64,000 nucleotides of DNA from Planctomycetota bacterium (GTDB taxonomy: Bacteria; Planctomycetota; Planctomycetia; Gemmatales; Gemmataceae). Shown here piece by piece: positions 1-64,000 of the stretch; the first letter of the stretch is position 1, and each line of letters begins with the position of its first letter. The position numbers were made by a program, and so were the translations under genes. The notes beneath the pieces are model-generated. The model saw only the letters and a program-made list of their open reading frames with translations, was not told the origin of the DNA and made no database searches. The stretch covers positions 1 to 64,000 of the forward strand of contig JAKBAI010000002.1 of NCBI GenBank assembly GCA_021809185.1. The letters run 5' to 3'.

Positions 1-534
1 CGCTAATCGCCGGGTATCGGTTCCAACTAAAGTCACCTGTTGATTCTCGATCTCCCAGAGAATCCCGCTAATCGCAAATTTATTATCCTGTTTCGCTGCT
101 GCGAATATCGTTCGCTGAATCAGCGTACTCAATACTTTTGCTGAAACTTCCAGATATTTATCATCAGTGAATATCGGTATATCCGGAAAATCTTCCACTC
201 GTTCGGTCGGTATGGTATATGTGCTTGATGATGTTGTAATGGTTGCGCTGGTTTCCTCGACCTGAATTGTTACTTCATTGCTTGTCGATTCACGCAAAAT
301 GGCTACCAAACTCGCTATCGGCAAAATAGCTTCGCCGCTTTCTTTGACATCGACACTTCGTATTTCATAACGGATACCGATTTCTAAATCGGTCGCTAAT
401 AGGGTTAAATAATCGTCGGCAGCGACCAACTTGGTATTGGTTAAAATTGGCCTGGGCGTTGTTTTGGGGGCTATAGCTGCATTTACTAGCTGGCAGGCTG
501 TTAATAAGCTATTACGATGACATTGTATGATCAT
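1..534 (-). CDS. dnaN: DNA polymerase III sliding clamp (beta), N-terminal part
   Basis: Incomplete gene that runs off the left edge; the first 178 codons are present, reading from ATG at 534. The translation has the beta-clamp pattern: an early N-L-L segment near residue 8, a domain-1 stretch containing LLATDLEIGI (about residues 47-56), and GTDTRRLA at the cut edge, matching the conserved 'GTDGHRLA' of DnaN domain 2. The product is the ring that tethers replicative polymerase to DNA. The upstream 783 bp carry origin-like elements, consistent with the common dnaN-oriC neighbourhood. No dnaA is seen in the window; it may lie to the left. Identification rests on motif recognition and gene context. 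Confidence 0.85.
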   Translation of the reverse strand, partial: MIIQCHRNSLLTACQLVNAAIAPKTTPRPILTNTKLVAADDYLTLLATDLEIGIRYEIRSVDVKESGEAILPIASLVAILRESTSNEVTIQVEETSATITTSSSTYTIPTERVEDFPDIPIFTDDKYLEVSAKVLSTLIQRTIFAAAKQDNKFAISGILWEIENQQVTLVGTDTRRLA

Positions 535-755
535 TGCCTGAACCTTTCTCTGATTTGCCTATTTCATTTTATTCTCGATCTTGCTTTTGTACAAGATCAG
601 ATTTTTATGGATCCTTTGTTCTTGGAATAGATTCTGAAATATTTTATTTATAAGAAAATAAAATAGCAGTAGTAATGTATTCGCGTTTTTTGTTAATTAG
701 TATGGAAAACGATTTATTTATACTGGGAAATAAAGGAAATAAGAGAAAAAGTTCC

Positions 756-777
756 TTGTGGAAAACCTGGCGCGCGT
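756..777. promoter_or_regulatory. left arm of DnaA-box inverted repeat
   Basis: This 22-bp arm matches the reverse complement of 879-900 at 20 of 22 positions. It joins a DnaA box (TGTGGAAAA, minus-strand TTTTCCACA, at 758-766) to a GGCGCGCG element. The two boxes point outward from the GC-rich centre. Confidence 0.55.
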
Positions 778-865
778 CAGATAGGCTTTAGATGGTCGTA
801 TTCTTTACTTTGTGTTCTTTTGGGATCGGTTCGTTGATTGCTATGATTGCGCGACAATCGTTGTC

Positions 866-900
866 TTTGGCGCGCCAAACGCGCGCCAAGTTTTCCACAT
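866..900. promoter_or_regulatory. GGCGCGCC palindrome plus right DnaA-box arm
   Basis: A perfect 14-bp palindrome, TTTGGCGCGCCAAA (866-879), abuts the right arm of the inverted repeat (879-900), which contains GCGCGCC followed by the DnaA box TTTTCCACA (891-899). The repeated GGCGCGC core (769, 869, 881) could be a binding motif for an origin protein; no known protein is assigned. Confidence 0.5.
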
Positions 901-933
901 ACTTATTGAATATTCATTAGCCCTATTCTCTAC

Positions 934-972
934 ATCATTTCTTTAGATCATTTCTCTAGATCATTTCCTTAA
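934..972. repeat. three tandem AT-rich 13-mers, possible DNA unwinding element
   Basis: Three head-to-tail 13-bp units: ATCATTTCTTTAG, ATCATTTCTCTAG and ATCATTTCCTTAA. A further ATCATTT copy lies at 1001. Similar AT-rich 13-mers containing GATC form the unwinding element of E. coli oriC. Here they sit just beyond the DnaA box at 891-899. However, short tandem repeats also occur in other gaps of this window, so this arrangement could be coincidental. Confidence 0.5.
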
Positions 973-1014
973 ATTATAATTGCTAAAACTATTTCCTTAA
1001 ATCATTTGCCATTC

Positions 1015-1046
1015 ATTCTTACCAAAAACCATTCTTACCAAAAACG
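1015..1046. repeat. 16-bp tandem repeat, two copies
   Basis: Two adjacent units beginning ATTCTTACCAAAAAC (1015-1030 and 1031-1046) differ only at the last base. They lie in the same gene-free region as the candidate origin. Confidence 0.7.
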
Positions 1047-1317
1047 ATCCCGCAACCCTAGCGAACGATTGCTAAAATATATCAATTATTGAAGATATTA
1101 TACATCTTATTATTGATCGAATATTGACGGGTTGAAGGTTTAAGATTTCTTTATCGATTTTGAATCATTTTATTGAAAATATTTCAAAATGTTTATTCCA
1201 TGAAGGATTATAGGGATGTTGATGGGTCTATCTCTATTTGAATCCAAAATGGGAGATCGATTGAATTTCTGCTAGTGCTTCGACTAAATTCGCAGATCGA
1301 TTTGTCAATTCACCTGG

Positions 1318-4161
1318 TTATTGCTTATCCATAGATGAAACCACAGGGGATGAAACCACGGGGGTTGGATCGGTTGTTGTGGGCGAATCATTATGAAAAT
1401 GCCAGAAGCGCCAGAGATGAATACCGATCAAGAAGCTAAATCCAGCTACGAACGAAACAAGAAGTAATGGTACCCACGATTCCAGAACGGTATAAATTGG
1501 CGATTGCATGAGAAATAGAGGGAGTGCCAGAACGAGCTGTTCCCAGCGTGTATGATTCGTCGCAAAGCGAATGAGGAGCAGAATACTTGGCAAACAAATG
1601 AATTGGCTGATGAGAAGCGGCCAGAACGGTGCGGAAATAATCGGATGTTTTCGCTTCGTGGGCAAAGCGGGGGGTTCATCGAGCCAGTACAACGAGATAC
1701 CCGCCGAGGAGAAGGATTTAGAAAATAACGGGAGAGAGATCGAAGAAGAACGATTCGAAAAAGTAATGGGAGAAGAGAAAAAAGTAGTAATCATGTTGTC
1801 GGACAAAATTCCTTCTTTTTGTAGTTCGCTACGCAGAGCACCGAGTTGTTCTCCTATTTGTTGATATTTCAGATGATCCCAGCTATCATCGCGGTGAAAG
1901 AGCTGATCATATTCTGCTTCGAGAAACCAGTAGGAAATCTGCCAATCGAGCCGGGACAAAAGTGCCGATTGTGGCTGAGACGATTTATTTTGAGTTGATG
2001 GCGCATTGGAGAATGGAGCAAATGGAGTAATTGCGGGATCTTTGAGATTATTACTTAGTAGAGAGTCCTTCAATTCTTGGCGGAGTTGAATCAAGTGTTT
2101 CAGCTCGGCTAAACGAACCTCGGCGAGAGGGCTAACCGATAGGAGATCCTGGCGCGTGGCCAATCGATAATCTTCCGGTAAATCGAGCCGAAACCACTGT
2201 TTTCTGGGATGCAATTGCTGATGATCTTGAAACAAGGAAGGGGTATTCCAGATAGGTAAGTCCATAGAATCTTCCCAGCGCGTGGTAATCTCGAAGATAC
2301 AAATATCAGAAAGGGGGGAAATAGGAATCTGTAATCTGGTCGTCAGAGGATCGATGATTGGTATCTTATGCTGATTGATCAAAACGCTTTGCAAAGTCTG
2401 TCTGTCATGAATCTGTAACAACAACGGGGCGGGAGCTACCGAAGGGGGAACATGAACAAGATAGCGTGAAGTTTGTTGCCAGCTATGGTTGTTGCGATTT
2501 AATTGATGGCCTGCGAGCAAGATCGGTGATACGGAACGATTCTCTGCGATGCGCTCGTTCTTCTCCTGAGGAGAAAAAGTAAACAGAAGTTTCGGTACTG
2601 GGTCAGTGCTGATAAATCGGGTCATCTCCGCTAGACCGGCACGGGGTGGAGTTAAGATAGGAGCTGAAGGGGGAGTTAAGACAGGAGCTGAGGTGGGCGG
2701 CGATTGGATCAGCTGAAAACCGTTGTTTTTAAATATGCTAGCGCGCGTCAAATGCCAGTCTAAGCGATACTCGATCGGCACGATGGGTAAATTGCCTTGC
2801 AGTAGAATGAGTTGCGGCAGTTGCAGTGAAGCAGTTGTCGCAAAATTTCTAGTCGCGCTCAGAGTGAATGATACCGCCCCGGTAGGGGAATGGAGCGAAT
2901 GAGGATCGGGAAGAACGATCGGCCATTGATTGGCATCTTTGGTGGTGATAGGAGCAGGTCCAGATGCGGTCTGAGCGAGTAATTGCGTGGTAAAGCCGCT
3001 CGATTGGAGAAGTTGAAACTTCAGTTTCGCAGCACGATTTTGTGGCTGGACTATTTGAATCGACCATTCGATCTGGAGTTGATCTCCAAGCCGATTTACT
3101 TTTTGCAGCAGTTTAGTTTGGATCGAAGCAGGGGGTAATAATTGAATGATGCCACGATCATCGCTGTGGGTACTTTGATAATGAATGCCGGGTTCTTTGC
3201 TGGAAAGATGGGTGATCCCGGTTAACGAAACATCTCGATAACCCCAGCTCGATGGTAACACCAGATCCCAACTGTTTTGTACCTTGGCAATCCCCGGACA
3301 TCGGATAGGGATGAGAGGGATTTCTTGGATATTTTCTGGAGTAGACGGTAATTCCCCCCAGCAATCGACTTCGATTGTAGCGGGGAGTTCTGCTGTCGGA
3401 TATTTGAACCATATTTGTAATCGATTGCCAGTGATCGACCAGGAATGCAGTTGCCGCGCATGAATTTCCCGAACTTGATAGTTGTTCGGTAGTTCACATT
3501 CGAGCAAAGAAAGTAAAGAAGAGGTAGATGAGACCGAGTTTGCTTTCCAAATGCTATGAATATGAAAGCGATAAGATCCTGGGTTGATCTGAATGGTCGA
3601 TAGATGTTGACAACTATTCTGATTTTGCGGTATTTTCAATTCTGGGCGCAAAGAGGGAATTTGCAGGCGAAGAGATTGAAAAAGTTTTACAGCAGTAAGT
3701 GCTGGTCCCCAATTGAATTTTTTCCAAGTTTCTTGGAATGTGGTCAGTGTGGTAAGTTCACTGACTCCATGGATTTCTGTTTTCTCTGCAAATTCCATAT
3801 CATCGCTGCCAAGAGCGATTTGTGTTGGTGAACTGGGATCATCGAGCGAATACGGGATCGTTAACCAGGGGCGATTACTATTGAACTGGCGAGGCACTAA
3901 CTCCAAATAAAGACGGGCAGGGGTGGTCAGCGCCATTTGTAACTGGACGGTCAGTTTTTGCTGGTTCGGAGACTTTGCTAAATCTTGCAGATACCAGGCA
4001 CGGATCCAACTAGGAGGGGGATTGAGTTGAGGGGTAATGGTTCTCAATTCTAACCGGACGATTTCTAGATTTTTCGGGACTGCTAGATGAATTTGCCGTA
4101 ACCAATTCTGCCCTGGACGAATCTCGAATACGGAATAGAGACTATTCATTTGCCGATTCAA
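1318..4161 (-). CDS. large beta-rich envelope protein, C-terminal portion after an in-frame TGA
   Basis: The 947-codon ORF can start only at TTG 4161 or ATG 4149; neither has a convincing Shine-Dalgarno sequence and there is no signal peptide. It is in the same frame as the 1613-aa ORF upstream, separated by one TGA plus three codons. Its first 130 residues (LYSVFEIRPG, NRPWLTIPYS) resemble the segment that follows the first beta-domain in the upstream ORF (ARYRFDFNLE, NRPWLSPAIS), so it looks like the continuation of an interrupted domain. The middle is long and beta-rich, with a P-rich linker near residues 490-510. Residues 640-800 contain short helical stretches, and about residues 855-930 hold two hydrophobic segments followed by a short polar tail. 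The likely role is a membrane-anchored periplasmic protein; the exact function is unknown. Confidence 0.7.
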   Translation of the reverse strand: MNRQMNSLYSVFEIRPGQNWLRQIHLAVPKNLEIVRLELRTITPQLNPPPSWIRAWYLQDLAKSPNQQKLTVQLQMALTTPARLYLELVPRQFNSNRPWLTIPYSLDDPSSPTQIALGSDDMEFAEKTEIHGVSELTTLTTFQETWKKFNWGPALTAVKLFQSLRLQIPSLRPELKIPQNQNSCQHLSTIQINPGSYRFHIHSIWKANSVSSTSSLLSLLECELPNNYQVREIHARQLHSWSITGNRLQIWFKYPTAELPATIEVDCWGELPSTPENIQEIPLIPIRCPGIAKVQNSWDLVLPSSWGYRDVSLTGITHLSSKEPGIHYQSTHSDDRGIIQLLPPASIQTKLLQKVNRLGDQLQIEWSIQIVQPQNRAAKLKFQLLQSSGFTTQLLAQTASGPAPITTKDANQWPIVLPDPHSLHSPTGAVSFTLSATRNFATTASLQLPQLILLQGNLPIVPIEYRLDWHLTRASIFKNNGFQLIQSPPTSAPVLTPPSAPILTPPRAGLAEMTRFISTDPVPKLLFTFSPQEKNERIAENRSVSPILLAGHQLNRNNHSWQQTSRYLVHVPPSVAPAPLLLQIHDRQTLQSVLINQHKIPIIDPLTTRLQIPISPLSDICIFEITTRWEDSMDLPIWNTPSLFQDHQQLHPRKQWFRLDLPEDYRLATRQDLLSVSPLAEVRLAELKHLIQLRQELKDSLLSNNLKDPAITPFAPFSNAPSTQNKSSQPQSALLSRLDWQISYWFLEAEYDQLFHRDDSWDHLKYQQIGEQLGALRSELQKEGILSDNMITTFFSSPITFSNRSSSISLPLFSKSFSSAGISLYWLDEPPALPTKRKHPIISAPFWPLLISQFICLPSILLLIRFATNHTRWEQLVLALPLFLMQSPIYTVLESWVPLLLVSFVAGFSFLIGIHLWRFWHFHNDSPTTTDPTPVVSSPVVSSMDKQ

Positions 4162-4173
4162 AGACCAAGATCA
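4159..4173 (-). other. in-frame TGA between two ORFs of one reading frame
   Basis: On the minus strand the frame reads I-R-S-W, TGA (4173-4171), S-W-S, then the TTG used as the next start. The ORF ends at 9012 and 4161 are 4851 bp apart, a multiple of three, so no frameshift separates the two parts. The stop falls inside a domain rather than at a domain boundary. Possible explanations are a nonsense mutation, stop readthrough, a sequencing error or true reinitiation. Confidence 0.85.
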
Positions 4174-7100
4174 CCACGAGCGAATGTTGATACTTTCGGG
4201 GTTCGTTTGCCTTGTTTCTTGCCAGCGCAACAATATCTGTTTCGAACGGCCTAGTTCTGCCTCCAAGATCGATTGCTGTTTTTCGTCACGGATGAAGAAT
4301 TGACCACGCCATTGATTAAAATCGAGTTGTTGCCAGATTTTCTCTGGCCCGCGGATGCGCAGTTGAGTTTGGCCTATTTCTGGAATACCAAATCGGATTT
4401 CACGCTCATTGCGGCTGCCGTGAATCGGGACGAAAAACTTTAACTCCAGTTGATGTTCCCCAACACTGGGAAGTTCAAAAATAAGACCGTCATCGCTTAT
4501 TTGCGGATAGATGGGGGTACCGTTACAGGTCGATTCTTGTAAGCGAATTTGAGTGAACGGGATGATTATTTTCTTAGTAGTTTCCGAAAAACGTTTCACG
4601 AGCAGACTCGCTTGGATTTCCAGAAAATCGTCACGAATGCGCCCTTCATAACGGCTACGGATCATCAGTGCTGGTGGTAACTGAAGCGGGTTATCGAGAT
4701 AGTCCTGCATGGCGTTCAGGAGTGTTTGCGGTGCAGCGACGGTTCCCGCGCTACTGTTTCCTGTTTCACTTTCCGCAGGGCGGAGTTCATAAACGGTAGG
4801 AATTTCCGGAGAGAGAGCAAGCAACGGCTGCAAAAATAGACAGGTAATGCCAATAATCAGCGGAGAATTTCGAAAAGGGGTAACCGGACCGTTCGAGGTG
4901 AGACTACCTTGCTCAGATATTGCCGATTTTTTCCCAATGATCGTGACCGGGCATGCACTGGGGGGCCTTTGTCGTATGATCCAGATTAGAAATGCAGAGG
5001 TTAGCCCCAGATAGGGAAACTCGATAAGTGGACGGAGATTAATCGGTATAAATATATACAAAATAAAAAATAGGGCACTCAGATAGATAAATCGGCGTGG
5101 TACACTTCTGGGCGAACGATTACAGATCACGCGGCAAATGAGTAATATGATTAAAGTCAAAGCAACACTTACCGAAGTTAAATCGCGTTTTCGAATTAAC
5201 AGAATTTGCTCGGTATTGGGGTAGAAATAGCAGTTATCGGCAAGCGATGTTTGCTGGAACAACGATAAACTATTCGTGAAATCTGTGTTATGGAGCCAGT
5301 TCCAAGAATTGATCCAGCGACCAGTACTGTCGCAACCAAAGCGGAAAGCAATACGCAAATCTGCTTGGAACTGCGCTGGAAATGCCGGAGCGGTTGATTG
5401 GTCGTTTTGCCAGTGGGAAACCATTTGCCGGGTGGTTAGTAAATTGCCATAGGGGGATTGCAGTATAAGCAATTGCGCTTCTAACAAGGAGTTTTTGGCA
5501 AGAAAACTATCTAGAGCAATATTCTCTTTTGCTAGTGCCCAGCGATCGATCAACAGAGGAACTTTTAACTGATTGGTACGGCACAGAAAATCACTTAGTA
5601 GTACTTTTTTTTGTTTGCTCCAGAGCTGTTGCAAAATCGGTTGATAATGGCTAGAAACATCCTTCAGATCGGCGGGGGATAGTCTGGAGTTAATACGAAG
5701 CGGGTGAGCTGAATCTTTTTCCGAAAACAGCAACTCTTTACTGGTAATGAGAGGAGGAGACTGGCAGGATAGAAAATCAGGATCGAGCTGCCAAAAACGG
5801 CGCAAGTCGATCGCAACGTTATCCAGAAGTGGGGGGGGAGACTTGAGATAAAAAATAGAACCTGTTTCAACGGGCAAATCATAAATGAGATCGACCCAGA
5901 TCGAACGGTTCACGGGCAGGGCTAGAGAATAATGCCTAAGAGAGTGCTGCGGATCCAGAACCGAAAGGAGCTTGCTACCACTCTGTTTACCAGAAATAAG
6001 CAATGAGCGTATCTTTGCTATAGCGGGTAAGGATAGAGTAATCCCTGCCGGACTTGGATTATGGATACAAAAAGATAGATAATTTTCACAATAGCTGCCG
6101 CCGCGATAACTGGTCAGCAACTGTGCCTGATCTGGCTCAGAAGTCGATTTCGGTCCGGGCAGGTTCCGGCATAACAGTGGGGGGCGCTGAGAAGCCGGCC
6201 AAGAATAGAGGAGATTTTTTTCATCATGGTTGTTCGCTTCTGCTGTCTCATAAATAAACTCGCCTCCAGAGTCCTCCTTCGATGATTGCAGATGATAGCC
6301 GGGGGGAATTTGAATCTCATTTTGTACCGCTATACCTCCAATCCTCTGAATAATGGGGATTGGCCAGAGCTTTTTATCGGGTATAATTTTTTTTGGTTTT
6401 AGCTGGATCCTTGGCTTTGCCATTTGGCTAGCGAGACAAGGGAAAGCGCTGGGGAGTGAATAAAATGGGGTCGGGGCGAGTAGTTCCAGCCAATGGGAGA
6501 AATGTTGCGTATCAGTTAGCTGGCCGCCATCGATTTGCCATGACCAGTGGAATCGAGACGAATCCTGAATCGGAGCAAGAAATTTTAGACGATACCACCG
6601 CGGGAAAACGGTTTGCTCTTTTGCCAAAGGGGAATTGGTCCATGGAAAAGAGGGCTTTGGGGAGACGTTTGGAAACTTATCAACTGCATCGTTGCGCGGA
6701 AGCTCGAATGGAGATGCGCTACCGCTTCCGGTAGTTGCACTGGCCACCAGCAGGAGCGAATTAGGCAACGCCGGAGATAATGCCAAACTCAACATAGCGC
6801 TGAGTTGTGTTATGGGAAGCGGGTCGATCGCTATAATCTGATTTTCAGCATGATTTTCTTCTGCGAGCAGATTTACCTCCCAGTGATCCAATGGCCGGCT
6901 GGTTTGCAAAATAAATTCTTTTTGATTTCCTGACCACGAAGGCAATTCGAGTTTGTTATCGATGAGAAAACCGTTATCGATTGAATGGATGCTAGTATAG
7001 CAACGAGGCGGGTGATCGGACGATTCCCGCTGCAGGATGATCGTGCCAACGGGCATTTGAGCGACGTAGGGAATATCGGCAGGGAGCATGTTTGTGCTCC

Positions 7101-9012
7101 CACTATTATTATTATTATTTGGGCTTGCGACTTTGTTTAATGCGGTTGCTGTAAGTAGATCGAAGGCCGTACTCTGCACATACGAGCGTAGATTATTTGC
7201 CACTTCCAGATGCAACGATCCAGTACAATTGATCACTTGTTCATTTAGCCAGTGAAATTGCGGAAACGTTACTGTTGCACTATTGCTCCTGTTTTGGAAT
7301 GGGATGGGTCGTATTAATTGAAAACTTAACTCAAAGGTTTGTTTGGCGTTTGGGGGATTGGTAAAATCGATTTGCAGTTGATTCTGTTTTTTGGAAAAAT
7401 CGGGTAATAATTCACGCGGTGTAATTTCCGGGGCGATCAGCTCGCAGTTGGGCGGGATTTGTAATTGGAGTTGTGGCAACAAGCCATGAGAAAGCTGGAT
7501 TTTGGCCCGGTATTGGATCGATTCCTGATCGCGGTTCAGCACCCAGCGTATATTCTCCTGGATGTTGAGCGGATGGTGCAGTGTTTGTAACTTTGCTTGC
7601 GGTCGGCCGGTTCCCTGGGTATTCGAGGTATGGATCGATTCGAGAAAAAGAATTCGCACCCCTTCGCTACTTGTTTCTATCTTATTCAGATGAAAAGAAT
7701 GCGGGTGCCAATCCACTAAGGTTAAATCAGGAGCAATACGACATTCCAAGGTTTCGCTTTGGAGAATACCGTTTTGGATGGAGATGGCAGGACTGAGCCA
7801 AGGCCGATTTTCACCCAATGGGATCGGCCCGCTGGCAATAATTTCAATTTTACCGGTGCGGAGCGGTTCGCGCAGATGAATCTGGAGGAGATTTTCTTTG
7901 TTATTGAGCCGAGTATCGCTCCAGCTCGCGATGTTATTTACAATGACATCCGTAGGGGTTAAAAGATTGGAATGAACTAGATTGATGGAATTCAGATCGG
8001 CCCTTGCAACTTCGAGATTGAAATCGAATCGATAACGTGCTTCATTCGCTGTTAATTCTTGAACGGATCGTAGTCGATAGCGTAGATTAGTTTGGTGATT
8101 CTCCAGATTGTTTTTGCGGAAAATGAGATCGAGTTGACTGCTATTGGCAAAACGAATTTGCCAGAGCAATTTGCGATGATTCTGGTCCCCCTGTTGGTTA
8201 ATGGGACCAATCAAAATCCCTTCGGAAGGATTGATGGTTGGTGTTAAGTTGTCTGGGATAGTCAAGGACAATACGGCATGGGGAGCGGGGGGTAAACGCA
8301 TCGGAAAGCGGATTTGCGACGGTTCTTCCAGACCGCGTATCGACCAATCGAAGACGAGAGTCGATTGCCGATTTTTTTCGACTAACAACTGAAACCGATT
8401 AGGAAAACGCCGATCGAGGGCACCAAGTATAGCGGTTTGGTTATCGCTCCATCTCATCTGATTGACTGCGAGCTGAAACGGCTCCAGGTCAAGCAACCCA
8501 GCTTGTGGATTTATTTTTAATATCCGCCATTCTCCATTACCGGTCAGATTATATCGGCCCTGCTCATCTTTTTGTAATTCGGCATTATATTGCATTTCGA
8601 TTAGTTTTGGCGGTGTTGCTTTGGCGCTTTGCCGAGCTTGAATTTCTGCAATTTGTTGGGTGAATTTCTTTTTGCTTATAAATCGGTAAATCTGTTCTGT
8701 GTTTTTTGCTAAAACGGTTTCCATTTCTTTAGCATCAACCGTTACGCTTTGAAAAATAGGATCAGAAAATATCTCGGGAGATGGGCTAGTCTTCGCTTGG
8801 GGAGTCGAGCGCTTCGATATGCCGCTGATCCCTTTCTTGGCAGGTTCTTTTGAAAAGGGGGACTGCGCGTTGGTGGTACCCGATTCCTGTTCGTTAGCTA
8901 GGATAATCGTGACGAGGAATAGGAGTACCCCAACCAAAACGATCCGGCCTAGTCCTGAACGCAGCGGGGACAAGTAAAACGGAATCGGATTGGATTTTGT
9001 CTTGTGTTGCAT
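4171..9012 (-). CDS. giant beta-rich envelope protein (two units, second one cut by TGA)
   Basis: 1613 residues. The N-terminus (about residues 20-40) is a signal anchor. A beta-domain (about 100-290) is followed by long beta-sandwich-like sequence, then three hydrophobic stretches at about 1280-1350. A fourth, signal-like hydrophobic segment (GITCLFLQPLLALSP, about 1388-1402) starts a second unit. That unit has a beta-domain (about 1435-1600) with GEHQLELKFFVP, comparable to GEHRLQIHTECL in the neighbouring 1258-aa protein. The ORF stops just after that domain and the frame continues in the next ORF, giving a roughly 2565-codon frame. The start ATG lies 108 bp downstream of the 1258-aa gene, consistent with one operon. 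No enzyme motif was recognised. A structural or scaffolding role in the planctomycete envelope is an inference from size, export signal and membrane segments. Confidence 0.8.
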   Translation of the reverse strand: MQHKTKSNPIPFYLSPLRSGLGRIVLVGVLLFLVTIILANEQESGTTNAQSPFSKEPAKKGISGISKRSTPQAKTSPSPEIFSDPIFQSVTVDAKEMETVLAKNTEQIYRFISKKKFTQQIAEIQARQSAKATPPKLIEMQYNAELQKDEQGRYNLTGNGEWRILKINPQAGLLDLEPFQLAVNQMRWSDNQTAILGALDRRFPNRFQLLVEKNRQSTLVFDWSIRGLEEPSQIRFPMRLPPAPHAVLSLTIPDNLTPTINPSEGILIGPINQQGDQNHRKLLWQIRFANSSQLDLIFRKNNLENHQTNLRYRLRSVQELTANEARYRFDFNLEVARADLNSINLVHSNLLTPTDVIVNNIASWSDTRLNNKENLLQIHLREPLRTGKIEIIASGPIPLGENRPWLSPAISIQNGILQSETLECRIAPDLTLVDWHPHSFHLNKIETSSEGVRILFLESIHTSNTQGTGRPQAKLQTLHHPLNIQENIRWVLNRDQESIQYRAKIQLSHGLLPQLQLQIPPNCELIAPEITPRELLPDFSKKQNQLQIDFTNPPNAKQTFELSFQLIRPIPFQNRSNSATVTFPQFHWLNEQVINCTGSLHLEVANNLRSYVQSTAFDLLTATALNKVASPNNNNNSGSTNMLPADIPYVAQMPVGTIILQRESSDHPPRCYTSIHSIDNGFLIDNKLELPSWSGNQKEFILQTSRPLDHWEVNLLAEENHAENQIIAIDPLPITQLSAMLSLALSPALPNSLLLVASATTGSGSASPFELPRNDAVDKFPNVSPKPSFPWTNSPLAKEQTVFPRWYRLKFLAPIQDSSRFHWSWQIDGGQLTDTQHFSHWLELLAPTPFYSLPSAFPCLASQMAKPRIQLKPKKIIPDKKLWPIPIIQRIGGIAVQNEIQIPPGYHLQSSKEDSGGEFIYETAEANNHDEKNLLYSWPASQRPPLLCRNLPGPKSTSEPDQAQLLTSYRGGSYCENYLSFCIHNPSPAGITLSLPAIAKIRSLLISGKQSGSKLLSVLDPQHSLRHYSLALPVNRSIWVDLIYDLPVETGSIFYLKSPPPLLDNVAIDLRRFWQLDPDFLSCQSPPLITSKELLFSEKDSAHPLRINSRLSPADLKDVSSHYQPILQQLWSKQKKVLLSDFLCRTNQLKVPLLIDRWALAKENIALDSFLAKNSLLEAQLLILQSPYGNLLTTRQMVSHWQNDQSTAPAFPAQFQADLRIAFRFGCDSTGRWINSWNWLHNTDFTNSLSLFQQTSLADNCYFYPNTEQILLIRKRDLTSVSVALTLIILLICRVICNRSPRSVPRRFIYLSALFFILYIFIPINLRPLIEFPYLGLTSAFLIWIIRQRPPSACPVTIIGKKSAISEQGSLTSNGPVTPFRNSPLIIGITCLFLQPLLALSPEIPTVYELRPAESETGNSSAGTVAAPQTLLNAMQDYLDNPLQLPPALMIRSRYEGRIRDDFLEIQASLLVKRFSETTKKIIIPFTQIRLQESTCNGTPIYPQISDDGLIFELPSVGEHQLELKFFVPIHGSRNEREIRFGIPEIGQTQLRIRGPEKIWQQLDFNQWRGQFFIRDEKQQSILEAELGRSKQILLRWQETRQTNPESINIRSW

Positions 9013-9021
9013 TGCTCGTAT

Positions 9022-9059
9022 ATGGAGTTAACTCATAGAGTTAACTAATGGAGTAACTA
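9022..9059. repeat. 13-bp tandem repeat, three copies
   Basis: Units ATGGAGTTAACTC, ATAGAGTTAACTA and ATGGAGTAACTA (the last one base shorter) fill part of the 108-bp gap between two giant genes. They lie just upstream of the ATG at 9012 on the minus strand and so would be in the mRNA leader or intercistronic region. Confidence 0.75.
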
Positions 9060-9120
9060 AGAGTTTTAACGATGGTTATTCATTTGTCTTTATCTCGGCA
9101 AGATGATACTCCAATTTCCG

Positions 9121-12100
9121 TTATGACCGATTCGCCGAAGACCAAATATCGGCCAGCGGCGGACTATCCATGGTACTCGGATCACGCACTTTAGCACGCT
9201 GCGAACTCCCAGATGGGCTTAATGAAACATCGAGCATGGTTCGCCGAAAACTCGATAAATGCCTGATGCGATACTGTTGCCGCCACGCTAAAAAGTAGCG
9301 TAATCCTAAAATAAACATTATGACGATATAGCCCGGTATACAGGCCATGATTATTTGATAACTAATCCGTGGATAAGATAGCCAAATCATGAACCACGTT
9401 ACAGCGATACAAGCTAGCACATAGCGCTGAGGAAGGTATTTTTTTCCTAGTCGGAAAAGGAAAAGCAAAATCAGGATACTGCTCCAACTAATGATCCAAC
9501 CTAGCCGAGATACCATGAGCCAGTGCACCGGAGCGATTTCTGCTTGTTGGAAACTTACCGATCGATCCATTAGATCCCAAGATCGTTCCATCATGTTGAG
9601 GGCTGAGCGTGCGCTAGGTTCAATTCCACTCAAAAACCAATTTTCCAATTCGGTACTACTATTGCTAGCGATATGGCGAGGGAGGCCGCGGTCAAAGCCC
9701 CAACTATCGTCCAAAACGATATCTCTTTGTAGACACAAGTCTTCCCAGGTTGCGGGGAACTGCCCTTGCCAGCGAACCGTGCCCATATTCCCCCCATTCA
9801 GAAAAATGGGGGGAACCCATCGAATTTTGGGCCCGAGGGTGCTTAACTGGTAACGCCATTCGATCATTAACGGTTCATTGTTGATTTGTTCTGGCAATGG
9901 TACTTTGGTCAAAAACTGTGCGGTATTTTGGTTCGGGAGTGCACTTAAATTGATCTTTTTGCCGTTGATCCAGGTTTCCAGATCGACCGTATTCTCTGGA
10001 AAGAGGATAGGCCAGTGAGAAGAATTCCAAGTGCGCAAAATTGTACGGATTCGATAGCGCTGTTGTACTTCGTTTTGCTGGACTTGAATAAAAGTCCGAA
10101 TGGGCCAGATCTGTTGCAGCGGAGTGTCGCTCTTTTCCCCTGCAATAGCGGTCGCTGCTGGATCCTCTGGGGGCACCGCTTCGGATTTTACCGATTCTTT
10201 GCCACTATCTATTGACGGATCAAACCGGAAACTCAAACCAGCGTTGCAGGTATCACTTTCCAAAACGAGAGCAGGAAGTTCGGGCTGATCGGCAACGATT
10301 TCTGGTGGTAGTGAACGCCAATCTTGGCCCAGGATCGGTTGTGGATTTGTACCACTATTGGGTAGATGGAACCAGATTCTCACTTTCATAGTTGATTGGC
10401 TTGTTTGTTCAGGCCAGAGCAAAGGAAGAGCGGTCGCCAGGGATTTGAGCGTTGCCAATTTGGGAGGCTTAGCCGTATATTCCAGTTGTAAGTCGAGCTG
10501 TTTCAGACCTTTTTCTTTTTGACTGATCAACCACTGGTGCCGATTCAGTGGTTCGATGGTAACGTTGTCGCTGGTGGTGGTGATGTTCACGGGCTGTGCC
10601 GATTGCAATTTTATCTGCCGTGGTAAAGCCAATGCCGATTGCAAATGGAGCGATTCTTGATAACGCAACGAATGGCCGAACCAGTGCAACGAAACAACCG
10701 TCCTGGCCTGGATGCGCGGCCGATTTGGATACCAGGAAAATTCGAGTTGTGCCGGGGTTTCGCGTTGCAAGCTCGTTACCCATTGATTGTCCTTTTTTGT
10801 TAGAGGATGGATCATTTGGCCGATTTTGTCTTTTTGCCAAATTTTTACCCCCCCTTGTAATTGATAATCGGATGGCAGCGAAACAGCAACCTCTGCCTCG
10901 CGTTCGTAGGTATTCAGAATCCGTGGTAATACCCACTTTTCTGTGCGCGTCATGCTGGTGTTTCCTGAATTGGCATCCTGCGTCGCTTCGAATAATCGTG
11001 CCGAATAGATCCCTTCCACCGTTAAAGTGAATAGGTTCTTTTGGGGTACCGATAACTGTACCTGAATTAAACGGCGCTGCGGATCGATATCGCGGATTTC
11101 ATTAATCGATTCGATCTGATCTAGTGGCAATATGGTCAGGTCACTCAATTCGCCTGAACGTGGAATTTCGAGGGTGAGCTGATCGATTTCTCGTCTTTGC
11201 GGTTGCAACCGGAATTCTGTTCTCAGTTTCCAGCCATTTTCACTCCAATCGAGTTGATATTTGCTACGGTTCTGGATCGTTCCTGGAACTGAAAAAATTT
11301 CAATTTCAAGAGGGGCGATCGGGATAGGATTTCCTTTTGCCAGATGCTGAAAGTGATATTGCATATCAAGGGGAGAAGTACTAGCGGTTTCCATTCGCCG
11401 GGTATCGCCATGAGGATGACCAACGATTCGAAAAATTGCAGGGTATTTAATGTGGATTATTCCTTCGCTTATGGGAATATCGAGTGCTAGGGCAGGCAGG
11501 ATAGCAATTGGTAGCCGGGCACGCGGATCATTGCGTTTATTCCCACCGGGATTATTTTGTGGCCGTTGCCGCCGATCGGTTACCAGGAGTTGCAGATTTT
11601 TGGGGACCGATTCTCGAAAGATAATCGACCAGACTCCCGGTTGATTCGCGGCTGGTCGAATAAGGGTTGGTAACTGATCAAAAGGGAGTTCAATCGGCTT
11701 ACTCGCAGTATCAGGGCTTGCAGGAGAATAGGAGCGGATATTGATCTCCGCACTGGCAGGTGCGGCAATTTTGAATGTTTTGCCTGGACCCCCCAGATGA
11801 ATTTTAGTTTCGCTTTGAATTTCGTTATCGCTAATGGTTACCGTTGTTTCCAAGCTCTGAGAGGTCAAGGCTTTGGGGGCATTCGTTTGCAAATTTTCCC
11901 ATTGCAAAGCAAACCAGCGAACGGCTCCTAGAGGCAGCCCTTCTGCCCGTTGCAACTGATCGCTGGTAACTGTCCGTTGATCCGGGAGGGTATCTCCATT
12001 ATTCGTGCCATTATTCGCATTATTTTTCGCGCTATTTTCTTTGCGGATTAGTGTAAATTGCCGGATACCATCAAACGGGCGGAAGTGTAGAAGAGTGATG

Positions 12101-12897
12101 GGCGACCCGCTTGATTGGAGTTCAAACCCGACTTCGTTCCCTTTCTCTCCCAAGCTATTAATTAAGCATTCGGTGTGAATTTGCAACCGGTGTTCTCCCG
12201 CTTGCTCGACCAGTACTTTTAGCCCGTCCTCCCCTGGAATGAGAAACGGCAATTGGCCATCTTCCCACTGAGCGTCAAAGGTCTGTGCCTTCTGAAGTCC
12301 TAAAAATAGGATCGTATTTGCCTCTGTCGTCCGGCAACGGTAGATGAGATGGAGATGCACCACGCGGGCTTTACCGCGCTCCTCGATCGTTCCTTCAATT
12401 TTACACTCGCTCGGCGGCCCCGCTTTTTCCGATTTGATTTTGCGTTTTAGATTGTCGATCTGGTCCAGTAATTGTTGATATTTTTCTAGGGTCAACCAGA
12501 TATGTTCCTTGGCTGATTCATTGCTTGACTTTTGACCTACCGATAGGCTGTCCCCGGTTCCAGATGATCCAGATGATTGCTTGACCGGAACTTTTTCTTT
12601 GTTCGAAGAGAGATCCAGATTATTGGCGTCAACCGGTTTTCTGGTTCCTTGCTGCGAATCTTTTATGGTTGTTTTATCTGATTTGGTATCTTCAACTTTG
12701 GGATTTTTTAGTTGCTTTTTGTTTTTGTTATCGCTCTTTTTATCGCTATTATTGTTAATAGGAAGGGGTTTTGATTTTGCTGTGGATTGGGCAAACAGAC
12801 CTCCAAATTTACTTTTCCCCGAAGTTGAAAGTAAAAGTGCGGATATAAGCAATAGCAATAGACAGCAGCGAACCTCTTTTTGCTTTGGATAAACCAT
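9121..12897 (-). CDS. large secreted/membrane-anchored beta-rich protein (1258 aa)
   Basis: The N-terminus has a clear signal peptide (about residues 10-36, CCLLLLLISALLL). A low-complexity K/N/S/D-rich linker to about residue 135 follows. A short helical segment (LEKYQQLLDQIDNLKRKI, about 140-157) precedes a beta-domain (about 165-270) with GEHRLQIHTECL. The rest is beta-rich up to two or three hydrophobic segments (about 1120-1205), and ends in a charged cytoplasmic-like tail. This is the same plan as each half of the neighbouring giant reading frame, so the three units look paralogous by architecture. A CAGGA motif precedes the start. The function is unknown; export and anchoring are supported by the sequence. 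Confidence 0.85.
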   Translation of the reverse strand: MVYPKQKEVRCCLLLLLISALLLSTSGKSKFGGLFAQSTAKSKPLPINNNSDKKSDNKNKKQLKNPKVEDTKSDKTTIKDSQQGTRKPVDANNLDLSSNKEKVPVKQSSGSSGTGDSLSVGQKSSNESAKEHIWLTLEKYQQLLDQIDNLKRKIKSEKAGPPSECKIEGTIEERGKARVVHLHLIYRCRTTEANTILFLGLQKAQTFDAQWEDGQLPFLIPGEDGLKVLVEQAGEHRLQIHTECLINSLGEKGNEVGFELQSSGSPITLLHFRPFDGIRQFTLIRKENSAKNNANNGTNNGDTLPDQRTVTSDQLQRAEGLPLGAVRWFALQWENLQTNAPKALTSQSLETTVTISDNEIQSETKIHLGGPGKTFKIAAPASAEINIRSYSPASPDTASKPIELPFDQLPTLIRPAANQPGVWSIIFRESVPKNLQLLVTDRRQRPQNNPGGNKRNDPRARLPIAILPALALDIPISEGIIHIKYPAIFRIVGHPHGDTRRMETASTSPLDMQYHFQHLAKGNPIPIAPLEIEIFSVPGTIQNRSKYQLDWSENGWKLRTEFRLQPQRREIDQLTLEIPRSGELSDLTILPLDQIESINEIRDIDPQRRLIQVQLSVPQKNLFTLTVEGIYSARLFEATQDANSGNTSMTRTEKWVLPRILNTYEREAEVAVSLPSDYQLQGGVKIWQKDKIGQMIHPLTKKDNQWVTSLQRETPAQLEFSWYPNRPRIQARTVVSLHWFGHSLRYQESLHLQSALALPRQIKLQSAQPVNITTTSDNVTIEPLNRHQWLISQKEKGLKQLDLQLEYTAKPPKLATLKSLATALPLLWPEQTSQSTMKVRIWFHLPNSGTNPQPILGQDWRSLPPEIVADQPELPALVLESDTCNAGLSFRFDPSIDSGKESVKSEAVPPEDPAATAIAGEKSDTPLQQIWPIRTFIQVQQNEVQQRYRIRTILRTWNSSHWPILFPENTVDLETWINGKKINLSALPNQNTAQFLTKVPLPEQINNEPLMIEWRYQLSTLGPKIRWVPPIFLNGGNMGTVRWQGQFPATWEDLCLQRDIVLDDSWGFDRGLPRHIASNSSTELENWFLSGIEPSARSALNMMERSWDLMDRSVSFQQAEIAPVHWLMVSRLGWIISWSSILILLFLFRLGKKYLPQRYVLACIAVTWFMIWLSYPRISYQIIMACIPGYIVIMFILGLRYFLAWRQQYRIRHLSSFRRTMLDVSLSPSGSSQRAKVRDPSTMDSPPLADIWSSANRS

Positions 12898-13330
12898 CTG
12901 TTGGTCCTGGGTGTAGCCGGTTTTAGGAGAGATTCCTTTGAAGATTCCCTTTGGGGCTAACTAAACCTTTTGAGCTAACTAAACCTTTGAAAGCTAATAA
13001 ATTTTCCCAAGTTTCTTTATTTATTTTAGCAACAATCACCAAAAAGAACCCATTTTACAAACTGACTTTTCCGAATATTCTGGAAAAAATGCCATTTGTT
13101 CGTCGCGTAGCGATCATACCATTCAATTGAATTGTCGATTGGAAAATCAAAATATTGAATTTACAGAGATGATTGCAAAGTATTTATCAAATATTTAAAT
13201 CGAAACGCGATTTTGGGGCGAATTTTACGGTCTTAAAATATCGCCAACAACTGGTCAATCCCATAAATGGTATAGGGATTAACCAGTTGATAATGTTCGT
13301 TGAATGGAACTAGCAGATTGGAACAGAAAC
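12898..13330. other. intergenic region with an 18-bp tandem repeat
   Basis: No credible gene. Two copies of an 18-bp unit beginning GCTAACTAAACCTTT lie at 12956-12991, with a partial third copy (GCTAATAAA) just after. The rest is AT-rich and probably contains the promoter for the minus-strand giant genes; no clear -35/-10 pair could be assigned. Confidence 0.6.
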
Positions 13331-14320
13331 TTATTTGCCAAAAAACCTTCGGAAGATAGAGGAATTATCTTTATTCGCTTCAGAGGAAATTTGTGGGGAA
13401 GAAGGGTTGATGGCACTATCGCTATTCGGATTGTTTTGTGCTGGGTCTTTGAGGTTCGATTTACTCAAATTACCGGCGATAATATCTTGGTGTTTTCGCT
13501 GGTATTTCAGGAACTGATCGCGCGACCCAATATCGTTGCGATTCATCATTTCTAATTCATGTTGAATTTCGCTACTGAGCCGTTTCAATTCGGTTTCCTG
13601 GCGGGCCAGAGTGGCACGTTCTCGAGCCATCGATATTTCCATATCCCTCATCTGTTTTTCCAGAGCTTCTTCATCTTCTCGGAATTGCTGGCGATCATTA
13701 TCTAATGCTCGGCGCTGTTTATTGAGAATAGATGATTCTTTTTCCAATTCATCAGCCCAGCGCGCTAATTCATCCGCATTTTTTAAGATTGGTCGTTTAT
13801 CCAGTTCGTCTTGTAACGATTGCACTTGAGTCTGAAGTTGATTGATTAATTCATCTCGTTCGCTAATCAACTCTTCTAATCGCTGTTGCCGTTCCAGATG
13901 GGACAATTCCTGAGCTTGAGCCTCTTCCAGAATTTGATGTACTTCTTGCAGAGTATTGCGGAGGTTTTCATTTTCCTGGCGCAGAGCATGGATCTCTTCT
14001 GCTGGTCCATATTTTTTGGCAGGAACAGGTCGAGGGGCTACACGTGGTATGGGAATATGAAGATTGGTTTCAGGCATCGGGGTTTTTTGGGAGATTGAAT
14101 GCTCTTCTATCGGTATCAAATTTTCTTCTTCGGAAGGATTCATCTCCAAGTTGAACGAATTCAAATCTTCTTCTGAAGCAGGAACTGCATCAATGGCTAG
14201 ATTCGAATTCGGAGCATTGCGGAATCCCGAACTATTACTTCCTGGTGCTGTAAGCAGGCGTCCACGTAAATTATTGGTTGTTATTCGCGGGCGACCATTT
14301 GTAGACGATGAATTACTCAT
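13331..14320 (-). CDS. coiled-coil protein with C-terminal FRRFFGK tail
   Basis: 329 residues. The first 100 are low-complexity and polar (S, N, P, E). About residues 105-270 form a long heptad-rich coiled coil (ALRQENENLRNTLQEV, LIKERDEL-like repeats, ARWADELEKESSIL, ARERATLARQETELKRL). A disordered N/S/P-rich stretch follows and the protein ends in the basic-aromatic FRRFFGK. There is no signal peptide or membrane segment, so it is probably cytoplasmic. AAAGG stands 9 nt before the ATG. It lies upstream of the giant envelope genes on the same strand, 433 bp away. The short basic-aromatic tail might dock to membrane or a partner; this is inference. The family was not recognised. Confidence 0.85.
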   Translation of the reverse strand: MSNSSSTNGRPRITTNNLRGRLLTAPGSNSSGFRNAPNSNLAIDAVPASEEDLNSFNLEMNPSEEENLIPIEEHSISQKTPMPETNLHIPIPRVAPRPVPAKKYGPAEEIHALRQENENLRNTLQEVHQILEEAQAQELSHLERQQRLEELISERDELINQLQTQVQSLQDELDKRPILKNADELARWADELEKESSILNKQRRALDNDRQQFREDEEALEKQMRDMEISMARERATLARQETELKRLSSEIQHELEMMNRNDIGSRDQFLKYQRKHQDIIAGNLSKSNLKDPAQNNPNSDSAINPSSPQISSEANKDNSSIFRRFFGK

Positions 14321-15431
14321 TATTGATGACCTTTACATTAACGATGTTTAGGCGATTGCTGCCATGTTAGTACCTAATCTTAGAATCTTCGTTCCGAAGT
14401 AGATTCCTTTGGAGAGGATTCCAGTTCGAGCCACTTATCCCTTGGATTGACCTGATTTTTACTTATTTGCCGATTATTAAATGATCAGCTTTGTAAGATT
14501 TTGATTATAATTGATAACGCACTCTTAAATTATTGTAACAATATCTCCAAATCAAATTATCCTTTCTCCGATTCGATTCTAAACGGCAGGCGAATTCTCT
14601 TATATTGTAGTTTTAATTCTTTTATGGAATTATAGGCTCTCTTTTTAAAGGCGTCAAAATAATCCGCAAGCGTAAATATTGTGGATTCTTTCGATTAACC
14701 TTAATTCATCGATAAGACAAGTCAAATCAAAATCTCCGACTTGGTAAAATAATTGTTCTTTTCAATTGTCAGAAATCGATTTTTACAAACAAATGGAATT
14801 TTTACTAACATCTATTGACCTGAGGTGTAGGTAATATGAAAGCATAGAAACGATGAATATGCAAGGATCATCTGAATCGACAATACGGTTAAGAATCCCT
14901 CTAAGGCATCGATCATGCAAGAAATTCCAAAAAATACTGGAATTCACAAATAAAAATTGGTTAAAATGTACTAATGGGATCTGGAAAGATAATTTGGGAA
15001 GTTTTGGTAATCTCTGTAGTTCTGTTTATGAATTTTTTTGGAATATGAATGAACCTAGATAAATGATTCCATAAGAATGATTCCATTAACAGAATATCTT
15101 TCAGACTTTATCGTGTGGTGAGCTTTCCCTATAATTATAAAATGAATCCAGAAGAAAGATCCAATTTATCCCTGATTGGGAATGAATACTTTAGATATGT
15201 CCATGAAAGTCAATCAAATTGAAATCATTGGGATAATTTAAGTAAATGATGAGTATTTTCACCATGCACCATGAATGATTGTATAACTACTCGAATCCGA
15301 TTACTCGCATGAGATAATAGGACGAGACAAATGGGAAAGTCGAATCAACAATAACATTGATAGCAAAAACAGACTAAAATACCAATCTTTTAAGGATTAA
15401 GTTAATTTATAGTAACAGGAGCAATCCAATC
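14321..15431. other. 1.1-kb intergenic region between divergent genes
   Basis: AT-rich DNA with no convincing coding region. It separates the divergent coiled-coil gene and VWA gene and so should hold both promoters. A near-direct repeat AATGATTCCAT occurs twice around 15062-15085. An AGGAG motif about 10 nt before ATG 15432 is the ribosome binding site for the VWA gene. No RNA gene was recognised. Confidence 0.5.
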
Positions 15432-18400
15432 ATGAATGTGATTTACAGGCTAAAGATTATCACTGCAATAACCTTGGTAGCAGCGATTATAACGGGAGCA
15501 TGGCTATGGGCCTTGGATTCCAAAGACAACAAAGGGATACCTAAGCTTTCTAAAGTAGATACAATTTTTGAGTCGAAAATTCAGAATGACGTTAATGCAG
15601 GTAAATTTACCAATTTATCTGTAGTTAGTTATCAAGGACCGGATCAGAGCCGATATGTTGCCTGGCAGGTCCAACCGAAATTAGATCCGGTTCCGGCAAG
15701 ACCAAGAGATGTGGCCATTTTGGTTGATACTTCAGCAAGCCAATCGGGGCGACCGTTTCAGCTCGCGAAGAGTATTACACGAGAATTTGTGCGTGAAGCA
15801 GCACAAACAGCGCCAGGGGATCGAGTTAACATCTGGACCGTGAATATTCCACAGGCATCTCAATCGTTGACTAAAGGATTTGTCAATGTCCAGGATAAAA
15901 GTTTGTCTAAATCCTTAGATGCATTAGATGAAGAATATCCATCGGGTGCCGTCGATCTGAAAACTACTTTAGAAAAAGTGGCACAAGAATTTTCTGGCAA
16001 AAATAGCCGGCAGCAAGTTATTCTGTATTTAGGCGATGGAGAAAGTGCATACCATGCTCTAACCGAAAAAGATCGATATACCCTATCTGATAAGCTATTA
16101 GGCTCCAAAATTTCATTTTTCGCGGTGCCATTGGGTTTGAATATTCACTCTAAAAATATTCACTCTTTGGTAAGTTCAACTGGGGGAGCGGTGGTACGGT
16201 TTTTTGGGGACGAGGTTCGCAAAGATAGCGAATTGTCGGTCCAGCCATTTATTGCGCGAATCAATAAAACGATGAGTGTTCCTGTTTTGCTACCAACCGA
16301 TTTCAAATTCCAGATAGAAGTAGAAGGATTTTTCCCAACCAAGTTACCCCCATTGCGAGCCGATTCGCCAACCTTGGTACTCGCGCGTTTGAAAGATTCA
16401 TTTCCTAAAGAAATTACGGCAACTCTGACAGGAAAGATTCTCGACAAAGAAGTGAAATTGAATCTGTCAGAAAAAGTACCTGCCTCTTCTGCCGATCATT
16501 TTTTCCTAGCGAATATGTTTCGGCAGTGGCAAAAATCTCCGTATCCCGATGCCCCAGCGTTGTTGCGATCCGATCGTACGTTAGCACTTTCCTTCGAGCA
16601 GAGTCGAATCGCAACCGAAGAACTGCGTATTCAAGGGGAATGGGCACTCAATTCTGGTCGCAACGATATTGCTAAAGAGATGTTCATGGCGGTGAAGCAG
16701 ATCGATCCAATGGATCGCGAAGCAGTGGCCGGTTTGAACTTGCTCGATAAGATCAATCGCGGCGAATTAAGCAGAGAACAACTCAATGCCATTCAAGGGA
16801 TCGAGAAAACGATCAAAAATGGTTCCAAAACCGCTTTGCAAGATATTGATAAGAAGAATGAAGTCCCCAAAACAGCACCACCGAAAGGGGGAAGCAATCT
16901 TCCTCCTAAGGGGAATTCCGGTGCGGGTACAGGGAACTTATTGGCCCAAGAACAGGCTCGCCGAGCGGTGATCGAGCAACAAATGAATCTGATGGTCGAA
17001 GAAACACTTCGACGTGCTCGCTCGCTATTTGCCAATAAAGATCCCGATGGTGCTAAACAAATTATTATGCAGCAACGCGACTCTGTAGCAGCCAATCCTG
17101 ATCTGAGCGACAAAGTTCGCAAAATATTGGATGTTAAGATGGAAGCCCTTCTTTCCGAAATCGGTAAACGGGCAGCAGATATTAAACAACAATTGGCTAA
17201 TGAACGAGAAAGCGTTGCTAGAGCCAAGGAAAAATTACTGAAAATCGAAGAGAAAAGTGCTCGCGAAGAACAGATCCGAGATCGTATTCGAGCTTTCTCT
17301 ACACTGATGAATCAGGCACGGTTTGAAGATGCTTATCGCGAAGCCCTTGTCTTGCAACAAGAATCGGTAAATAAAGGGGAACCGATTCCGATCGAAGCAC
17401 AAGCTGCGTATCAGATCGGGCAGGCAGCAAATAATTACCGCGAAGCACGCGAATTAGTGCGTATCCGTGAAGACCGATTCTTGCTAACGATGATGCAGGT
17501 AGAACGATCCCATATCCCTTATCCGGATGAACCGCCTGTGCACTTCCCACCTGCCAAAGTTTGGCGTGAAATGGTCAACTTGCGAAAAAAATATGCCACT
17601 ACCGATTTTCAAGGCGATCTGCCTGAAGCTCAAGAACGCCGTATGAATAATTTACGGCAAGCTCTTAATCGACCTATCGTTTTGGAAAAAGAAATTTCTG
17701 GTTCCCTGAAAGAAATCGTCGATATTCTGGAAGAGGTTTCCACTCCGCCTGAAGCGAAGAAGGATTCTAGTTTGGCAGTGAAAATTTTGATAAATTCAGC
17801 GAAATTGCAAGCAGCAAAAGGGGATGCTACCGCTAAGATTGAAGATGAACAAGTAAGATTACCAAAATTAACAGGGGCTTCCTTGTCAACGGCCTTGCGG
17901 CTTTTAACTGAACAGTTGAATGCTACCTATATTGTTCGCCGAGATTTTATTGAAATCACCTCAGCGGAAGCGGCCTTACGTGAAAAAGTGATTGGGGTAT
18001 ATCCAGTAGAAGACCTGGTTGTTCCTATTCCAAACTCGGTTAACCAGATGGCATTACGACAGAGCGTTTCGATTCTTGGTCAAACCTTCTCTCTTGGGGG
18101 CGGTTTTACAGGTCAACCGATTGCTGGAGCCTTTGGTGGCTTCGGTGGCTTCGGGTTCGGGGCCGCGGGTTTCGGTGCTGGTATCCGTGGTCAGGCAGGT
18201 ATTCAAGGGGGGCAGCAAAACGTTGGTGCTCTCTTCCAGGGTCAAAACGTGAACCTCGGAGCTGGTGGAGGGATCACCGGTTTCGGTGGGGGTAATCTCG
18301 GTCAGTTTGGTAACCTGGGGGGCCAATTTGGGTTCCAAGGGGGAAATCAAAGTACGATTCTTGTTTCTTTGATTCAACAGCTGATTGCACCGGGAGAATG

Positions 18401-20096
18401 GTTGAATGCTCAATCGATTCTTGGTGGACAAGGTCTGCAAAATCAGGGAGCGAACGGTAATGGTGGAGATCCTGCTGATCCTGCAGGAGGGGATGCCAAT
18501 CAACCCCTTTTAACTCGAGATATGCTTAACTCGCTTGGATACTACCCAGCGGCTCGAGCATTGGTGGTTCGGGGTACTTCACGATTCCACAAACAAAATA
18601 ACTCTCGGCTCAATTATAAATCGGGTGACAATGCTGCGGCTAGTTTGCCGATTCCACCCAAAAAAGATAAATTAGCTATGGGACAAGGACCGAAAGGGAA
18701 TCCTGGTCTCAATAAGAATCCAGGTAAAAATCCTGATCAGCTTGTCAAAATCAATCCACCTGCCAAAAATCTGGATCCAAAAGAGATTTGGAATGATGCC
18801 GTTGCCAAAGAAGTTACTGACCCAGGCTTAATCATTGCCTGTTCGGATGCTCTGGCAAAACTGCATAAATTCAAACACGCTGCGGAGCTTTTGAAAGCTA
18901 GTTTGCGAAAAGGGCTTACCCCAGAACCTTGGGCACAGGAAGCTTTGGCTCTTGCTCTTGAATCTAGCCAGGGTTCTCAGATCGAGTTGGAACGAGCTAA
19001 AGTATCCGGTATCGATCTAGATCCACAGAATGCTTCTGCTTATTTGCGAGCTGCCAAAGGGCTTGCAGAGATCGGACAACCAGAACGGGCAATCGCATTC
19101 TGCAAACAGGCATCCATGCTGCAACCAGAAATTGCCGATCCCTATCTCGATTCTCTGAAATATGCAGAAAATTTGAAGAAAGTCGATCCGAATCTTACCG
19201 CTTGGGCTGCTCGGGAAGTACTGGATCGAGAATGGCTGCAAGATACCAGTGAATTCCATAAATTGGCCAAGGTTCACGTACAAAATCTGATTAATAAATT
19301 ACAGAAGAGTGATCGGGGCCAGGAAGTTGGCAAGCTGCAAAAAGTACTTTCGGATTCTAACCAGCGGGATCTGGTCATTCAATTGCTCTGGTCCAACAGC
19401 GCAGACCTAGATTTATCTGTTCTTGAACCAAATGGTTCGGTCTGTTCTTATAACCAGAATAGGACTACAGGAGGTGGTACCCTGGATAGCGATAGTTTGG
19501 CTCAGACCGATGGGGATCATCGGGAACAGTATACCGCTGCTCAAGCCTTCTCCGGTGTTTATCAAGTTCGCGTTCGCCGAGTGTGGGGTAAACCTCTTGG
19601 CAATAAGGCATCAGTTAAAGTTATTCGCAATCAGGGCACACCCGAAGAATCAGTTGAACTATTTTCACTGGATCTATCCAAAAAAGATAGTTTGACCATT
19701 TCGGTCGATAAAGGTCGCCGCGTTGCTCTGGCACAATTACCCCCTCCTGCTGTAGGACTAACTGTCAATCGGAAGCCTGATGAAAACCAGGATGTTATGC
19801 GTAAGCTTCAGGCAATGACTCAACCCGGTTTCTCCGGTTTCGATGGGGGCTTTGGTTCTGCTACCAACAGCTTGACCTCTTCCGCTCTTAACCCGAACGA
19901 AGTGGTTCCGATGATCGGTCTTAAATATCAGACTCAGGTTTATCCTTCGATTTCAACGGGAATGCAGCTACAAGCAAGCATTGAAGTTGCCAATGGTACC
20001 AAAGGTTCCAATATGACGGTACGCCCGATTTACGAAACCTTTTCTAAGAAATCCACAGAAATTAAACTAGATCTGATTCCTGGTGGTGAAAGCTAA
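15432..20096 (+). CDS. giant von Willebrand A-domain protein with Gly-rich, repeat and DUF2135-like regions
   Basis: 1554 residues. A signal anchor is at 8-28. A VWA domain at about 90-290 carries a canonical MIDAS start (D99-T-S101-A-S103, DxSxS). Coiled-coil and P/G-rich sequence lie at about 440-640. About residues 790-870 resemble a short secretin-N-like module (LTEQLNATYIVRRDFIEIT). A Gly/Phe/Gln-rich stretch covers about 880-975. Helical repeats of TPR type lie at about 1120-1290, and about 1310-1430 is a DUF2135/YfaP-like domain (LLWSNSADLDLSVLEPNG). It is probably exported and membrane-tethered, binding metal and a protein ligand through the MIDAS; the role is unknown. AGGAG precedes the ATG by about 10 nt, and a strong terminator follows the gene. 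Confidence 0.85.
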   Translation: MNVIYRLKIITAITLVAAIITGAWLWALDSKDNKGIPKLSKVDTIFESKIQNDVNAGKFTNLSVVSYQGPDQSRYVAWQVQPKLDPVPARPRDVAILVDTSASQSGRPFQLAKSITREFVREAAQTAPGDRVNIWTVNIPQASQSLTKGFVNVQDKSLSKSLDALDEEYPSGAVDLKTTLEKVAQEFSGKNSRQQVILYLGDGESAYHALTEKDRYTLSDKLLGSKISFFAVPLGLNIHSKNIHSLVSSTGGAVVRFFGDEVRKDSELSVQPFIARINKTMSVPVLLPTDFKFQIEVEGFFPTKLPPLRADSPTLVLARLKDSFPKEITATLTGKILDKEVKLNLSEKVPASSADHFFLANMFRQWQKSPYPDAPALLRSDRTLALSFEQSRIATEELRIQGEWALNSGRNDIAKEMFMAVKQIDPMDREAVAGLNLLDKINRGELSREQLNAIQGIEKTIKNGSKTALQDIDKKNEVPKTAPPKGGSNLPPKGNSGAGTGNLLAQEQARRAVIEQQMNLMVEETLRRARSLFANKDPDGAKQIIMQQRDSVAANPDLSDKVRKILDVKMEALLSEIGKRAADIKQQLANERESVARAKEKLLKIEEKSAREEQIRDRIRAFSTLMNQARFEDAYREALVLQQESVNKGEPIPIEAQAAYQIGQAANNYREARELVRIREDRFLLTMMQVERSHIPYPDEPPVHFPPAKVWREMVNLRKKYATTDFQGDLPEAQERRMNNLRQALNRPIVLEKEISGSLKEIVDILEEVSTPPEAKKDSSLAVKILINSAKLQAAKGDATAKIEDEQVRLPKLTGASLSTALRLLTEQLNATYIVRRDFIEITSAEAALREKVIGVYPVEDLVVPIPNSVNQMALRQSVSILGQTFSLGGGFTGQPIAGAFGGFGGFGFGAAGFGAGIRGQAGIQGGQQNVGALFQGQNVNLGAGGGITGFGGGNLGQFGNLGGQFGFQGGNQSTILVSLIQQLIAPGEWLNAQSILGGQGLQNQGANGNGGDPADPAGGDANQPLLTRDMLNSLGYYPAARALVVRGTSRFHKQNNSRLNYKSGDNAAASLPIPPKKDKLAMGQGPKGNPGLNKNPGKNPDQLVKINPPAKNLDPKEIWNDAVAKEVTDPGLIIACSDALAKLHKFKHAAELLKASLRKGLTPEPWAQEALALALESSQGSQIELERAKVSGIDLDPQNASAYLRAAKGLAEIGQPERAIAFCKQASMLQPEIADPYLDSLKYAENLKKVDPNLTAWAAREVLDREWLQDTSEFHKLAKVHVQNLINKLQKSDRGQEVGKLQKVLSDSNQRDLVIQLLWSNSADLDLSVLEPNGSVCSYNQNRTTGGGTLDSDSLAQTDGDHREQYTAAQAFSGVYQVRVRRVWGKPLGNKASVKVIRNQGTPEESVELFSLDLSKKDSLTISVDKGRRVALAQLPPPAVGLTVNRKPDENQDVMRKLQAMTQPGFSGFDGGFGSATNSLTSSALNPNEVVPMIGLKYQTQVYPSISTGMQLQASIEVANGTKGSNMTVRPIYETFSKKSTEIKLDLIPGGES

Positions 20097-20137
20097 TTGC
20101 AACGACTTGATTCTTAGTAACTGAATTGTAATTTTGA

Positions 20138-20170
20138 ACGAGTATCCCAAAATGGATACTCGTTTTTTTT
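20138..20170 (+). terminator. rho-independent terminator of the VWA gene
   Basis: Perfect 10-bp stem (20138-20147 with 20154-20163), loop CAAAAT, followed by a run of seven T. It starts 42 nt after the stop codon. Confidence 0.9.
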
Positions 20171-20873
20171 CTAAATGTGTTTAAGATGTTCTTAAGGTTC
20201 ATTGTAAAATAGATCAGATAATTATTGTTCATTAACCTGACTCTTAATTTGTAGAATCATCTCGAATTTATTGCAAATCGTCGCATGATTCACCGGCTCC
20301 AGTGTTGAGAATAATTCTGAGAAGATCCATGAGTATCGTTGACGACTAAGCAGATTCATGGATCACAAAGGGGGAAGGATGTTGGTGTGCTGATCAATGC
20401 AAATCGGTTAGTCCAACATCGGTTCCGATTCCTAAAACTCGACTCGGAGAGTCGAGCGACAATGAGCAAAGATAAGATTTTTATAAACTCAGATCTTAGT
20501 AATTTTTATCTCTTATGTGTCTCTTAAGTATCTCTTTTGAGTCTCCTTGAGGAGCCTTTCCTTGATCTTCTATAATCATTGCACTATGTACGCTTACCAT
20601 TCATTTTAATCTTTCTTACCATTATTCACGTTCTCTTCGAATATCTTCATTTTTCGAAGACTAAATCGGTCCGGATTTGTCTGGTATATATTCCGATTCT
20701 TATTTGTGTATATTTACCAGCTTGCTCACTTGAAAATTTTATCAAATTGGCAATTTTCTAGAGATAATTTTTCTGCATGGCACCGATTTATTCTCTCATT
20801 TTTCTCTTGCAAATATTTAGATCAAATCATATTTCTAGATTGTTCTGGAGAGTGATTTATATAAGGTAGCTTG
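20171..20873. other. intergenic region with an 11-bp tandem repeat
   Basis: No credible gene. At 20507-20550 four 11-bp units (TATCTCTTATG, TGTCTCTTAAG, TATCTCTTTTG, AGTCTCCTTGA) lie in tandem. The remainder is AT-rich leader of the CBS-PP2C gene. Confidence 0.55.
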
Positions 20874-22064
20874 ATGAAGAAAATCTCTGTTCAAGATGTT
20901 ATGATGCGCGAGCCGGTATGTGTGTTCCCAGATGCGAAGGTGTTTCAAGTCCTGGAGCAGATGAATCAAAAACGGATTGGGGCGGTACTGGTAACAGATG
21001 AAGACCAAAAATTACTAGGGATATTTACCGAACGTGACTTTTTGCGCCATGCCATTAACGTTTCGAATTCGAACTGGGAAAATGTGGTGGTTGCGGATTG
21101 GATGTCCCCGCAACCTTATACGATCAGTCCGCAAGCGAGCTGGGAAGATGCTTTTGAAGGGATGGATCGGCTGAGGGTTAGACATCTGCCTGTTGTTGAT
21201 CAGCAAAAAGTAATTGGAATCGTCTCTTCTCGAATATTAATGAAGTATCGGGGAGATATATTGAATCAAGCGGTGCAACAGCGCGTTGATGAATTGAAGC
21301 AATTAAATGAACAATTAATTGCCAGAGATTCTGAATTGACATATTATTTGAAAACAGCGGCTCGATTACAGCGTCAGCTCGTTTTACCTAAGCAACCTCC
21401 GCAATGGCAAGGGTTTACATGGGGAATTCATTTTGCTCCACTCGATCCACTGGGAGGGGATTTTTATGATTTTATCCAGCATGATGATAATCATCTCGGG
21501 GTGTTGATTGCCGATGTTTCCGGCCACGGCTTACCTGCGGCGATGATTGCTATATTAACACGTTTTGTTTTTCAAGAGATTGCCACAAGATCTCTCTCAA
21601 CGGGGCAAGTATTGGCAACCATTAATCAGCGTGTTTGTACGATGTTAGAAGAGCGATTTGTTACAGCTTTTTATGCAATCTTCAATCGTCAGAATCAGCA
21701 ACTAACCTATTCAAATGCGGGCCATCCTTTTCCTTGTCATTATATTGGTAAAACGGGTAGTACCAATCATCTTTCTGCTAGGGGTTATCCATTGGGGATT
21801 GCCCACGATGAAGTATATCGAGAAAAAACGATCGACTTTGAAAAAGGGGATCGCATTGCATTTTATACCGATGGAATAATCGATTGTTGTAATGAACGGG
21901 GAGAATCGTTTGGCGATGACCGATTCATGCGAATTCTTCAAGAAAATGGATCAGCTCCAACAACCGATTTATCTAAAAAGTTGCTATTCGAATTAAAGCA
22001 ATTCCAAGGAAATTGCCGTGCTATTGATGATGTCACATTATTACTGATGGGGATTGACGTCTAG
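20874..22064 (+). CDS. CBS-pair / PP2C (SpoIIE-type) serine phosphatase
   Basis: 396 residues from ATG 20874; an in-frame TTG directly before it is less likely, because AAGG stands 7 nt before the ATG. Two CBS repeats (about 7-60 and 72-125, with GIFTERDFLRHA and GIVSSR) form a nucleotide-sensing Bateman module. A short coiled-coil linker (about 130-165) leads to a SpoIIE/RsbU-type PP2C phosphatase (about 180-395), with metal-binding motifs GGDFYDF and VLIADVSGHGLPAAM, then FYTDGIID and a final IDDVTLLL. Such enzymes dephosphorylate anti-anti-sigma factors; here a CBS pair replaces the more usual receiver or PAS input. No STAS protein or anti-sigma kinase is nearby, so the partner is unknown. 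Probably cytoplasmic. Confidence 0.9.
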   Translation: MKKISVQDVMMREPVCVFPDAKVFQVLEQMNQKRIGAVLVTDEDQKLLGIFTERDFLRHAINVSNSNWENVVVADWMSPQPYTISPQASWEDAFEGMDRLRVRHLPVVDQQKVIGIVSSRILMKYRGDILNQAVQQRVDELKQLNEQLIARDSELTYYLKTAARLQRQLVLPKQPPQWQGFTWGIHFAPLDPLGGDFYDFIQHDDNHLGVLIADVSGHGLPAAMIAILTRFVFQEIATRSLSTGQVLATINQRVCTMLEERFVTAFYAIFNRQNQQLTYSNAGHPFPCHYIGKTGSTNHLSARGYPLGIAHDEVYREKTIDFEKGDRIAFYTDGIIDCCNERGESFGDDRFMRILQENGSAPTTDLSKKLLFELKQFQGNCRAIDDVTLLLMGIDV

Positions 22065-22327
22065 CTAAGTAGATATTTCTTGAGTTTGAAATAATCTACT
22101 CAATTCACGGTTGATATTTGATATTCGAAAATCCCGAACATTGACAAAGTAAGACAAGGATTCTTGGGTGTCTGGGAGATAGATTATCTAGAACGGCTAT
22201 TCTAACTTTCAACGACAAATTAAGGCAAGCATGATAAGCCTATCTATAAGAGATCTTTCATTAGGAATCTAGTTATTGAGACTTGTCGATTGATCGAAAA
22301 TAAAGACGAATTCTTTGACTTGTGCTA

Positions 22328-22365
22328 TGGGTAAGCTGGGACCAAATCTGATTCCAGCTTACCCA
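22328..22365. terminator. 12-bp perfect hairpin between convergent genes
   Basis: TGGGTAAGCTGG (22328-22339) pairs perfectly with 22354-22365 across a 14-nt loop. It lies between the convergent phosphatase and oxidoreductase genes, so a bidirectional terminator is likely, although no T-run follows on either strand. The rest of 22065-22392 holds nothing recognisable. Confidence 0.55.
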
Positions 22366-22392
22366 ATCATGTAAACATAACAGGTTTAGAAA

Positions 22393-23952
22393 TTAGCTTT
22401 TGGCAGGGTCTTTGCCATCGATCCATGGTCCTTCCAATTTTTGATATTCGGGAGGAACAAGAACACTACCACTATCTCCACCTTTCCAACCGATAATTTG
22501 ATTCGGTTTCCCTCGAACTTTACTACGTGCTTCCAGTTTGGTCGCCCAGCTCGCATCGGCTTCCTGAACCACTCGGCGCGATTTATCCCAGAATAATACT
22601 TTACCATTGCGATAGCTCTGAACCCCCATATTCACAGTGGTGAATGCCGCGGCTCCTAATTCCGGAGTGCTGAGAGTATCCCGTTTACGAGCGCGGACAC
22701 AATCGAGGAAATTTTCCCATAGAGCATAGGTAGCATTGCCTGATTTCGGATTTTCAAACTGATGTACTGGAGCCGAGAAACCTTGAGCAGGTTTTGCTGG
22801 TCCCCCTTTAATCTCTTGGCCAAATACTTGGAAGCCTTTGATATAGTCTCCGCCCCCCAGGAATTTTATCGTTGCCAGTCGACCGCGAATAATTTCTCCT
22901 AATTGAGTATCATTGCACATGGTCGCGGAGATGATTAATTGACAACCTTCATCATAATCGGCAACAACGGTGGCCACATCGGGCACGTCGCGATTATCGT
23001 ATTCTAAGTAGAGACCACCCGCGCCAACAACTCGACCAGGGAATCGCACACCCATTGCAGAAATTAAGTGAGTGGTTTGGTGGACAAATAGGTCTGTAAA
23101 CATCCCACCGCCAAATGGCCAATAACATCGCCATTGAGCCCACACAGCGCGATCGAATGGCATGTTCTCTGGTGTTGGACCTAGAGGTTCCCCATTCAAC
23201 TTGAATTTATGTCCCAACCACATATCCCAATCGATTGTTTTGGGGGTCATCTCCCGTTTCAAAGGATAGTAGCGCCATTGCCCAACTAACGAATTCCGGT
23301 AGTAGCTAGTTTGTCCTTGCAAGACGTGACCAATTTTCCCTTCGGCAATATATCGATAAGCTTCTAGCCATGTTGGGTCGGCCATAGATTGAACACCAAC
23401 CGTCATAACACGGTTGTTCTTTTGAGCGGTATCCACAACCGCAATTGCTTCGGTTATGGTTCTCGTCATCGGTTTTTCGCAGTAGACATCTTTCCCGGCA
23501 TTCAAGGCATCAATAGTCATTTTGGCATGCCAGTGATCGGGGGTAGCGACAACAGCAACGTCGACCTCTTTTTGATCAAGGATTGTTCGATAATCTTTGG
23601 TCGCTTGTTTCTTATCATCGGGGTTGAGGCCGCATCGTTTGGCAGAAGGAATCAGACCACGCCCTTTTTTATTGCCCAATGCTTGGTCGCCATCCCACAC
23701 ATCACACACGGCTACCGGTTTTACTAATAAGCCTTTTTTCTGCATTTCTAGAATGACATCGATATGTTGTTGGCATCGACCACCAACACCTAGAAAAGCG
23801 ATATTGATTGTTTCGTTGGCATTTTTTACACGCGCATAACTTGCTGCATCTAAATTGGCTACGGACGTTGCTGCAACACCAGCAATTCCTGTTACCACAG
23901 ATGTTTTCAAAAAGTCTCGACGATCGACAGAAGTTGTTGATTCTGTTGACAT
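22393..23952 (-). CDS. Tat-exported Gfo/Idh/MocA-family oxidoreductase
   Basis: 519 residues. The N-terminus carries a twin-arginine-like signal (DRRDFLKTSVVTGIAGVAA, about residues 10-28). The NAD(P)-binding Rossmann start reads INIAFLGVGGRCQQH. EKP (YCEKPMTRT) is the conserved motif of the family. The C-terminal part is typical of planctomycete members that act on sugars or sugar derivatives outside the cytoplasm. The substrate is unknown. AAGGAG stands 8 nt before the ATG. The gene is single, with gaps of over 300 bp on either side. Confidence 0.92.
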   Translation of the reverse strand: MSTESTTSVDRRDFLKTSVVTGIAGVAATSVANLDAASYARVKNANETINIAFLGVGGRCQQHIDVILEMQKKGLLVKPVAVCDVWDGDQALGNKKGRGLIPSAKRCGLNPDDKKQATKDYRTILDQKEVDVAVVATPDHWHAKMTIDALNAGKDVYCEKPMTRTITEAIAVVDTAQKNNRVMTVGVQSMADPTWLEAYRYIAEGKIGHVLQGQTSYYRNSLVGQWRYYPLKREMTPKTIDWDMWLGHKFKLNGEPLGPTPENMPFDRAVWAQWRCYWPFGGGMFTDLFVHQTTHLISAMGVRFPGRVVGAGGLYLEYDNRDVPDVATVVADYDEGCQLIISATMCNDTQLGEIIRGRLATIKFLGGGDYIKGFQVFGQEIKGGPAKPAQGFSAPVHQFENPKSGNATYALWENFLDCVRARKRDTLSTPELGAAAFTTVNMGVQSYRNGKVLFWDKSRRVVQEADASWATKLEARSKVRGKPNQIIGWKGGDSGSVLVPPEYQKLEGPWIDGKDPAKS

Positions 23953-24300
23953 GGTTGAACTCCTTACTAATAACTTAAACGAAGCACATGAATCCGATCC
24001 GGTATCGCATCAATGATTTCGTTATTGATCTCATATAAATATTAAGGACAATATGGAGTGGGGATCTCTGAGGTTTCAGTTGTCGATTTAGATCCAAATA
24101 TGTATTCAGATCAAATCATAGGTGAGGCAATTAATGGTTTCACAATTTCAAATCAGTGATTTCGTAAAATAAAATTCAAATAGAGAATGGTCATATTCAC
24201 TAAAACAATTTATAAATCCTTGGAACCACAAGGATGATGTTTACAATAGATAAGGATAATTCACATTCGATCTTATCTGCAGAATTAAGAATGAAAATTA
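23953..24300. other. intergenic region, nothing recognised
   Basis: AT-rich DNA between two minus-strand genes. A weak 7-bp inverted repeat (AGATAAG at 24248-24254, CTTATCT at 24272-24278) could end the mRNA of the esterase gene; no T-run follows. Confidence 0.4.
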
Positions 24301-25173
24301 TTATTTTGCTTTTTCATCAGCCAATTTTTGTTCCAAAAGCCAAGTGAATAATTCTTTGGTCGCATAGGCAGCATCCCAAGAATTATGTCCAACTCCAGAG
24401 AATTCGGTGTATTTTGGTTGACCACCTGCTTTTTTAATTGCATCTATCATGGATTGAGATAGTTTAGCAGGAACCACGGGATCTGCTCCACCATGGAAAC
24501 ACCAAATAGGGATATTTTTAAGTTTTTCGGCATTTTTCACATCGCCTCCTCCACAAATCGGAACAATAGCTGCCCATAATTTCGGATGCGCCGAAGCAAT
24601 ACTCCATGTACCAAATCCACCCATGGAAAGTCCTGAAAGATAGATCTGTTTCTTGTTTACTTTATACGTTTTTTCGATTTCGGCTAAAATAGCTAATGCG
24701 TTTTTCCCATCGGGGGATTCCGCTAACCATCGTCGCGGGATCGGTGTTTTCATATCACTGGCTTGTGGAAAAATCGCGATAAACGGAAATGTCTTTTCTT
24801 GTTTGCGAATCGCTGGCCCAAGACCTACTTTTGCCTGTCTTTTCCCATCAGACCCAGATTCCCCCGCTCCATGCAAAAAGAGAATGACTGGATATTCTTT
24901 ATCCCCTTTATAATCGTGTGGGACAAATACAATATATTTGAATTCTTTTCCTTCGGAGTTTTTATACACCCGATCCAAGAAACCAGTTTCCCCAGCGATT
25001 ATTGTCGAATTAAAATTAGATGCGGATATCATAATAATCGATAGGATGATGAATTTTGATAGGGAGGTAACTAAATTGGATTTCTGTTGAATACCGCATT
25101 CCAAAAGTAAAAATCGTTTCCAATTTCTCTTGTCAATCGATGGAGTTAGTAATTTCATAAGTTTACCATTCAT
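24301..25173 (-). CDS. secreted alpha/beta hydrolase (PHB-depolymerase/esterase-like)
   Basis: 290 residues; starts at residue 1 or residue 6 are both possible. A hydrophobic segment near residues 42-58 may be a signal peptide behind a long basic head. Catalytic elements are GLSMGGFG (nucleophile Ser), GGADPVVP (Asp) and GVGHNSWD (His). The oxyanion strand reads PVILFLHGAGESG. The pattern matches the polyhydroxybutyrate-depolymerase/prolyl-oligopeptidase-like esterases common in planctomycetes. The natural substrate is unknown. It follows the Gfo/Idh gene on the same strand but at a distance, so co-transcription is doubtful. Confidence 0.88.
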   Translation of the reverse strand: MNGKLMKLLTPSIDKRNWKRFLLLECGIQQKSNLVTSLSKFIILSIIMISASNFNSTIIAGETGFLDRVYKNSEGKEFKYIVFVPHDYKGDKEYPVILFLHGAGESGSDGKRQAKVGLGPAIRKQEKTFPFIAIFPQASDMKTPIPRRWLAESPDGKNALAILAEIEKTYKVNKKQIYLSGLSMGGFGTWSIASAHPKLWAAIVPICGGGDVKNAEKLKNIPIWCFHGGADPVVPAKLSQSMIDAIKKAGGQPKYTEFSGVGHNSWDAAYATKELFTWLLEQKLADEKAK

Positions 25174-26471
25174 TTGTTAGACTTCGTTAGAATATCTTGT
25201 ATCTTTCAGAATATCACGATGAATTCATAATGGAAAGTACAAGTTCCAAAATAATTTTGAATTTCTCTCTTCTAACTCTCATTTTTGGAGATTTATTTTG
25301 TTATGATGGAGAGATTATCTTGACTAATTTACCTGAAAGCTCGTCCTGAATAAAAGACTGATCCTAGATAGTGATGACATTCTGACTTCAGTTTCTGTCA
25401 TTTAAACGGATGATATATTCCCATTTACTTTCATGTTGAGCGATATAGTTGTAGAGCTATCCACCTCGGAGATTATTCATTTTAGATTGATGAGATTAGA
25501 TTCATTTATCACTGAATCTAATTCATTCCGTAATGGCTAATCAATGATTAATCGATTGATTTCAGATTTCGAAAGTCGATTTGTTTGAGTGATGATTTTC
25601 ACTCATAAGAGAAAGATTAATTACCTCATGTTAATATTGAAAGCTCGAATCAATATCTTTTCTAAGAATGTTGTTTCAGCAACTTGAATGATTATAGCCA
25701 TTGATGAACTGAGTAAACGATTCGCATTCTGACCATGAAAGGATGAAATATTAGGATCATCCAACGATTTATCGGATGGGATAAAATTCGATTTCGGGAG
25801 CACTTTAAGTCTAGGATCGATTCTCGATCGATCCGATTTAGGCAATTAATATTGAGAGTTACCTTAGTATGGTGCATTTGTTCGGCAATAATCTTGTTCC
25901 AGGGTCGGAGGATCGATCGCAATGGATAATTCAAATTGATTCGAACGTGGCATTGAGGATGAGGAAACCGGAATTGATTTTCTACTCGATCTTAGCTGTT
26001 TCATGATGTAAGTATTGGTAAATACTCCCTGCTGAACCAACAATTTATCTTTCTGTTATCAATGAATCCTGCTAAGCAAATGAAGCGAGATTTGCCAATG
26101 TCAATCAATGAATCGAACTGTGTTTGAATCGATGTTAGTGGGGGATTCTAGGAGTACCATTTTATTTCGATTCGATGTAGATATGAATTTTTAGATCGAC
26201 AACATTTTTACGAATCGGGCTTTCACGTATCCCCCGAGTTAATCTCATGATTGGACTATAAATGATCGCTTTGAACGTAAATTCTCTCAATCGAAACTTA
26301 TTTCGAGGCCCGAAAATTAAGTAAGAATTATATGAGAGGGATATCGGAATGAGTCAATATCTTACAATTCAACTTACTTCCAACTCTTATTGAATAATTA
26401 TGGAGCGTAGTGTTGATGGAAAAAGTGATGGTGGTGTTTATGGAAATGCTGGATTGCTATCAAGAATGAAA
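25174..26471. other. 1.3-kb gene-poor region
   Basis: Contains only short overlapping ORFs around 25621-25934 on the minus strand, with unbalanced composition and no Shine-Dalgarno sequence; I do not accept them as genes. No repeat, RNA or mobile element was recognised. Confidence 0.4.
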
Positions 26472-26546
26472 TCGGGGCGGGCAGATTCGAACTGCCGACC
26501 TCCTGCTCCCAAGGCAGGCGCGCTAACCAAACTGCGCTACGCCCCG
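26472..26546 (-). tRNA. tRNA-Pro (anticodon TGG)
   Basis: 75-nt cloverleaf on the minus strand. The acceptor stem is fully paired (CGGGGCG with CGCCCCG) and the discriminator base is A. The D-arm region contains AGCGCAGTTTGGTTAGCGC. The anticodon arm is CCTGC-CTTGGGA-GCAGG, giving anticodon TGG. The T-arm contains GTTCGAATC. CCA is not encoded. It reads the CCN proline codons, mainly CCA and CCG. Confidence 0.97.
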
Positions 26547-26622
26547 TTTCGAAAATTATCTTATACAAAATATAGGATTTTGGAAAGGGCTATTGGTTCA
26601 CTTTCATAATTTAATTTTTTAG

Positions 26623-26642
26623 CTCCTATTAACTCCTATTAA
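26623..26642. repeat. 10-bp tandem repeat, two copies
   Basis: CTCCTATTAA occurs twice head-to-tail between tRNA-Pro and parB. Confidence 0.6.
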
Positions 26643-26749
26643 CTTGCGCTATCAGTTATTTATCCATTCTTGAGACTTTTGATTGATGGAGACAATATTC
26701 TAATATAAAATCCCCATTCAAAATCAACTCATTTACATCTGGGATTCTG

Positions 26750-27634
26750 TTATCGGCGAAGAACATGGAGAATTCGCTCAAAATCGTCATTGGAATCAAA
26801 CGAAATGACGATTTGACCTTTATCCTTTTCTTTGATTTTGATTTCCAATCGTGTTGAAAATCGGTGGCGAAGTTCATCTTCAATTTCGATGACATGAGGA
26901 CTTTTCTCAGCAGGATTTTTTGGATCTTTATCTGATTCTTTCTTTGAATCTGGATTATTCTGTTCTTTGATCTGCTTGACTAGAGTTTCTAATGCCTTGA
27001 CCGATAATCCTTTTAACGTAACTTCTTTTGCGAGCTGAATCTGTTGAACCGGATCGGCAAGCCCCTTTAGAATTTTTGCATGCCCCAAACTGATTTCCCC
27101 TTTACGAATCGAGGTTTGCACTTCGACGGGAAGATTTAGAAGATTGACAAGATTGGTTACGGAGGTACGATCAATTCCCAATCGATTTGCTAGAGCTTCT
27201 TGAGAGATGCCGAAACGATCGAGATAGTCTTTGAATCCTTGAGCCTTTTCAATTGGGTTCAAATCAGTTCGTTGAATGTTTTCAACTAGGGCAACTTCCA
27301 AGACCTGTTGATCATTGAAATCGACCACGCTCACGGGGACTTCTGTTAAGCCAACTACTTGTGCTGCTCGGAATCGTCGTTCACCTGCTATCAGTTCATA
27401 TTGTCCGCTATTGACCCGCACGATCAATGGTTGCAGAATTCCATGATTGCGAATACTTTCACTCAATTGAAGTAGATCGTCATCATCAAAATCCTTTCTT
27501 GGTTGATTTGGGTTCTGCTGAATTGTTGTAATTGGCAGAGTGAGACGTTGCGAATTTTCGATCTCACTTAAATCCCCATTTTCTCCCAACAGCGCAGATA
27601 AGCCCTTGCCTAATCGACTCTTGTTTGCTTCCAT
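26750..27634 (-). CDS. parB: chromosome partitioning protein ParB
   Basis: 294 residues from ATG 27634, chosen because GGAGG stands 10 nt upstream and the protein then begins MEANKSRLGKGLSALL, the usual ParB head. An in-frame upstream ATG at 27658 is less likely. The N-terminal CTP-binding domain (about 30-125) has NPNQPRKDFDD and the GERRFRA box. The central helix-turn-helix (EALANRLGIDRTSVTN) contacts parS. A charged linker and a C-terminal dimerisation domain follow. ParB spreads from parS near the origin to help segregate chromosomes. A parS-like site lies about 380 bp upstream. parA/soj is normally adjacent but is not present in this window. The start on the leader side argues against the gene belonging to an operon with its neighbours. 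Confidence 0.95.
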   Translation of the reverse strand: MEANKSRLGKGLSALLGENGDLSEIENSQRLTLPITTIQQNPNQPRKDFDDDDLLQLSESIRNHGILQPLIVRVNSGQYELIAGERRFRAAQVVGLTEVPVSVVDFNDQQVLEVALVENIQRTDLNPIEKAQGFKDYLDRFGISQEALANRLGIDRTSVTNLVNLLNLPVEVQTSIRKGEISLGHAKILKGLADPVQQIQLAKEVTLKGLSVKALETLVKQIKEQNNPDSKKESDKDPKNPAEKSPHVIEIEDELRHRFSTRLEIKIKEKDKGQIVISFDSNDDFERILHVLRR

Positions 27635-28012
27635 TCTCTTCTGTTCCTCCATAACCATTTTGAAGTTAGTGATTCATCTCATCGAATGGATCCATTTCGG
27701 ATGATTCGATATCTATTTTTGATCTGTAATTGTATCGATGCTATTGGTTTGAAATATCCCTAAGCGATCCATCAAGATCCAGATCGATCATATCAATTAC
27801 ACAATGGGACCAATCCTATTCACCCTTAGATATATACTTACTTATTCACTTGTCGGTCTTATTCACTTACCGATGTCAGCTCTCGATATTCATGAATCCG
27901 CTATGTGTTTGGTTGTTCCTTCTTCTGATTAGAGTAAGTGATTGAACGACTTATCGTGTAAGTCCCTAATGTTTTTAAGTTCGGTATATTTCTAATCTTA
28001 TCCATATTACCC

Positions 28013-28028
28013 AGTTCCACGTAGAACA
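28013..28028. promoter_or_regulatory. candidate parS site
   Basis: AGTTCCACGTAGAACA. The 14-bp core at 28014-28027 differs from a perfect palindrome GTTCCACGTGGAAC by one base and follows the bacterial parS consensus GTTTCACGTGAAAC closely. It lies about 380 bp upstream of parB. A second CCACGTG core at 28050-28056 is too degenerate to call. Confidence 0.65.
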
Positions 28029-28663
28029 TCAGAATAATGCAATCACCATCCACGTGTTAAGAGCGTATTGACTCTCGAATCACCTTCGCTTCAAACTGTC
28101 TTAAACACTGATAACGAACTCGATTAGTGATTACGCAATTGTTGATCACACTGTGTACGAGTTTTATATACTCCAATATTAAACTAGCTTAACTAGCATA
28201 TCTCTTAATCGAGGATGCAGATTGATGCAAGGGGACTTCGCGTAAAAACGAGGAATCAAGATCAGATAACACATTCGAAATAGAGGAATGGAATCCGATT
28301 CTATTAACTTAGGTAAACTGATAACGCCAGCGAAGATTAGCTTGATTGAACTGATTAGGGACTATGCAAATTTATGATAGCACCAGCGAAGATATTCTAG
28401 ATTAGACAGGTTAGGGGTTTTGCTTTGTAATCTAGGGATCTAGATAAGGGAGACAGATCGGGGATCAAAACTGGAGACATAGACAAGTCAGATAGGGATC
28501 GATTGCTGATTAGGCGAGTAATCATCTTGAATTATCAATCGCCAAGATACACTTGGTTCAATGATTAGCCTGGTCAAATGAGTTGATCGATTCAGACTCT
28601 TCTCCACCTGGCCGAACGATCATAAAGTTGAAAATCGATGTCAAGAGGGTAAAAAAATATAAT

Positions 28664-28891
28664 GGCGGGTTTCAGTTGGTGCTGGGAAAGTATACTGAAA
28701 TGCCTTGATTAACAGCGATTCAGGATATTTTTTGCGAAGGTGAAAAGTCCTCTTCACAAAGTCTATCGAGTTGTAGTAAGATTCGCATGTCGACGACGGA
28801 ACCGTTGACAGCGGTCGTTAAGACCGGACAGAGAAGAGGAGCCAATGAAAGGAATCATAAGGCACCTGGATCACGCCTCGGAACCGTGATC
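28664..28891 (+). ncRNA. possible structured leader RNA of the PseG-like gene
   Basis: Four pairings are visible. GGC plus TTTCAGT at 28664-28676 pairs with ACTGAAA plus GCC at 28694-28704. TCCTCTTC (28748-28755) pairs with GAAGAGGA (28833-28840) and encloses an inner hairpin, ACGA plus CCGTT with AGCGG plus TCGT (28793-28818). GATCACG (28869-28875) pairs with 28885-28891 across a 9-nt loop. No known riboswitch class was recognised. The call is an inference from stacked hairpins in a 5' region. Confidence 0.3.
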
Positions 28892-29039
28892 TGTACTTCC
28901 ACGATAGACCTCATATTTGATGACTGGTGTGATTTCTGAATGGCCCTCCTAATACATTTACTAACTTTCAGAGTAGAAGGGACTATATAGTCATTCTGCT
29001 TTGGAATTGGAATATAGATGAAGGAGGGGGATCGATCAT

Positions 29040-30113
29040 ATGGACCGATCACCGATATTATTTCGTTGCGATGGCAATCCCGATACTGGCTGGGAATCGG
29101 TATATCAGAGTTTGGTATATGCTCAAGCGTTACAACGGCGGCGAAGGCCTTGTTTCTTTCTTGGACAATTTCAACCGTTTCAATTAATCACTCAGATTAA
29201 TCGTGGTGGCAATGAGTATCTCGTTAGTGATCATCCCGTGGGATCTGCGGAGGATTGTGATGCCACCATCCAAGCGATTCGAAAAGTGAACGCAGCAGCG
29301 GTGATCATCGCTGCACCAGGTTTGAGCATGGAATATTTGCGGGAAGTCGCTTCAACAGGAGCGTTGATCGCCGTCTTGGATTCGGAAGCCAAAGTCTGTT
29401 TTCCTACCCGGATGGTTATTAATCCTCTTCTTGGACCAGAACGCGGGAGTTATGTTTGGGAACGTGGTACCCAACTATTGTTAGGGGCACGATATGCACT
29501 GGTACGTTCACCCTTTCGCCGGCAGAGGGCAATTCGAGTTGGCGAACCTCAGGGAGCCTTTCGAATCCTCTTAGCCTTTGGCGATGATGATTGCACAGGC
29601 CAATCACTTCAGCGTGCGGAGGAACTCCTCGCGGCTAGCAGAGTAGATAAAATTACGGCTTTCGTCCGATGCCATCACCCTCAGATTGAAGACTTGAAAA
29701 AATTGGCAAATCGGTCAGAAAATCGACTAGAGATCGTAACCGAAGTAGCGGATTTGACTTCTCGCTTAGCTCGCATCCACTTTGCCGTAACCTCTGGAGA
29801 TGGAACCGCATTGGAAATCGCTTGTGTTGGGATTCCGCAATTGATCTTAACCCAGCATCAAAGACATCAGGTCAATGCCTCGATCATGGATCAGGAAGGG
29901 GTTGCCTTATGCCTCGGTCATGCTTCCCAAGTAACTCCATTACAATTCCGTGAGGCGGTATCTAACCTCTATGACGATCCGCTCGAGCGAATTGGAATGG
30001 CGCGTTGTGCTCGTCAATTGATCGATGGTCGAGGTCCGGATCGATTGGTAAGCGGATTGGAAGTAATGCTTCGACCTGCTAGATATGCTGTTGAAGAACG
30101 CATGGTTGCGTAA
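29040..30113 (+). CDS. PseG/SpsG-like nucleotide-sugar hydrolase or glycosyltransferase
   Basis: 357 residues. The start (LFRCDGNPDTGWESVYQSLVYAQAL) follows the PseG pattern 'R.D....G.GH..R...LA..L', with Trp-Glu-Ser in place of the usual GH-histidine region. The later SGDGTALEIACVGIPQLIL matches the C-terminal donor-binding motif of GT28/PseG proteins, and LILTQHQRHQVNA follows. PseG removes UDP from an acetamido sugar in pseudaminate synthesis, but no other pse, neu or flagellar genes are nearby, so the real substrate is open. AAGGAGG stands about 9 nt before the ATG. A terminator follows the gene, suggesting a single-gene transcript. Confidence 0.75.
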   Translation: MDRSPILFRCDGNPDTGWESVYQSLVYAQALQRRRRPCFFLGQFQPFQLITQINRGGNEYLVSDHPVGSAEDCDATIQAIRKVNAAAVIIAAPGLSMEYLREVASTGALIAVLDSEAKVCFPTRMVINPLLGPERGSYVWERGTQLLLGARYALVRSPFRRQRAIRVGEPQGAFRILLAFGDDDCTGQSLQRAEELLAASRVDKITAFVRCHHPQIEDLKKLANRSENRLEIVTEVADLTSRLARIHFAVTSGDGTALEIACVGIPQLILTQHQRHQVNASIMDQEGVALCLGHASQVTPLQFREAVSNLYDDPLERIGMARCARQLIDGRGPDRLVSGLEVMLRPARYAVEERMVA

Positions 30114-30166
30114 TCCAATTTCGATCGCTTATCATTGCGATCAAGTATGACTATAAGTTATCCGAT

Positions 30167-30195
30167 GGGACATCCCTAATTTAATGGGGTGTCCC
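30167..30195 (+). terminator. terminator after the PseG-like gene
   Basis: GGGACATCCC (30167-30176) pairs with GGGGTGTCCC (30186-30195) with one G-T wobble and a 9-nt loop, followed by TTCT. The T-run is weak. Confidence 0.6.
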
Positions 30196-30504
30196 TTCTA
30201 AACTAAAATCGTCAAGTGCTTCAAACAACCATTCAATAGGTGTAGTCAATCCAGTTGTCTGTTGGATGACCAACTACCAGCTTCGATCATCTTTACTCGT
30301 ATTCGTTGATTGTCTGTTACGCTGAATCGATGCTTGTTATGTTTGAATGCTCCTTAGGTATTCCATGTTCGACCAGAGTTAGGGATTCTTCTCAAGTTCG
30401 TAATTCTTTCCCATTATCAAAATCATGAATACAATACCGTATTGAAGCCGTGTATGAGAGTAACTTGTATTGATGATGGGTTTGCAGATCGGAGGTATGG
30501 TAAG

Positions 30505-32256
30505 ATGGTGAAAGCCGAGATAGCAGCAACACTGTATGAAATTAGTCGATTGCTGGAACTGAAAGGGGAGAATCCGTTTCGATGCCGAGCTTATCAAACA
30601 GCAGCTCAAGCCTTGGAGTTGACCGAACTGAGTTTGGATATCTTAGTGAATGAAAAGAGACTTGCGGCTATTCCCGGTATCGGATCGTCGATGCAAGAAA
30701 AGATCAGTATCTTATACCAAACGGGGGAGTTGCCTGAGTTGAATCAGCTTCGCAGTGACGTTCCCCCTGGCTTGTTGTTAATGATGAAGATCCCCGGTCT
30801 TGGACCAAAAAAGATCAAACAGATTTATGAAACCCTTGGAATCTCTGAACTTTCTGTTTTGAAAGAAGCTTGTCTGAAAAATCAGATCGCCGTCTTAAAG
30901 GGGTTTGGGGAGAAGACACAACAGAAGATTTTGCAAGGGATAGGATTTATCGATCAGATTGGTCAACGAGTTCGAATTGATCAAGCCTATCCGCTTGGAC
31001 TTGCGTTACTAGAACAGCTCCGTCAACTTCCTGGAGTTATCCGTTCGGAATTGTGTGGAAGCTTACGTCGAAGAAGAGAGACAACCAAGGACATTGATAT
31101 TTTGATAAGTTCGGATAATCCTAAACCGATCATGGATGCCTTTGTACAACTTCCTGAAGTCCATCAGGTTACCAATCATGGAGAAACCAAATCGAGCATT
31201 GTGGCATTGCTACGGAGTGGCGAGTCTTCTATATTCTTGAATGCCGATTTACGTGTTGTCTCAGAGGAGGCATTTCCCTTCGCTCTCCATCATTTTACAG
31301 GAAGTAAAGAACACAATATTCGTATGCGCTCGCGGGCTATTGAAATGGGATTATCCTTGAGCGAGTATTCCTTAGCAGGCAAATCGAAATCGATTCAATG
31401 CAAAACCGAAACCGATATTTTTGCTGCACTGGGTCTCGATTACATTCCGCCTGAACTGCGCGAAGATACTGGCGAACTCGAAGCAGCAGAAAATCATCGG
31501 CTTCCACGTTTGATCGAAGCCGATCAACTTTGCGGTGTATTTCATAATCACACAACGTACAGCGATGGCACCCACTCTTTGGAAGAAATGGCCGAGGCGG
31601 CCAAAGAGTTGGGATGGGAGTATTTTGGAGTCGCAGATCATTCACAGTCTCTGAAGGTAGCGCGCGGGTTAAGTCCTGCTGCGGTAAAAAAACAACATCA
31701 AGAGATCGATCTACTCAATAAGAAGTTAAAAGGGGTTCAAATTATCAAAGGGATTGAATGCGACATTCTTGAAGATGGATCCCTCGATTATGATGATGAT
31801 CTTTTACGTACCTTCGATTATGTCGTTGCCAGTGTGCATACTCATTTTCAGCAATCAGCAACCGATATGACTAAGCGAATTTGCACTGCTCTACGACATC
31901 CTGCGGTCACGATGCTTGGTCACGCTACGGGAAGGTTATTACTTCAGCGCCCTGGATATGCTGTTGATTTGGATGCCATTTTGCTCGCAGCCAAGGAACA
32001 TCATAAGATGATTGAGATTAATGCCCAACCGTTGCGATTAGATCTCGATTGGCGCTATTGTAAAAAGGCGAAAATGATGGGCATTCCTTTGGTCATCAAT
32101 CCAGATGCCCATCAAAAATCGGAACTTGCTCTGGTTCATTTTGGCATCGATGTCGCTCGTCGAGCTTGGTTGGAAAAAGCCGATGTGTTCAATACCTCTT
32201 CCTATGAGCAAGTTATGAAAGTGTTGAAAATGCGAAAATCTCTTTGGAAATCATAA
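30505..32256 (+). CDS. polX: DNA polymerase/3'-5' exonuclease PolX
   Basis: 583 residues from ATG 30505, which has GGAGG 9 nt upstream; the in-frame ATG at 30442 would add an unconserved head. Order of parts: an N-terminal helix-hairpin-helix region (LAAIPGIG, KIPGLGPKKI, LKGFGEK), the polymerase-beta palm with GSLRRRRETTKDIDIL carrying the two catalytic Asp, and the third Asp in NADLRVV. A C-terminal PHP domain has HNHTTYSDG, HSQSL, EINAQP and NPDAH metal ligands. The length matches bacterial PolX. It acts in DNA base excision/gap repair. No repair genes are adjacent. Confidence 0.95.
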   Translation: MVKAEIAATLYEISRLLELKGENPFRCRAYQTAAQALELTELSLDILVNEKRLAAIPGIGSSMQEKISILYQTGELPELNQLRSDVPPGLLLMMKIPGLGPKKIKQIYETLGISELSVLKEACLKNQIAVLKGFGEKTQQKILQGIGFIDQIGQRVRIDQAYPLGLALLEQLRQLPGVIRSELCGSLRRRRETTKDIDILISSDNPKPIMDAFVQLPEVHQVTNHGETKSSIVALLRSGESSIFLNADLRVVSEEAFPFALHHFTGSKEHNIRMRSRAIEMGLSLSEYSLAGKSKSIQCKTETDIFAALGLDYIPPELREDTGELEAAENHRLPRLIEADQLCGVFHNHTTYSDGTHSLEEMAEAAKELGWEYFGVADHSQSLKVARGLSPAAVKKQHQEIDLLNKKLKGVQIIKGIECDILEDGSLDYDDDLLRTFDYVVASVHTHFQQSATDMTKRICTALRHPAVTMLGHATGRLLLQRPGYAVDLDAILLAAKEHHKMIEINAQPLRLDLDWRYCKKAKMMGIPLVINPDAHQKSELALVHFGIDVARRAWLEKADVFNTSSYEQVMKVLKMRKSLWKS

Positions 32257-32372
32257 TAGAAATTATCAACGAATGTTGTTGTTGAGAAAGCGGAATTTCA
32301 GTAAAGATCGATTATTTATTGAGATTGTTATCAAAGCAAATTGAATTGATTTTATTTGATTTGTAAAAAAGA

Positions 32373-32417
32373 TTTTGGTTCAACGATCGAATAGAACAAT
32401 CGATGGTCGAACCAAAA
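32373..32417. terminator. hairpin between convergent polX and aminotransferase genes
   Basis: TTTTGGTTC (32373-32381) pairs with GAACCAAAA (32409-32417). The inner sequence contains CGAT/ATCG. It lies just before the stop codon side of the minus-strand aminotransferase, and the gap has no other content. Confidence 0.5.
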
Positions 32418-32424
32418 GATCAAA

Positions 32425-33696
32425 TTATTGTAAGCGATATTTGGGATTCTGTTCAAGGTATTTGGAAATCCGATCTTCGGATTTGATTGCCTGTTGAAAG
32501 AAGTCTACAGCTTGTTTAAGGCGATCATCTGGTTCAGCACAACTGAATCGAATAAAGCCTTGACCAGCTGCACCAAAACATTCCCCACCTAAACAGGCTA
32601 CCCCCTTGTGATCATCTGCCGCTTCTAAGAGAAACATGGCTAAGCCATGCGAACGAATTTTTAACCGATTACATATAGCAGAAACATTCGGGAAAACATA
32701 AAATGTACCCGCAGGATCGATGATTTTAACTTCGGGAATTTTAGCGAACTCACTGACAAGAATCGTTACTTTTTTCCGGAATTCGGCCATTTGCCGATCA
32801 CGTTCTGCTGCATCTTCAAGAAGAGCTGCCTGCCCGCCGAGCTGAATCATCGGTGGAACGCAAGAGATACTGGTGTTGATCATCTTCCCTATCATTTCGA
32901 TATTGCGTTGGCTGCTGATTGCGTAACCGAGCCGCCAACCACTCATGCTGTACGATTTGCTAAATGTATAGCAAGCGAGGGTATGCTCAAGCATATCTTG
33001 CTGAGACAGAATTGTTTGATGTTTGCCGCGCCAAACCATATGGCAATACGGCTCATCGCTAAATACCGCAATGTTCTTGCCGCGAACCATATTGGCAATT
33101 TGTTGTAAATCGTCTAAGGTTGCAACCCCTCCCGTGGGATTATGCGGAGAATTTAGAAAGATCGCTTTTGGATTTGTACTATGGTTGATAAAGCGATGAA
33201 CATCATCCAAATTGGGTCGAAAATCATTTTCTTGACGAAGAGAAGAATGAACCGGAATGCCCCCACGGCGAATAATATTAGGCTCAAAGGTGGGGAACGC
33301 AGGGTTGAACAGTAATACTTCATCCCCTTTTTCAATAAACAATTCGCAGAAATAGGTTTCAAAAACTTTAGCCCCGATTCCAATCACCACATTTTCCGGC
33401 CCGATAGAGACACCGAATTCTTTGTGATAATTTTTGGCGATTGTTTCTCGAAACGACGGTAATCCCAGAGATGGGCAATAGCGCGTATGACCATTTTGAA
33501 TCGCATCCATTCCAGCTCGGATGGCATGGGATGTACTGGAAAATGGACTATCGCCGATTTGTAGCTCAATGACATCTTTGCCCATTGATTTTAATTTTTT
33601 CGCTACTGCAAGAACATCGAATGCAGTCTCTGTAGTTAACGATCCAGCAAACGAACTCCATTTTGGGTATTTCAATGGATTGGATATTGAATTCAT
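32425..33696 (-). CDS. class I/II aminotransferase (aspartate aminotransferase family)
   Basis: 423 residues, cytoplasmic. The PLP lysine lies in TFSKSYSMSGWRLGY. The substrate-site motif NSPHNPTGG and the cofactor Asp in FSDEPYCHMVW are both present, as is the C-terminal FIRFSC arginine region. The length and motifs fit the fold-type I family. The exact amino donor cannot be told from sequence. It is convergent with polX and separated from the next gene by 817 bp. Confidence 0.92.
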   Translation of the reverse strand: MNSISNPLKYPKWSSFAGSLTTETAFDVLAVAKKLKSMGKDVIELQIGDSPFSSTSHAIRAGMDAIQNGHTRYCPSLGLPSFRETIAKNYHKEFGVSIGPENVVIGIGAKVFETYFCELFIEKGDEVLLFNPAFPTFEPNIIRRGGIPVHSSLRQENDFRPNLDDVHRFINHSTNPKAIFLNSPHNPTGGVATLDDLQQIANMVRGKNIAVFSDEPYCHMVWRGKHQTILSQQDMLEHTLACYTFSKSYSMSGWRLGYAISSQRNIEMIGKMINTSISCVPPMIQLGGQAALLEDAAERDRQMAEFRKKVTILVSEFAKIPEVKIIDPAGTFYVFPNVSAICNRLKIRSHGLAMFLLEAADDHKGVACLGGECFGAAGQGFIRFSCAEPDDRLKQAVDFFQQAIKSEDRISKYLEQNPKYRLQ

Positions 33697-33878
33697 ATTT
33701 TTAATCTTTTACTTATTAATGGTTCATTTTCTTTCTTATGATAGTTTATGATTGTTGAAAGTTCATTTCAATATGGTGCTTTTCGATCTTCAATTTTCAA
33801 ACGATATTCTGAATTCCTTACTAAGTGAATTTGATTCCTAATGACCTCAAAAATGATGCTCGGATCCATTTATTATTT

Positions 33879-34148
33879 TTATTTTCTTTTGATAGTGAAA
33901 TCAGATCTAGGTCCAACCATAATCGTTGTTAAAGGATTAAAATTACCGTGAAGAAATTGCATCACTTGCCAAAGCATTTGCTGAAGGGATTCGAAACTTT
34001 CGATCTCGAATATATCGTTGGCAGAAATTAGGATATTAGATTTCAATGAATATATAGGCATGATTATCTGAATGTTGTTGTGGATAATGATCTCAAGATA
34101 CACATCAGTACGGGTAAAATTAATGTCAACGAAACAAGCACAAACCAT
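33879..34148 (-). CDS. doubtful small protein, 89 aa
   Basis: Ends in a basic tail (SDFTIKRK). No ribosome binding site and no recognised domain. It lies downstream of the 247-aa gene on the same strand, about 365 bp beyond that gene's end. Listed as possible only. Confidence 0.2.
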   Translation of the reverse strand: MVCACFVDINFTRTDVYLEIIIHNNIQIIMPIYSLKSNILISANDIFEIESFESLQQMLWQVMQFLHGNFNPLTTIMVGPRSDFTIKRK

Positions 34149-34416
34149 AGAAAGTAATCCGAAAGCAGACTAAGTTCAGATCAAGATCCTGAGCCAGACT
34201 ACGAATTTGAGAATTCGTTCCAAGAGTTAGTTACTGTTATTTTTGAATGAGATGAGTCAAGAATCTACCCCGGAAGTGTATAAGTAAATCGATTGGGAGA
34301 AGGATCCAGAATATTACAACACAATATTTTCGATTAATAAACTACGGATAAATGCAGGAATCCTGGAGCAGATGAGAGCAGCATTGTTGTTCATTGGAAG
34401 TGATCTAAACAGTGCT

Positions 34417-34449
34417 AAAAGCGGATGCTGAATACTGGCTGGCATCCGC
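34417..34449 (-). terminator. terminator of the 247-aa gene
   Basis: On the minus strand, an 8-bp perfect stem GCGGATGC/GCATCCGC (34442-34449 with 34421-34428) with a 13-nt loop is followed by TTTT. It starts 65 nt after the stop codon. Confidence 0.65.
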
Positions 34450-34513
34450 ATGATTATTCTAGAGGGAAGAGTGCTAATCTCCCGCGTTCAAATTAAACGT
34501 GAAATGAAGCTCA

Positions 34514-35257
34514 TTATTTTGAAGAGATTGTTTGCCCGATAGGTTGAACAATAAATGGTAAAATATGGTTTTCGGTCAATTCGATAATCCTATCTCGTTG
34601 GTTCTGGTACGCTTCTGCAAATGATCGGATGGGGGATCGTCCCCACAATTGGCGTATCTTGCAGCAGATTGTTAGAGGCATATCTCCTATTAGATTAGTC
34701 ATGGTGGGAGAGTAAATACTACGAGTTTCAATATTAACTCGGCATTGGAGTAGAGTATTTGAATCTAATGTAATTAAAATACTTGGTTCAAAATGGAGTA
34801 CTCTGGCTCCTGGAACATGAAATAAGGAAAAGAACGAGGTATCCCCTCCCAGTGCCTCTGCAACAATTTCATCTTGATTGCCATCGTAATCGAAGTGGAA
34901 TGTAAACATCACATCTAGCGACTCGCAATTCAAATGTCCAATATCGAAATGATATTTAGCCAATTCAAGTATTTTCAAATTCTGTTCATCTGCAAGTTCT
35001 AGATTGCCAGGGTTCATAAATCCAGAAGTGATTCGGCGTGGTTCCATGTTCACAAGTCGATAACTGCCCAGATCTTTTTCTCCCTCTAGACTATATTCTC
35101 GATCTTGGTTATCAAAAGTGGTAAGTTCAGGATACGCTTTCTGGACTACATCAAAAAAATGTAATATCGTCTCACTATGATTGGATAGATCCAGTCTCGT
35201 ATTGAGATGAGTAAATATCCCAAATTCATCGCAATTTTGAGAGTAATGATTCATCAT
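34514..35257 (-). CDS. unrecognised cytoplasmic protein, 247 aa
   Basis: Begins MMNHYSQNCDEF, with no signal peptide or membrane segment. Acidic N-terminal part, then mixed alpha/beta sequence with a DVMFTFHFDYDGNQDEIV stretch and a repeated aromatic/acidic texture. It ends near ILPFIVQPIGQ. Even amino-acid composition and a clean terminator downstream make it a credible gene. The sequence is compatible with a conserved planctomycete protein, but I cannot name a family. Its role is unknown. Confidence 0.75.
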   Translation of the reverse strand: MMNHYSQNCDEFGIFTHLNTRLDLSNHSETILHFFDVVQKAYPELTTFDNQDREYSLEGEKDLGSYRLVNMEPRRITSGFMNPGNLELADEQNLKILELAKYHFDIGHLNCESLDVMFTFHFDYDGNQDEIVAEALGGDTSFFSLFHVPGARVLHFEPSILITLDSNTLLQCRVNIETRSIYSPTMTNLIGDMPLTICCKIRQLWGRSPIRSFAEAYQNQRDRIIELTENHILPFIVQPIGQTISSK

Positions 35258-35968
35258 TGGCGTGGTCCGTTCATTTAGGGAGCACGAATTTGTGTTATAA
35301 ACCGTTTTGGGTATTCTTCCGGAATTTAGCGAAAATGCAAAATAAATCGGTTGGGTTCTCCGATTAGATTAGCCTCGACCACTCTGCGCAATCCGATTAT
35401 TCGTTATGATTCCCATAATCGGTCCTTTGAAAGTTGGATATTTGATTAGAGATCACCCTGATATCGATCTGATGGAAGATACCTGATCCAAGCTAGATTG
35501 ATTAGATCATTCAAATCAATAGACAGATTCTAGCTGTGAATGTCGCTATTTTATGTGTTTTAATTCCTTATTGGGAAATGATTTGCGCTTAGTATCGGTA
35601 CACGTAAATTACGTAGGAGCTATTTAAGTCTAGTTTGAATTTCAAGAATCACAGGGCAAATGAATCCACATGTGGAGAGATGGTTTATCAACGATCCAGA
35701 TCGATTCTCCATCGGTTATAAATTCGATTAACCAATTATTTGATTTGGATTTTTCTATTCCGAATAGTTTGTGGTAAACTATATTAATTATTCAGTAAGG
35801 TCGCTTCTCTATTTTTATATCTGAAATAGATGGTTTATTTGCTATTGTTACCATCAAATATAAGCTGATCTGATTAAATTTTATTCTTTTTTTTCTTGGC
35901 AGATCGGTTCCTATCGGTCAAGATAAGAGAGACTGAGTTAGGAAACGTTAACGTATTGAGGTTTTGTC
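35258..35968. other. intergenic region between divergent genes
   Basis: AT-rich, no credible gene. It separates the 247-aa protein and the subtilase, so promoters for both should lie here; no clear motif was found. Confidence 0.4.
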
Positions 35969-38887
35969 ATGGATTTGCGCAACCGTTGGTGGATGGTTGG
36001 GTTCGGTATATTATTGACTATAGCTCCCGGTCGAGCACAGGTTCAATATCCACCTATTCCCAAAACGTATCAGATCGAAATTCGTTACCGTTTGCAAATG
36101 GGATTGAACGAACACATCATCGCCTATAGAGAATTAAGAAAATATTTAGGCAATAATGGTTTTACCCTCATTCAAGATAAAGATACCAATAATGCGGATA
36201 TTGACTTTGATATCGATCGTATTAGAGGAACGATTCCAAGCGAAAAAGTGGCAAAGTTACTTGAATACCCAGCTATCAAGACAATTATATATTATCCTGA
36301 GAATTACACATTAAAAGAAACATCCACAGATCCCGTTCGTGTAAGGATATATTTATCGACTGGATTTACCGAAGATCGCCAGAAGGAATTTCATCAGCTC
36401 GTCTCCATTCAGTTGCAGGAATTTGGATTTCAAGAAAACCAAGCATACGATCATAAATATTATACGGAGCTAAAAGGAACATACCCTTCCAATAAGGTAC
36501 GAGAACTTTTACGAGATTTACGGTTGCAACCTGGAGGATGGTTTTTTTCGAAAAATCGACTAATTGATTTACCAGAGATATATCGAAATTCTTTGCCGAT
36601 TCGCCGGGTTGAAGTATTGCCGGACCCAGAAGGGGTTCCTAGTCATTTGCCAGCAGCCAAGAAAATTTCAGGATTAGATATATCTCCAGCCCTCGCAGAA
36701 AAATTATCTCCAAGATTACTAGAAACGTTATCTTTCCCGAATCAATTACAAAATATTCGTCTGGAATTGATTTTTAGTACGATACCAAGCCGATTGGATT
36801 ATACTTGGCGTGACGAAATAATGAGCGTCGTACCTTCAGCAAAATTAGAAGGGAGAATTGGTTCTTTATGTACATTGACATTGGTAAATCCTGCGGATGT
36901 GCTGAAATTAGCAAGATTGCCGATGATTGTGCGTATCCGTTATCCGCATGTTGCTGATCCAGCCCGATTATATCCCGCTCGTAATTCCAAACAAGTCGAT
37001 CCGCTCCAGCAAAATATATCTAAAACGGGAGAAAATAATTCACCATCTTTATCTCCATCTTTAATCAAAAATCCAAACAAATCTTTTCCAATCCCCTCAG
37101 TTATTATACCGCTCCAGGGTAAGGCCAATTCGCAAGATTCTCAGGGAAACGGAGCAGATGCTCTAACAGCATCGAAATTACTTAGATTACATGAGAATAA
37201 GCATCGTGGTCAAGGAGTGCGGGTTATTTTAATAGATACCGATTTTACAGGACTGGAAAAATTTCGCGGAGCAGGATTGCCGGAGAAGGTTACTTATATC
37301 GATTTCACTTCAGAACGAAATGCCAGTATTCTCCCCGAACCGATTGCCCCAGATCTTTCAGAAGGTAACCAGAATAAAGTTGGTATCGGGCATGGCACTC
37401 ATTGTGCTCTAGCTTTATCTCAAGCCTCTCCAGAAGTTGAGCTGATTCTGATACGAGTTGCGGCAGATGCTCCCTATCAGTGTGGCAAAATCCTCGAATA
37501 TGTTTTGGGGGATAAAAGTTCCACGGAAGCCATTCGCCTCAGGCTCATCGAATTCGGTTTAGAGCAAGGGGAGATAACTCGGTTGAGGAAATTAGCTTTA
37601 GAAGAATACAAGAAAGCGTTCGATAATTTTGATGATACCGATGAGGCCAAAAAACGGCGATCCCAAGCAACCGCAGCCTTGAAAGATCTTGATATCAAAG
37701 AGGAAAAATTATCGGAGCGAGTAAAACGATTAGAAAAATTAGAAGCCGATTTGCATCAGCTCACCGGTGTCCCTTTGATTGTCTCTTGTCTCAATTGGAA
37801 TACGGGCCATGCTATTGATTCCGATGGATTCTTGACCAAACATTTAAACGACTTGTTAATTCGATCTGTACCAAGGTATACATTTAATCCAAGGAAAATT
37901 AAACCGTTGCCGCTGTGGTTTCAGGCCAGTGGCGATCAACGCACCCAGGCTTGGATCGGTAGTTTTCGGGATCGAGATAATAACAATATTATGGAATTTA
38001 TTCCTAAAAAAGATCCGATCCATAAAGGGAACTGGACGAGGGAATTGAATTTCATACAGTTTGAATCGGCACAGAACGGATCAGTGGTTGCGGAACTGCC
38101 AGAAGGCGCGAATATTCGGATTTCGATTCAGTGGCGCGAACCTCATGACCCACAAGTTGCTGAAGAGGATTACCGGGATAGTAATGTACCCATCGAATTA
38201 CAGTTGTTGCATCAGCTCGATCCTGCGGGTAAATTGCTTGCTAGCGATGAGATGGATGTGGTAGCAATCTCACAGAAAAAACCGTCGCGGTTATCTTATG
38301 AAGGTAATTACGGAATCTATGAACAAACAATAGAAACCAAAATTCCACGCACCGGAAAATATGCACTGCGTGTTCTGGGAAAAATCCCTCTCAGTTTGAA
38401 ACCGCAGGTGATTACTGATCTTGCGGCAAATGATATTTACTGGGAATTATCGCCACGAATTTTCCTCGAAGTTTTGGATGCGCAAACACAGGCGAAGGGA
38501 AAATTGAGTTTCCATGATTATCCATCGTTTTTGAGCGGTGTAGGTTCCCCTGCTGATTCTCTGGGAGCAATCACCGTTGGTGCGGCGAATTTGCAACGTC
38601 AACCTAGTCCCAAAACATCGGTAGGGCTATCACCAAACGCTATTCTTGGCCAAAAACCGACAATCTGGTCATATTATACTTTAAATAAAATTCCTGCTGG
38701 TCCCGCCCAGGAAACTTCCCTGGCTACCGCTTTCGCAGGTGGGGTTGCAGCTTGTTTCCTTAGTGCGGGGATCCCTCAAGATAATTTTCTCAATGCGATT
38801 CATATCAAACCGCGTCAAGTGATCGAAGTCAACGAAGAATGGTTGAACGATTATCTGCAACATGTCAATGCTGCGCGAAAGAAATAG
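35969..38887 (+). CDS. secreted subtilisin-like serine protease with coiled-coil insertion
   Basis: 972 residues. Signal peptide at about 7-24 (MVGFGILLTIAPGRA). About residues 25-330 are an N-terminal region with three similar alpha/beta units that resemble I9-like propeptide modules. The S8 domain follows: Asp in VRVILIDTDF (about residue 424), His in GIGHGTHCA (about 475) and Ser in QETSLATAFAGG (about 917). A coiled-coil insertion (about 515-600, RRSQATAALKDLDIKEEKL) follows the His motif, before a possible oxyanion Asn region (VSCLNWNTGHAID), and a beta-rich insertion (about 650-850) precedes the Ser. All three catalytic residues are present, so it is probably active. GAGG stands about 8 nt before the start. 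Confidence 0.85.
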   Translation: MDLRNRWWMVGFGILLTIAPGRAQVQYPPIPKTYQIEIRYRLQMGLNEHIIAYRELRKYLGNNGFTLIQDKDTNNADIDFDIDRIRGTIPSEKVAKLLEYPAIKTIIYYPENYTLKETSTDPVRVRIYLSTGFTEDRQKEFHQLVSIQLQEFGFQENQAYDHKYYTELKGTYPSNKVRELLRDLRLQPGGWFFSKNRLIDLPEIYRNSLPIRRVEVLPDPEGVPSHLPAAKKISGLDISPALAEKLSPRLLETLSFPNQLQNIRLELIFSTIPSRLDYTWRDEIMSVVPSAKLEGRIGSLCTLTLVNPADVLKLARLPMIVRIRYPHVADPARLYPARNSKQVDPLQQNISKTGENNSPSLSPSLIKNPNKSFPIPSVIIPLQGKANSQDSQGNGADALTASKLLRLHENKHRGQGVRVILIDTDFTGLEKFRGAGLPEKVTYIDFTSERNASILPEPIAPDLSEGNQNKVGIGHGTHCALALSQASPEVELILIRVAADAPYQCGKILEYVLGDKSSTEAIRLRLIEFGLEQGEITRLRKLALEEYKKAFDNFDDTDEAKKRRSQATAALKDLDIKEEKLSERVKRLEKLEADLHQLTGVPLIVSCLNWNTGHAIDSDGFLTKHLNDLLIRSVPRYTFNPRKIKPLPLWFQASGDQRTQAWIGSFRDRDNNNIMEFIPKKDPIHKGNWTRELNFIQFESAQNGSVVAELPEGANIRISIQWREPHDPQVAEEDYRDSNVPIELQLLHQLDPAGKLLASDEMDVVAISQKKPSRLSYEGNYGIYEQTIETKIPRTGKYALRVLGKIPLSLKPQVITDLAANDIYWELSPRIFLEVLDAQTQAKGKLSFHDYPSFLSGVGSPADSLGAITVGAANLQRQPSPKTSVGLSPNAILGQKPTIWSYYTLNKIPAGPAQETSLATAFAGGVAACFLSAGIPQDNFLNAIHIKPRQVIEVNEEWLNDYLQHVNAARKK

Positions 38888-38919
38888 TTCGATTCACTAT
38901 CGATCGCTGTCTATTTCAC

Positions 38920-38958
38920 AGAGTCGTGAATGACGAAAGCCCTTAGTCCCACGACTCT
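38920..38958 (+). terminator. hairpin after the subtilase gene
   Basis: AGAGTCGTG (38920-38928) pairs with CACGACTCT (38950-38958), 9 bp perfect with a 21-nt loop. No strong T-run follows. Confidence 0.45.
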
Positions 38959-39145
38959 TCGAATCGTATCTTTGCTATACATTTCGCAACGATCATTCCT
39001 TTGTGTACCGATCAATAAAGACTATCTGCTTAGTACAACAATTATTTTCATTTCAAGTTAATTCTCAGTATAAAATCTTCAAAAATGCTTCATAAATCAA
39101 ATTACTTCTGTCCAATTGGGAAGAAAATCCCGAAAATATACAGAT

Positions 39146-39832
39146 ATGAAAATAGCAGTAATTTTATTGAGTGGCGGGATGGATAGCACTACCTGTTTAG
39201 CCTATGCGAAACGGCAGGGTTATCGATTAAATGTGTTGAGTATCGATTATGGTCAGCGGCACCGGTTAGAGTTGGAGAATGCCCGAAAGATAGCGATGGA
39301 TTTTGGAGTAGATGACCACCGAATCGTATCGATCGATTTACGAACGCTAGGCGGATCTGCCCTAACCGCCAATGTCGAGGTACCGAAACAGAGAAGTTCA
39401 ACGGAGATAGGAACTGGAATTCCTGTCACCTATGTTCCTGCACGGAATACGATTTTATTGAGTATAGCCCTTGGCTATGCGGAAACGATCGGCGCGTTCG
39501 ATCTGTTCATCGGAGCGAATGCCATCGATTATTCAGGCTACCCAGATTGTCGGCCAGCGTTTTTAGAGGCGTTTGCGGCGTTGGCGCAGCTCGGAACCAA
39601 GAGCGGGGTAGAGGGAGAGGGGGTCTATCAGGTGCATGCGCCATTGTTGAAACTGAGCAAAGCGGAAATCATCCAGCTCGGCATCGAGCTGGGAGTCGAT
39701 TATAGCAAAACCCTAACCTGCTATGATCCAGATAGCACGGGAAGAGCTTGCGGAGAGTGCGATGCCTGCCAGTTACGCCGAAAAGGGTTTGAGCAAGCGC
39801 AGATCGCCGATCCGACCATTTATCAAAAATAG
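39146..39832 (+). CDS. queC: 7-cyano-7-deazaguanine synthase QueC
   Basis: 228-229 residues from ATG 39146; an upstream in-frame TTG would give an unconserved 10-residue head. The PP-loop SGGMDSTT lies near the start, and the C-terminal zinc site is CGECDAC with a preceding Cys (TCYDPDSTGRACGECDAC). The motif PDCRPAF also fits QueC. The enzyme makes preQ0, the precursor of queuosine in tRNA. queD, queE and queF are not in the window. moeA follows on the same strand after 100 bp and may be co-transcribed, although the pathways are unrelated. Confidence 0.93.
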   Translation: MKIAVILLSGGMDSTTCLAYAKRQGYRLNVLSIDYGQRHRLELENARKIAMDFGVDDHRIVSIDLRTLGGSALTANVEVPKQRSSTEIGTGIPVTYVPARNTILLSIALGYAETIGAFDLFIGANAIDYSGYPDCRPAFLEAFAALAQLGTKSGVEGEGVYQVHAPLLKLSKAEIIQLGIELGVDYSKTLTCYDPDSTGRACGECDACQLRRKGFEQAQIADPTIYQK

Positions 39833-39932
39833 TGGTAAGGAATTTATCTTGATTTGATCAAGGAAGTAAAACAGCTCAGGTTTTAATTGGAATGGAAATG
39901 CGAAATATTGTTTAAAAGAAAGAACAGGGTCT

Positions 39933-41180
39933 ATGTTAATAAGTGTGGCAGAAGGGCGACAACAAGTAGTAAATGCGACTAAAAGGCTCCCCGAAGAAAT
40001 AACTCCCCTGACAACTTCGGTACTTGGACAGGTGCTGGCCGAGGAGATCGTTTCGGATATCGATTCGCCGCCATTCGATAAAGCAATGATGGATGGGTAC
40101 GCGGTGCGATCCGAAGATTGCCAGAATCTGCCGGCCTATCTGCAAAAGATTAGTGAAATAAGTGCTGGGCAGATTACGGAAAAGGTCGTACAAAAAGGGC
40201 AGTGTATACAGATTATGACTGGAGCACCCATCCCACCGGGGGCAGATGCGGTAGTGCCGATAGAACAGACAAAGCAAACAGAAGATGGGCTGGTCACGAT
40301 AGAAGGGAAATTAGAGGGGAAATCAGTTAGGATGGGGCAACATCGCGTATTACGCGGAGAGGAGATGAAAAAGGGGGAGACAGTTTTACCGGCAGGGAGT
40401 GTCCTAGCAGCGCAAGATTTTGGACTGCTAGCGAGTGTTGGCCGAACAACGATAAAGATGTATCCTGCACCGCAGGTTTCGGTAATCGCAACAGGGAATG
40501 AATTGATCGAACCGATGATGAAGTTGCGGGAAGGAAAAATACGCAATTCGAATGGGCCAATGCTGATGGCGCAGGTGATCCGCGCTGGGGGTCTGCCTAG
40601 ATATTTGGGCATTGCGCGCGATGAAGAATCGATGTTGACTTCGTTGATCAAAGAGGGGCTAGAAACCACCCCGATTACTTTGCTATCTGGGGGAGTATCC
40701 GCAGGGAAATACGACCTCGTGCCGAAGATATTGGCGCAGCTCGGTGCAACGATCCATTTTCATCATGTCGCAATGCGTCCTGGTAAACCGCTATTGTTCG
40801 CAACTTTGAATGATAAATTGATATACGGTTTGCCGGGTAATCCCGTAAGTTCGTTCGTTTGCTTTGAGCTATTCGTCCGGCCAGCAATACGCAAAATGAG
40901 GGGGCATACTCCTATCGATTTACCGCAACGGGAAATCCCACTTGCGCAAGGATGGTCCGGAAATTACGATCGACCCTGCTATTTCCCAGCATATGTCAAA
41001 ATCGATTCGGGAAAAGAGATGGTTCATCTAGCGGATTGGTCCGGATCTTTCGATTTGCGTGGTCTGTCCGGAACCAATGCCCTGCTGTATATTCCTGCGG
41101 GGACAACTCATATACAACAGAATCAGCTTTGTACTACACTGATTCACGATTTCACTTATCTAACGGAAATACCGAATTAG
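39933..41180 (+). CDS. moeA: molybdopterin molybdenumtransferase MoeA
   Basis: 415 residues, cytoplasmic. Recognised by DKAMMDGYAVR in the N-terminal part, GAPIPPGADAVVP in domain II, IATGNELIEP and LLSGGVSAGKYDLV (the MoCF/MPT-binding fold), and GLPGNPVSSFVCFELFVRP. The C-terminal domain IV is present. It inserts molybdate into adenylylated molybdopterin. No other mo- genes or molybdoenzymes are in the window. It directly follows queC on the plus strand. Confidence 0.95.
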   Translation: MLISVAEGRQQVVNATKRLPEEITPLTTSVLGQVLAEEIVSDIDSPPFDKAMMDGYAVRSEDCQNLPAYLQKISEISAGQITEKVVQKGQCIQIMTGAPIPPGADAVVPIEQTKQTEDGLVTIEGKLEGKSVRMGQHRVLRGEEMKKGETVLPAGSVLAAQDFGLLASVGRTTIKMYPAPQVSVIATGNELIEPMMKLREGKIRNSNGPMLMAQVIRAGGLPRYLGIARDEESMLTSLIKEGLETTPITLLSGGVSAGKYDLVPKILAQLGATIHFHHVAMRPGKPLLFATLNDKLIYGLPGNPVSSFVCFELFVRPAIRKMRGHTPIDLPQREIPLAQGWSGNYDRPCYFPAYVKIDSGKEMVHLADWSGSFDLRGLSGTNALLYIPAGTTHIQQNQLCTTLIHDFTYLTEIPN

Positions 41181-41277
41181 TAGGGTTGAGGAAAATCTTA
41201 ACCAATACGATTAGATTTACTTATGTAAACCACGAATAACCACGTCAATAAAAAGAAGTTACAGCAGAGAAAAGATG

Positions 41278-42057
41278 CTAAGAGCGATGGCTCCAGGGGG
41301 TTGGTATTTGAGAGAAGAAAGCAGCTAAACCTTCTCGACTTTCCTCACGGAAACGAGGAAGAACGCTTTGTTCCACGAGTTGATCAAATGTCAACGGAGA
41401 GTGACGAAGTTTGAAGAGAAGTTCCTTGGTTTGCTGAATAGCCTCAGGCCCCCCTTCGCTTAGTAAAGAGGCCATAGCGAGTGCTGAAGGCATTAAATAA
41501 TCGTTATCGGCAATTTGATTAATCAAACCGCTACGTACCGCTTGGTCTGCTTCGATCGGTTCCCCGGTAAGTAAAAGATACCTTGCCATGCGTTCGCCAA
41601 CCAAGCGCAATAAGTGGGGCATAACCATAGCGGCCACTAATCCCCGTCGAACTTCTGGATAGCCAATCTTTGCCTGCGGGACAGCAATTGCCAAATCGCA
41701 CATACTAACCAATCCGGCACCACCCGCAAATGCCGGACCGTTCACCGCAGCAATCGTCGGCTTGGGGTAGTTGGTCAATTCATCAAATAGCCGACCCAAA
41801 TTCTGAGCATCTTCGTGAAGTTGTTCTTGTTTGGCATTTTGCGAAGCTTGTAATTCATCCAAATCCATACCGGCACAAAATGCTTTGCCCGCTCCCGTTA
41901 AAATGATACACCGAACTGTACTTATGTCCCTTTGTTGCACCAAAGCTAGACGTAAAGCAGTAATTAGTTCACGATTCAGTGCGTTTCGTTTATCGGGTCG
42001 ATTCAAAATAAGAATGGCTGCGGGGGACCGATATTCGATTTCAACAAGAGTGGACAT
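41278..42057 (-). CDS. enoyl-CoA hydratase/isomerase family protein
   Basis: 259 residues. Crotonase fold with the oxyanion-hole motifs KAFCAGMDLDEL and NGPAFAGGAGLVSMCDLAIA. A Glu in the YPEVRRGLVAA region occupies the position of a catalytic acid. It is downstream of the AtuA-like genes on the same strand (142-bp gap). In acyclic terpene/leucine-type catabolic clusters such enzymes hydrate geranyl-CoA-like or methylglutaconyl-CoA-like thioesters; which one applies here is inference. Confidence 0.9.
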   Translation of the reverse strand: MSTLVEIEYRSPAAILILNRPDKRNALNRELITALRLALVQQRDISTVRCIILTGAGKAFCAGMDLDELQASQNAKQEQLHEDAQNLGRLFDELTNYPKPTIAAVNGPAFAGGAGLVSMCDLAIAVPQAKIGYPEVRRGLVAAMVMPHLLRLVGERMARYLLLTGEPIEADQAVRSGLINQIADNDYLMPSALAMASLLSEGGPEAIQQTKELLFKLRHSPLTFDQLVEQSVLPRFREESREGLAAFFSQIPTPWSHRS

Positions 42058-42199
42058 GATTCACCTTCTATAATATTTTTTTGGTATAAGCCCGATTGCT
42101 AGCAAACGGGGCATGGTTATGGTTTCTGTGTTTATAGTTGCTTCTTGAAGCGGAGTTTAACTGCCAGGGTAAACGATATTCAAAATCATTTAGTAATTA

Positions 42200-42538
42200 T
42201 TATGTTAACAGATTTTCAGGTATTTCCATTTTTAGTTGCAATAAGGTAAGGCCCAACGTTTTTCCTTGGGTATCTATGCGCAGGGATTGAGAGGCACCAC
42301 CTGCCAATATATCTTTCAAAACAAAGTTCAGAGCGAAGAGATTATCGGCAACATAACGTTCGATAGTACTGGCTCCCATCGATGCAAAATATTGGGCAAC
42401 AACAGGAACCGTTAGATGTTCTTTTAGCCAAGAATAGCTAGCGGGGGTATTGGCAATAATCGCAATGTTGGCATGATTCCCCTTGTCACCGCTGCGACCA
42501 TGAGCAATTCGATTGATTGGAACCGATCGGGTTTTCAT
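42200..42538 (-). CDS. small AtuA C-terminal-domain-like protein, 112 aa
   Basis: Contains AHGRSGDKGNHANI near residues 13-26 and AGGASQSLRID near the C-terminus. This is the motif pattern of the small C-terminal domain that in some AtuA/DUF1446 proteins is fused to the core. Here it is a separate gene 128 bp downstream of the AtuA core on the same strand, so the two products probably form a complex. Confidence 0.8.
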   Translation of the reverse strand: MKTRSVPINRIAHGRSGDKGNHANIAIIANTPASYSWLKEHLTVPVVAQYFASMGASTIERYVADNLFALNFVLKDILAGGASQSLRIDTQGKTLGLTLLQLKMEIPENLLT

Positions 42539-42666
42539 TGGAATTTTCTCTTGAATTTTTCTTGAATTATCTATTCAATTAACATCATATTTTTCATTTA
42601 TTGTCTTCAATTCGATTTTTGATTATCTCTGATAATCTTCACAACCAAATCGACTGCTAAGAATTT

Positions 42667-44091
42667 CTAGGAGTTTGGAGAAAACGTAAGCGATTTGACC
42701 GTGATGAGTGGGTCAACCACCGACTTGTCAATCAGTGCGGGCCAATACGCAAAAACTTCGCGAACCGGAGGTCTCCCCGAAGTATAACCAGAAACTCCTG
42801 GTGGACCGGAAGTAACCAGGGGGGCGAATTCTTTGCTAAATCGTTCGACGGCATCTTGCCGCGAATCGCTTACCGCTATACGCAACATCACCTCGGGGAG
42901 TTCTCCTTCGAATGCTGAGTTCAGATTTTGTGAGAAATTAGAATTAGTCGCAGAAAAGACACCGGGAGCTTTGGCACCGGTTCCAATACACTCCACATAC
43001 TGTTTGTCGAAGCGCAAGCCGATTCTTTCGAGTCGCTTCCAGATTAATTGAGCACAATATTCCGCTTTTTGTTTAGCTTGTGGTCCAGAGATCAATAACA
43101 TTCCCGCGCAGCTATGGCCAGCTCGATAAGCGATTGATACCTTGTAGGTCGAGGTTGCAGGTCGAGCCGAAGCATTTTGAACTAGAACCCGATTTGGTCC
43201 TACCTCTTCGAGTTGTAATGAGGTAAAATCGGCAACTAGATCGGGAGTAAAATACTCCGCGGGGTTAAATACTTCGTATAAAAGCTGTTCGGTTACGGTT
43301 TGACGATTAACCAGGCCGCCACTATCCTCTGGTTTGGTTAGGATAAACTCCCCCTGCTCATCGATGTCCGCAATGGGATAGCCAACATTGGCCAGATCAG
43401 GGACCGATTGCCAGTTACAGGCCAAGCCCCCTGTGGACTGGGCACCGCATTCGATCAGATGACCGGCAATCGTAGCGCCGGCAAAACGATTCAATTGCGT
43501 AATATTATCGAAATCCCAATCGAATTCATATGCTGCGGGAGCTACCGTCAAGGAGGCATCCGCAACTCGCCCTGTTATGACAATTCTTGCCCCAGTTTTC
43601 AAGGCCTCAACAATTGGTCTGGCCCCCAGATAGGCATTAGCACTCACCACTCGGTCGCGTATAGTTGCCAAATCGGTTCCGTTGTCCATGTGGGCAAGCC
43701 GATGCCCCTTTTCTAATAATCGATCGAGATGAGGAAATAGATTATCCCCCTGGACGACAGCGATTGGAACATCTCGCACTTTCTGTGCCCGCAACTGTTC
43801 ACTTGCGACCTGCATACAGGCTTCGGGATTCACCCCCCCAGCGTTGGTTACTATTTTCAGATTCGGTTGATCGATTAAATACGGAGCCAATCGCTTTAAT
43901 ACCGAAATGAAATCGGTGGCAAACCCTTTTTGCGGATCGCGCTGCCGCTGAAGGGATAAAATAGACATCGTTAATTCTGCAAGATATTCTAGTGTTAAAT
44001 AATCTAGGCGACCGGTTTTGACTAGTTCCACCGGGGCATCGAGCTGATCCCCCCAGAATCCACAACCGTTGCCTATTCGTACCCTTTTCAT
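42667..44091 (-). CDS. AtuA-family protein (DUF1446 core)
   Basis: 474 residues. Recognised by RIGNGCGFWGDQ at the N-terminus, LDYLTLEYLAELTM, IVTNAGGVNP and GRVADASL, and VECIGTGAKAP further on. The family occurs in acyclic terpene utilisation (Atu) and related acyl-CoA degradation clusters; its biochemical activity is poorly defined. It heads a three-gene minus-strand set with the small C-terminal-domain gene and an enoyl-CoA hydratase. No acyl-CoA carboxylase genes accompany it here, so the pathway is incomplete or encoded elsewhere. Confidence 0.88.
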   Translation of the reverse strand: MKRVRIGNGCGFWGDQLDAPVELVKTGRLDYLTLEYLAELTMSILSLQRQRDPQKGFATDFISVLKRLAPYLIDQPNLKIVTNAGGVNPEACMQVASEQLRAQKVRDVPIAVVQGDNLFPHLDRLLEKGHRLAHMDNGTDLATIRDRVVSANAYLGARPIVEALKTGARIVITGRVADASLTVAPAAYEFDWDFDNITQLNRFAGATIAGHLIECGAQSTGGLACNWQSVPDLANVGYPIADIDEQGEFILTKPEDSGGLVNRQTVTEQLLYEVFNPAEYFTPDLVADFTSLQLEEVGPNRVLVQNASARPATSTYKVSIAYRAGHSCAGMLLISGPQAKQKAEYCAQLIWKRLERIGLRFDKQYVECIGTGAKAPGVFSATNSNFSQNLNSAFEGELPEVMLRIAVSDSRQDAVERFSKEFAPLVTSGPPGVSGYTSGRPPVREVFAYWPALIDKSVVDPLITVKSLTFSPNS

Positions 44092-44606
44092 TCTCTGTTC
44101 GCTTTCAAATTCTTTTATTGCTCTCTGATTGAGCCTGTTACGGTTTTAACTTTGTCTGAGTTGGTTTCGTAAACTTTTCCGCTGATTCTCGCTTTCCTGC
44201 TATATTCTCTCTAAGTACGTTTCGATTATTCTGTAGTGGTTTCTTGGGGGTATTTCATTCGAAATTTTAGCCAAAAATGGCTTGCCTTCCTTCAAACAAG
44301 AGATCAACTCCAGATCAACTTTACTTTTTCGATCCAGAAATACCCACCGATTTATTTTACCGAATCTTCTCAAATAGTTAATAATCGATGACCAGAACCG
44401 ATCCGAATTCTCTAAAAAAAGAGAATCAAAGTGCTGCGAACTCTCTCTGTTCTTGGTATTTTTAATTTGTCTTGAACTTTTTTTCATGTTTTATTAAAAT
44501 AATTCTTAAATCGAGACGAAAACTTTTGCAGAACTAGGCAAATATTGAAACTCAATATTTTACTCTCACAATATTTAACTCTGGTATTTAAAACTAAGGA
44601 GAAACA
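44092..44606. other. intergenic region with one doubtful ORF
   Basis: A 95-codon basic minus-strand ORF (44200-44487) has no Shine-Dalgarno sequence and no recognised family; I treat it as doubtful. The region separates the divergent AtuA and TIGR03067 genes and should hold their promoters. Confidence 0.4.
44200..44487 (-). CDS. doubtful basic small protein, 95 aa
   Basis: Lys/Arg-rich, beginning MKKSSRQIKNTKNRES. No ribosome binding site and no known motif. Listed as a possibility only. Confidence 0.2.
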   Translation of the reverse strand: MKKSSRQIKNTKNRESSQHFDSLFLENSDRFWSSIINYLRRFGKINRWVFLDRKSKVDLELISCLKEGKPFLAKISNEIPPRNHYRIIETYLERI

Positions 44607-45200
44607 ATGAAATTAGTAGGGATGATGACTTTGTTATTGGTCGGATTTGTGTTCCTAAATCCTTCTATTGGTCAGGATGCTAAAAAAGATACCCCCAAAA
44701 AAGAGCCAGCCAAAAAAGAGCCGACTAAAGGATCTGAAACTCCTAAAAAAGCAGATTCTTCTAAAGAAACTAAAAAAGTCCTCGATCCCAATGCTTTAAT
44801 TGGTAAATGGGTTTTAGTATCTGGAACAAAAAACGGGGCGAAAATTACTGGGGATAGTATGAAGGCCATTGTAAATATAACCAAAGATAAGATTCAGTTG
44901 CTCAATGGCGACAATGTCGAACACGAGATGACCTATACCCTGAATACCAAGAAATCGCCTGTCGAAATTGATATGAAAGGAACCAAAGGACCAGCAGAGA
45001 ATATGAGTGCTCCAGGGATCATTAAATACAAAGATTCCGAATTACATTTGTGCTACGCTGTTTTTGATGGCAAGCGTCCAACGAAGTTCGAAACAACCAT
45101 GGATTCAAAGTCGCTTTACTTTGTCATGAAAAATCAAAACGACATGGGGAAGAAAAAAGATACTCCTAAAAAGGATACCCCTCCAAAAGGGAAAAAATAA
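44607..45200 (+). CDS. secreted TIGR03067-type protein
   Basis: 197 residues. Signal peptide at about 1-23 (MTLLLVGFVFLNPSIG). Lys/Pro-rich linker (about 24-58), then the single domain (about 62-178) with LIGKWVLVSGTKNGAKI and an ELHLCYAVF strand, the pattern of the planctomycete TIGR03067 domain. A second KKDTPKK-type tail ends the protein, so both flanks repeat the same motif. AAGGAG lies a few nt before the ATG. It is probably periplasmic; its function is unknown. Confidence 0.85.
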   Translation: MKLVGMMTLLLVGFVFLNPSIGQDAKKDTPKKEPAKKEPTKGSETPKKADSSKETKKVLDPNALIGKWVLVSGTKNGAKITGDSMKAIVNITKDKIQLLNGDNVEHEMTYTLNTKKSPVEIDMKGTKGPAENMSAPGIIKYKDSELHLCYAVFDGKRPTKFETTMDSKSLYFVMKNQNDMGKKKDTPKKDTPPKGKK

Positions 45201-45326
45201 GCGTTTGTTCTATCAAGAGATACGATGAATTGCCCGAAAATATCGCCCATTCTTGATTTTGAGCCGCTGAGATCCATTTTAAACTCGTGCTCGATTTACA
45301 AAAAACTATTTGAAAATTGTTGATGT

Positions 45327-46337
45327 ATGATTTATTTCTTAGGTATAGAAAGTTCATGTGATGAAACAGCAGCAGCTGTTTTTACCAGTTCTCGGACAAT
45401 TTTATCGAATGTTGTAGCAACGCAAACAGAGTTACATACCCCTTTTGGGGGGGTGGTACCAGAAATTGCAGCTCGTGCTCATCTCCGGCAATTGATACCA
45501 ACGATCGATCTGGCTTTGAAGAAGGCTAATATCGAGTTGTCGCAGCTCGGCGCGGTTGCGGTGAATTATAAGCCCGGGTTGGCGGGTGCCCTGTTAATGG
45601 GTGTGAGCTGCGCGCGAACCCTCGCTCTCATCCTAAATATCCCGCTGATCGGGGTGAATCATCTCGAAGCTCATATTTATGCTTGTCGTCTTAGTGCCGG
45701 GCGAGACATATTTCCGTGTATCGGTTTGGTTGTCAGTGGTGGTCACACGGCGCTGTTTGATTGTCAAACACCCTTGCAAATGAAGAGAATCGGTTCAACC
45801 CGCGATGATGCTGCCGGGGAAGCATTCGACAAAATTGCTGCGGTTCTCGGACTGGGCTTTCCCGGTGGACCCGCTGTCGAAAGAGAAGCAGCGCAGGGGG
45901 ATGTCAATGCCTATGCTTTTCCACGATCTTTTTTGAAAGAGGATCGACTGGAATTCTCGTTCAGTGGCTTAAAAACCGCGGTGATTTACTCCATTTATGG
46001 TCAAGGGAAAGTAGCTGGTCCGCCACCAGGCCCAGGAAAGTTCCGTGCTGATATTGCGGCAAGCTTTCAACAAGCGGTCATCGATGTGTTGGTGACAAAA
46101 TGTCAACAAGCCCTCAAAAAAAATAAGCAAACGAGGTTAGCTGTTGGCGGTGGAGTTATTGCCAATCGCGCTTTGCGGAATGCGCTTCAGACCATGACGG
46201 ATCGAAATGGGTTCGAACTTTTTATCCCTCCTATGAATCTCTGCACCGATAATGCTGCTATGGCAGCTCTAGCGATAGAAAAATGGGAGAAAAACAATTT
46301 CTCTCCTCTCGATTTGGATATTGAACCTAATTCTTGA
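45327..46337 (+). CDS. tsaD: tRNA N6-adenosine threonylcarbamoyltransferase TsaD
   Basis: 336 residues. FLGIESSCDETAAAV at the start and HLEAHIYA (metal-binding HxxxH) are diagnostic, together with GLVVSGGHTALF and LAVGGGVIANRALRN of the ASKHA fold. It transfers threonylcarbamoyl to A37 of ANN-decoding tRNAs with TsaB/E/C partners, none of which lie in the window. Full length for the family. No obvious Shine-Dalgarno sequence. Confidence 0.96.
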   Translation: MIYFLGIESSCDETAAAVFTSSRTILSNVVATQTELHTPFGGVVPEIAARAHLRQLIPTIDLALKKANIELSQLGAVAVNYKPGLAGALLMGVSCARTLALILNIPLIGVNHLEAHIYACRLSAGRDIFPCIGLVVSGGHTALFDCQTPLQMKRIGSTRDDAAGEAFDKIAAVLGLGFPGGPAVEREAAQGDVNAYAFPRSFLKEDRLEFSFSGLKTAVIYSIYGQGKVAGPPPGPGKFRADIAASFQQAVIDVLVTKCQQALKKNKQTRLAVGGGVIANRALRNALQTMTDRNGFELFIPPMNLCTDNAAMAALAIEKWEKNNFSPLDLDIEPNS

Positions 46338-46461
46338 ATTTATAAAAAATCCGCAAAGATCATCAGATTTTCTTTTCCTTCTTTCAATTCCTACTTTCCA
46401 TTCGTTCTTTTCGTCCTTTAATCAAGCTCGATTTGCAACTGATTTCTCTTAAGTTGTATGA

Positions 46462-47052
46462 TTAGTCATCGCTATTATCTTCAAATACTGACCAGCAAGA
46501 ATCACGCCAACAGAATAAAAAATCGCTCAGATTATGAGGGTCGGGGCTATCTAGAATATTGTCGCGAATCGATTTCAGTTCTCTCAGACCTCGACTATTA
46601 CTCTCTCCCGTAAAATAAACTCGATTGCGATGTGGAATTGCGGCAACAATAGCCTCATCGAAACGGTCTTCGATCTGTTTCCAAAACGGTTTTGCCAAAA
46701 GGGTGCAAGCTTCTAAATCGATTTCCGAAACGATTTTGTAGATTCTTCCTTGGCGCTGAAAGCCAATCTCCGGAATCTGTTTTCTCAAGTTCGAGATAGC
46801 AACTTTTTTCACCTCTTTCGGAGTCAATCCTGCCGCTTTGATCGATTCAAGAGTCGCCATCATGAATAAATCAGGTAAATCAAAAGCATAAGCAATGATT
46901 AAATCCCCCACGAACGGTTCGGTGTACGGAAAATCATTCCGGGCCGTTTGCATCTCTTTCAGAGATGATATAAAGTGCACCGATTTGATTCGGGGTACAA
47001 GTTTGGAGCGATCTAAATCTATCTCATCTATTTCATTGAGATCTTCTGGCAT
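46462..47052 (-). CDS. DUF1444-like protein, 196 aa
   Basis: Resembles the YtpQ/DUF1444 family in its order of elements: FVGDLIIAYAFDLPDLF, then AAISNLRKQ-like sequence, then AIVAAIPHRNRVYFTGESN. Compared with the usual family length the N-terminal part is short. Acidic head and tail, no signal peptide, so probably cytoplasmic. Function of the family is unknown. It is convergent with tsaD. Confidence 0.7.
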   Translation of the reverse strand: MPEDLNEIDEIDLDRSKLVPRIKSVHFISSLKEMQTARNDFPYTEPFVGDLIIAYAFDLPDLFMMATLESIKAAGLTPKEVKKVAISNLRKQIPEIGFQRQGRIYKIVSEIDLEACTLLAKPFWKQIEDRFDEAIVAAIPHRNRVYFTGESNSRGLRELKSIRDNILDSPDPHNLSDFLFCWRDSCWSVFEDNSDD

Positions 47053-47551
47053 GGTTGTTTCTCAAAAAACTCGCTGTTTAAGATTAAATTCTCAGAATAT
47101 TTTCCTTAGGAATCTATTTTTTCTTTCTCAAATCTACTCTAATCATAATTATTTATCGCAATTTAGGCCAGGTCAAGATGATTATAAGAAGCTAGGGAAA
47201 AAATAGAAGAATTGAAGGAATATTGTTACAAAAAGTTGGTCTTGTGGACTAGTCTAAAATCGAAACTCCTGATTGTCGAATAGTGGAATAAGAAATTCGC
47301 AAAAAGATCTGTCGATACTTTCAAATCGAAGATGGGATGATTGAAAATCTAAAATCGGATTGCCCTTTGCTCGTCTTGTCTTTTTGTTTAGAATTTGTCT
47401 TTGAAATAGGGATTTTAATATCGGCGGTGAGTGGGGTTCTAGTCTGAAATGCAGGTGATTTGAAAATAAAATCAGGGGGCTCGAGCCGCCCTGATTGCCG
47501 AATTAGATGGTTACGCTTGGATCGTTCTCTGCTTTTTACCTATAAAGCAAA
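47053..47551. other. intergenic region, 499 bp
   Basis: No credible gene. Contains a strong minus-strand terminator (47463-47496) for rtcB; the remainder is featureless AT-rich DNA. Confidence 0.5.
47463..47496 (-). terminator. rho-independent terminator of rtcB
   Basis: On the minus strand an 8-bp AATCAGGG/CCCTGATT stem (47489-47496 with 47470-47477) encloses the palindrome GGCTCGAGCC, and TTTATTTT follows. It ends the archease-rtcB direction of transcription. Confidence 0.85.
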
Positions 47552-49015
47552 TCATCCTTTGATCACACCGATCGGCCTCATCCTAGCTACTTTTCGGGAG
47601 AGATTGGCATCGTGGACGGCATCGACTACGTGATCGACATTTTTATAAGCATCCGGTTGTTCTTCGGCCAGACCTGCTGCAGACTGAGCCAAAGCAAGAA
47701 TCCCCCGTTCAGCGAGAGCTTTCTTTACTACCTGCCCTGGTGCATGTTTGAGTGCCATCTTACGGCTCATCGCTCGCCCGGCACCATGACAAGTTGTTCC
47801 GAAAGTTTTTTCCATACTGCCCGGCATACCGACCAGAACCCAAGATGCTCTCCCCATATCCCCAGGAATAATCACTGGCTGACCCGTATGGCGAAATATC
47901 TCTGGCAATTCTGGATGCCCAGCTGGGAAAGCGCGGGTTGCCCCTTTGCGATGGACCCAAACTTTCTTTTTTTTGCCATAGACCGTATGCTCTTCCAATT
48001 TAGCAATGTTATGAGCCACGTCGTAAAGCAGTTCCATGCCTAAATCTTGCCAAGATCGACCAAACACTCGAGCGAAAACTTCCCGGGCTTGTTGCATCAA
48101 TAATTGCCGATTGCAGAAACCGTAATTGGCCGCAGCGCGCATGGCACCAATATACTTTCTCCCTTCGGGACTATCCACCGGAGCGCAGGCAAGTTGACGA
48201 TCGGGTAGCTCGATGCCATAGCGTTCTGGAACCCCGCGGAAGGAAAGCAAAGCATCATCGCAAACTTGGTAGCCCAGACCGCGCGATCCAGAATGGATCA
48301 TAACGCAAACCATATCCTTTTGCAGACCAAAAGTTTTGGCAACCGTTTCGTCGCAAATCTGATCGACAATCTGAACTTCCATAAAGTGGTTGCCAGAACC
48401 CAGGGTACCACACTGATTGGCCCCCCGTTCAATCGCACGCGAAGAAACCAGGGAAGGGTCGCAACCATCGATGAAGCCGTTGGCTTCGGTATGAGCCAAA
48501 TCCTCCGCGGTGCCTAATCCACGATCAATGACATAACTAGCCCCTTTTCCCAGAAGATGGGTCAATTCATTGACATCGAATTTATAGTCCCCTGTTCGCC
48601 CGGTCCCAGCGGGAATGGTCTTGAACATTTGTTGCATGAGAGTGTGATGATAAGGTTGAATATCCTTGAAAAACAGATTGGTTTTAACCAGCCGAACTCC
48701 ACAATTAATATCGTATCCCACTCCCCCTGGAGAAATAACTCCCCCTTCCTCCGGATCGGTTGCAGCAACACCCCCAATACAAAAACCGTATCCCCAGTGA
48801 ATATCGGGCATGGCCATGGAGGCTATCTGAATTCCTGGCAACATCGCTACATTGGCCACCTGTTCGGGTGCCTGATCCTTCATGAGGCTTTCCAAGAGTA
48901 TATCATTGGCAAAGATATGTCCAGGCACGAGCATCCCAGGTTTGTAGCTCTGAGGAATTCGATAGCAACAGGTATCAATTTTTTGCAAATTCCCTTTGAA
49001 TTCGTCTTTTTTCAT
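47552..49015 (-). CDS. rtcB: RNA-splicing ligase RtcB
   Basis: 487 residues, full length. Mn/GTP-site motifs in order: GGVGYDINCGVRLVK (metal Cys), LGSGNHFMEVQ (Asn/His), MIHSGSRGLG, DVAHN, and TCHGAGRAMSR carrying the guanylylated-His region. RtcB joins 2',3'-cyclic-phosphate or 3'-phosphate RNA ends to 5'-OH ends. The gene lies 277 bp downstream of archease on the same strand, and a strong terminator follows. The partner gene supports a repair/ligation role. Confidence 0.97.
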   Translation of the reverse strand: MKKDEFKGNLQKIDTCCYRIPQSYKPGMLVPGHIFANDILLESLMKDQAPEQVANVAMLPGIQIASMAMPDIHWGYGFCIGGVAATDPEEGGVISPGGVGYDINCGVRLVKTNLFFKDIQPYHHTLMQQMFKTIPAGTGRTGDYKFDVNELTHLLGKGASYVIDRGLGTAEDLAHTEANGFIDGCDPSLVSSRAIERGANQCGTLGSGNHFMEVQIVDQICDETVAKTFGLQKDMVCVMIHSGSRGLGYQVCDDALLSFRGVPERYGIELPDRQLACAPVDSPEGRKYIGAMRAAANYGFCNRQLLMQQAREVFARVFGRSWQDLGMELLYDVAHNIAKLEEHTVYGKKKKVWVHRKGATRAFPAGHPELPEIFRHTGQPVIIPGDMGRASWVLVGMPGSMEKTFGTTCHGAGRAMSRKMALKHAPGQVVKKALAERGILALAQSAAGLAEEQPDAYKNVDHVVDAVHDANLSRKVARMRPIGVIKG

Positions 49016-49103
49016 TATTTTATTCCTCTAAATTTCGTCGAGTGATTGGCGATTTTTGAAGCTCACAATTTCCAAAAATTGTTCATTTTGTCATCTTTAT
49101 TCT

Positions 49104-49148
49104 GTTCTATATCATCCAGTTCTATATCATCTTGTTCTACATTATTCT
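49104..49148. repeat. 15-bp tandem repeat, three copies
   Basis: Units GTTCTATATCATCCA, GTTCTATATCATCTT and GTTCTACATTATTCT lie head-to-tail in the gap between rtcB and archease. Confidence 0.75.
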
Positions 49149-49292
49149 GCTTATTCCTCATGCTGCTTCATTTCATTCTGATCTAGTCATTTTTCATTCA
49201 TTGGAATCGAATTCAGTATCGAGTAAATCCCATTCATGAATCCTTATGATTTGCATAAAAGAGATTCCAGTCGCAAAATAGTTCACTTTTTC

Positions 49293-49703
49293 CTAAATAT
49301 CGACTATCAGTTCTGCTTCCCACGAATTCCCAATCTGTTTTACTTCTAACCCATGATAGGTTATGGCCTTGACTTCATGAACGAGGGAATGGCGTGCAGG
49401 ATCGAGCGATTCTCCGTGAATCGTGGCTTGGAGGCCATTCTTATCAATGGTAACCTGAAATGAGCAACATAATTGTTGATGAACTTCCCAACGATAAAGT
49501 AATTCACGCAACCAGTCAAAGAGCAGATAATCGAGATCTGTTCCCGCAATGGTTAGCTGGAATTGTTCTTTGGGTGCGATCGAATTTATGTCCTTGACAA
49601 TCAAACTAAATAGGCCAAGTGCAGCTTGTTCGAATAATTGATTGAGACTATCGGCTTGAATTCGCAACCCCATATCTGCCGTATGGTCAAAAGTTTCAAA
49701 CAT
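49293..49703 (-). CDS. archease, RtcB activator
   Basis: 136 residues. TFDHTADMGLRI at the N-terminus, then LAGTDLDYLLFDWLRELLY and a VKAITYHGL segment, match the archease family, whose conserved Asp residues bind metal and stimulate RtcB guanylylation. It is 277 bp upstream of rtcB on the same strand, a gap larger than in many tight archease-rtcB pairs. No clear Shine-Dalgarno sequence. Confidence 0.93.
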   Translation of the reverse strand: MFETFDHTADMGLRIQADSLNQLFEQAALGLFSLIVKDINSIAPKEQFQLTIAGTDLDYLLFDWLRELLYRWEVHQQLCCSFQVTIDKNGLQATIHGESLDPARHSLVHEVKAITYHGLEVKQIGNSWEAELIVDI

Positions 49704-50177
49704 GATTTCCTCAGAAATGATATTTTATTAATAAAGTTCAATTTCATGGGTTCAATTTCAACTGCTACCCATTTTACAAAAAATATGAAAAATGATCTCC
49801 ATAGATGGTTGAAATTCATGTAAGATCAGGTCAAATAATAGATTTAGCGAATCCAATATAATCGTCCCAAGTAATTTTTAATTCAGGTAGCATAACGTTA
49901 ATAAGAATAGAATATGATTCGATTTTGCAAGTTCGTCAAAAAATAACTATTTAATGAAAATGAACAAAAAAAACGAATTTGAAGATGCCAATTGCATGCT
50001 GGGTGATGTTAATTGTGTCGAATAGAGCAGAGGAATGGATAAGAGAGGGTGGCGAAGAGATAAGAAACGAAAAATTGCGACTATATCAATGCCCGCACAT
50101 GAAAGATGGGGAATGATCGATTATGGTTGTCAAAGAGACAACAAAACACGTGTTCGAAAGGATTCAGCGAGATTTAT
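49704..50177. other. intergenic region, nothing recognised
   Basis: Contains a CACGTG-centred palindrome (AACACGTGTT, 50145-50154) just upstream of the next gene; too short to assign. Confidence 0.4.
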
Positions 50178-50675
50178 ATGAAAACGACATTTAGTTTTTT
50201 GGCTATTTTAGTGCTTGTGAGTGTAAGCACTAAATCAGCAAGTGCGCAATTTGGTTGCCCGGGACCATTTTGTAACTATCCTCATGCCTGGTTAGGATCA
50301 CAAAACCGATTAAATAACGGCGGTTATTCCAACGGCAATCAAAATCGATACTTCAGTTTTCTTCAACCAAATCGCGGGCCAGCGGTTCCGGTATTCATGG
50401 CAGCACCATGGTACTTGTATTGGCCGTATGATGCTCATTTTATGACCTCTGCCCCGCCATCGATGATGGGTGGATACAATCCCCCTCCTGTTTACACGGG
50501 AATGCCTTATTTTGCGAATCCCAATGCTGCTTATTCTCCTGGATCGAGTCTAAATTCTTACCCTATGAGTATGACTCCTCCGACTCAACAAGCTGCACCG
50601 ACCTCCCCACCAGCAACCAATGAACCTCCCGCTCAACCGAATCCATTACCAAATTTGAATAAACCAGCTAAATAA
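50178..50675 (+). CDS. secreted Pro/Asn/Tyr-rich protein, 165 aa
   Basis: Starts at ATG 50178, giving MKTTFSFLAILVLVSVSTKSASA, a clear signal peptide ending at about residue 24. The mature part begins QFGCPGPFCNYPHAW and is rich in P, N, Y, S and M, with MMGGYNPPPVY and a T/P/Q-rich end. An upstream in-frame ATG at 50106 would spoil the signal peptide. Low-complexity exported proteins of this type are seen in planctomycetes; the function is unknown. A strong terminator follows. Confidence 0.8.
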   Translation: MKTTFSFLAILVLVSVSTKSASAQFGCPGPFCNYPHAWLGSQNRLNNGGYSNGNQNRYFSFLQPNRGPAVPVFMAAPWYLYWPYDAHFMTSAPPSMMGGYNPPPVYTGMPYFANPNAAYSPGSSLNSYPMSMTPPTQQAAPTSPPATNEPPAQPNPLPNLNKPAK

Positions 50676-50705
50676 TGTTTTGAAAATCGATTTTTTCTTT
50701 TTTCT

Positions 50706-50733
50706 GGCGGTGGACTTGTTCCACCGCCTTTTT
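50706..50733 (+). terminator. rho-independent terminator
   Basis: GGCGGTGGA (50706-50714) pairs with TCCACCGCC (50720-50728), loop CTTGT, then five T. It follows the secreted Pro-rich protein gene by 31 nt. Confidence 0.93.
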
Positions 50734-50862
50734 GTTGAGTATAATAGATTTAAGATATTTACCCCCGATGAAATAGAAATAATTTCTAAATTGCTTTAGA
50801 TTTTCTTGAAAATCATCATTCGATTTCTCATATCTAAGAGCAGTTTGAATTTAAGGAGAATT

Positions 50863-51276
50863 ATGAGTTCTGAAATTCTGGGTGAATTGATCCCTGTCGG
50901 TGGAGGAGATCCAATTCCACTAGCCCAACCGGTTTTGACGTTAGGGAGAAGAGAATCTTGCGATATCTGTTTACAATTTCCTAATATATCAGGGCGTCAT
51001 TGTGAACTTTCTTATCGCGACGGGTATTGGTACATAAGAGACTTAGGCAGCACAAATGGCATTAAAGTGAACGGGACGCGGGTTTTTAATCGACCCTTGC
51101 GACCAGGGGACGAAATCTCCATTTCCAGTCGAACTTTTGCTATTCAATATGCTCTAACCGCGAACATTCGCGAAGTTCTGGAACGCATTCTAGAAGAAGA
51201 TGATGCTTTTCCCAAACAATCGTTGTTGGAAAGAGCTGGACTGGTTAAAACTCCCCGTTCAAGAGGGGATGACTAA
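50863..51276 (+). CDS. FHA-domain protein
   Basis: 137 residues from ATG 50863, chosen because AAGGAG stands 4 nt upstream; an in-frame ATG at 50806 lacks a site. The forkhead-associated domain covers nearly all of it: LTLGRRESCDICL, ISGRHCELSY and RDLGSTNGIKVNG. It should bind phosphothreonine on a partner protein. A helical tail (about 100-137) follows. No kinase or phosphatase gene is adjacent; the nearest phosphatase is about 29 kb away. Confidence 0.93.
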   Translation: MSSEILGELIPVGGGDPIPLAQPVLTLGRRESCDICLQFPNISGRHCELSYRDGYWYIRDLGSTNGIKVNGTRVFNRPLRPGDEISISSRTFAIQYALTANIREVLERILEEDDAFPKQSLLERAGLVKTPRSRGDD

Positions 51277-51642
51277 GTTTCCCAATTTTCATTGTTGGAA
51301 TTGTTGGAATCCATAATTTTCAATGTAATTCTCTCAATGAAGATTGATTTTTGATTCTCAACGCCAATTTTTATTTCCGTTTTCTAATTCCGTTCTATTT
51401 TCTTTATTATTTCCTTATTTTTAAGTAATTGCTATCTTTTCACTTTCCAATAAAAGAGATAATAAAGATACTTGAACTCTATTCTTAGTTGATTAAAATT
51501 TTCAGAAATTAAAAAAATTGCGACACTCCAGTAGTTTTTTGTAAAGTTGAATCATTAGAATACAATCGATTTTTGAATCGATTCCATGTTTGGAATCGAA
51601 TTACAGGGTAAATAGAGATAAAATTAAGGATAATAAGAAGTT
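51277..51642. other. intergenic region, AT-rich
   Basis: No gene, repeat array or RNA recognised. A short direct repeat TTGTTGGAA occurs twice near 51293-51312. Confidence 0.4.
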
Positions 51643-52431
51643 ATGGATCAGGTCTTTGCGGGGAAAGTGGCTCTGGTAACAGGTGCATCGTCCGGAATAG
51701 GAAGAGCAACAGCTTTGCAGCTCGCGGAGCAGGGAGCCGATGTGGCTTTGAATTACTGGACCATGCACGAAGCTGCGGAAGAAACAAAAGCAGCGATCCA
51801 TAAATTAGGACGTAAAGCAATCGGATTTTGTGTAGATGTTTCCGATTTAGCCGCCGTGGAGGAGATGGTTTCTCAAATCGTTGTTCAGCTCGGCAAGATC
51901 GATTTGTTGGTAACCGCAGCGGTTTATAGCGATCGTGCTCCCTTTCATAGTGCAGATCTCAAAGGATTCCATCAAACAATTGATGTCTCGCTTTGGGGAG
52001 CTTACCATGTGTTACGAGCTTGTACCAACACCATGCTCGCCAAAAAACAGGGCGGGGCAGTTGTAATTGTCAGTTCGCCCCACGCAGTGATCCCCTATCC
52101 GAATTGCATGGCTTACAATATTGCCAAAGCGGGGCTGGATATGATGGCTAAAACCGCTGCTATTGAATTGATTTCACACAAAATTCGCGTTAATATCTTC
52201 CATCCAGGTTGGACAGATACTCCAGGCGAAAGAAAATTTTTCTCCGAAGATACGATCAGCCAAGCGGGGAAGACATTACCCATGGGCCGTTTAGCTACTC
52301 CTGATGAAATGGCCCGAGGAATTGTTTTTTTGTTAGACCCTCGCAATGAGTATATGAGCGGCATAACACTAACGATGGATGGTGGTCTTCATCTTCCTTG
52401 GTGGTCCAAACGCGGAACAGGTGAGTTTTAG
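51643..52431 (+). CDS. short-chain dehydrogenase/reductase
   Basis: 262 residues. NAD(P) motif TGASSGIG at the N-terminus, and a catalytic Tyr/Lys pair in AYNIAK with a preceding Ser in VIVSSPHAV. The C-terminal MSGITLTMDGG is typical of the classical SDR family (3-oxoacyl-ACP/sugar dehydrogenase-like). The substrate is unknown. A purine-rich stretch (AGGATAATAAGAAG) precedes the ATG. Confidence 0.93.
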   Translation: MDQVFAGKVALVTGASSGIGRATALQLAEQGADVALNYWTMHEAAEETKAAIHKLGRKAIGFCVDVSDLAAVEEMVSQIVVQLGKIDLLVTAAVYSDRAPFHSADLKGFHQTIDVSLWGAYHVLRACTNTMLAKKQGGAVVIVSSPHAVIPYPNCMAYNIAKAGLDMMAKTAAIELISHKIRVNIFHPGWTDTPGERKFFSEDTISQAGKTLPMGRLATPDEMARGIVFLLDPRNEYMSGITLTMDGGLHLPWWSKRGTGEF

Positions 52432-52589
52432 AAAATCTCGTTTTAGTGTGACCTGTTTAGAGCGATGGGTTTAAAGCGATATGTGACATGATTCGTTGCC
52501 TCATCCCCGCTTTCGAGCCGCTACGAGAGAGTGATGGATCTGGTCGATTTAATAAGCAAAATTTGGTTTTCTTAAGCCGATTTTCTATT

Positions 52590-52607
52590 TTTTGAGGTTC
52601 CTCAAAA
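52590..52607. terminator. weak hairpin between convergent SDR and Lrp genes
   Basis: TTTTGAGG/CCTCAAAA is self-complementary, with a very short loop and A-rich downstream sequence. It could act as a bidirectional terminator but is weak. Confidence 0.3.
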
Positions 52608-52634
52608 GAAAATTGATTTGAAACGATCGGTTTC

Positions 52635-53159
52635 TTATCGCTTTTCTTCGCGAAGATTGTTTTTAGAATGGAGATGGATCCCGTTTTGAATCGGATAATT
52701 TTGAATCTCTTTAATTGGCGATAAAACAATTGTTATTTTGGCCCGAAGAATACCTGATATTTTTTTTAGTCTTTCTACAATAATTTGTTCAAGAGCAAGG
52801 GTATTTTCACAACGGATTTTCAACAAAAAATCGTCTTCTCCCGAAACATGATAGCATTCTTGTACTTCAGACATGCCATTAATCAGTTCAATAAATTTTT
52901 GACGGAATTTGGTTCTTTCCAGAGTTACTCCCACAAAGGCAACAATATCCAGGCCAACAGACCGTGAGTCCAAAAGAACCGTGTAGCCTCGGATGATACC
53001 CCGCTCTTCCATTCGTCTGACTCGCTCAGCAGCTGCGGGGCCAGATAGTTTTACAACCGCTGCAAGTTCTGTCCACGTTATCCTTCCATGGGAGATCAAT
53101 GTATGCAGTATTTTTTTATCCACTTCATCTAGAGGCAGTTCACTTCCAGAAACATTCAT
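52635..53159 (-). CDS. Lrp/AsnC-family transcriptional regulator
   Basis: 174 residues. An N-terminal winged helix-turn-helix (about 10-60, DEVDKKILHTLISHG and LSGPAAAERVRRMEERGII) is followed by the RAM effector/oligomerisation domain (about 75-150) with VQECYHVSGEDDFLLKI. The protein probably senses an amino acid and controls nearby metabolism. The gene is convergent with the SDR gene, and an 812-bp gap lies upstream. AGGGTG stands 6 nt before the ATG. Confidence 0.93.
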   Translation of the reverse strand: MNVSGSELPLDEVDKKILHTLISHGRITWTELAAVVKLSGPAAAERVRRMEERGIIRGYTVLLDSRSVGLDIVAFVGVTLERTKFRQKFIELINGMSEVQECYHVSGEDDFLLKIRCENTLALEQIIVERLKKISGILRAKITIVLSPIKEIQNYPIQNGIHLHSKNNLREEKR

Positions 53160-53971
53160 GGCGACACCCTACTGAATCCCTTGGATTCAACTCCCGGTTT
53201 GTTTGATTTGATTCGTATGTTTTCCAATTGATTATTTTTCTCGATTCAACTTATTCGTTTTGCTTACTTTTTGTGTAGCCATAACTATTCATATCATCAA
53301 TCGAGTTCGAGAAGGCAAACTACGTGAGAGCGAATACAAACATCTTCCCTATTTCTTAAAACCATAAAAATAGTTGTTGAAAAAAATATTTCCAAATTCA
53401 TCGTTTGTAAATAAAATTTTCAACGATATTCGTTATGAATCTCGTTCGAGAACGAAGATCAGGGAAGAGAGGGGGTTCCTATTTTGAAGAGGTTTTTGGA
53501 TCGATTTACACATAACACTTCGAATCTTCGAAATAGTTTCGTTTACGAAAATTCAAGATTAGGTTATTGACAATAATGATCGAAATTTTATTAATGATTC
53601 GAATAAAACAGTCATTTACAATAATCATTTACAATAATCATTTACATCGCGGTCATTAATAATCGGTCTTAAATTCCCTATCATATACACATATTATTTA
53701 CGGCAATTATTTAATACATTGCTGTAAAGATTGATGAGCGTGAATATTACTATTCAGTATTTTGCCAAATAACACTATGATTTACATATAGGAACTGCAT
53801 AAAAAGAGGAAATAGAAAATGGAACCAGTTTTCTTAAATTCATCAAATTCTATTATTTATGAATCAAATCATGGCGGATAGCGAGTTTAATCTTTAAAAT
53901 TTCTTTTGTTCATTCTTATTAGGGAACTAATAGAAAGTCAAAGAATATATTTTGAGATAAACCCTGAATAA
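53160..53971. other. intergenic region with a 13-bp tandem repeat
   Basis: No credible gene. At 53612-53645 a 13-bp unit TCATTTACAATAA occurs two full times plus a partial third copy. The remainder is very AT-rich. Confidence 0.55.
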
Positions 53972-54880
53972 TTACGGTATCTCGGCAGCTTTTGGAACTG
54001 GATGTATTTGGCTATGGGCCTGTAGAAAAGATAAAATTGTCTGATTTGCTGGATCTTTCCTGGAACGCAATACATTTTGAAAAATAGTGAGATGATCTCG
54101 ATTTTCAACTTGTACCAATTTCGTTTCGATACCAAAAGAGATTAATTTATTAGCGAATTTTTTAGCCATGTCACCCAAATCCCAAAGTTCGTGCTCTGCA
54201 TAAAGTACCAAAAAAGGGGGAGCAACAGCAGAAACATATTCCAAAGGGGATGCCTTCCGGCAAGCTTTCTCATCTGTTGAAAATGGCGTATTTAATTCAG
54301 GCTGAGTTGGTGATATTTCATAAACTCCACTGATACAAATAACACCGGTTATATTTTTTGGCGTAAGCCCCACCTCATGAAGATGCGATGGATCGAGTGC
54401 AAGTAAAGCGGCTAAATGCCCGCCTGCTGAATAGCCACTAACGAAGATTTCATTCGCATTACCCCCAAATTTTCCTATATTTTGATAGACCCATGCAAAT
54501 GATTTTGCGACATCTCGAATATGATCCGGAAATTTTACCTGATTTTGTTCACTACTGAGCCTATAATTGATACTCACTACGACAAATCCTTGTGTTACTA
54601 AAGACAAGGCTATCCGTCGACCATGCTCCTTACTGCCGAATTGCCATGCCCCGCCGTGGATAAATAGGACCACTGGTTTTAACGAGGTTACCCCATGATC
54701 GCTTTCTAACTTCGGATAATAAACATCGAGCTGCTGTCGGATAGGTTCCGTAGGGTAACTATAATCGTACTGGATATTTAATTTTTGCCGGGCAGATTGC
54801 CAAAGGTGACTTTGTGATGAATAACAACTTAAAAAATTCAAGACTAGTATTAAACCTACAAATAAATATCGGGGAACCAT
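53972..54880 (-). CDS. alpha/beta hydrolase, carboxylesterase/lipase-like
   Basis: 302 residues. The N-terminus (FVGLILVLNFLSC) is a signal peptide or a weak lipobox. The hydrolase parts are VVLFIHGGAWQFG (HGG oxyanion loop), the nucleophile GYSAGGHLAAL, the acid in LVLYAEHELWDLGD and the His in VENRDHLTIF. This matches the hormone-sensitive-lipase/esterase group. The substrate is unknown. The gene stands alone in a gene-poor stretch. Confidence 0.88.
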   Translation of the reverse strand: MVPRYLFVGLILVLNFLSCYSSQSHLWQSARQKLNIQYDYSYPTEPIRQQLDVYYPKLESDHGVTSLKPVVLFIHGGAWQFGSKEHGRRIALSLVTQGFVVVSINYRLSSEQNQVKFPDHIRDVAKSFAWVYQNIGKFGGNANEIFVSGYSAGGHLAALLALDPSHLHEVGLTPKNITGVICISGVYEISPTQPELNTPFSTDEKACRKASPLEYVSAVAPPFLVLYAEHELWDLGDMAKKFANKLISFGIETKLVQVENRDHLTIFQNVLRSRKDPANQTILSFLQAHSQIHPVPKAAEIP

Positions 54881-55843
54881 TTTTTTACTCTTAGTTCACA
54901 ATTTGTTGCTTCAGCTCTATCTAAAGTTATTTATATAGCATTAATTGAAAGTGCTCAAGTACCTAAGTTAGTTGACGAGTTTTAAAATATCCATTATTTA
55001 AGTCCTCCAGTTCTCTGATTCTTTTCGTTTAATCTTGAATCAGAGTATCTTTGATCTGGATTTCTAGTTTGGCTTCATTGAGCAAAGGCTCCTTTTCAAT
55101 GATGGATTTATATTTTTCGAAGAGTATAAATTCATTGGTCGGTTAATGGAAAGAATAGCTTGGAGGAGATAAACTTTTTGCGATAGAAGCCTATTATGGG
55201 TTCGATATTTTGATGTGTTGTGGTTCTACGAATGATTGTTTTCGGAAAACATCGAGTTTTTATCGGATCGTCGCATTATCATCTTGATTCTTGGGAGATT
55301 TAATTGGATTCCATTTGATAAGGCTAAGAATTTTAGTGATTCTGCTCGATTAATATCGGATTCCATTGAACACTTATGGATATTGTGGCGAGAAGGTTAT
55401 TATTTTGAGGGATAGTCTCTGAGACTAATCTCATTGATCTGAGTAACTGAAATTCAAAAATATTGAGCCTTGGAGCTTACAGAGGGAAAACCTTCAGAGG
55501 ATCGAACAATCCAAGTGAAGCTAGAATCTCAGGGTCTGAAATTCAAACATAATTAGCATTGGGAGATAGCAACAATTTGGATAAGCTTACCCCCCAACTT
55601 AGATTTCTCTGTGATTTCTGTGGCTAAAATTGATAAATGTTCACCATAAAAGAGGCTTTTTTCTAATACGGGACAGTTTCCAAGAGATAAATCGAAACTC
55701 TTTTTACAAAGTGGAGTCATTTAATTCCACAACGATTATCTTACTAGGTTCTTACTAGATTCTTAACGATGGATTATTTTATCGAGCGCTGAATCGAAAA
55801 GAAAATAGTGAGGGGACTTTTGTTTTAAATATCTTGAGATTCA
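54881..55843. other. 1-kb intergenic region
   Basis: No credible gene. An 11-bp unit (CTTACTAGGTT then CTTACTAGATT, 55740-55761) is repeated with a partial third copy. No RNA, mobile element or regulatory motif was recognised. Confidence 0.45.
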
Positions 55844-56722
55844 TTAATAGGCCCCCTTACCGGAAAGAACTGCTGGGACCGTTAGAACGATAAGCTTCAT
55901 ATCAAGCCAAAAGTTACGATCGCGAATATAGCGTAAATCGAGTTCGACTTGCTGCTGAAAGTCCAAATCGGCGCGCCCACTCACTTGCCAGATGCAGGTG
56001 AGTCCAGGAACGACGTTCAAACGGCGTTGTTCGTGGGGGTTATATTTTTTAACCTCTGCTGGTACGGCAGGCCGCGGCCCGACAATCGACATATCCCCAT
56101 GGAGGATATTCCACAATTGAGGTAATTCATCAATCGAAGTTTTACGAATAATCCGGCCAATCCAAGTTACTCGAGGGTCTCGTTTCATCTTGAAAGTAAT
56201 TGAATTTTTTCCGTGCTGATTATTCGCCAAGATCTGTTGTTTCAGAGCTTCGGCATTGATCACCATCGATCGGAATTTATAAAAATAGAATTCCTTGCCA
56301 TAAAGTCCTACCCGTTTTTGGCGGAAAAATATCGGCCCACCATCGGTTAATTTGATGAGAATCATGACAATGAGCAATGGCACAAACAGAATAATCATCA
56401 TCGTGCACGAAAGCAAAATATCGAATGCACGTTTGGCAGTTAAATACGTAACCGATGGTGTTACTGCCGAACGCAAATAGATTGGTAACATTCGCGTTTG
56501 CGTAATGCCAGATGATTGTGCATTCGAAGGTATAGCTAAAACGGTTGTCATATAATCACCTTTATGGCGATAAAATCCAAACTCGGGCAAATTCGAATTA
56601 TTTTCAGGGATGAATGAGGCTTGTGGGTCTGTATGAACATTTGCGATCGATCCTGTTGCTGCTGAGTTTTCTTTCCATTCCGTGTAATGTAACGGTAAAT
56701 GTATTCCTTTACGGATATTCAT
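55844..56722 (-). CDS. undecaprenyl-phosphate sugar transferase (bacterial sugar transferase family)
   Basis: 292 residues. A polar N-terminal stretch of about 95 residues lacks the several membrane helices of WcaJ-type enzymes; one hydrophobic segment (about 108-130, LLSCTMMIILFVPLLIVMILI) precedes the catalytic domain, with RAFDILLSC, GGPIFFRQKRVG, FRSM, KTSIDELPQLWNI, MSIVGPRP and PGLTCIWQVSGR. It starts exopolysaccharide synthesis by loading a sugar phosphate onto the lipid carrier. A second in-frame ATG at 56551 has AAGGTGA upstream and is an alternative start. It lies immediately downstream of the GT2 gene on the same strand. Confidence 0.92.
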   Translation of the reverse strand: MNIRKGIHLPLHYTEWKENSAATGSIANVHTDPQASFIPENNSNLPEFGFYRHKGDYMTTVLAIPSNAQSSGITQTRMLPIYLRSAVTPSVTYLTAKRAFDILLSCTMMIILFVPLLIVMILIKLTDGGPIFFRQKRVGLYGKEFYFYKFRSMVINAEALKQQILANNQHGKNSITFKMKRDPRVTWIGRIIRKTSIDELPQLWNILHGDMSIVGPRPAVPAEVKKYNPHEQRRLNVVPGLTCIWQVSGRADLDFQQQVELDLRYIRDRNFWLDMKLIVLTVPAVLSGKGAY

Positions 56723-56854
56723 CCTGTATTTATTTCACTCCTGTTTTAAACAATTGGATTCATCTCGATTCTGGGATCCTCGTTTCTGTGTTAATCAAGT
56801 ATTCCTACTCGATCGGAACCTGAATCGTGAACGGTTTACCTTAATGGATAAGAA

Positions 56855-58399
56855 TTAAACACGTTCCGTGCGAATCCACTTTTTTTCTCTCGCTAAAAGT
56901 AACTTGCCATAAATAGGCAATTTCCAAAACACATACAAAGGGGCAAGTAACAATATAGATAACGGTAGAGTCTTTCGTGCATACCGATACCAAGCGATTG
57001 CTAGGGAGAGAACTAGCAACATTAAACACAGAACATTTGTTAACAAAGGGGTGAGAATTAGCCAATTCTTGGAATGTTCCGACCAAGAATAAGAAGTTCC
57101 TGCTGAAGTTCCTGTGATTATGGGTAAACCAGAAAACGCAGGCGAAATAAAAAGAAGAGAGAGATTCAATACGAAACTCATTGCCCATAATCCCAATAAT
57201 AGAGATAGGGGCGGGACAGCCAACTCCAGTGCAAAAGCGAACAATCGCCAGCTCTTTTTCTGAATCGCTGCCTTGATCACTTTGGGAACCTGGCTAAAAA
57301 TCAATTGCACATGCCCATGTTCCCAACGGGTTCGTTGAACCAAGGTCGATTGATTCGTTGGTGCTACTTCGCTTTGCACGAGTGCTTCTGGGCAAAGCTG
57401 AACCGGATTTCCTTGACAAGCTAAGTCTATCCCCAATTTCATATCTTCTACAATTTCAGCACTGGCCAAATTCACCCCGCGCAGTGTTTGCCATGGAAAC
57501 GCCATTCCTGTCCCGGTTAAGAGACAAGGAACCCCGAGCTGATACAATCCCAAAGGGCGTACCCAGTTTTTGAAAAGAAACGCAAAATTGGAAAGCTGTT
57601 GTTTGAAAGTCGGATTTGTCGATCCCTTCAAGAGATAAATTGCTTGTGCCGGTTTTTGGCTTCTCTTCACTGCCTGTTTTAATGCTTGTAATGAACCAGT
57701 TCGTAATTCACAATCGGCATCAAGAATCACAACGATTTCTGGTGGTTTCATCTCTAGTGCTTTCAATCCATGATGTAGGGCAAATCCTTTTCCTCTATTT
57801 GTCGGGTCATTCCGCTCAATAACGTTAATATTGTTTGATGGTTGCGCGAAAATCTTGTTCCAATCCGAATTTTTTTCAAGTATTTCTTTACCAACTAGAG
57901 AATCACTTGAAACTGGGTTAACAGGGGAATTACGCAGCAAATGATGGGTTAAATCCGAATCGGAAATATTGGTAAATTGGGCCGCACGATTCTCTTCGGA
58001 ATTCAGTTGTTTGGCCTGGTCACTTTCTGAAAATGATTGATTTAATTCTTGCCGTGGCTGTGAAATTTTGTTTACAAAACTTCGCACAATTTCTGCTGTG
58101 TTATCTGTACAATTATCAGCAATTACGAGAATAGAATCGTTGATGCCTAATTCTGGTTGCAAACTGGTCAATGTCGATTCTATGCCCAATTCTTCATTGT
58201 GCGCAGGGATAAGAATAACGCAGGAATCTGTGTCATTCATGTTTGTGTTTATTGGGTTGTTGAATGGATTGGCTGGATTGTTGCAGCTTGAGATAGTCTC
58301 GAGAATCAAGACGAAAAATGGGATTGTCAGTAACAACGCGATTACCGAAGCTCCCATCTGAATCATCAAATTAAAATCTTGCGAGGTCACTATCGACAT
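56855..58399 (-). CDS. family 2 glycosyltransferase, membrane-bound
   Basis: 514 residues. The N-terminal segment (about 12-36) is hydrophobic. The GT2 domain includes VILIPAHNEELGIESTL, VIADNCTDNTAEIV, a donor-site ILDADCELR and a QRTRWEHGH (Q/RxxRW) motif. It is interrupted by a long insertion (about 110-195) between its first strands and the ILDADCELR motif. Three to four C-terminal hydrophobic stretches end the protein. This architecture suggests a processive or exported-polysaccharide transferase. It belongs to the same minus-strand pair as the sugar transferase (132-bp gap). AAAGGGA precedes the ATG. Confidence 0.9.
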   Translation of the reverse strand: MSIVTSQDFNLMIQMGASVIALLLTIPFFVLILETISSCNNPANPFNNPINTNMNDTDSCVILIPAHNEELGIESTLTSLQPELGINDSILVIADNCTDNTAEIVRSFVNKISQPRQELNQSFSESDQAKQLNSEENRAAQFTNISDSDLTHHLLRNSPVNPVSSDSLVGKEILEKNSDWNKIFAQPSNNINVIERNDPTNRGKGFALHHGLKALEMKPPEIVVILDADCELRTGSLQALKQAVKRSQKPAQAIYLLKGSTNPTFKQQLSNFAFLFKNWVRPLGLYQLGVPCLLTGTGMAFPWQTLRGVNLASAEIVEDMKLGIDLACQGNPVQLCPEALVQSEVAPTNQSTLVQRTRWEHGHVQLIFSQVPKVIKAAIQKKSWRLFAFALELAVPPLSLLLGLWAMSFVLNLSLLFISPAFSGLPIITGTSAGTSYSWSEHSKNWLILTPLLTNVLCLMLLVLSLAIAWYRYARKTLPLSILLLAPLYVFWKLPIYGKLLLAREKKWIRTERV

Positions 58400-59046
58400 T
58401 TCCCTTTATACATACTCCAATTCTTCATTCAATCAGCTAACTCACTTTACCTCACCAAATTCACTAACTTTACTTTCGCGATTTTAATTTTAAGTGACTG
58501 GAGTTTTATATTCACTTAAATCTTAATGCTAATCTTTATAAATAAATACATAATGAACAAAATTGCTATTTTGCTCATTTTGATATCATTGAAATCTGAG
58601 TTAGATAAAGAATAAAAGAGGTGGTTTTCATCTCATCTCCGTTTATATCAATCTCTCATAAATTCAACTCTTAACGTTATACTCTTGAAGACATTCTCTT
58701 GATGTCACCCCCAAGAAATAAGATGAATTATTGTCTCACCAAATACTTACTTCGATTTCCGAACTCAATTTTCCGATCATACCTCCCTGCGATGATATGG
58801 AATCAGCTTCGATCATTTTCCAGTTTTGATTTCGAGTAAGCGTTTCAAGCGATAACGCTCTTCCCCGAAACGCTTACTCTTAATTTAGTTGAAAATCCAT
58901 CTTCATTGCAACCCATTTTTCAAGAATTTCCTCAAAAATCTGATAAATTAGAACAATTGTTACATTCGTGCTTAGAACAAAAATCGTTAAAATAGGAATT
59001 AATGCTTCGAAATTCCCTATTTTACTATTGATATTATGAATAAAAA
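58400..59046. other. intergenic region between divergent polysaccharide genes
   Basis: No gene. A perfect 13-bp inverted repeat (58834-58879) with an inner hairpin lies centrally and is listed separately; flanking DNA is AT-rich and should contain the promoters of both directions. Confidence 0.5.
58834..58879. promoter_or_regulatory. 13-bp perfect inverted repeat, possible operator or RNA hairpin
   Basis: GAGTAAGCGTTTC (58834-58846) pairs exactly with GAAACGCTTACTC (58867-58879). The 20-nt centre contains its own 4-bp stem AGCG/CGCT around ATAA. No T-run follows, so a terminator is unlikely. It lies in the gap from which the GT2 and WecG-type genes diverge, so a regulatory site is plausible. 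Confidence 0.55.
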
Positions 59047-59871
59047 ATGAAAGAAAGCCTGAAATTGTCTAACAATCATACGATAAATGTTTTTGGAATT
59101 CCGTTAATTGCATGGACGATGGAACAAGTGTTGGATGCCATGGAAATAATGATTCAACAGAAAATCCCAAACTATGTCATCACAGCAAATTTAAATTATG
59201 CCATGCTCTGTCAATCAGATAATTATCTAAATGAGATCAATAAGCGAGCAAAATTTATTGTTGCCGATGGGATGCCATTAGTCTGGGCTTCTTATTTGAA
59301 GAAAAATAAACGATTGCCTCAGAGAGTCACTGGGGCGGAATTAGTCAATCGTTTGTGTGAGCGAGCGGCAAAACTTCAAGCATCCATTTTTATTTTTGGT
59401 GCCTATCCTGGTCAAGCAGAATTGGCGGGGAATCTTCTTTCGCAGAAATTCCCAGGCTTACGATTCGCTGGATCTATCTGCCCACCTTTTGGGCGTTGGA
59501 CCGAAACAGAAAATGTTCAAATGATCGAACAAATCCACCAAGTAAAACCGGATATTTTGTTTGTTGCTTTGGGACAACCTTTTGGAGAAAAATGGGTGGC
59601 CAAAAACTATCAAACGATTGGCGCCAGTATCAATTTACAGATTGGAGGCTCATTTGATTTTATCACAGGTCGCGTTCGCCGTGCTCCAAAATGGATGCAA
59701 AGATGTGGATTAGAATGGATTTATCGATTTTACCAAGAGCCAAAACGATTGTTCATGCGATACTACTCCAACATATTTTTTCTTGTTAGAATGATGATTC
59801 TAGAAATGGGAAACCGGCGATTTGAAATGAATTCCAAAAATATATCAATAAAGAATGATCAGGATGGATGA
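59047..59871 (+). CDS. WecG/TagA/CpsF-family glycosyltransferase
   Basis: 274 residues. The family pattern is present: NVFGIPLIAWTMEQ, TANLNYAM with FIVADGMPLVW, and later FIFGAYPG, DILFVALGQPFGEKW and the glycine-rich QIGGSFDFITGRVRRAPKWMQ with the downstream GLEWIYRFYQEPKR. It adds a UDP-N-acetyl(mannos)amine-type sugar to a lipid-linked acceptor. It is divergent from the GT2/sugar transferase pair, and all three probably build one exopolysaccharide. No Shine-Dalgarno sequence was seen. Confidence 0.93.
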   Translation: MKESLKLSNNHTINVFGIPLIAWTMEQVLDAMEIMIQQKIPNYVITANLNYAMLCQSDNYLNEINKRAKFIVADGMPLVWASYLKKNKRLPQRVTGAELVNRLCERAAKLQASIFIFGAYPGQAELAGNLLSQKFPGLRFAGSICPPFGRWTETENVQMIEQIHQVKPDILFVALGQPFGEKWVAKNYQTIGASINLQIGGSFDFITGRVRRAPKWMQRCGLEWIYRFYQEPKRLFMRYYSNIFFLVRMMILEMGNRRFEMNSKNISIKNDQDG

Positions 59872-60269
59872 AATATCATTTTTGATTAAGTTGAGTAAAG
59901 ATTAATCAATCTATAATTTCTTTCAAATCAGAACTGTGGCGAGGTAATGAATCAGATTAAATTAGACAATCATTATTTATCAGAAATATTTGTGATTATT
60001 TGCATTCTTTCCAATAATTCTTCGAATCTCGAAACAATTTATCGTTAGATAGGTAGATATGTATAATAAAATAGATCAATTAAAATAGGGAGATGGATTC
60101 CCCTATACTTAAGGAATCTTTGCGGAGCAAAATAGCTCTTTTGATCAAACCAGATGAGTTGAATGAATGATCCAAGGCTTGAAGAATTTAGAAATGGATT
60201 TTTATCTCTAAGCAGGAAAAGGATTTGATTTTTATTGATATTTATTGATATTTAGGAGCAATCGAATTT
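59872..60269. other. intergenic leader, AT-rich
   Basis: No gene. A 10-bp unit (TTTATTGATA) is repeated at 60233-60252, just before the AGGAG ribosome binding site of the next gene. Confidence 0.4.
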
Positions 60270-62408
60270 ATGTTTCAGATGAGGTATTCAAACAGACAAT
60301 CAACAATGACATCTACAAATAGAATTAAATGCGTGCTCGCGTTACTTGCCGTTTCGTTGCTTAGTTTTGTCCCATATAATGGTACTTTCTGCTTTGGCCA
60401 GTCGTCATCTCCATCTTTATCTCCATCCGTATCTTTAGCTGCCCCCATATTAAAGTTGAAAAACACCGAGTCAACTGACTCCAGCAAAAAAGAGCAGAGT
60501 CCGGAAACGAGTTCTAATATTGGAAAAAAGGTTCCGGTTCTTTATGGGATCGATGGAAATAACAAAAAGCAAAAAATGACTATAGATAAATTGGAGTCAG
60601 GGAAAAAAGTCCAGGGAACGATCATCATTTTTTTCTCCTTGGAGTGCCCAGTTTCCAATTCGTATATGAGTACGATCGATGATATGTCCAAAAAATACGC
60701 TTCTAAAGGGTTGAATTTTGTTGGCGTTTGCCCTGAATGCGATTCTTTAGCCGAATTGAAAAAGCAGATGAAAGAGTTTAAAGTTTCGTTTCCTCTCTTT
60801 CTTGATCCTGGTCGTGAAATCACCACGACTCTGGAAGCCACTACCACCCCCGAAGCATTTTTGCTCGATTCGGAAAGAATTGTTCGCTATCGAGGGCGTA
60901 TTGACAATAGTTACAGCGAACGGTTAAAGAGAAATCCACGTACTACAGAATTCGATCTGCAAAACGCAATTACGAATCTACTGTCAAACCAGCCAATTCG
61001 GATTACCAAGACAATTCCGGTCGGTTGCCCCATTACCTCTATATCTTCAACCGGAACAAAAGTAGAAACAAAATCTGGATTGACATTCTATCGAGATATT
61101 GAGCCAATCCTGCAAAATCGATGTCAATCTTGTCACCGTCCTGGTGCGGTGGGGCCATTCTCATTACTAACTTACAAGCAGTCCAAAAAATGGGCTGAAG
61201 ATATAAAAAACTATACTCATGAAAGAAAAATGCCTCCCTGGAAACCGGTAGCGGGTCAAGAATTTTTGAATGATCGGAGAATGACCGATCAGGAAATCAA
61301 GAAAATAGCCGATTGGGTCAATGATGGTACTCCCGAAGGGGATAGGAAAGATGCTCCGCCGGAAAAGGTTTATAGCGATGGTTGGCAGCTCGGAAAACCC
61401 GATCTGATTTTAACACCCAATGAAGATTTTGAGCTTGCAGCAACGGGTAAAGACATATTCCGTTGTTTTGTATTGCCAACAGGATTGACCGAAGACAAAT
61501 ATATTGTTGGTTTTGAAACTAGACCAGGGAATTCGCGAATCGTTCATCACACACTGAATTTTTGGGATTTGACCGATCGGGCCGAGTCTATGGAATTAGG
61601 ATCGAGAGATAAGAAGAATGAATTTGGCGACCACGGTCCAGGTTACAGTGTCTCCATGGGGATCGGGTTTTTGCCAGGATTGGCCGATCTGAAAAAAAGT
61701 CAGGAACGTGGTGTTCCCCCAATCGGGGCTTTTGGTGGTTGGGCACCTGGGCAGATGCCGCGCTTTTTACCGGAAGAAGCGGGCTATCTTCTACCAAAAG
61801 GAGCCAAGGTAGTGGTTCAGGTTCATTATCATCGAAATGGCAAAGTAGAACGGGATCGATTACAAATTGGTTTGTACTTCGCCAAAAAACCGGTCGTGAA
61901 TAAATGGCGAACTATTGTTGTAGATGGTTTCCCTAAAATCGCATCGAAATTCCCATTTTATTCGTATATCCCTGCGGGGGATGCACACTATGTAACTCGT
62001 GGAACTATCTGGCTCTCAGCGGATGCCACGATCTACAATGTTATGCCTCATATGCACTTATTAGGCAAATCCGTGAAGGTTTCCATGACTCTTCCTGGAA
62101 AGGAATCGACTCTTTTACTTCAGATCGACGATTGGGACTATAATTGGCAAGAGACCTACTGGTTTAAAAATCCGATCGCTGTTCCCAAGGGAACCAAATT
62201 CGAAGTCGAAGCGGTTTATGATAATTCCAGTAAGAATCCTAACAATCCGCGCAATCCGCCAACTCAGGTTCGATCAGGGGATGAGACAACCGATGAAATG
62301 CTGTTCGGTTTTCTTGGATGTTTACCAAAACAGAAAAACGGTCCATTGAGATTTTTACGTACTCCTCCTAAAGATGAACCTTCTCCTAAACAGTCCAATA
62401 CCCCTTGA
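60270..62408 (+). CDS. redoxin - c-type cytochrome - monooxygenase-like fusion protein
   Basis: 712 residues. Signal peptide at about 20-44. A peroxiredoxin/thioredoxin-like domain follows (about 80-250) with FFSLECPVSNSY, where the CxxS form leaves only the first Cys of the redox pair. Next come a short linker and a cytochrome-like segment with one CQSCH heme motif (about 289) and a DIEPILQNRC lead-in. Then comes a beta-rich domain related to copper type II ascorbate-dependent monooxygenases (about 370-690), with RIVHHTLNFWDL and PHMHLLGKSV histidines. It is probably periplasmic. The three modules together suggest a redox enzyme, but the substrate is unknown. AGGAG precedes the ATG. Confidence 0.85.
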   Translation: MFQMRYSNRQSTMTSTNRIKCVLALLAVSLLSFVPYNGTFCFGQSSSPSLSPSVSLAAPILKLKNTESTDSSKKEQSPETSSNIGKKVPVLYGIDGNNKKQKMTIDKLESGKKVQGTIIIFFSLECPVSNSYMSTIDDMSKKYASKGLNFVGVCPECDSLAELKKQMKEFKVSFPLFLDPGREITTTLEATTTPEAFLLDSERIVRYRGRIDNSYSERLKRNPRTTEFDLQNAITNLLSNQPIRITKTIPVGCPITSISSTGTKVETKSGLTFYRDIEPILQNRCQSCHRPGAVGPFSLLTYKQSKKWAEDIKNYTHERKMPPWKPVAGQEFLNDRRMTDQEIKKIADWVNDGTPEGDRKDAPPEKVYSDGWQLGKPDLILTPNEDFELAATGKDIFRCFVLPTGLTEDKYIVGFETRPGNSRIVHHTLNFWDLTDRAESMELGSRDKKNEFGDHGPGYSVSMGIGFLPGLADLKKSQERGVPPIGAFGGWAPGQMPRFLPEEAGYLLPKGAKVVVQVHYHRNGKVERDRLQIGLYFAKKPVVNKWRTIVVDGFPKIASKFPFYSYIPAGDAHYVTRGTIWLSADATIYNVMPHMHLLGKSVKVSMTLPGKESTLLLQIDDWDYNWQETYWFKNPIAVPKGTKFEVEAVYDNSSKNPNNPRNPPTQVRSGDETTDEMLFGFLGCLPKQKNGPLRFLRTPPKDEPSPKQSNTP

Positions 62409-62452
62409 TCGATTTCGGTGGAGCATCATTTACCTTGATTCTCACTGAGGAT

Positions 62453-62491
62453 AGTTGACAACAATAGTTGACAATAACAGTTGACAACGAC
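62453..62491. repeat. 13-bp tandem repeat, three copies
   Basis: Each unit begins AGTTGACAA (62453, 62466, 62479), spaced exactly 13 bp. The last unit also forms the left arm of the inverted repeat that follows. Confidence 0.75.
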
Positions 62492-62528
62492 AGCTAGTAA
62501 GAATTATCTCACGAATTGTCGTTGTCAA
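62481..62528. terminator. 12-bp perfect inverted repeat between convergent genes
   Basis: TTGACAACGACA (62481-62492) pairs with TGTCGTTGTCAA (62517-62528) over a 24-nt loop. It stands between the convergent redoxin-fusion and MFS genes, so a bidirectional terminator is likely, without a T-run. Confidence 0.5.
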
Positions 62529-62575
62529 TGGAGTAAGAAGAAAATGAGTTTCGATCTAGCTATAGTCCTTATTCG

Positions 62576-63805
62576 CTAAGAAGGAGCTGTAGATTCGCTG
62601 GTAGCATTTTTCAATAGTCTCTTCAAATTCCAGATTCCAAACAACGGGCCAGGTAAAAGGAACCAATAAACCCATAAATTCATCTCCGACCAACAGCTTA
62701 GAATGCTCTGCAGAGAAATCAGAGTAATGGCAAAACCGATAGCGTTTTGGATGGTTAAGGCGGTGCCGAGAGTATCAGCAGGAATCGCTTGGGCCGATAG
62801 CGCCGAAAACAGAGGGGAATCGGCTACCACGGCCATTGACCAGAAGAACAGAATCGTCCAGGCGATTCCAATCGGTAAATCAGATAAAAAAGGACCAAGC
62901 AAACACCCAGAAGCGGAGATCGCTAGCCAGATGCTAGCCAATTGTGCTGTTCCCATTCTCCGATTTAGATAGCGATTCAAAAAACATGCTAATGCACCTG
63001 CGGAAATAAATCCACTACTAAAGAGGGCAATCGTCGCCGGATGCTGGTTAGTAGTATCGGCCAACAATACGCCAACAAGTCGGGGTATTAAAGCCCAGAA
63101 GGTATACAGTTCCCACATATGCCCAAAATAGGCCAACGCCGAACAACGATATTTTTCTTGCCGGAAACAATAAGCAATTTTATGGATGTGAAATTTGGAT
63201 CGACCGGGGATAGTTTTACCTTCTCCCAGAGCAAGAATACACAATCCACCTCCCAGAGCTAACCATGATGCACCTAGAGACGCTATCTTCCAGGAATGAT
63301 CGCCTAGACCACGAATCAGATAAGGTATCGCAGTTCCTAAGGTTAACGACCCCACTAAAAAACTGAGAACTATTGCTTTTTTATCTGGTTCCCAGGTGAT
63401 GATTAATTTCATCCCGATAGGATATATCCCGGCTAAAGCGAATCCGGTACAAAATCGGCATAGCAGCACCAGTTCAGAAATCTGGTAAAAGGAGACAAAT
63501 AAATAATTCCACATAGCCCCAATCGCAGCGGAAACAAAAAAGATTCGATGACTAGCTAATCGATCTGCAAGTCCTGTAACCGCGAATAAAAATGTCCCGC
63601 AAATAAAGCCGGCTTGTACTGCCAATGTAATGCCGATCTGCAGCCATAAAACATGGCCCCAAGCCGAATCTGATTCCGCTTTTAATTCCTCGATGGCATG
63701 AGTTCCACTAAACCATAACGAGGTACCTGCTAACTCAGCGAGTAAGATGGTTAGGACTGGACTTTTACGCAACAAGCGTTGAATTGTTGAAATCGATGGG
63801 GTCAT
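62576..63805 (-). CDS. major facilitator superfamily transporter
   Basis: 409 residues, almost entirely hydrophobic, with about 12 predicted membrane segments. The N-terminal half has the usual loop 2-3 pattern (GLADRLASHRIFF) and a YPIGMKLIITW region in segments 4-5. The substrate cannot be told from sequence; the overall pattern resembles nitrate/cyanate-type or metabolite MFS members. It is convergent with the redoxin-fusion gene. The gap to its right (63806-64000) shows nothing recognisable. Confidence 0.9.
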   Translation of the reverse strand: MTPSISTIQRLLRKSPVLTILLAELAGTSLWFSGTHAIEELKAESDSAWGHVLWLQIGITLAVQAGFICGTFLFAVTGLADRLASHRIFFVSAAIGAMWNYLFVSFYQISELVLLCRFCTGFALAGIYPIGMKLIITWEPDKKAIVLSFLVGSLTLGTAIPYLIRGLGDHSWKIASLGASWLALGGGLCILALGEGKTIPGRSKFHIHKIAYCFRQEKYRCSALAYFGHMWELYTFWALIPRLVGVLLADTTNQHPATIALFSSGFISAGALACFLNRYLNRRMGTAQLASIWLAISASGCLLGPFLSDLPIGIAWTILFFWSMAVVADSPLFSALSAQAIPADTLGTALTIQNAIGFAITLISLQSILSCWSEMNLWVYWFLLPGPLFGIWNLKRLLKNATSESTAPS

Positions 63806-64000
63806 ACAGAAACCGTTGCATATTATTGGTTTATCAATTTTGTTTACGTCATAAAGAAAAAACAGTAGCCACTCTTACTGGCCAACCAGATGCCAGAAAC
63901 TTGGTACTTTTATTCGTTGCTTCTGCTTATCGTTATCCATTTTTATAGTAATTTTATATTGATTTTATAGTATAGGCGACGATGAGCGATAGTTGCTATC

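Follow-up and report, generated by a model that had tools for sequence, protein, structure and literature searches.

Two long open reading frames lie one behind the other on the minus strand of a Gemmataceae contig, and only a TGA and three codons stand between them. We asked whether they are two genes or one, and how the TGA is best explained if they are one. The window, meaning the whole stretch of DNA that was analysed, is 64,000 nucleotides long.

Two open frames in one register

The first-pass annotation had described an upstream ORF of 1613 aa beginning with ATG and a downstream ORF of 947 aa beginning with TTG, and both were recovered as described. The starts are 4851 nucleotides apart (9012 − 4161 = 4851 = 3 × 1617), which places both in the same frame, and the gap consists of the TGA plus the codons TCT TGG TCT.

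1318–9012, minus strand: whole frame of the giant envelope protein gene, interrupted by one TGA; one frame in relatives
4171–9012, minus strand: upstream open frame, 1613 aa, ATG start
4171–4173, minus strand: in-frame TGA, codon 1614; relatives carry Y, H, C, A, S, T, F or G in this column
1318–4161, minus strand: downstream open frame, 947 aa from TTG 4161 (or from ATG 4149)

The whole frame runs from the ATG at 9012 to the TAA at 1318 and comprises 2565 codons, stop counted; reading the TGA as a residue gives a single, TAA-terminated chain of 2564 residues. The TGA, found in the context CGC TCG TGG TGA TCT TGG TCT TTG, is the sole TGA that joins two long frames in the 64-kb window. All other in-frame joins there are TAG or TAA codons between short frames, with the longer piece measuring 102 to 207 codons. 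Genome-wide reassignment of UGA was rejected, since other genes of the window end in TGA and prfB was found.

Protein architecture and the internal repeat

The upstream frame encodes an N-terminal signal or anchor (hydrophobic residues 21–39), a beta-rich unit 1, middle hydrophobic segments (residues 1278–1296, 1308–1326 and 1383–1401) and the first part of unit 2. The downstream frame supplies the remainder of unit 2, followed by two C-terminal hydrophobic segments (residues 2463–2481 and 2513–2531). Hydrophobic segments at the N-terminus, at 1278–1401 and at 2463–2531 fit an exported, membrane-anchored protein, a localisation predicted from the sequence.

7204–8670, minus strand: repeat unit 1, residues 115–603, aligned with unit 2 by hhalign (E 4e-17)
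3262–4728, minus strand: repeat unit 2, residues 1429–1917, with the TGA inside; aligned by hhalign, beta-rich in the structure model

An internal repeat had been noticed earlier from the sequence, and profile-profile comparison of residues 115–603 with residues 1429–1917 bore it out. In hhalign the two units aligned with a probability of 98.9% and an E-value of 4e-17, and the alignment passes straight through the TGA position. Pfam and NCBIfam assigned no family to either half, and a search of the PDB with the junction profile gave no sequence match. The structure model of residues 1440–1880 (window positions 3373–4695, minus strand) was beta-rich; its mean pLDDT of 60 is only moderate, and it was relied on solely for that description. 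In Foldseek the unit 2 model weakly matched the beta-rich folds of an oligosaccharyltransferase subunit (ribophorin I/OST1) and of M1 aminopeptidases (E 2e-7 to 4e-5), but the TM-score was only about 0.27, at a model pLDDT of 60 and with no sequence match, so we treat the resemblance as a lead only and make no claim of membership.

The gene in related genomes

A single-sequence search found homologues in 67 of 95 genomes, and the junction profile (A3) matched 82 of the 102 genomes of the order. Homology to a giant Gemmataceae family extends along the whole length of the protein, both repeat units included. Members of full length each occupy a single frame of about 2150 to 2660 aa, and there are shorter forms of 1180 to 1990 aa; in all relatives, the shorter members among them, the segments that precede and follow the stop are adjacent within one frame. 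Aligning homologues across the TGA point had been proposed as the test by which a single-gene reading could be refuted. No relative carried two separate proteins divided at that point, and the two-gene alternative failed. Because both sides of the TGA lie within one open frame in relatives, some 80 other genomes of the order, the proposal of one 2565-codon gene rather than two was upheld.

Among the matches listed that span the junction, the frame was single and free of stops everywhere except in the present genome and in one other, G079. The profile search, in the matches listed, revealed the same in-frame TGA in none of the 101 other genomes of the order. In G079 the gene is frameshifted, with a stop about 110 codons beyond the TGA column. 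At that locus (L067, G079:C1:5600000-5610000) the giant gene and its upstream neighbour are both frameshifted in a genome that is otherwise contiguous, in 2 contigs, and the frameshifts look like sequencing error. We rejected the broken G079 copy as a second natural case, because the neighbouring gene is frameshifted too and the stop falls in another column.

The TGA sits in a conserved motif, R-E-A-x-x-W-D-L, between columns that are kept in relatives, and the W of the motif is invariant in the alignment. Across 44 aligned sequences, a few of which are second, weaker copies of the domain, the residues in the TGA column were Y (15), H (10), C (7), A (4), S (4), T (2), F (1) and G (1). Searched against the genome_contigs collection, the downstream ORF found no relative, and an N-terminal alignment found two loci.

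The surroundings of the gene are also shared with relatives.

9121–12897, minus strand: upstream neighbour, 1258-aa gene; in relatives its homologues directly precede the giant gene

Homologues of this neighbour were present in 28 of the 42 loci compared, and the giant gene (1318–9012) and the 1258-aa gene (9121–12897) form a conserved pair. In other genomes the junction profile also gave weak matches to frames of about 1100–1200 aa close to the giant gene, which suggests that the two members of the pair are distantly related. A gene of 1554 aa nearby on the opposite strand (15432–20096, plus) has a von Willebrand A domain at the N-terminus of its product (VWA_3, E 3e-10) and matches TPR weakly. 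The present protein shares with the unnamed giant envelope family its length, its two repeat units, its hydrophobic segments and its neighbouring 1258-aa gene, and differs in that a stop at this point occurs only in the present member.

Possible restart, readthrough or selenocysteine at the TGA

We weighed three ways in which the sequence beyond the TGA might still be translated, for which two short elements matter.

4169–4175, minus strand: GGTGATC, matching the 16S rRNA tail over 7 nt; overlaps the TGA and lies 7 nt before TTG 4161
4133–4147, minus strand: weak hairpin GAATA-GTCTC-TATTC after the TGA; agrees with the loose SECIS model and lacks the CARGUNYUG core of the family

A true split into two translated cistrons would call for termination at the TGA to be coupled to a new start at TTG 4161. 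It had been claimed that neither downstream start has a ribosome site; this was right for ATG 4149, which has no Shine-Dalgarno-like match, and wrong for TTG 4161, which has GGTGATC 7 nt upstream. Scored against the usual 16S tail, a match of at least 7 nt arises at 0.4% of random positions. The element, however, belongs to the extended tail without the GGAGG core and overlaps the stop codon, and both halves are in one frame in all relatives. The product of such a restart would begin inside unit 2, without an N-terminal hydrophobic segment or export signal; the absence of an export signal from the downstream ORF had been noted before, and we found no N-terminal hydrophobic segment in it. We consider restart quite improbable. 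Readthrough, whether regulated in some other way or occurring by chance (for example through tRNA-Trp), would yield some full-length protein from the UGA and is unlikely, if somewhat easier to entertain. Of the stop codons UGA leaks most, dN/dS remains below 1 for many in-frame stops in bacteria (PMC7918605), and the downstream frame is intact here. Against this, there was no structure beyond chance after the stop, no suppressor tRNA except tRNA-Sec among the tRNA loci examined (a subset of all tRNA loci), and no relative that conserves the stop among the matches listed.

Selenocysteine is a tempting reading, and in our judgement it is highly improbable. This genome does read some of its UGA codons as selenocysteine: it has selA, an adjoining SelB C-terminal part, tRNA-Sec (anticodon UCA) and a SelD with an in-frame TGA of its own, in the motif CAG-U-AGK. 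Of 213 columns, moreover, the TGA column alone has 7 or more Cys, and a hairpin 28 nt after the UGA satisfies the published loose general model of bacterial SECIS elements (PMC13188914). That loose model, however, was also satisfied by 29 of 137 nearby TGA triplets (21%). The apical core CARGUNYUG, present with covarying stem pairs in 27 of 27 distinct SECIS elements of the family SelD genes, is missing at the giant-gene TGA. A covariance model scored the SelD element at 39.2 bits and had no coding-strand match after the giant-gene TGA, although it was built from SelD elements only, this genome's included, and favours elements like them. An unconstrained fold after the TGA was no better than shuffles, and no Rfam elements were found at the stop. 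A strict rule for hairpins, with a Watson-Crick stem no shorter than 5 and a loop beginning G[GU], was passed by this site and by 1.1% of TGA sites; it was devised post hoc, and we give it little weight. The TGA column itself is mostly Y, H, A or S, and no other relative has a TGA there among the matches listed. Cys occurs in 7 of the 44 sequences, all in one clade on a separate branch, and the nearest relatives carry A and S; in a tree built without the TGA column the query groups with the A and S members, although its branch is long and its exact place unsure. Were selenocysteine nonetheless inserted, through a SECIS element unlike the SelD type of the family, the result would be a membrane-anchored protein of 2564 residues with beta repeats, a selenoprotein of very large size and apparently not an enzyme, which we regard as just as improbable.

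The Gemmataceae SelD genes served as the yardstick for these comparisons. SelD with an in-frame TGA was seen in this genome (G000:C49:1180-2118, L125) and in many other genomes of the family (L193–L225), with one TGA each. In their SECIS elements the CARGUNYUG apical core is invariant and stands at a fixed place, and the stems show compensatory changes across 27 distinct sequences. A TGA is absent from the best SelD of the genomes listed for genera g16 and g32. A separate frame in the present genome (G000:C246:204-632, L132) resembles formate dehydrogenase and has one in-frame TAG within the match. Like bacterial selenoproteins, the giant gene has an in-frame UGA in a Sec-decoding genome and some homologues with Cys in the column; unlike them, it has no SECIS element of the family type and no known redox motif, and its near relatives do not carry Cys.

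Three causes had been proposed for the TGA, namely a nonsense change, readthrough and a read error. Programmed readthrough and selenocysteine were not supported by these comparisons, and the nonsense change and the read error are the likelier causes.

Age of the interruption

No further stop or frameshift interrupts the 947 downstream codons. About 4.5% of random substitutions in this stretch would be nonsense, or about 1.3 per 1% of neutral divergence, and by a Poisson estimate that ignores indels, the divergence of a stop-free tail that had escaped selection is probably below about 2.3%. Since these codons are still open, the break would be young or absent from most cells.

Codon-position GC was similar upstream and downstream of the TGA. 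Leave-one-out profile scores dropped from the N-terminal to the C-terminal part in all members; the ratio for the query, 0.54, was the lowest and lay near those of divergent members (0.61 and 0.62). The query kept 56% of near-invariant columns downstream of the TGA and 81% upstream, and among 26 aligned members it had the fewest conserved residues downstream. This low conservation could mean a longer period of relaxed selection, although the profile ratio is near those of other divergent members; we take it as mild evidence against full constraint.

Discussion

The locus holds one gene with a private TGA, an intact downstream frame and no known recoding signal. The stop is private to the lineage and the gene is intact in relatives, a pattern expected of a pseudogene or nonsense allele. 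We consider it probable that this is one giant gene with a single private TGA, most likely a recent nonsense change that may be fixed in the strain or carried by part of the population and, next most likely, an erroneous base in the metagenome consensus. If the TGA is real, translation by the standard code would end at residue 1613. The truncated product would keep its N-terminal signal or anchor, unit 1 and the membrane segments in the middle and would lose most of unit 2 and the C-terminal anchor, and truncation would then mean a loss or reduction of function. We infer both the recent origin of the TGA allele and its loss of function.

The case resembles the in-frame stops and young pseudogenes described in bacterial genes (Belinky et al. 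2021, PMC7918605), in which likewise a single, private and apparently young nonsense codon interrupts an otherwise open, alignable frame. It differs from them in that the gene is unusually long (2565 codons) and is known here from one assembly.

The comparison with SelD provides a worked test for rejecting a tempting selenoprotein call in a UGA-decoding genome: the standard of comparison is the set of SECIS elements from the family to which the organism belongs, not a loose general model. The interruption is ordinary in kind. The gene family itself, judged by sequence similarity, is spread across Gemmataceae and is undescribed in the libraries searched (Pfam and NCBIfam). Annotation would wrongly list two proteins at 1318–9012, where this giant Gemmataceae family, which has no Pfam or NCBIfam entry, is represented by a single conserved gene.
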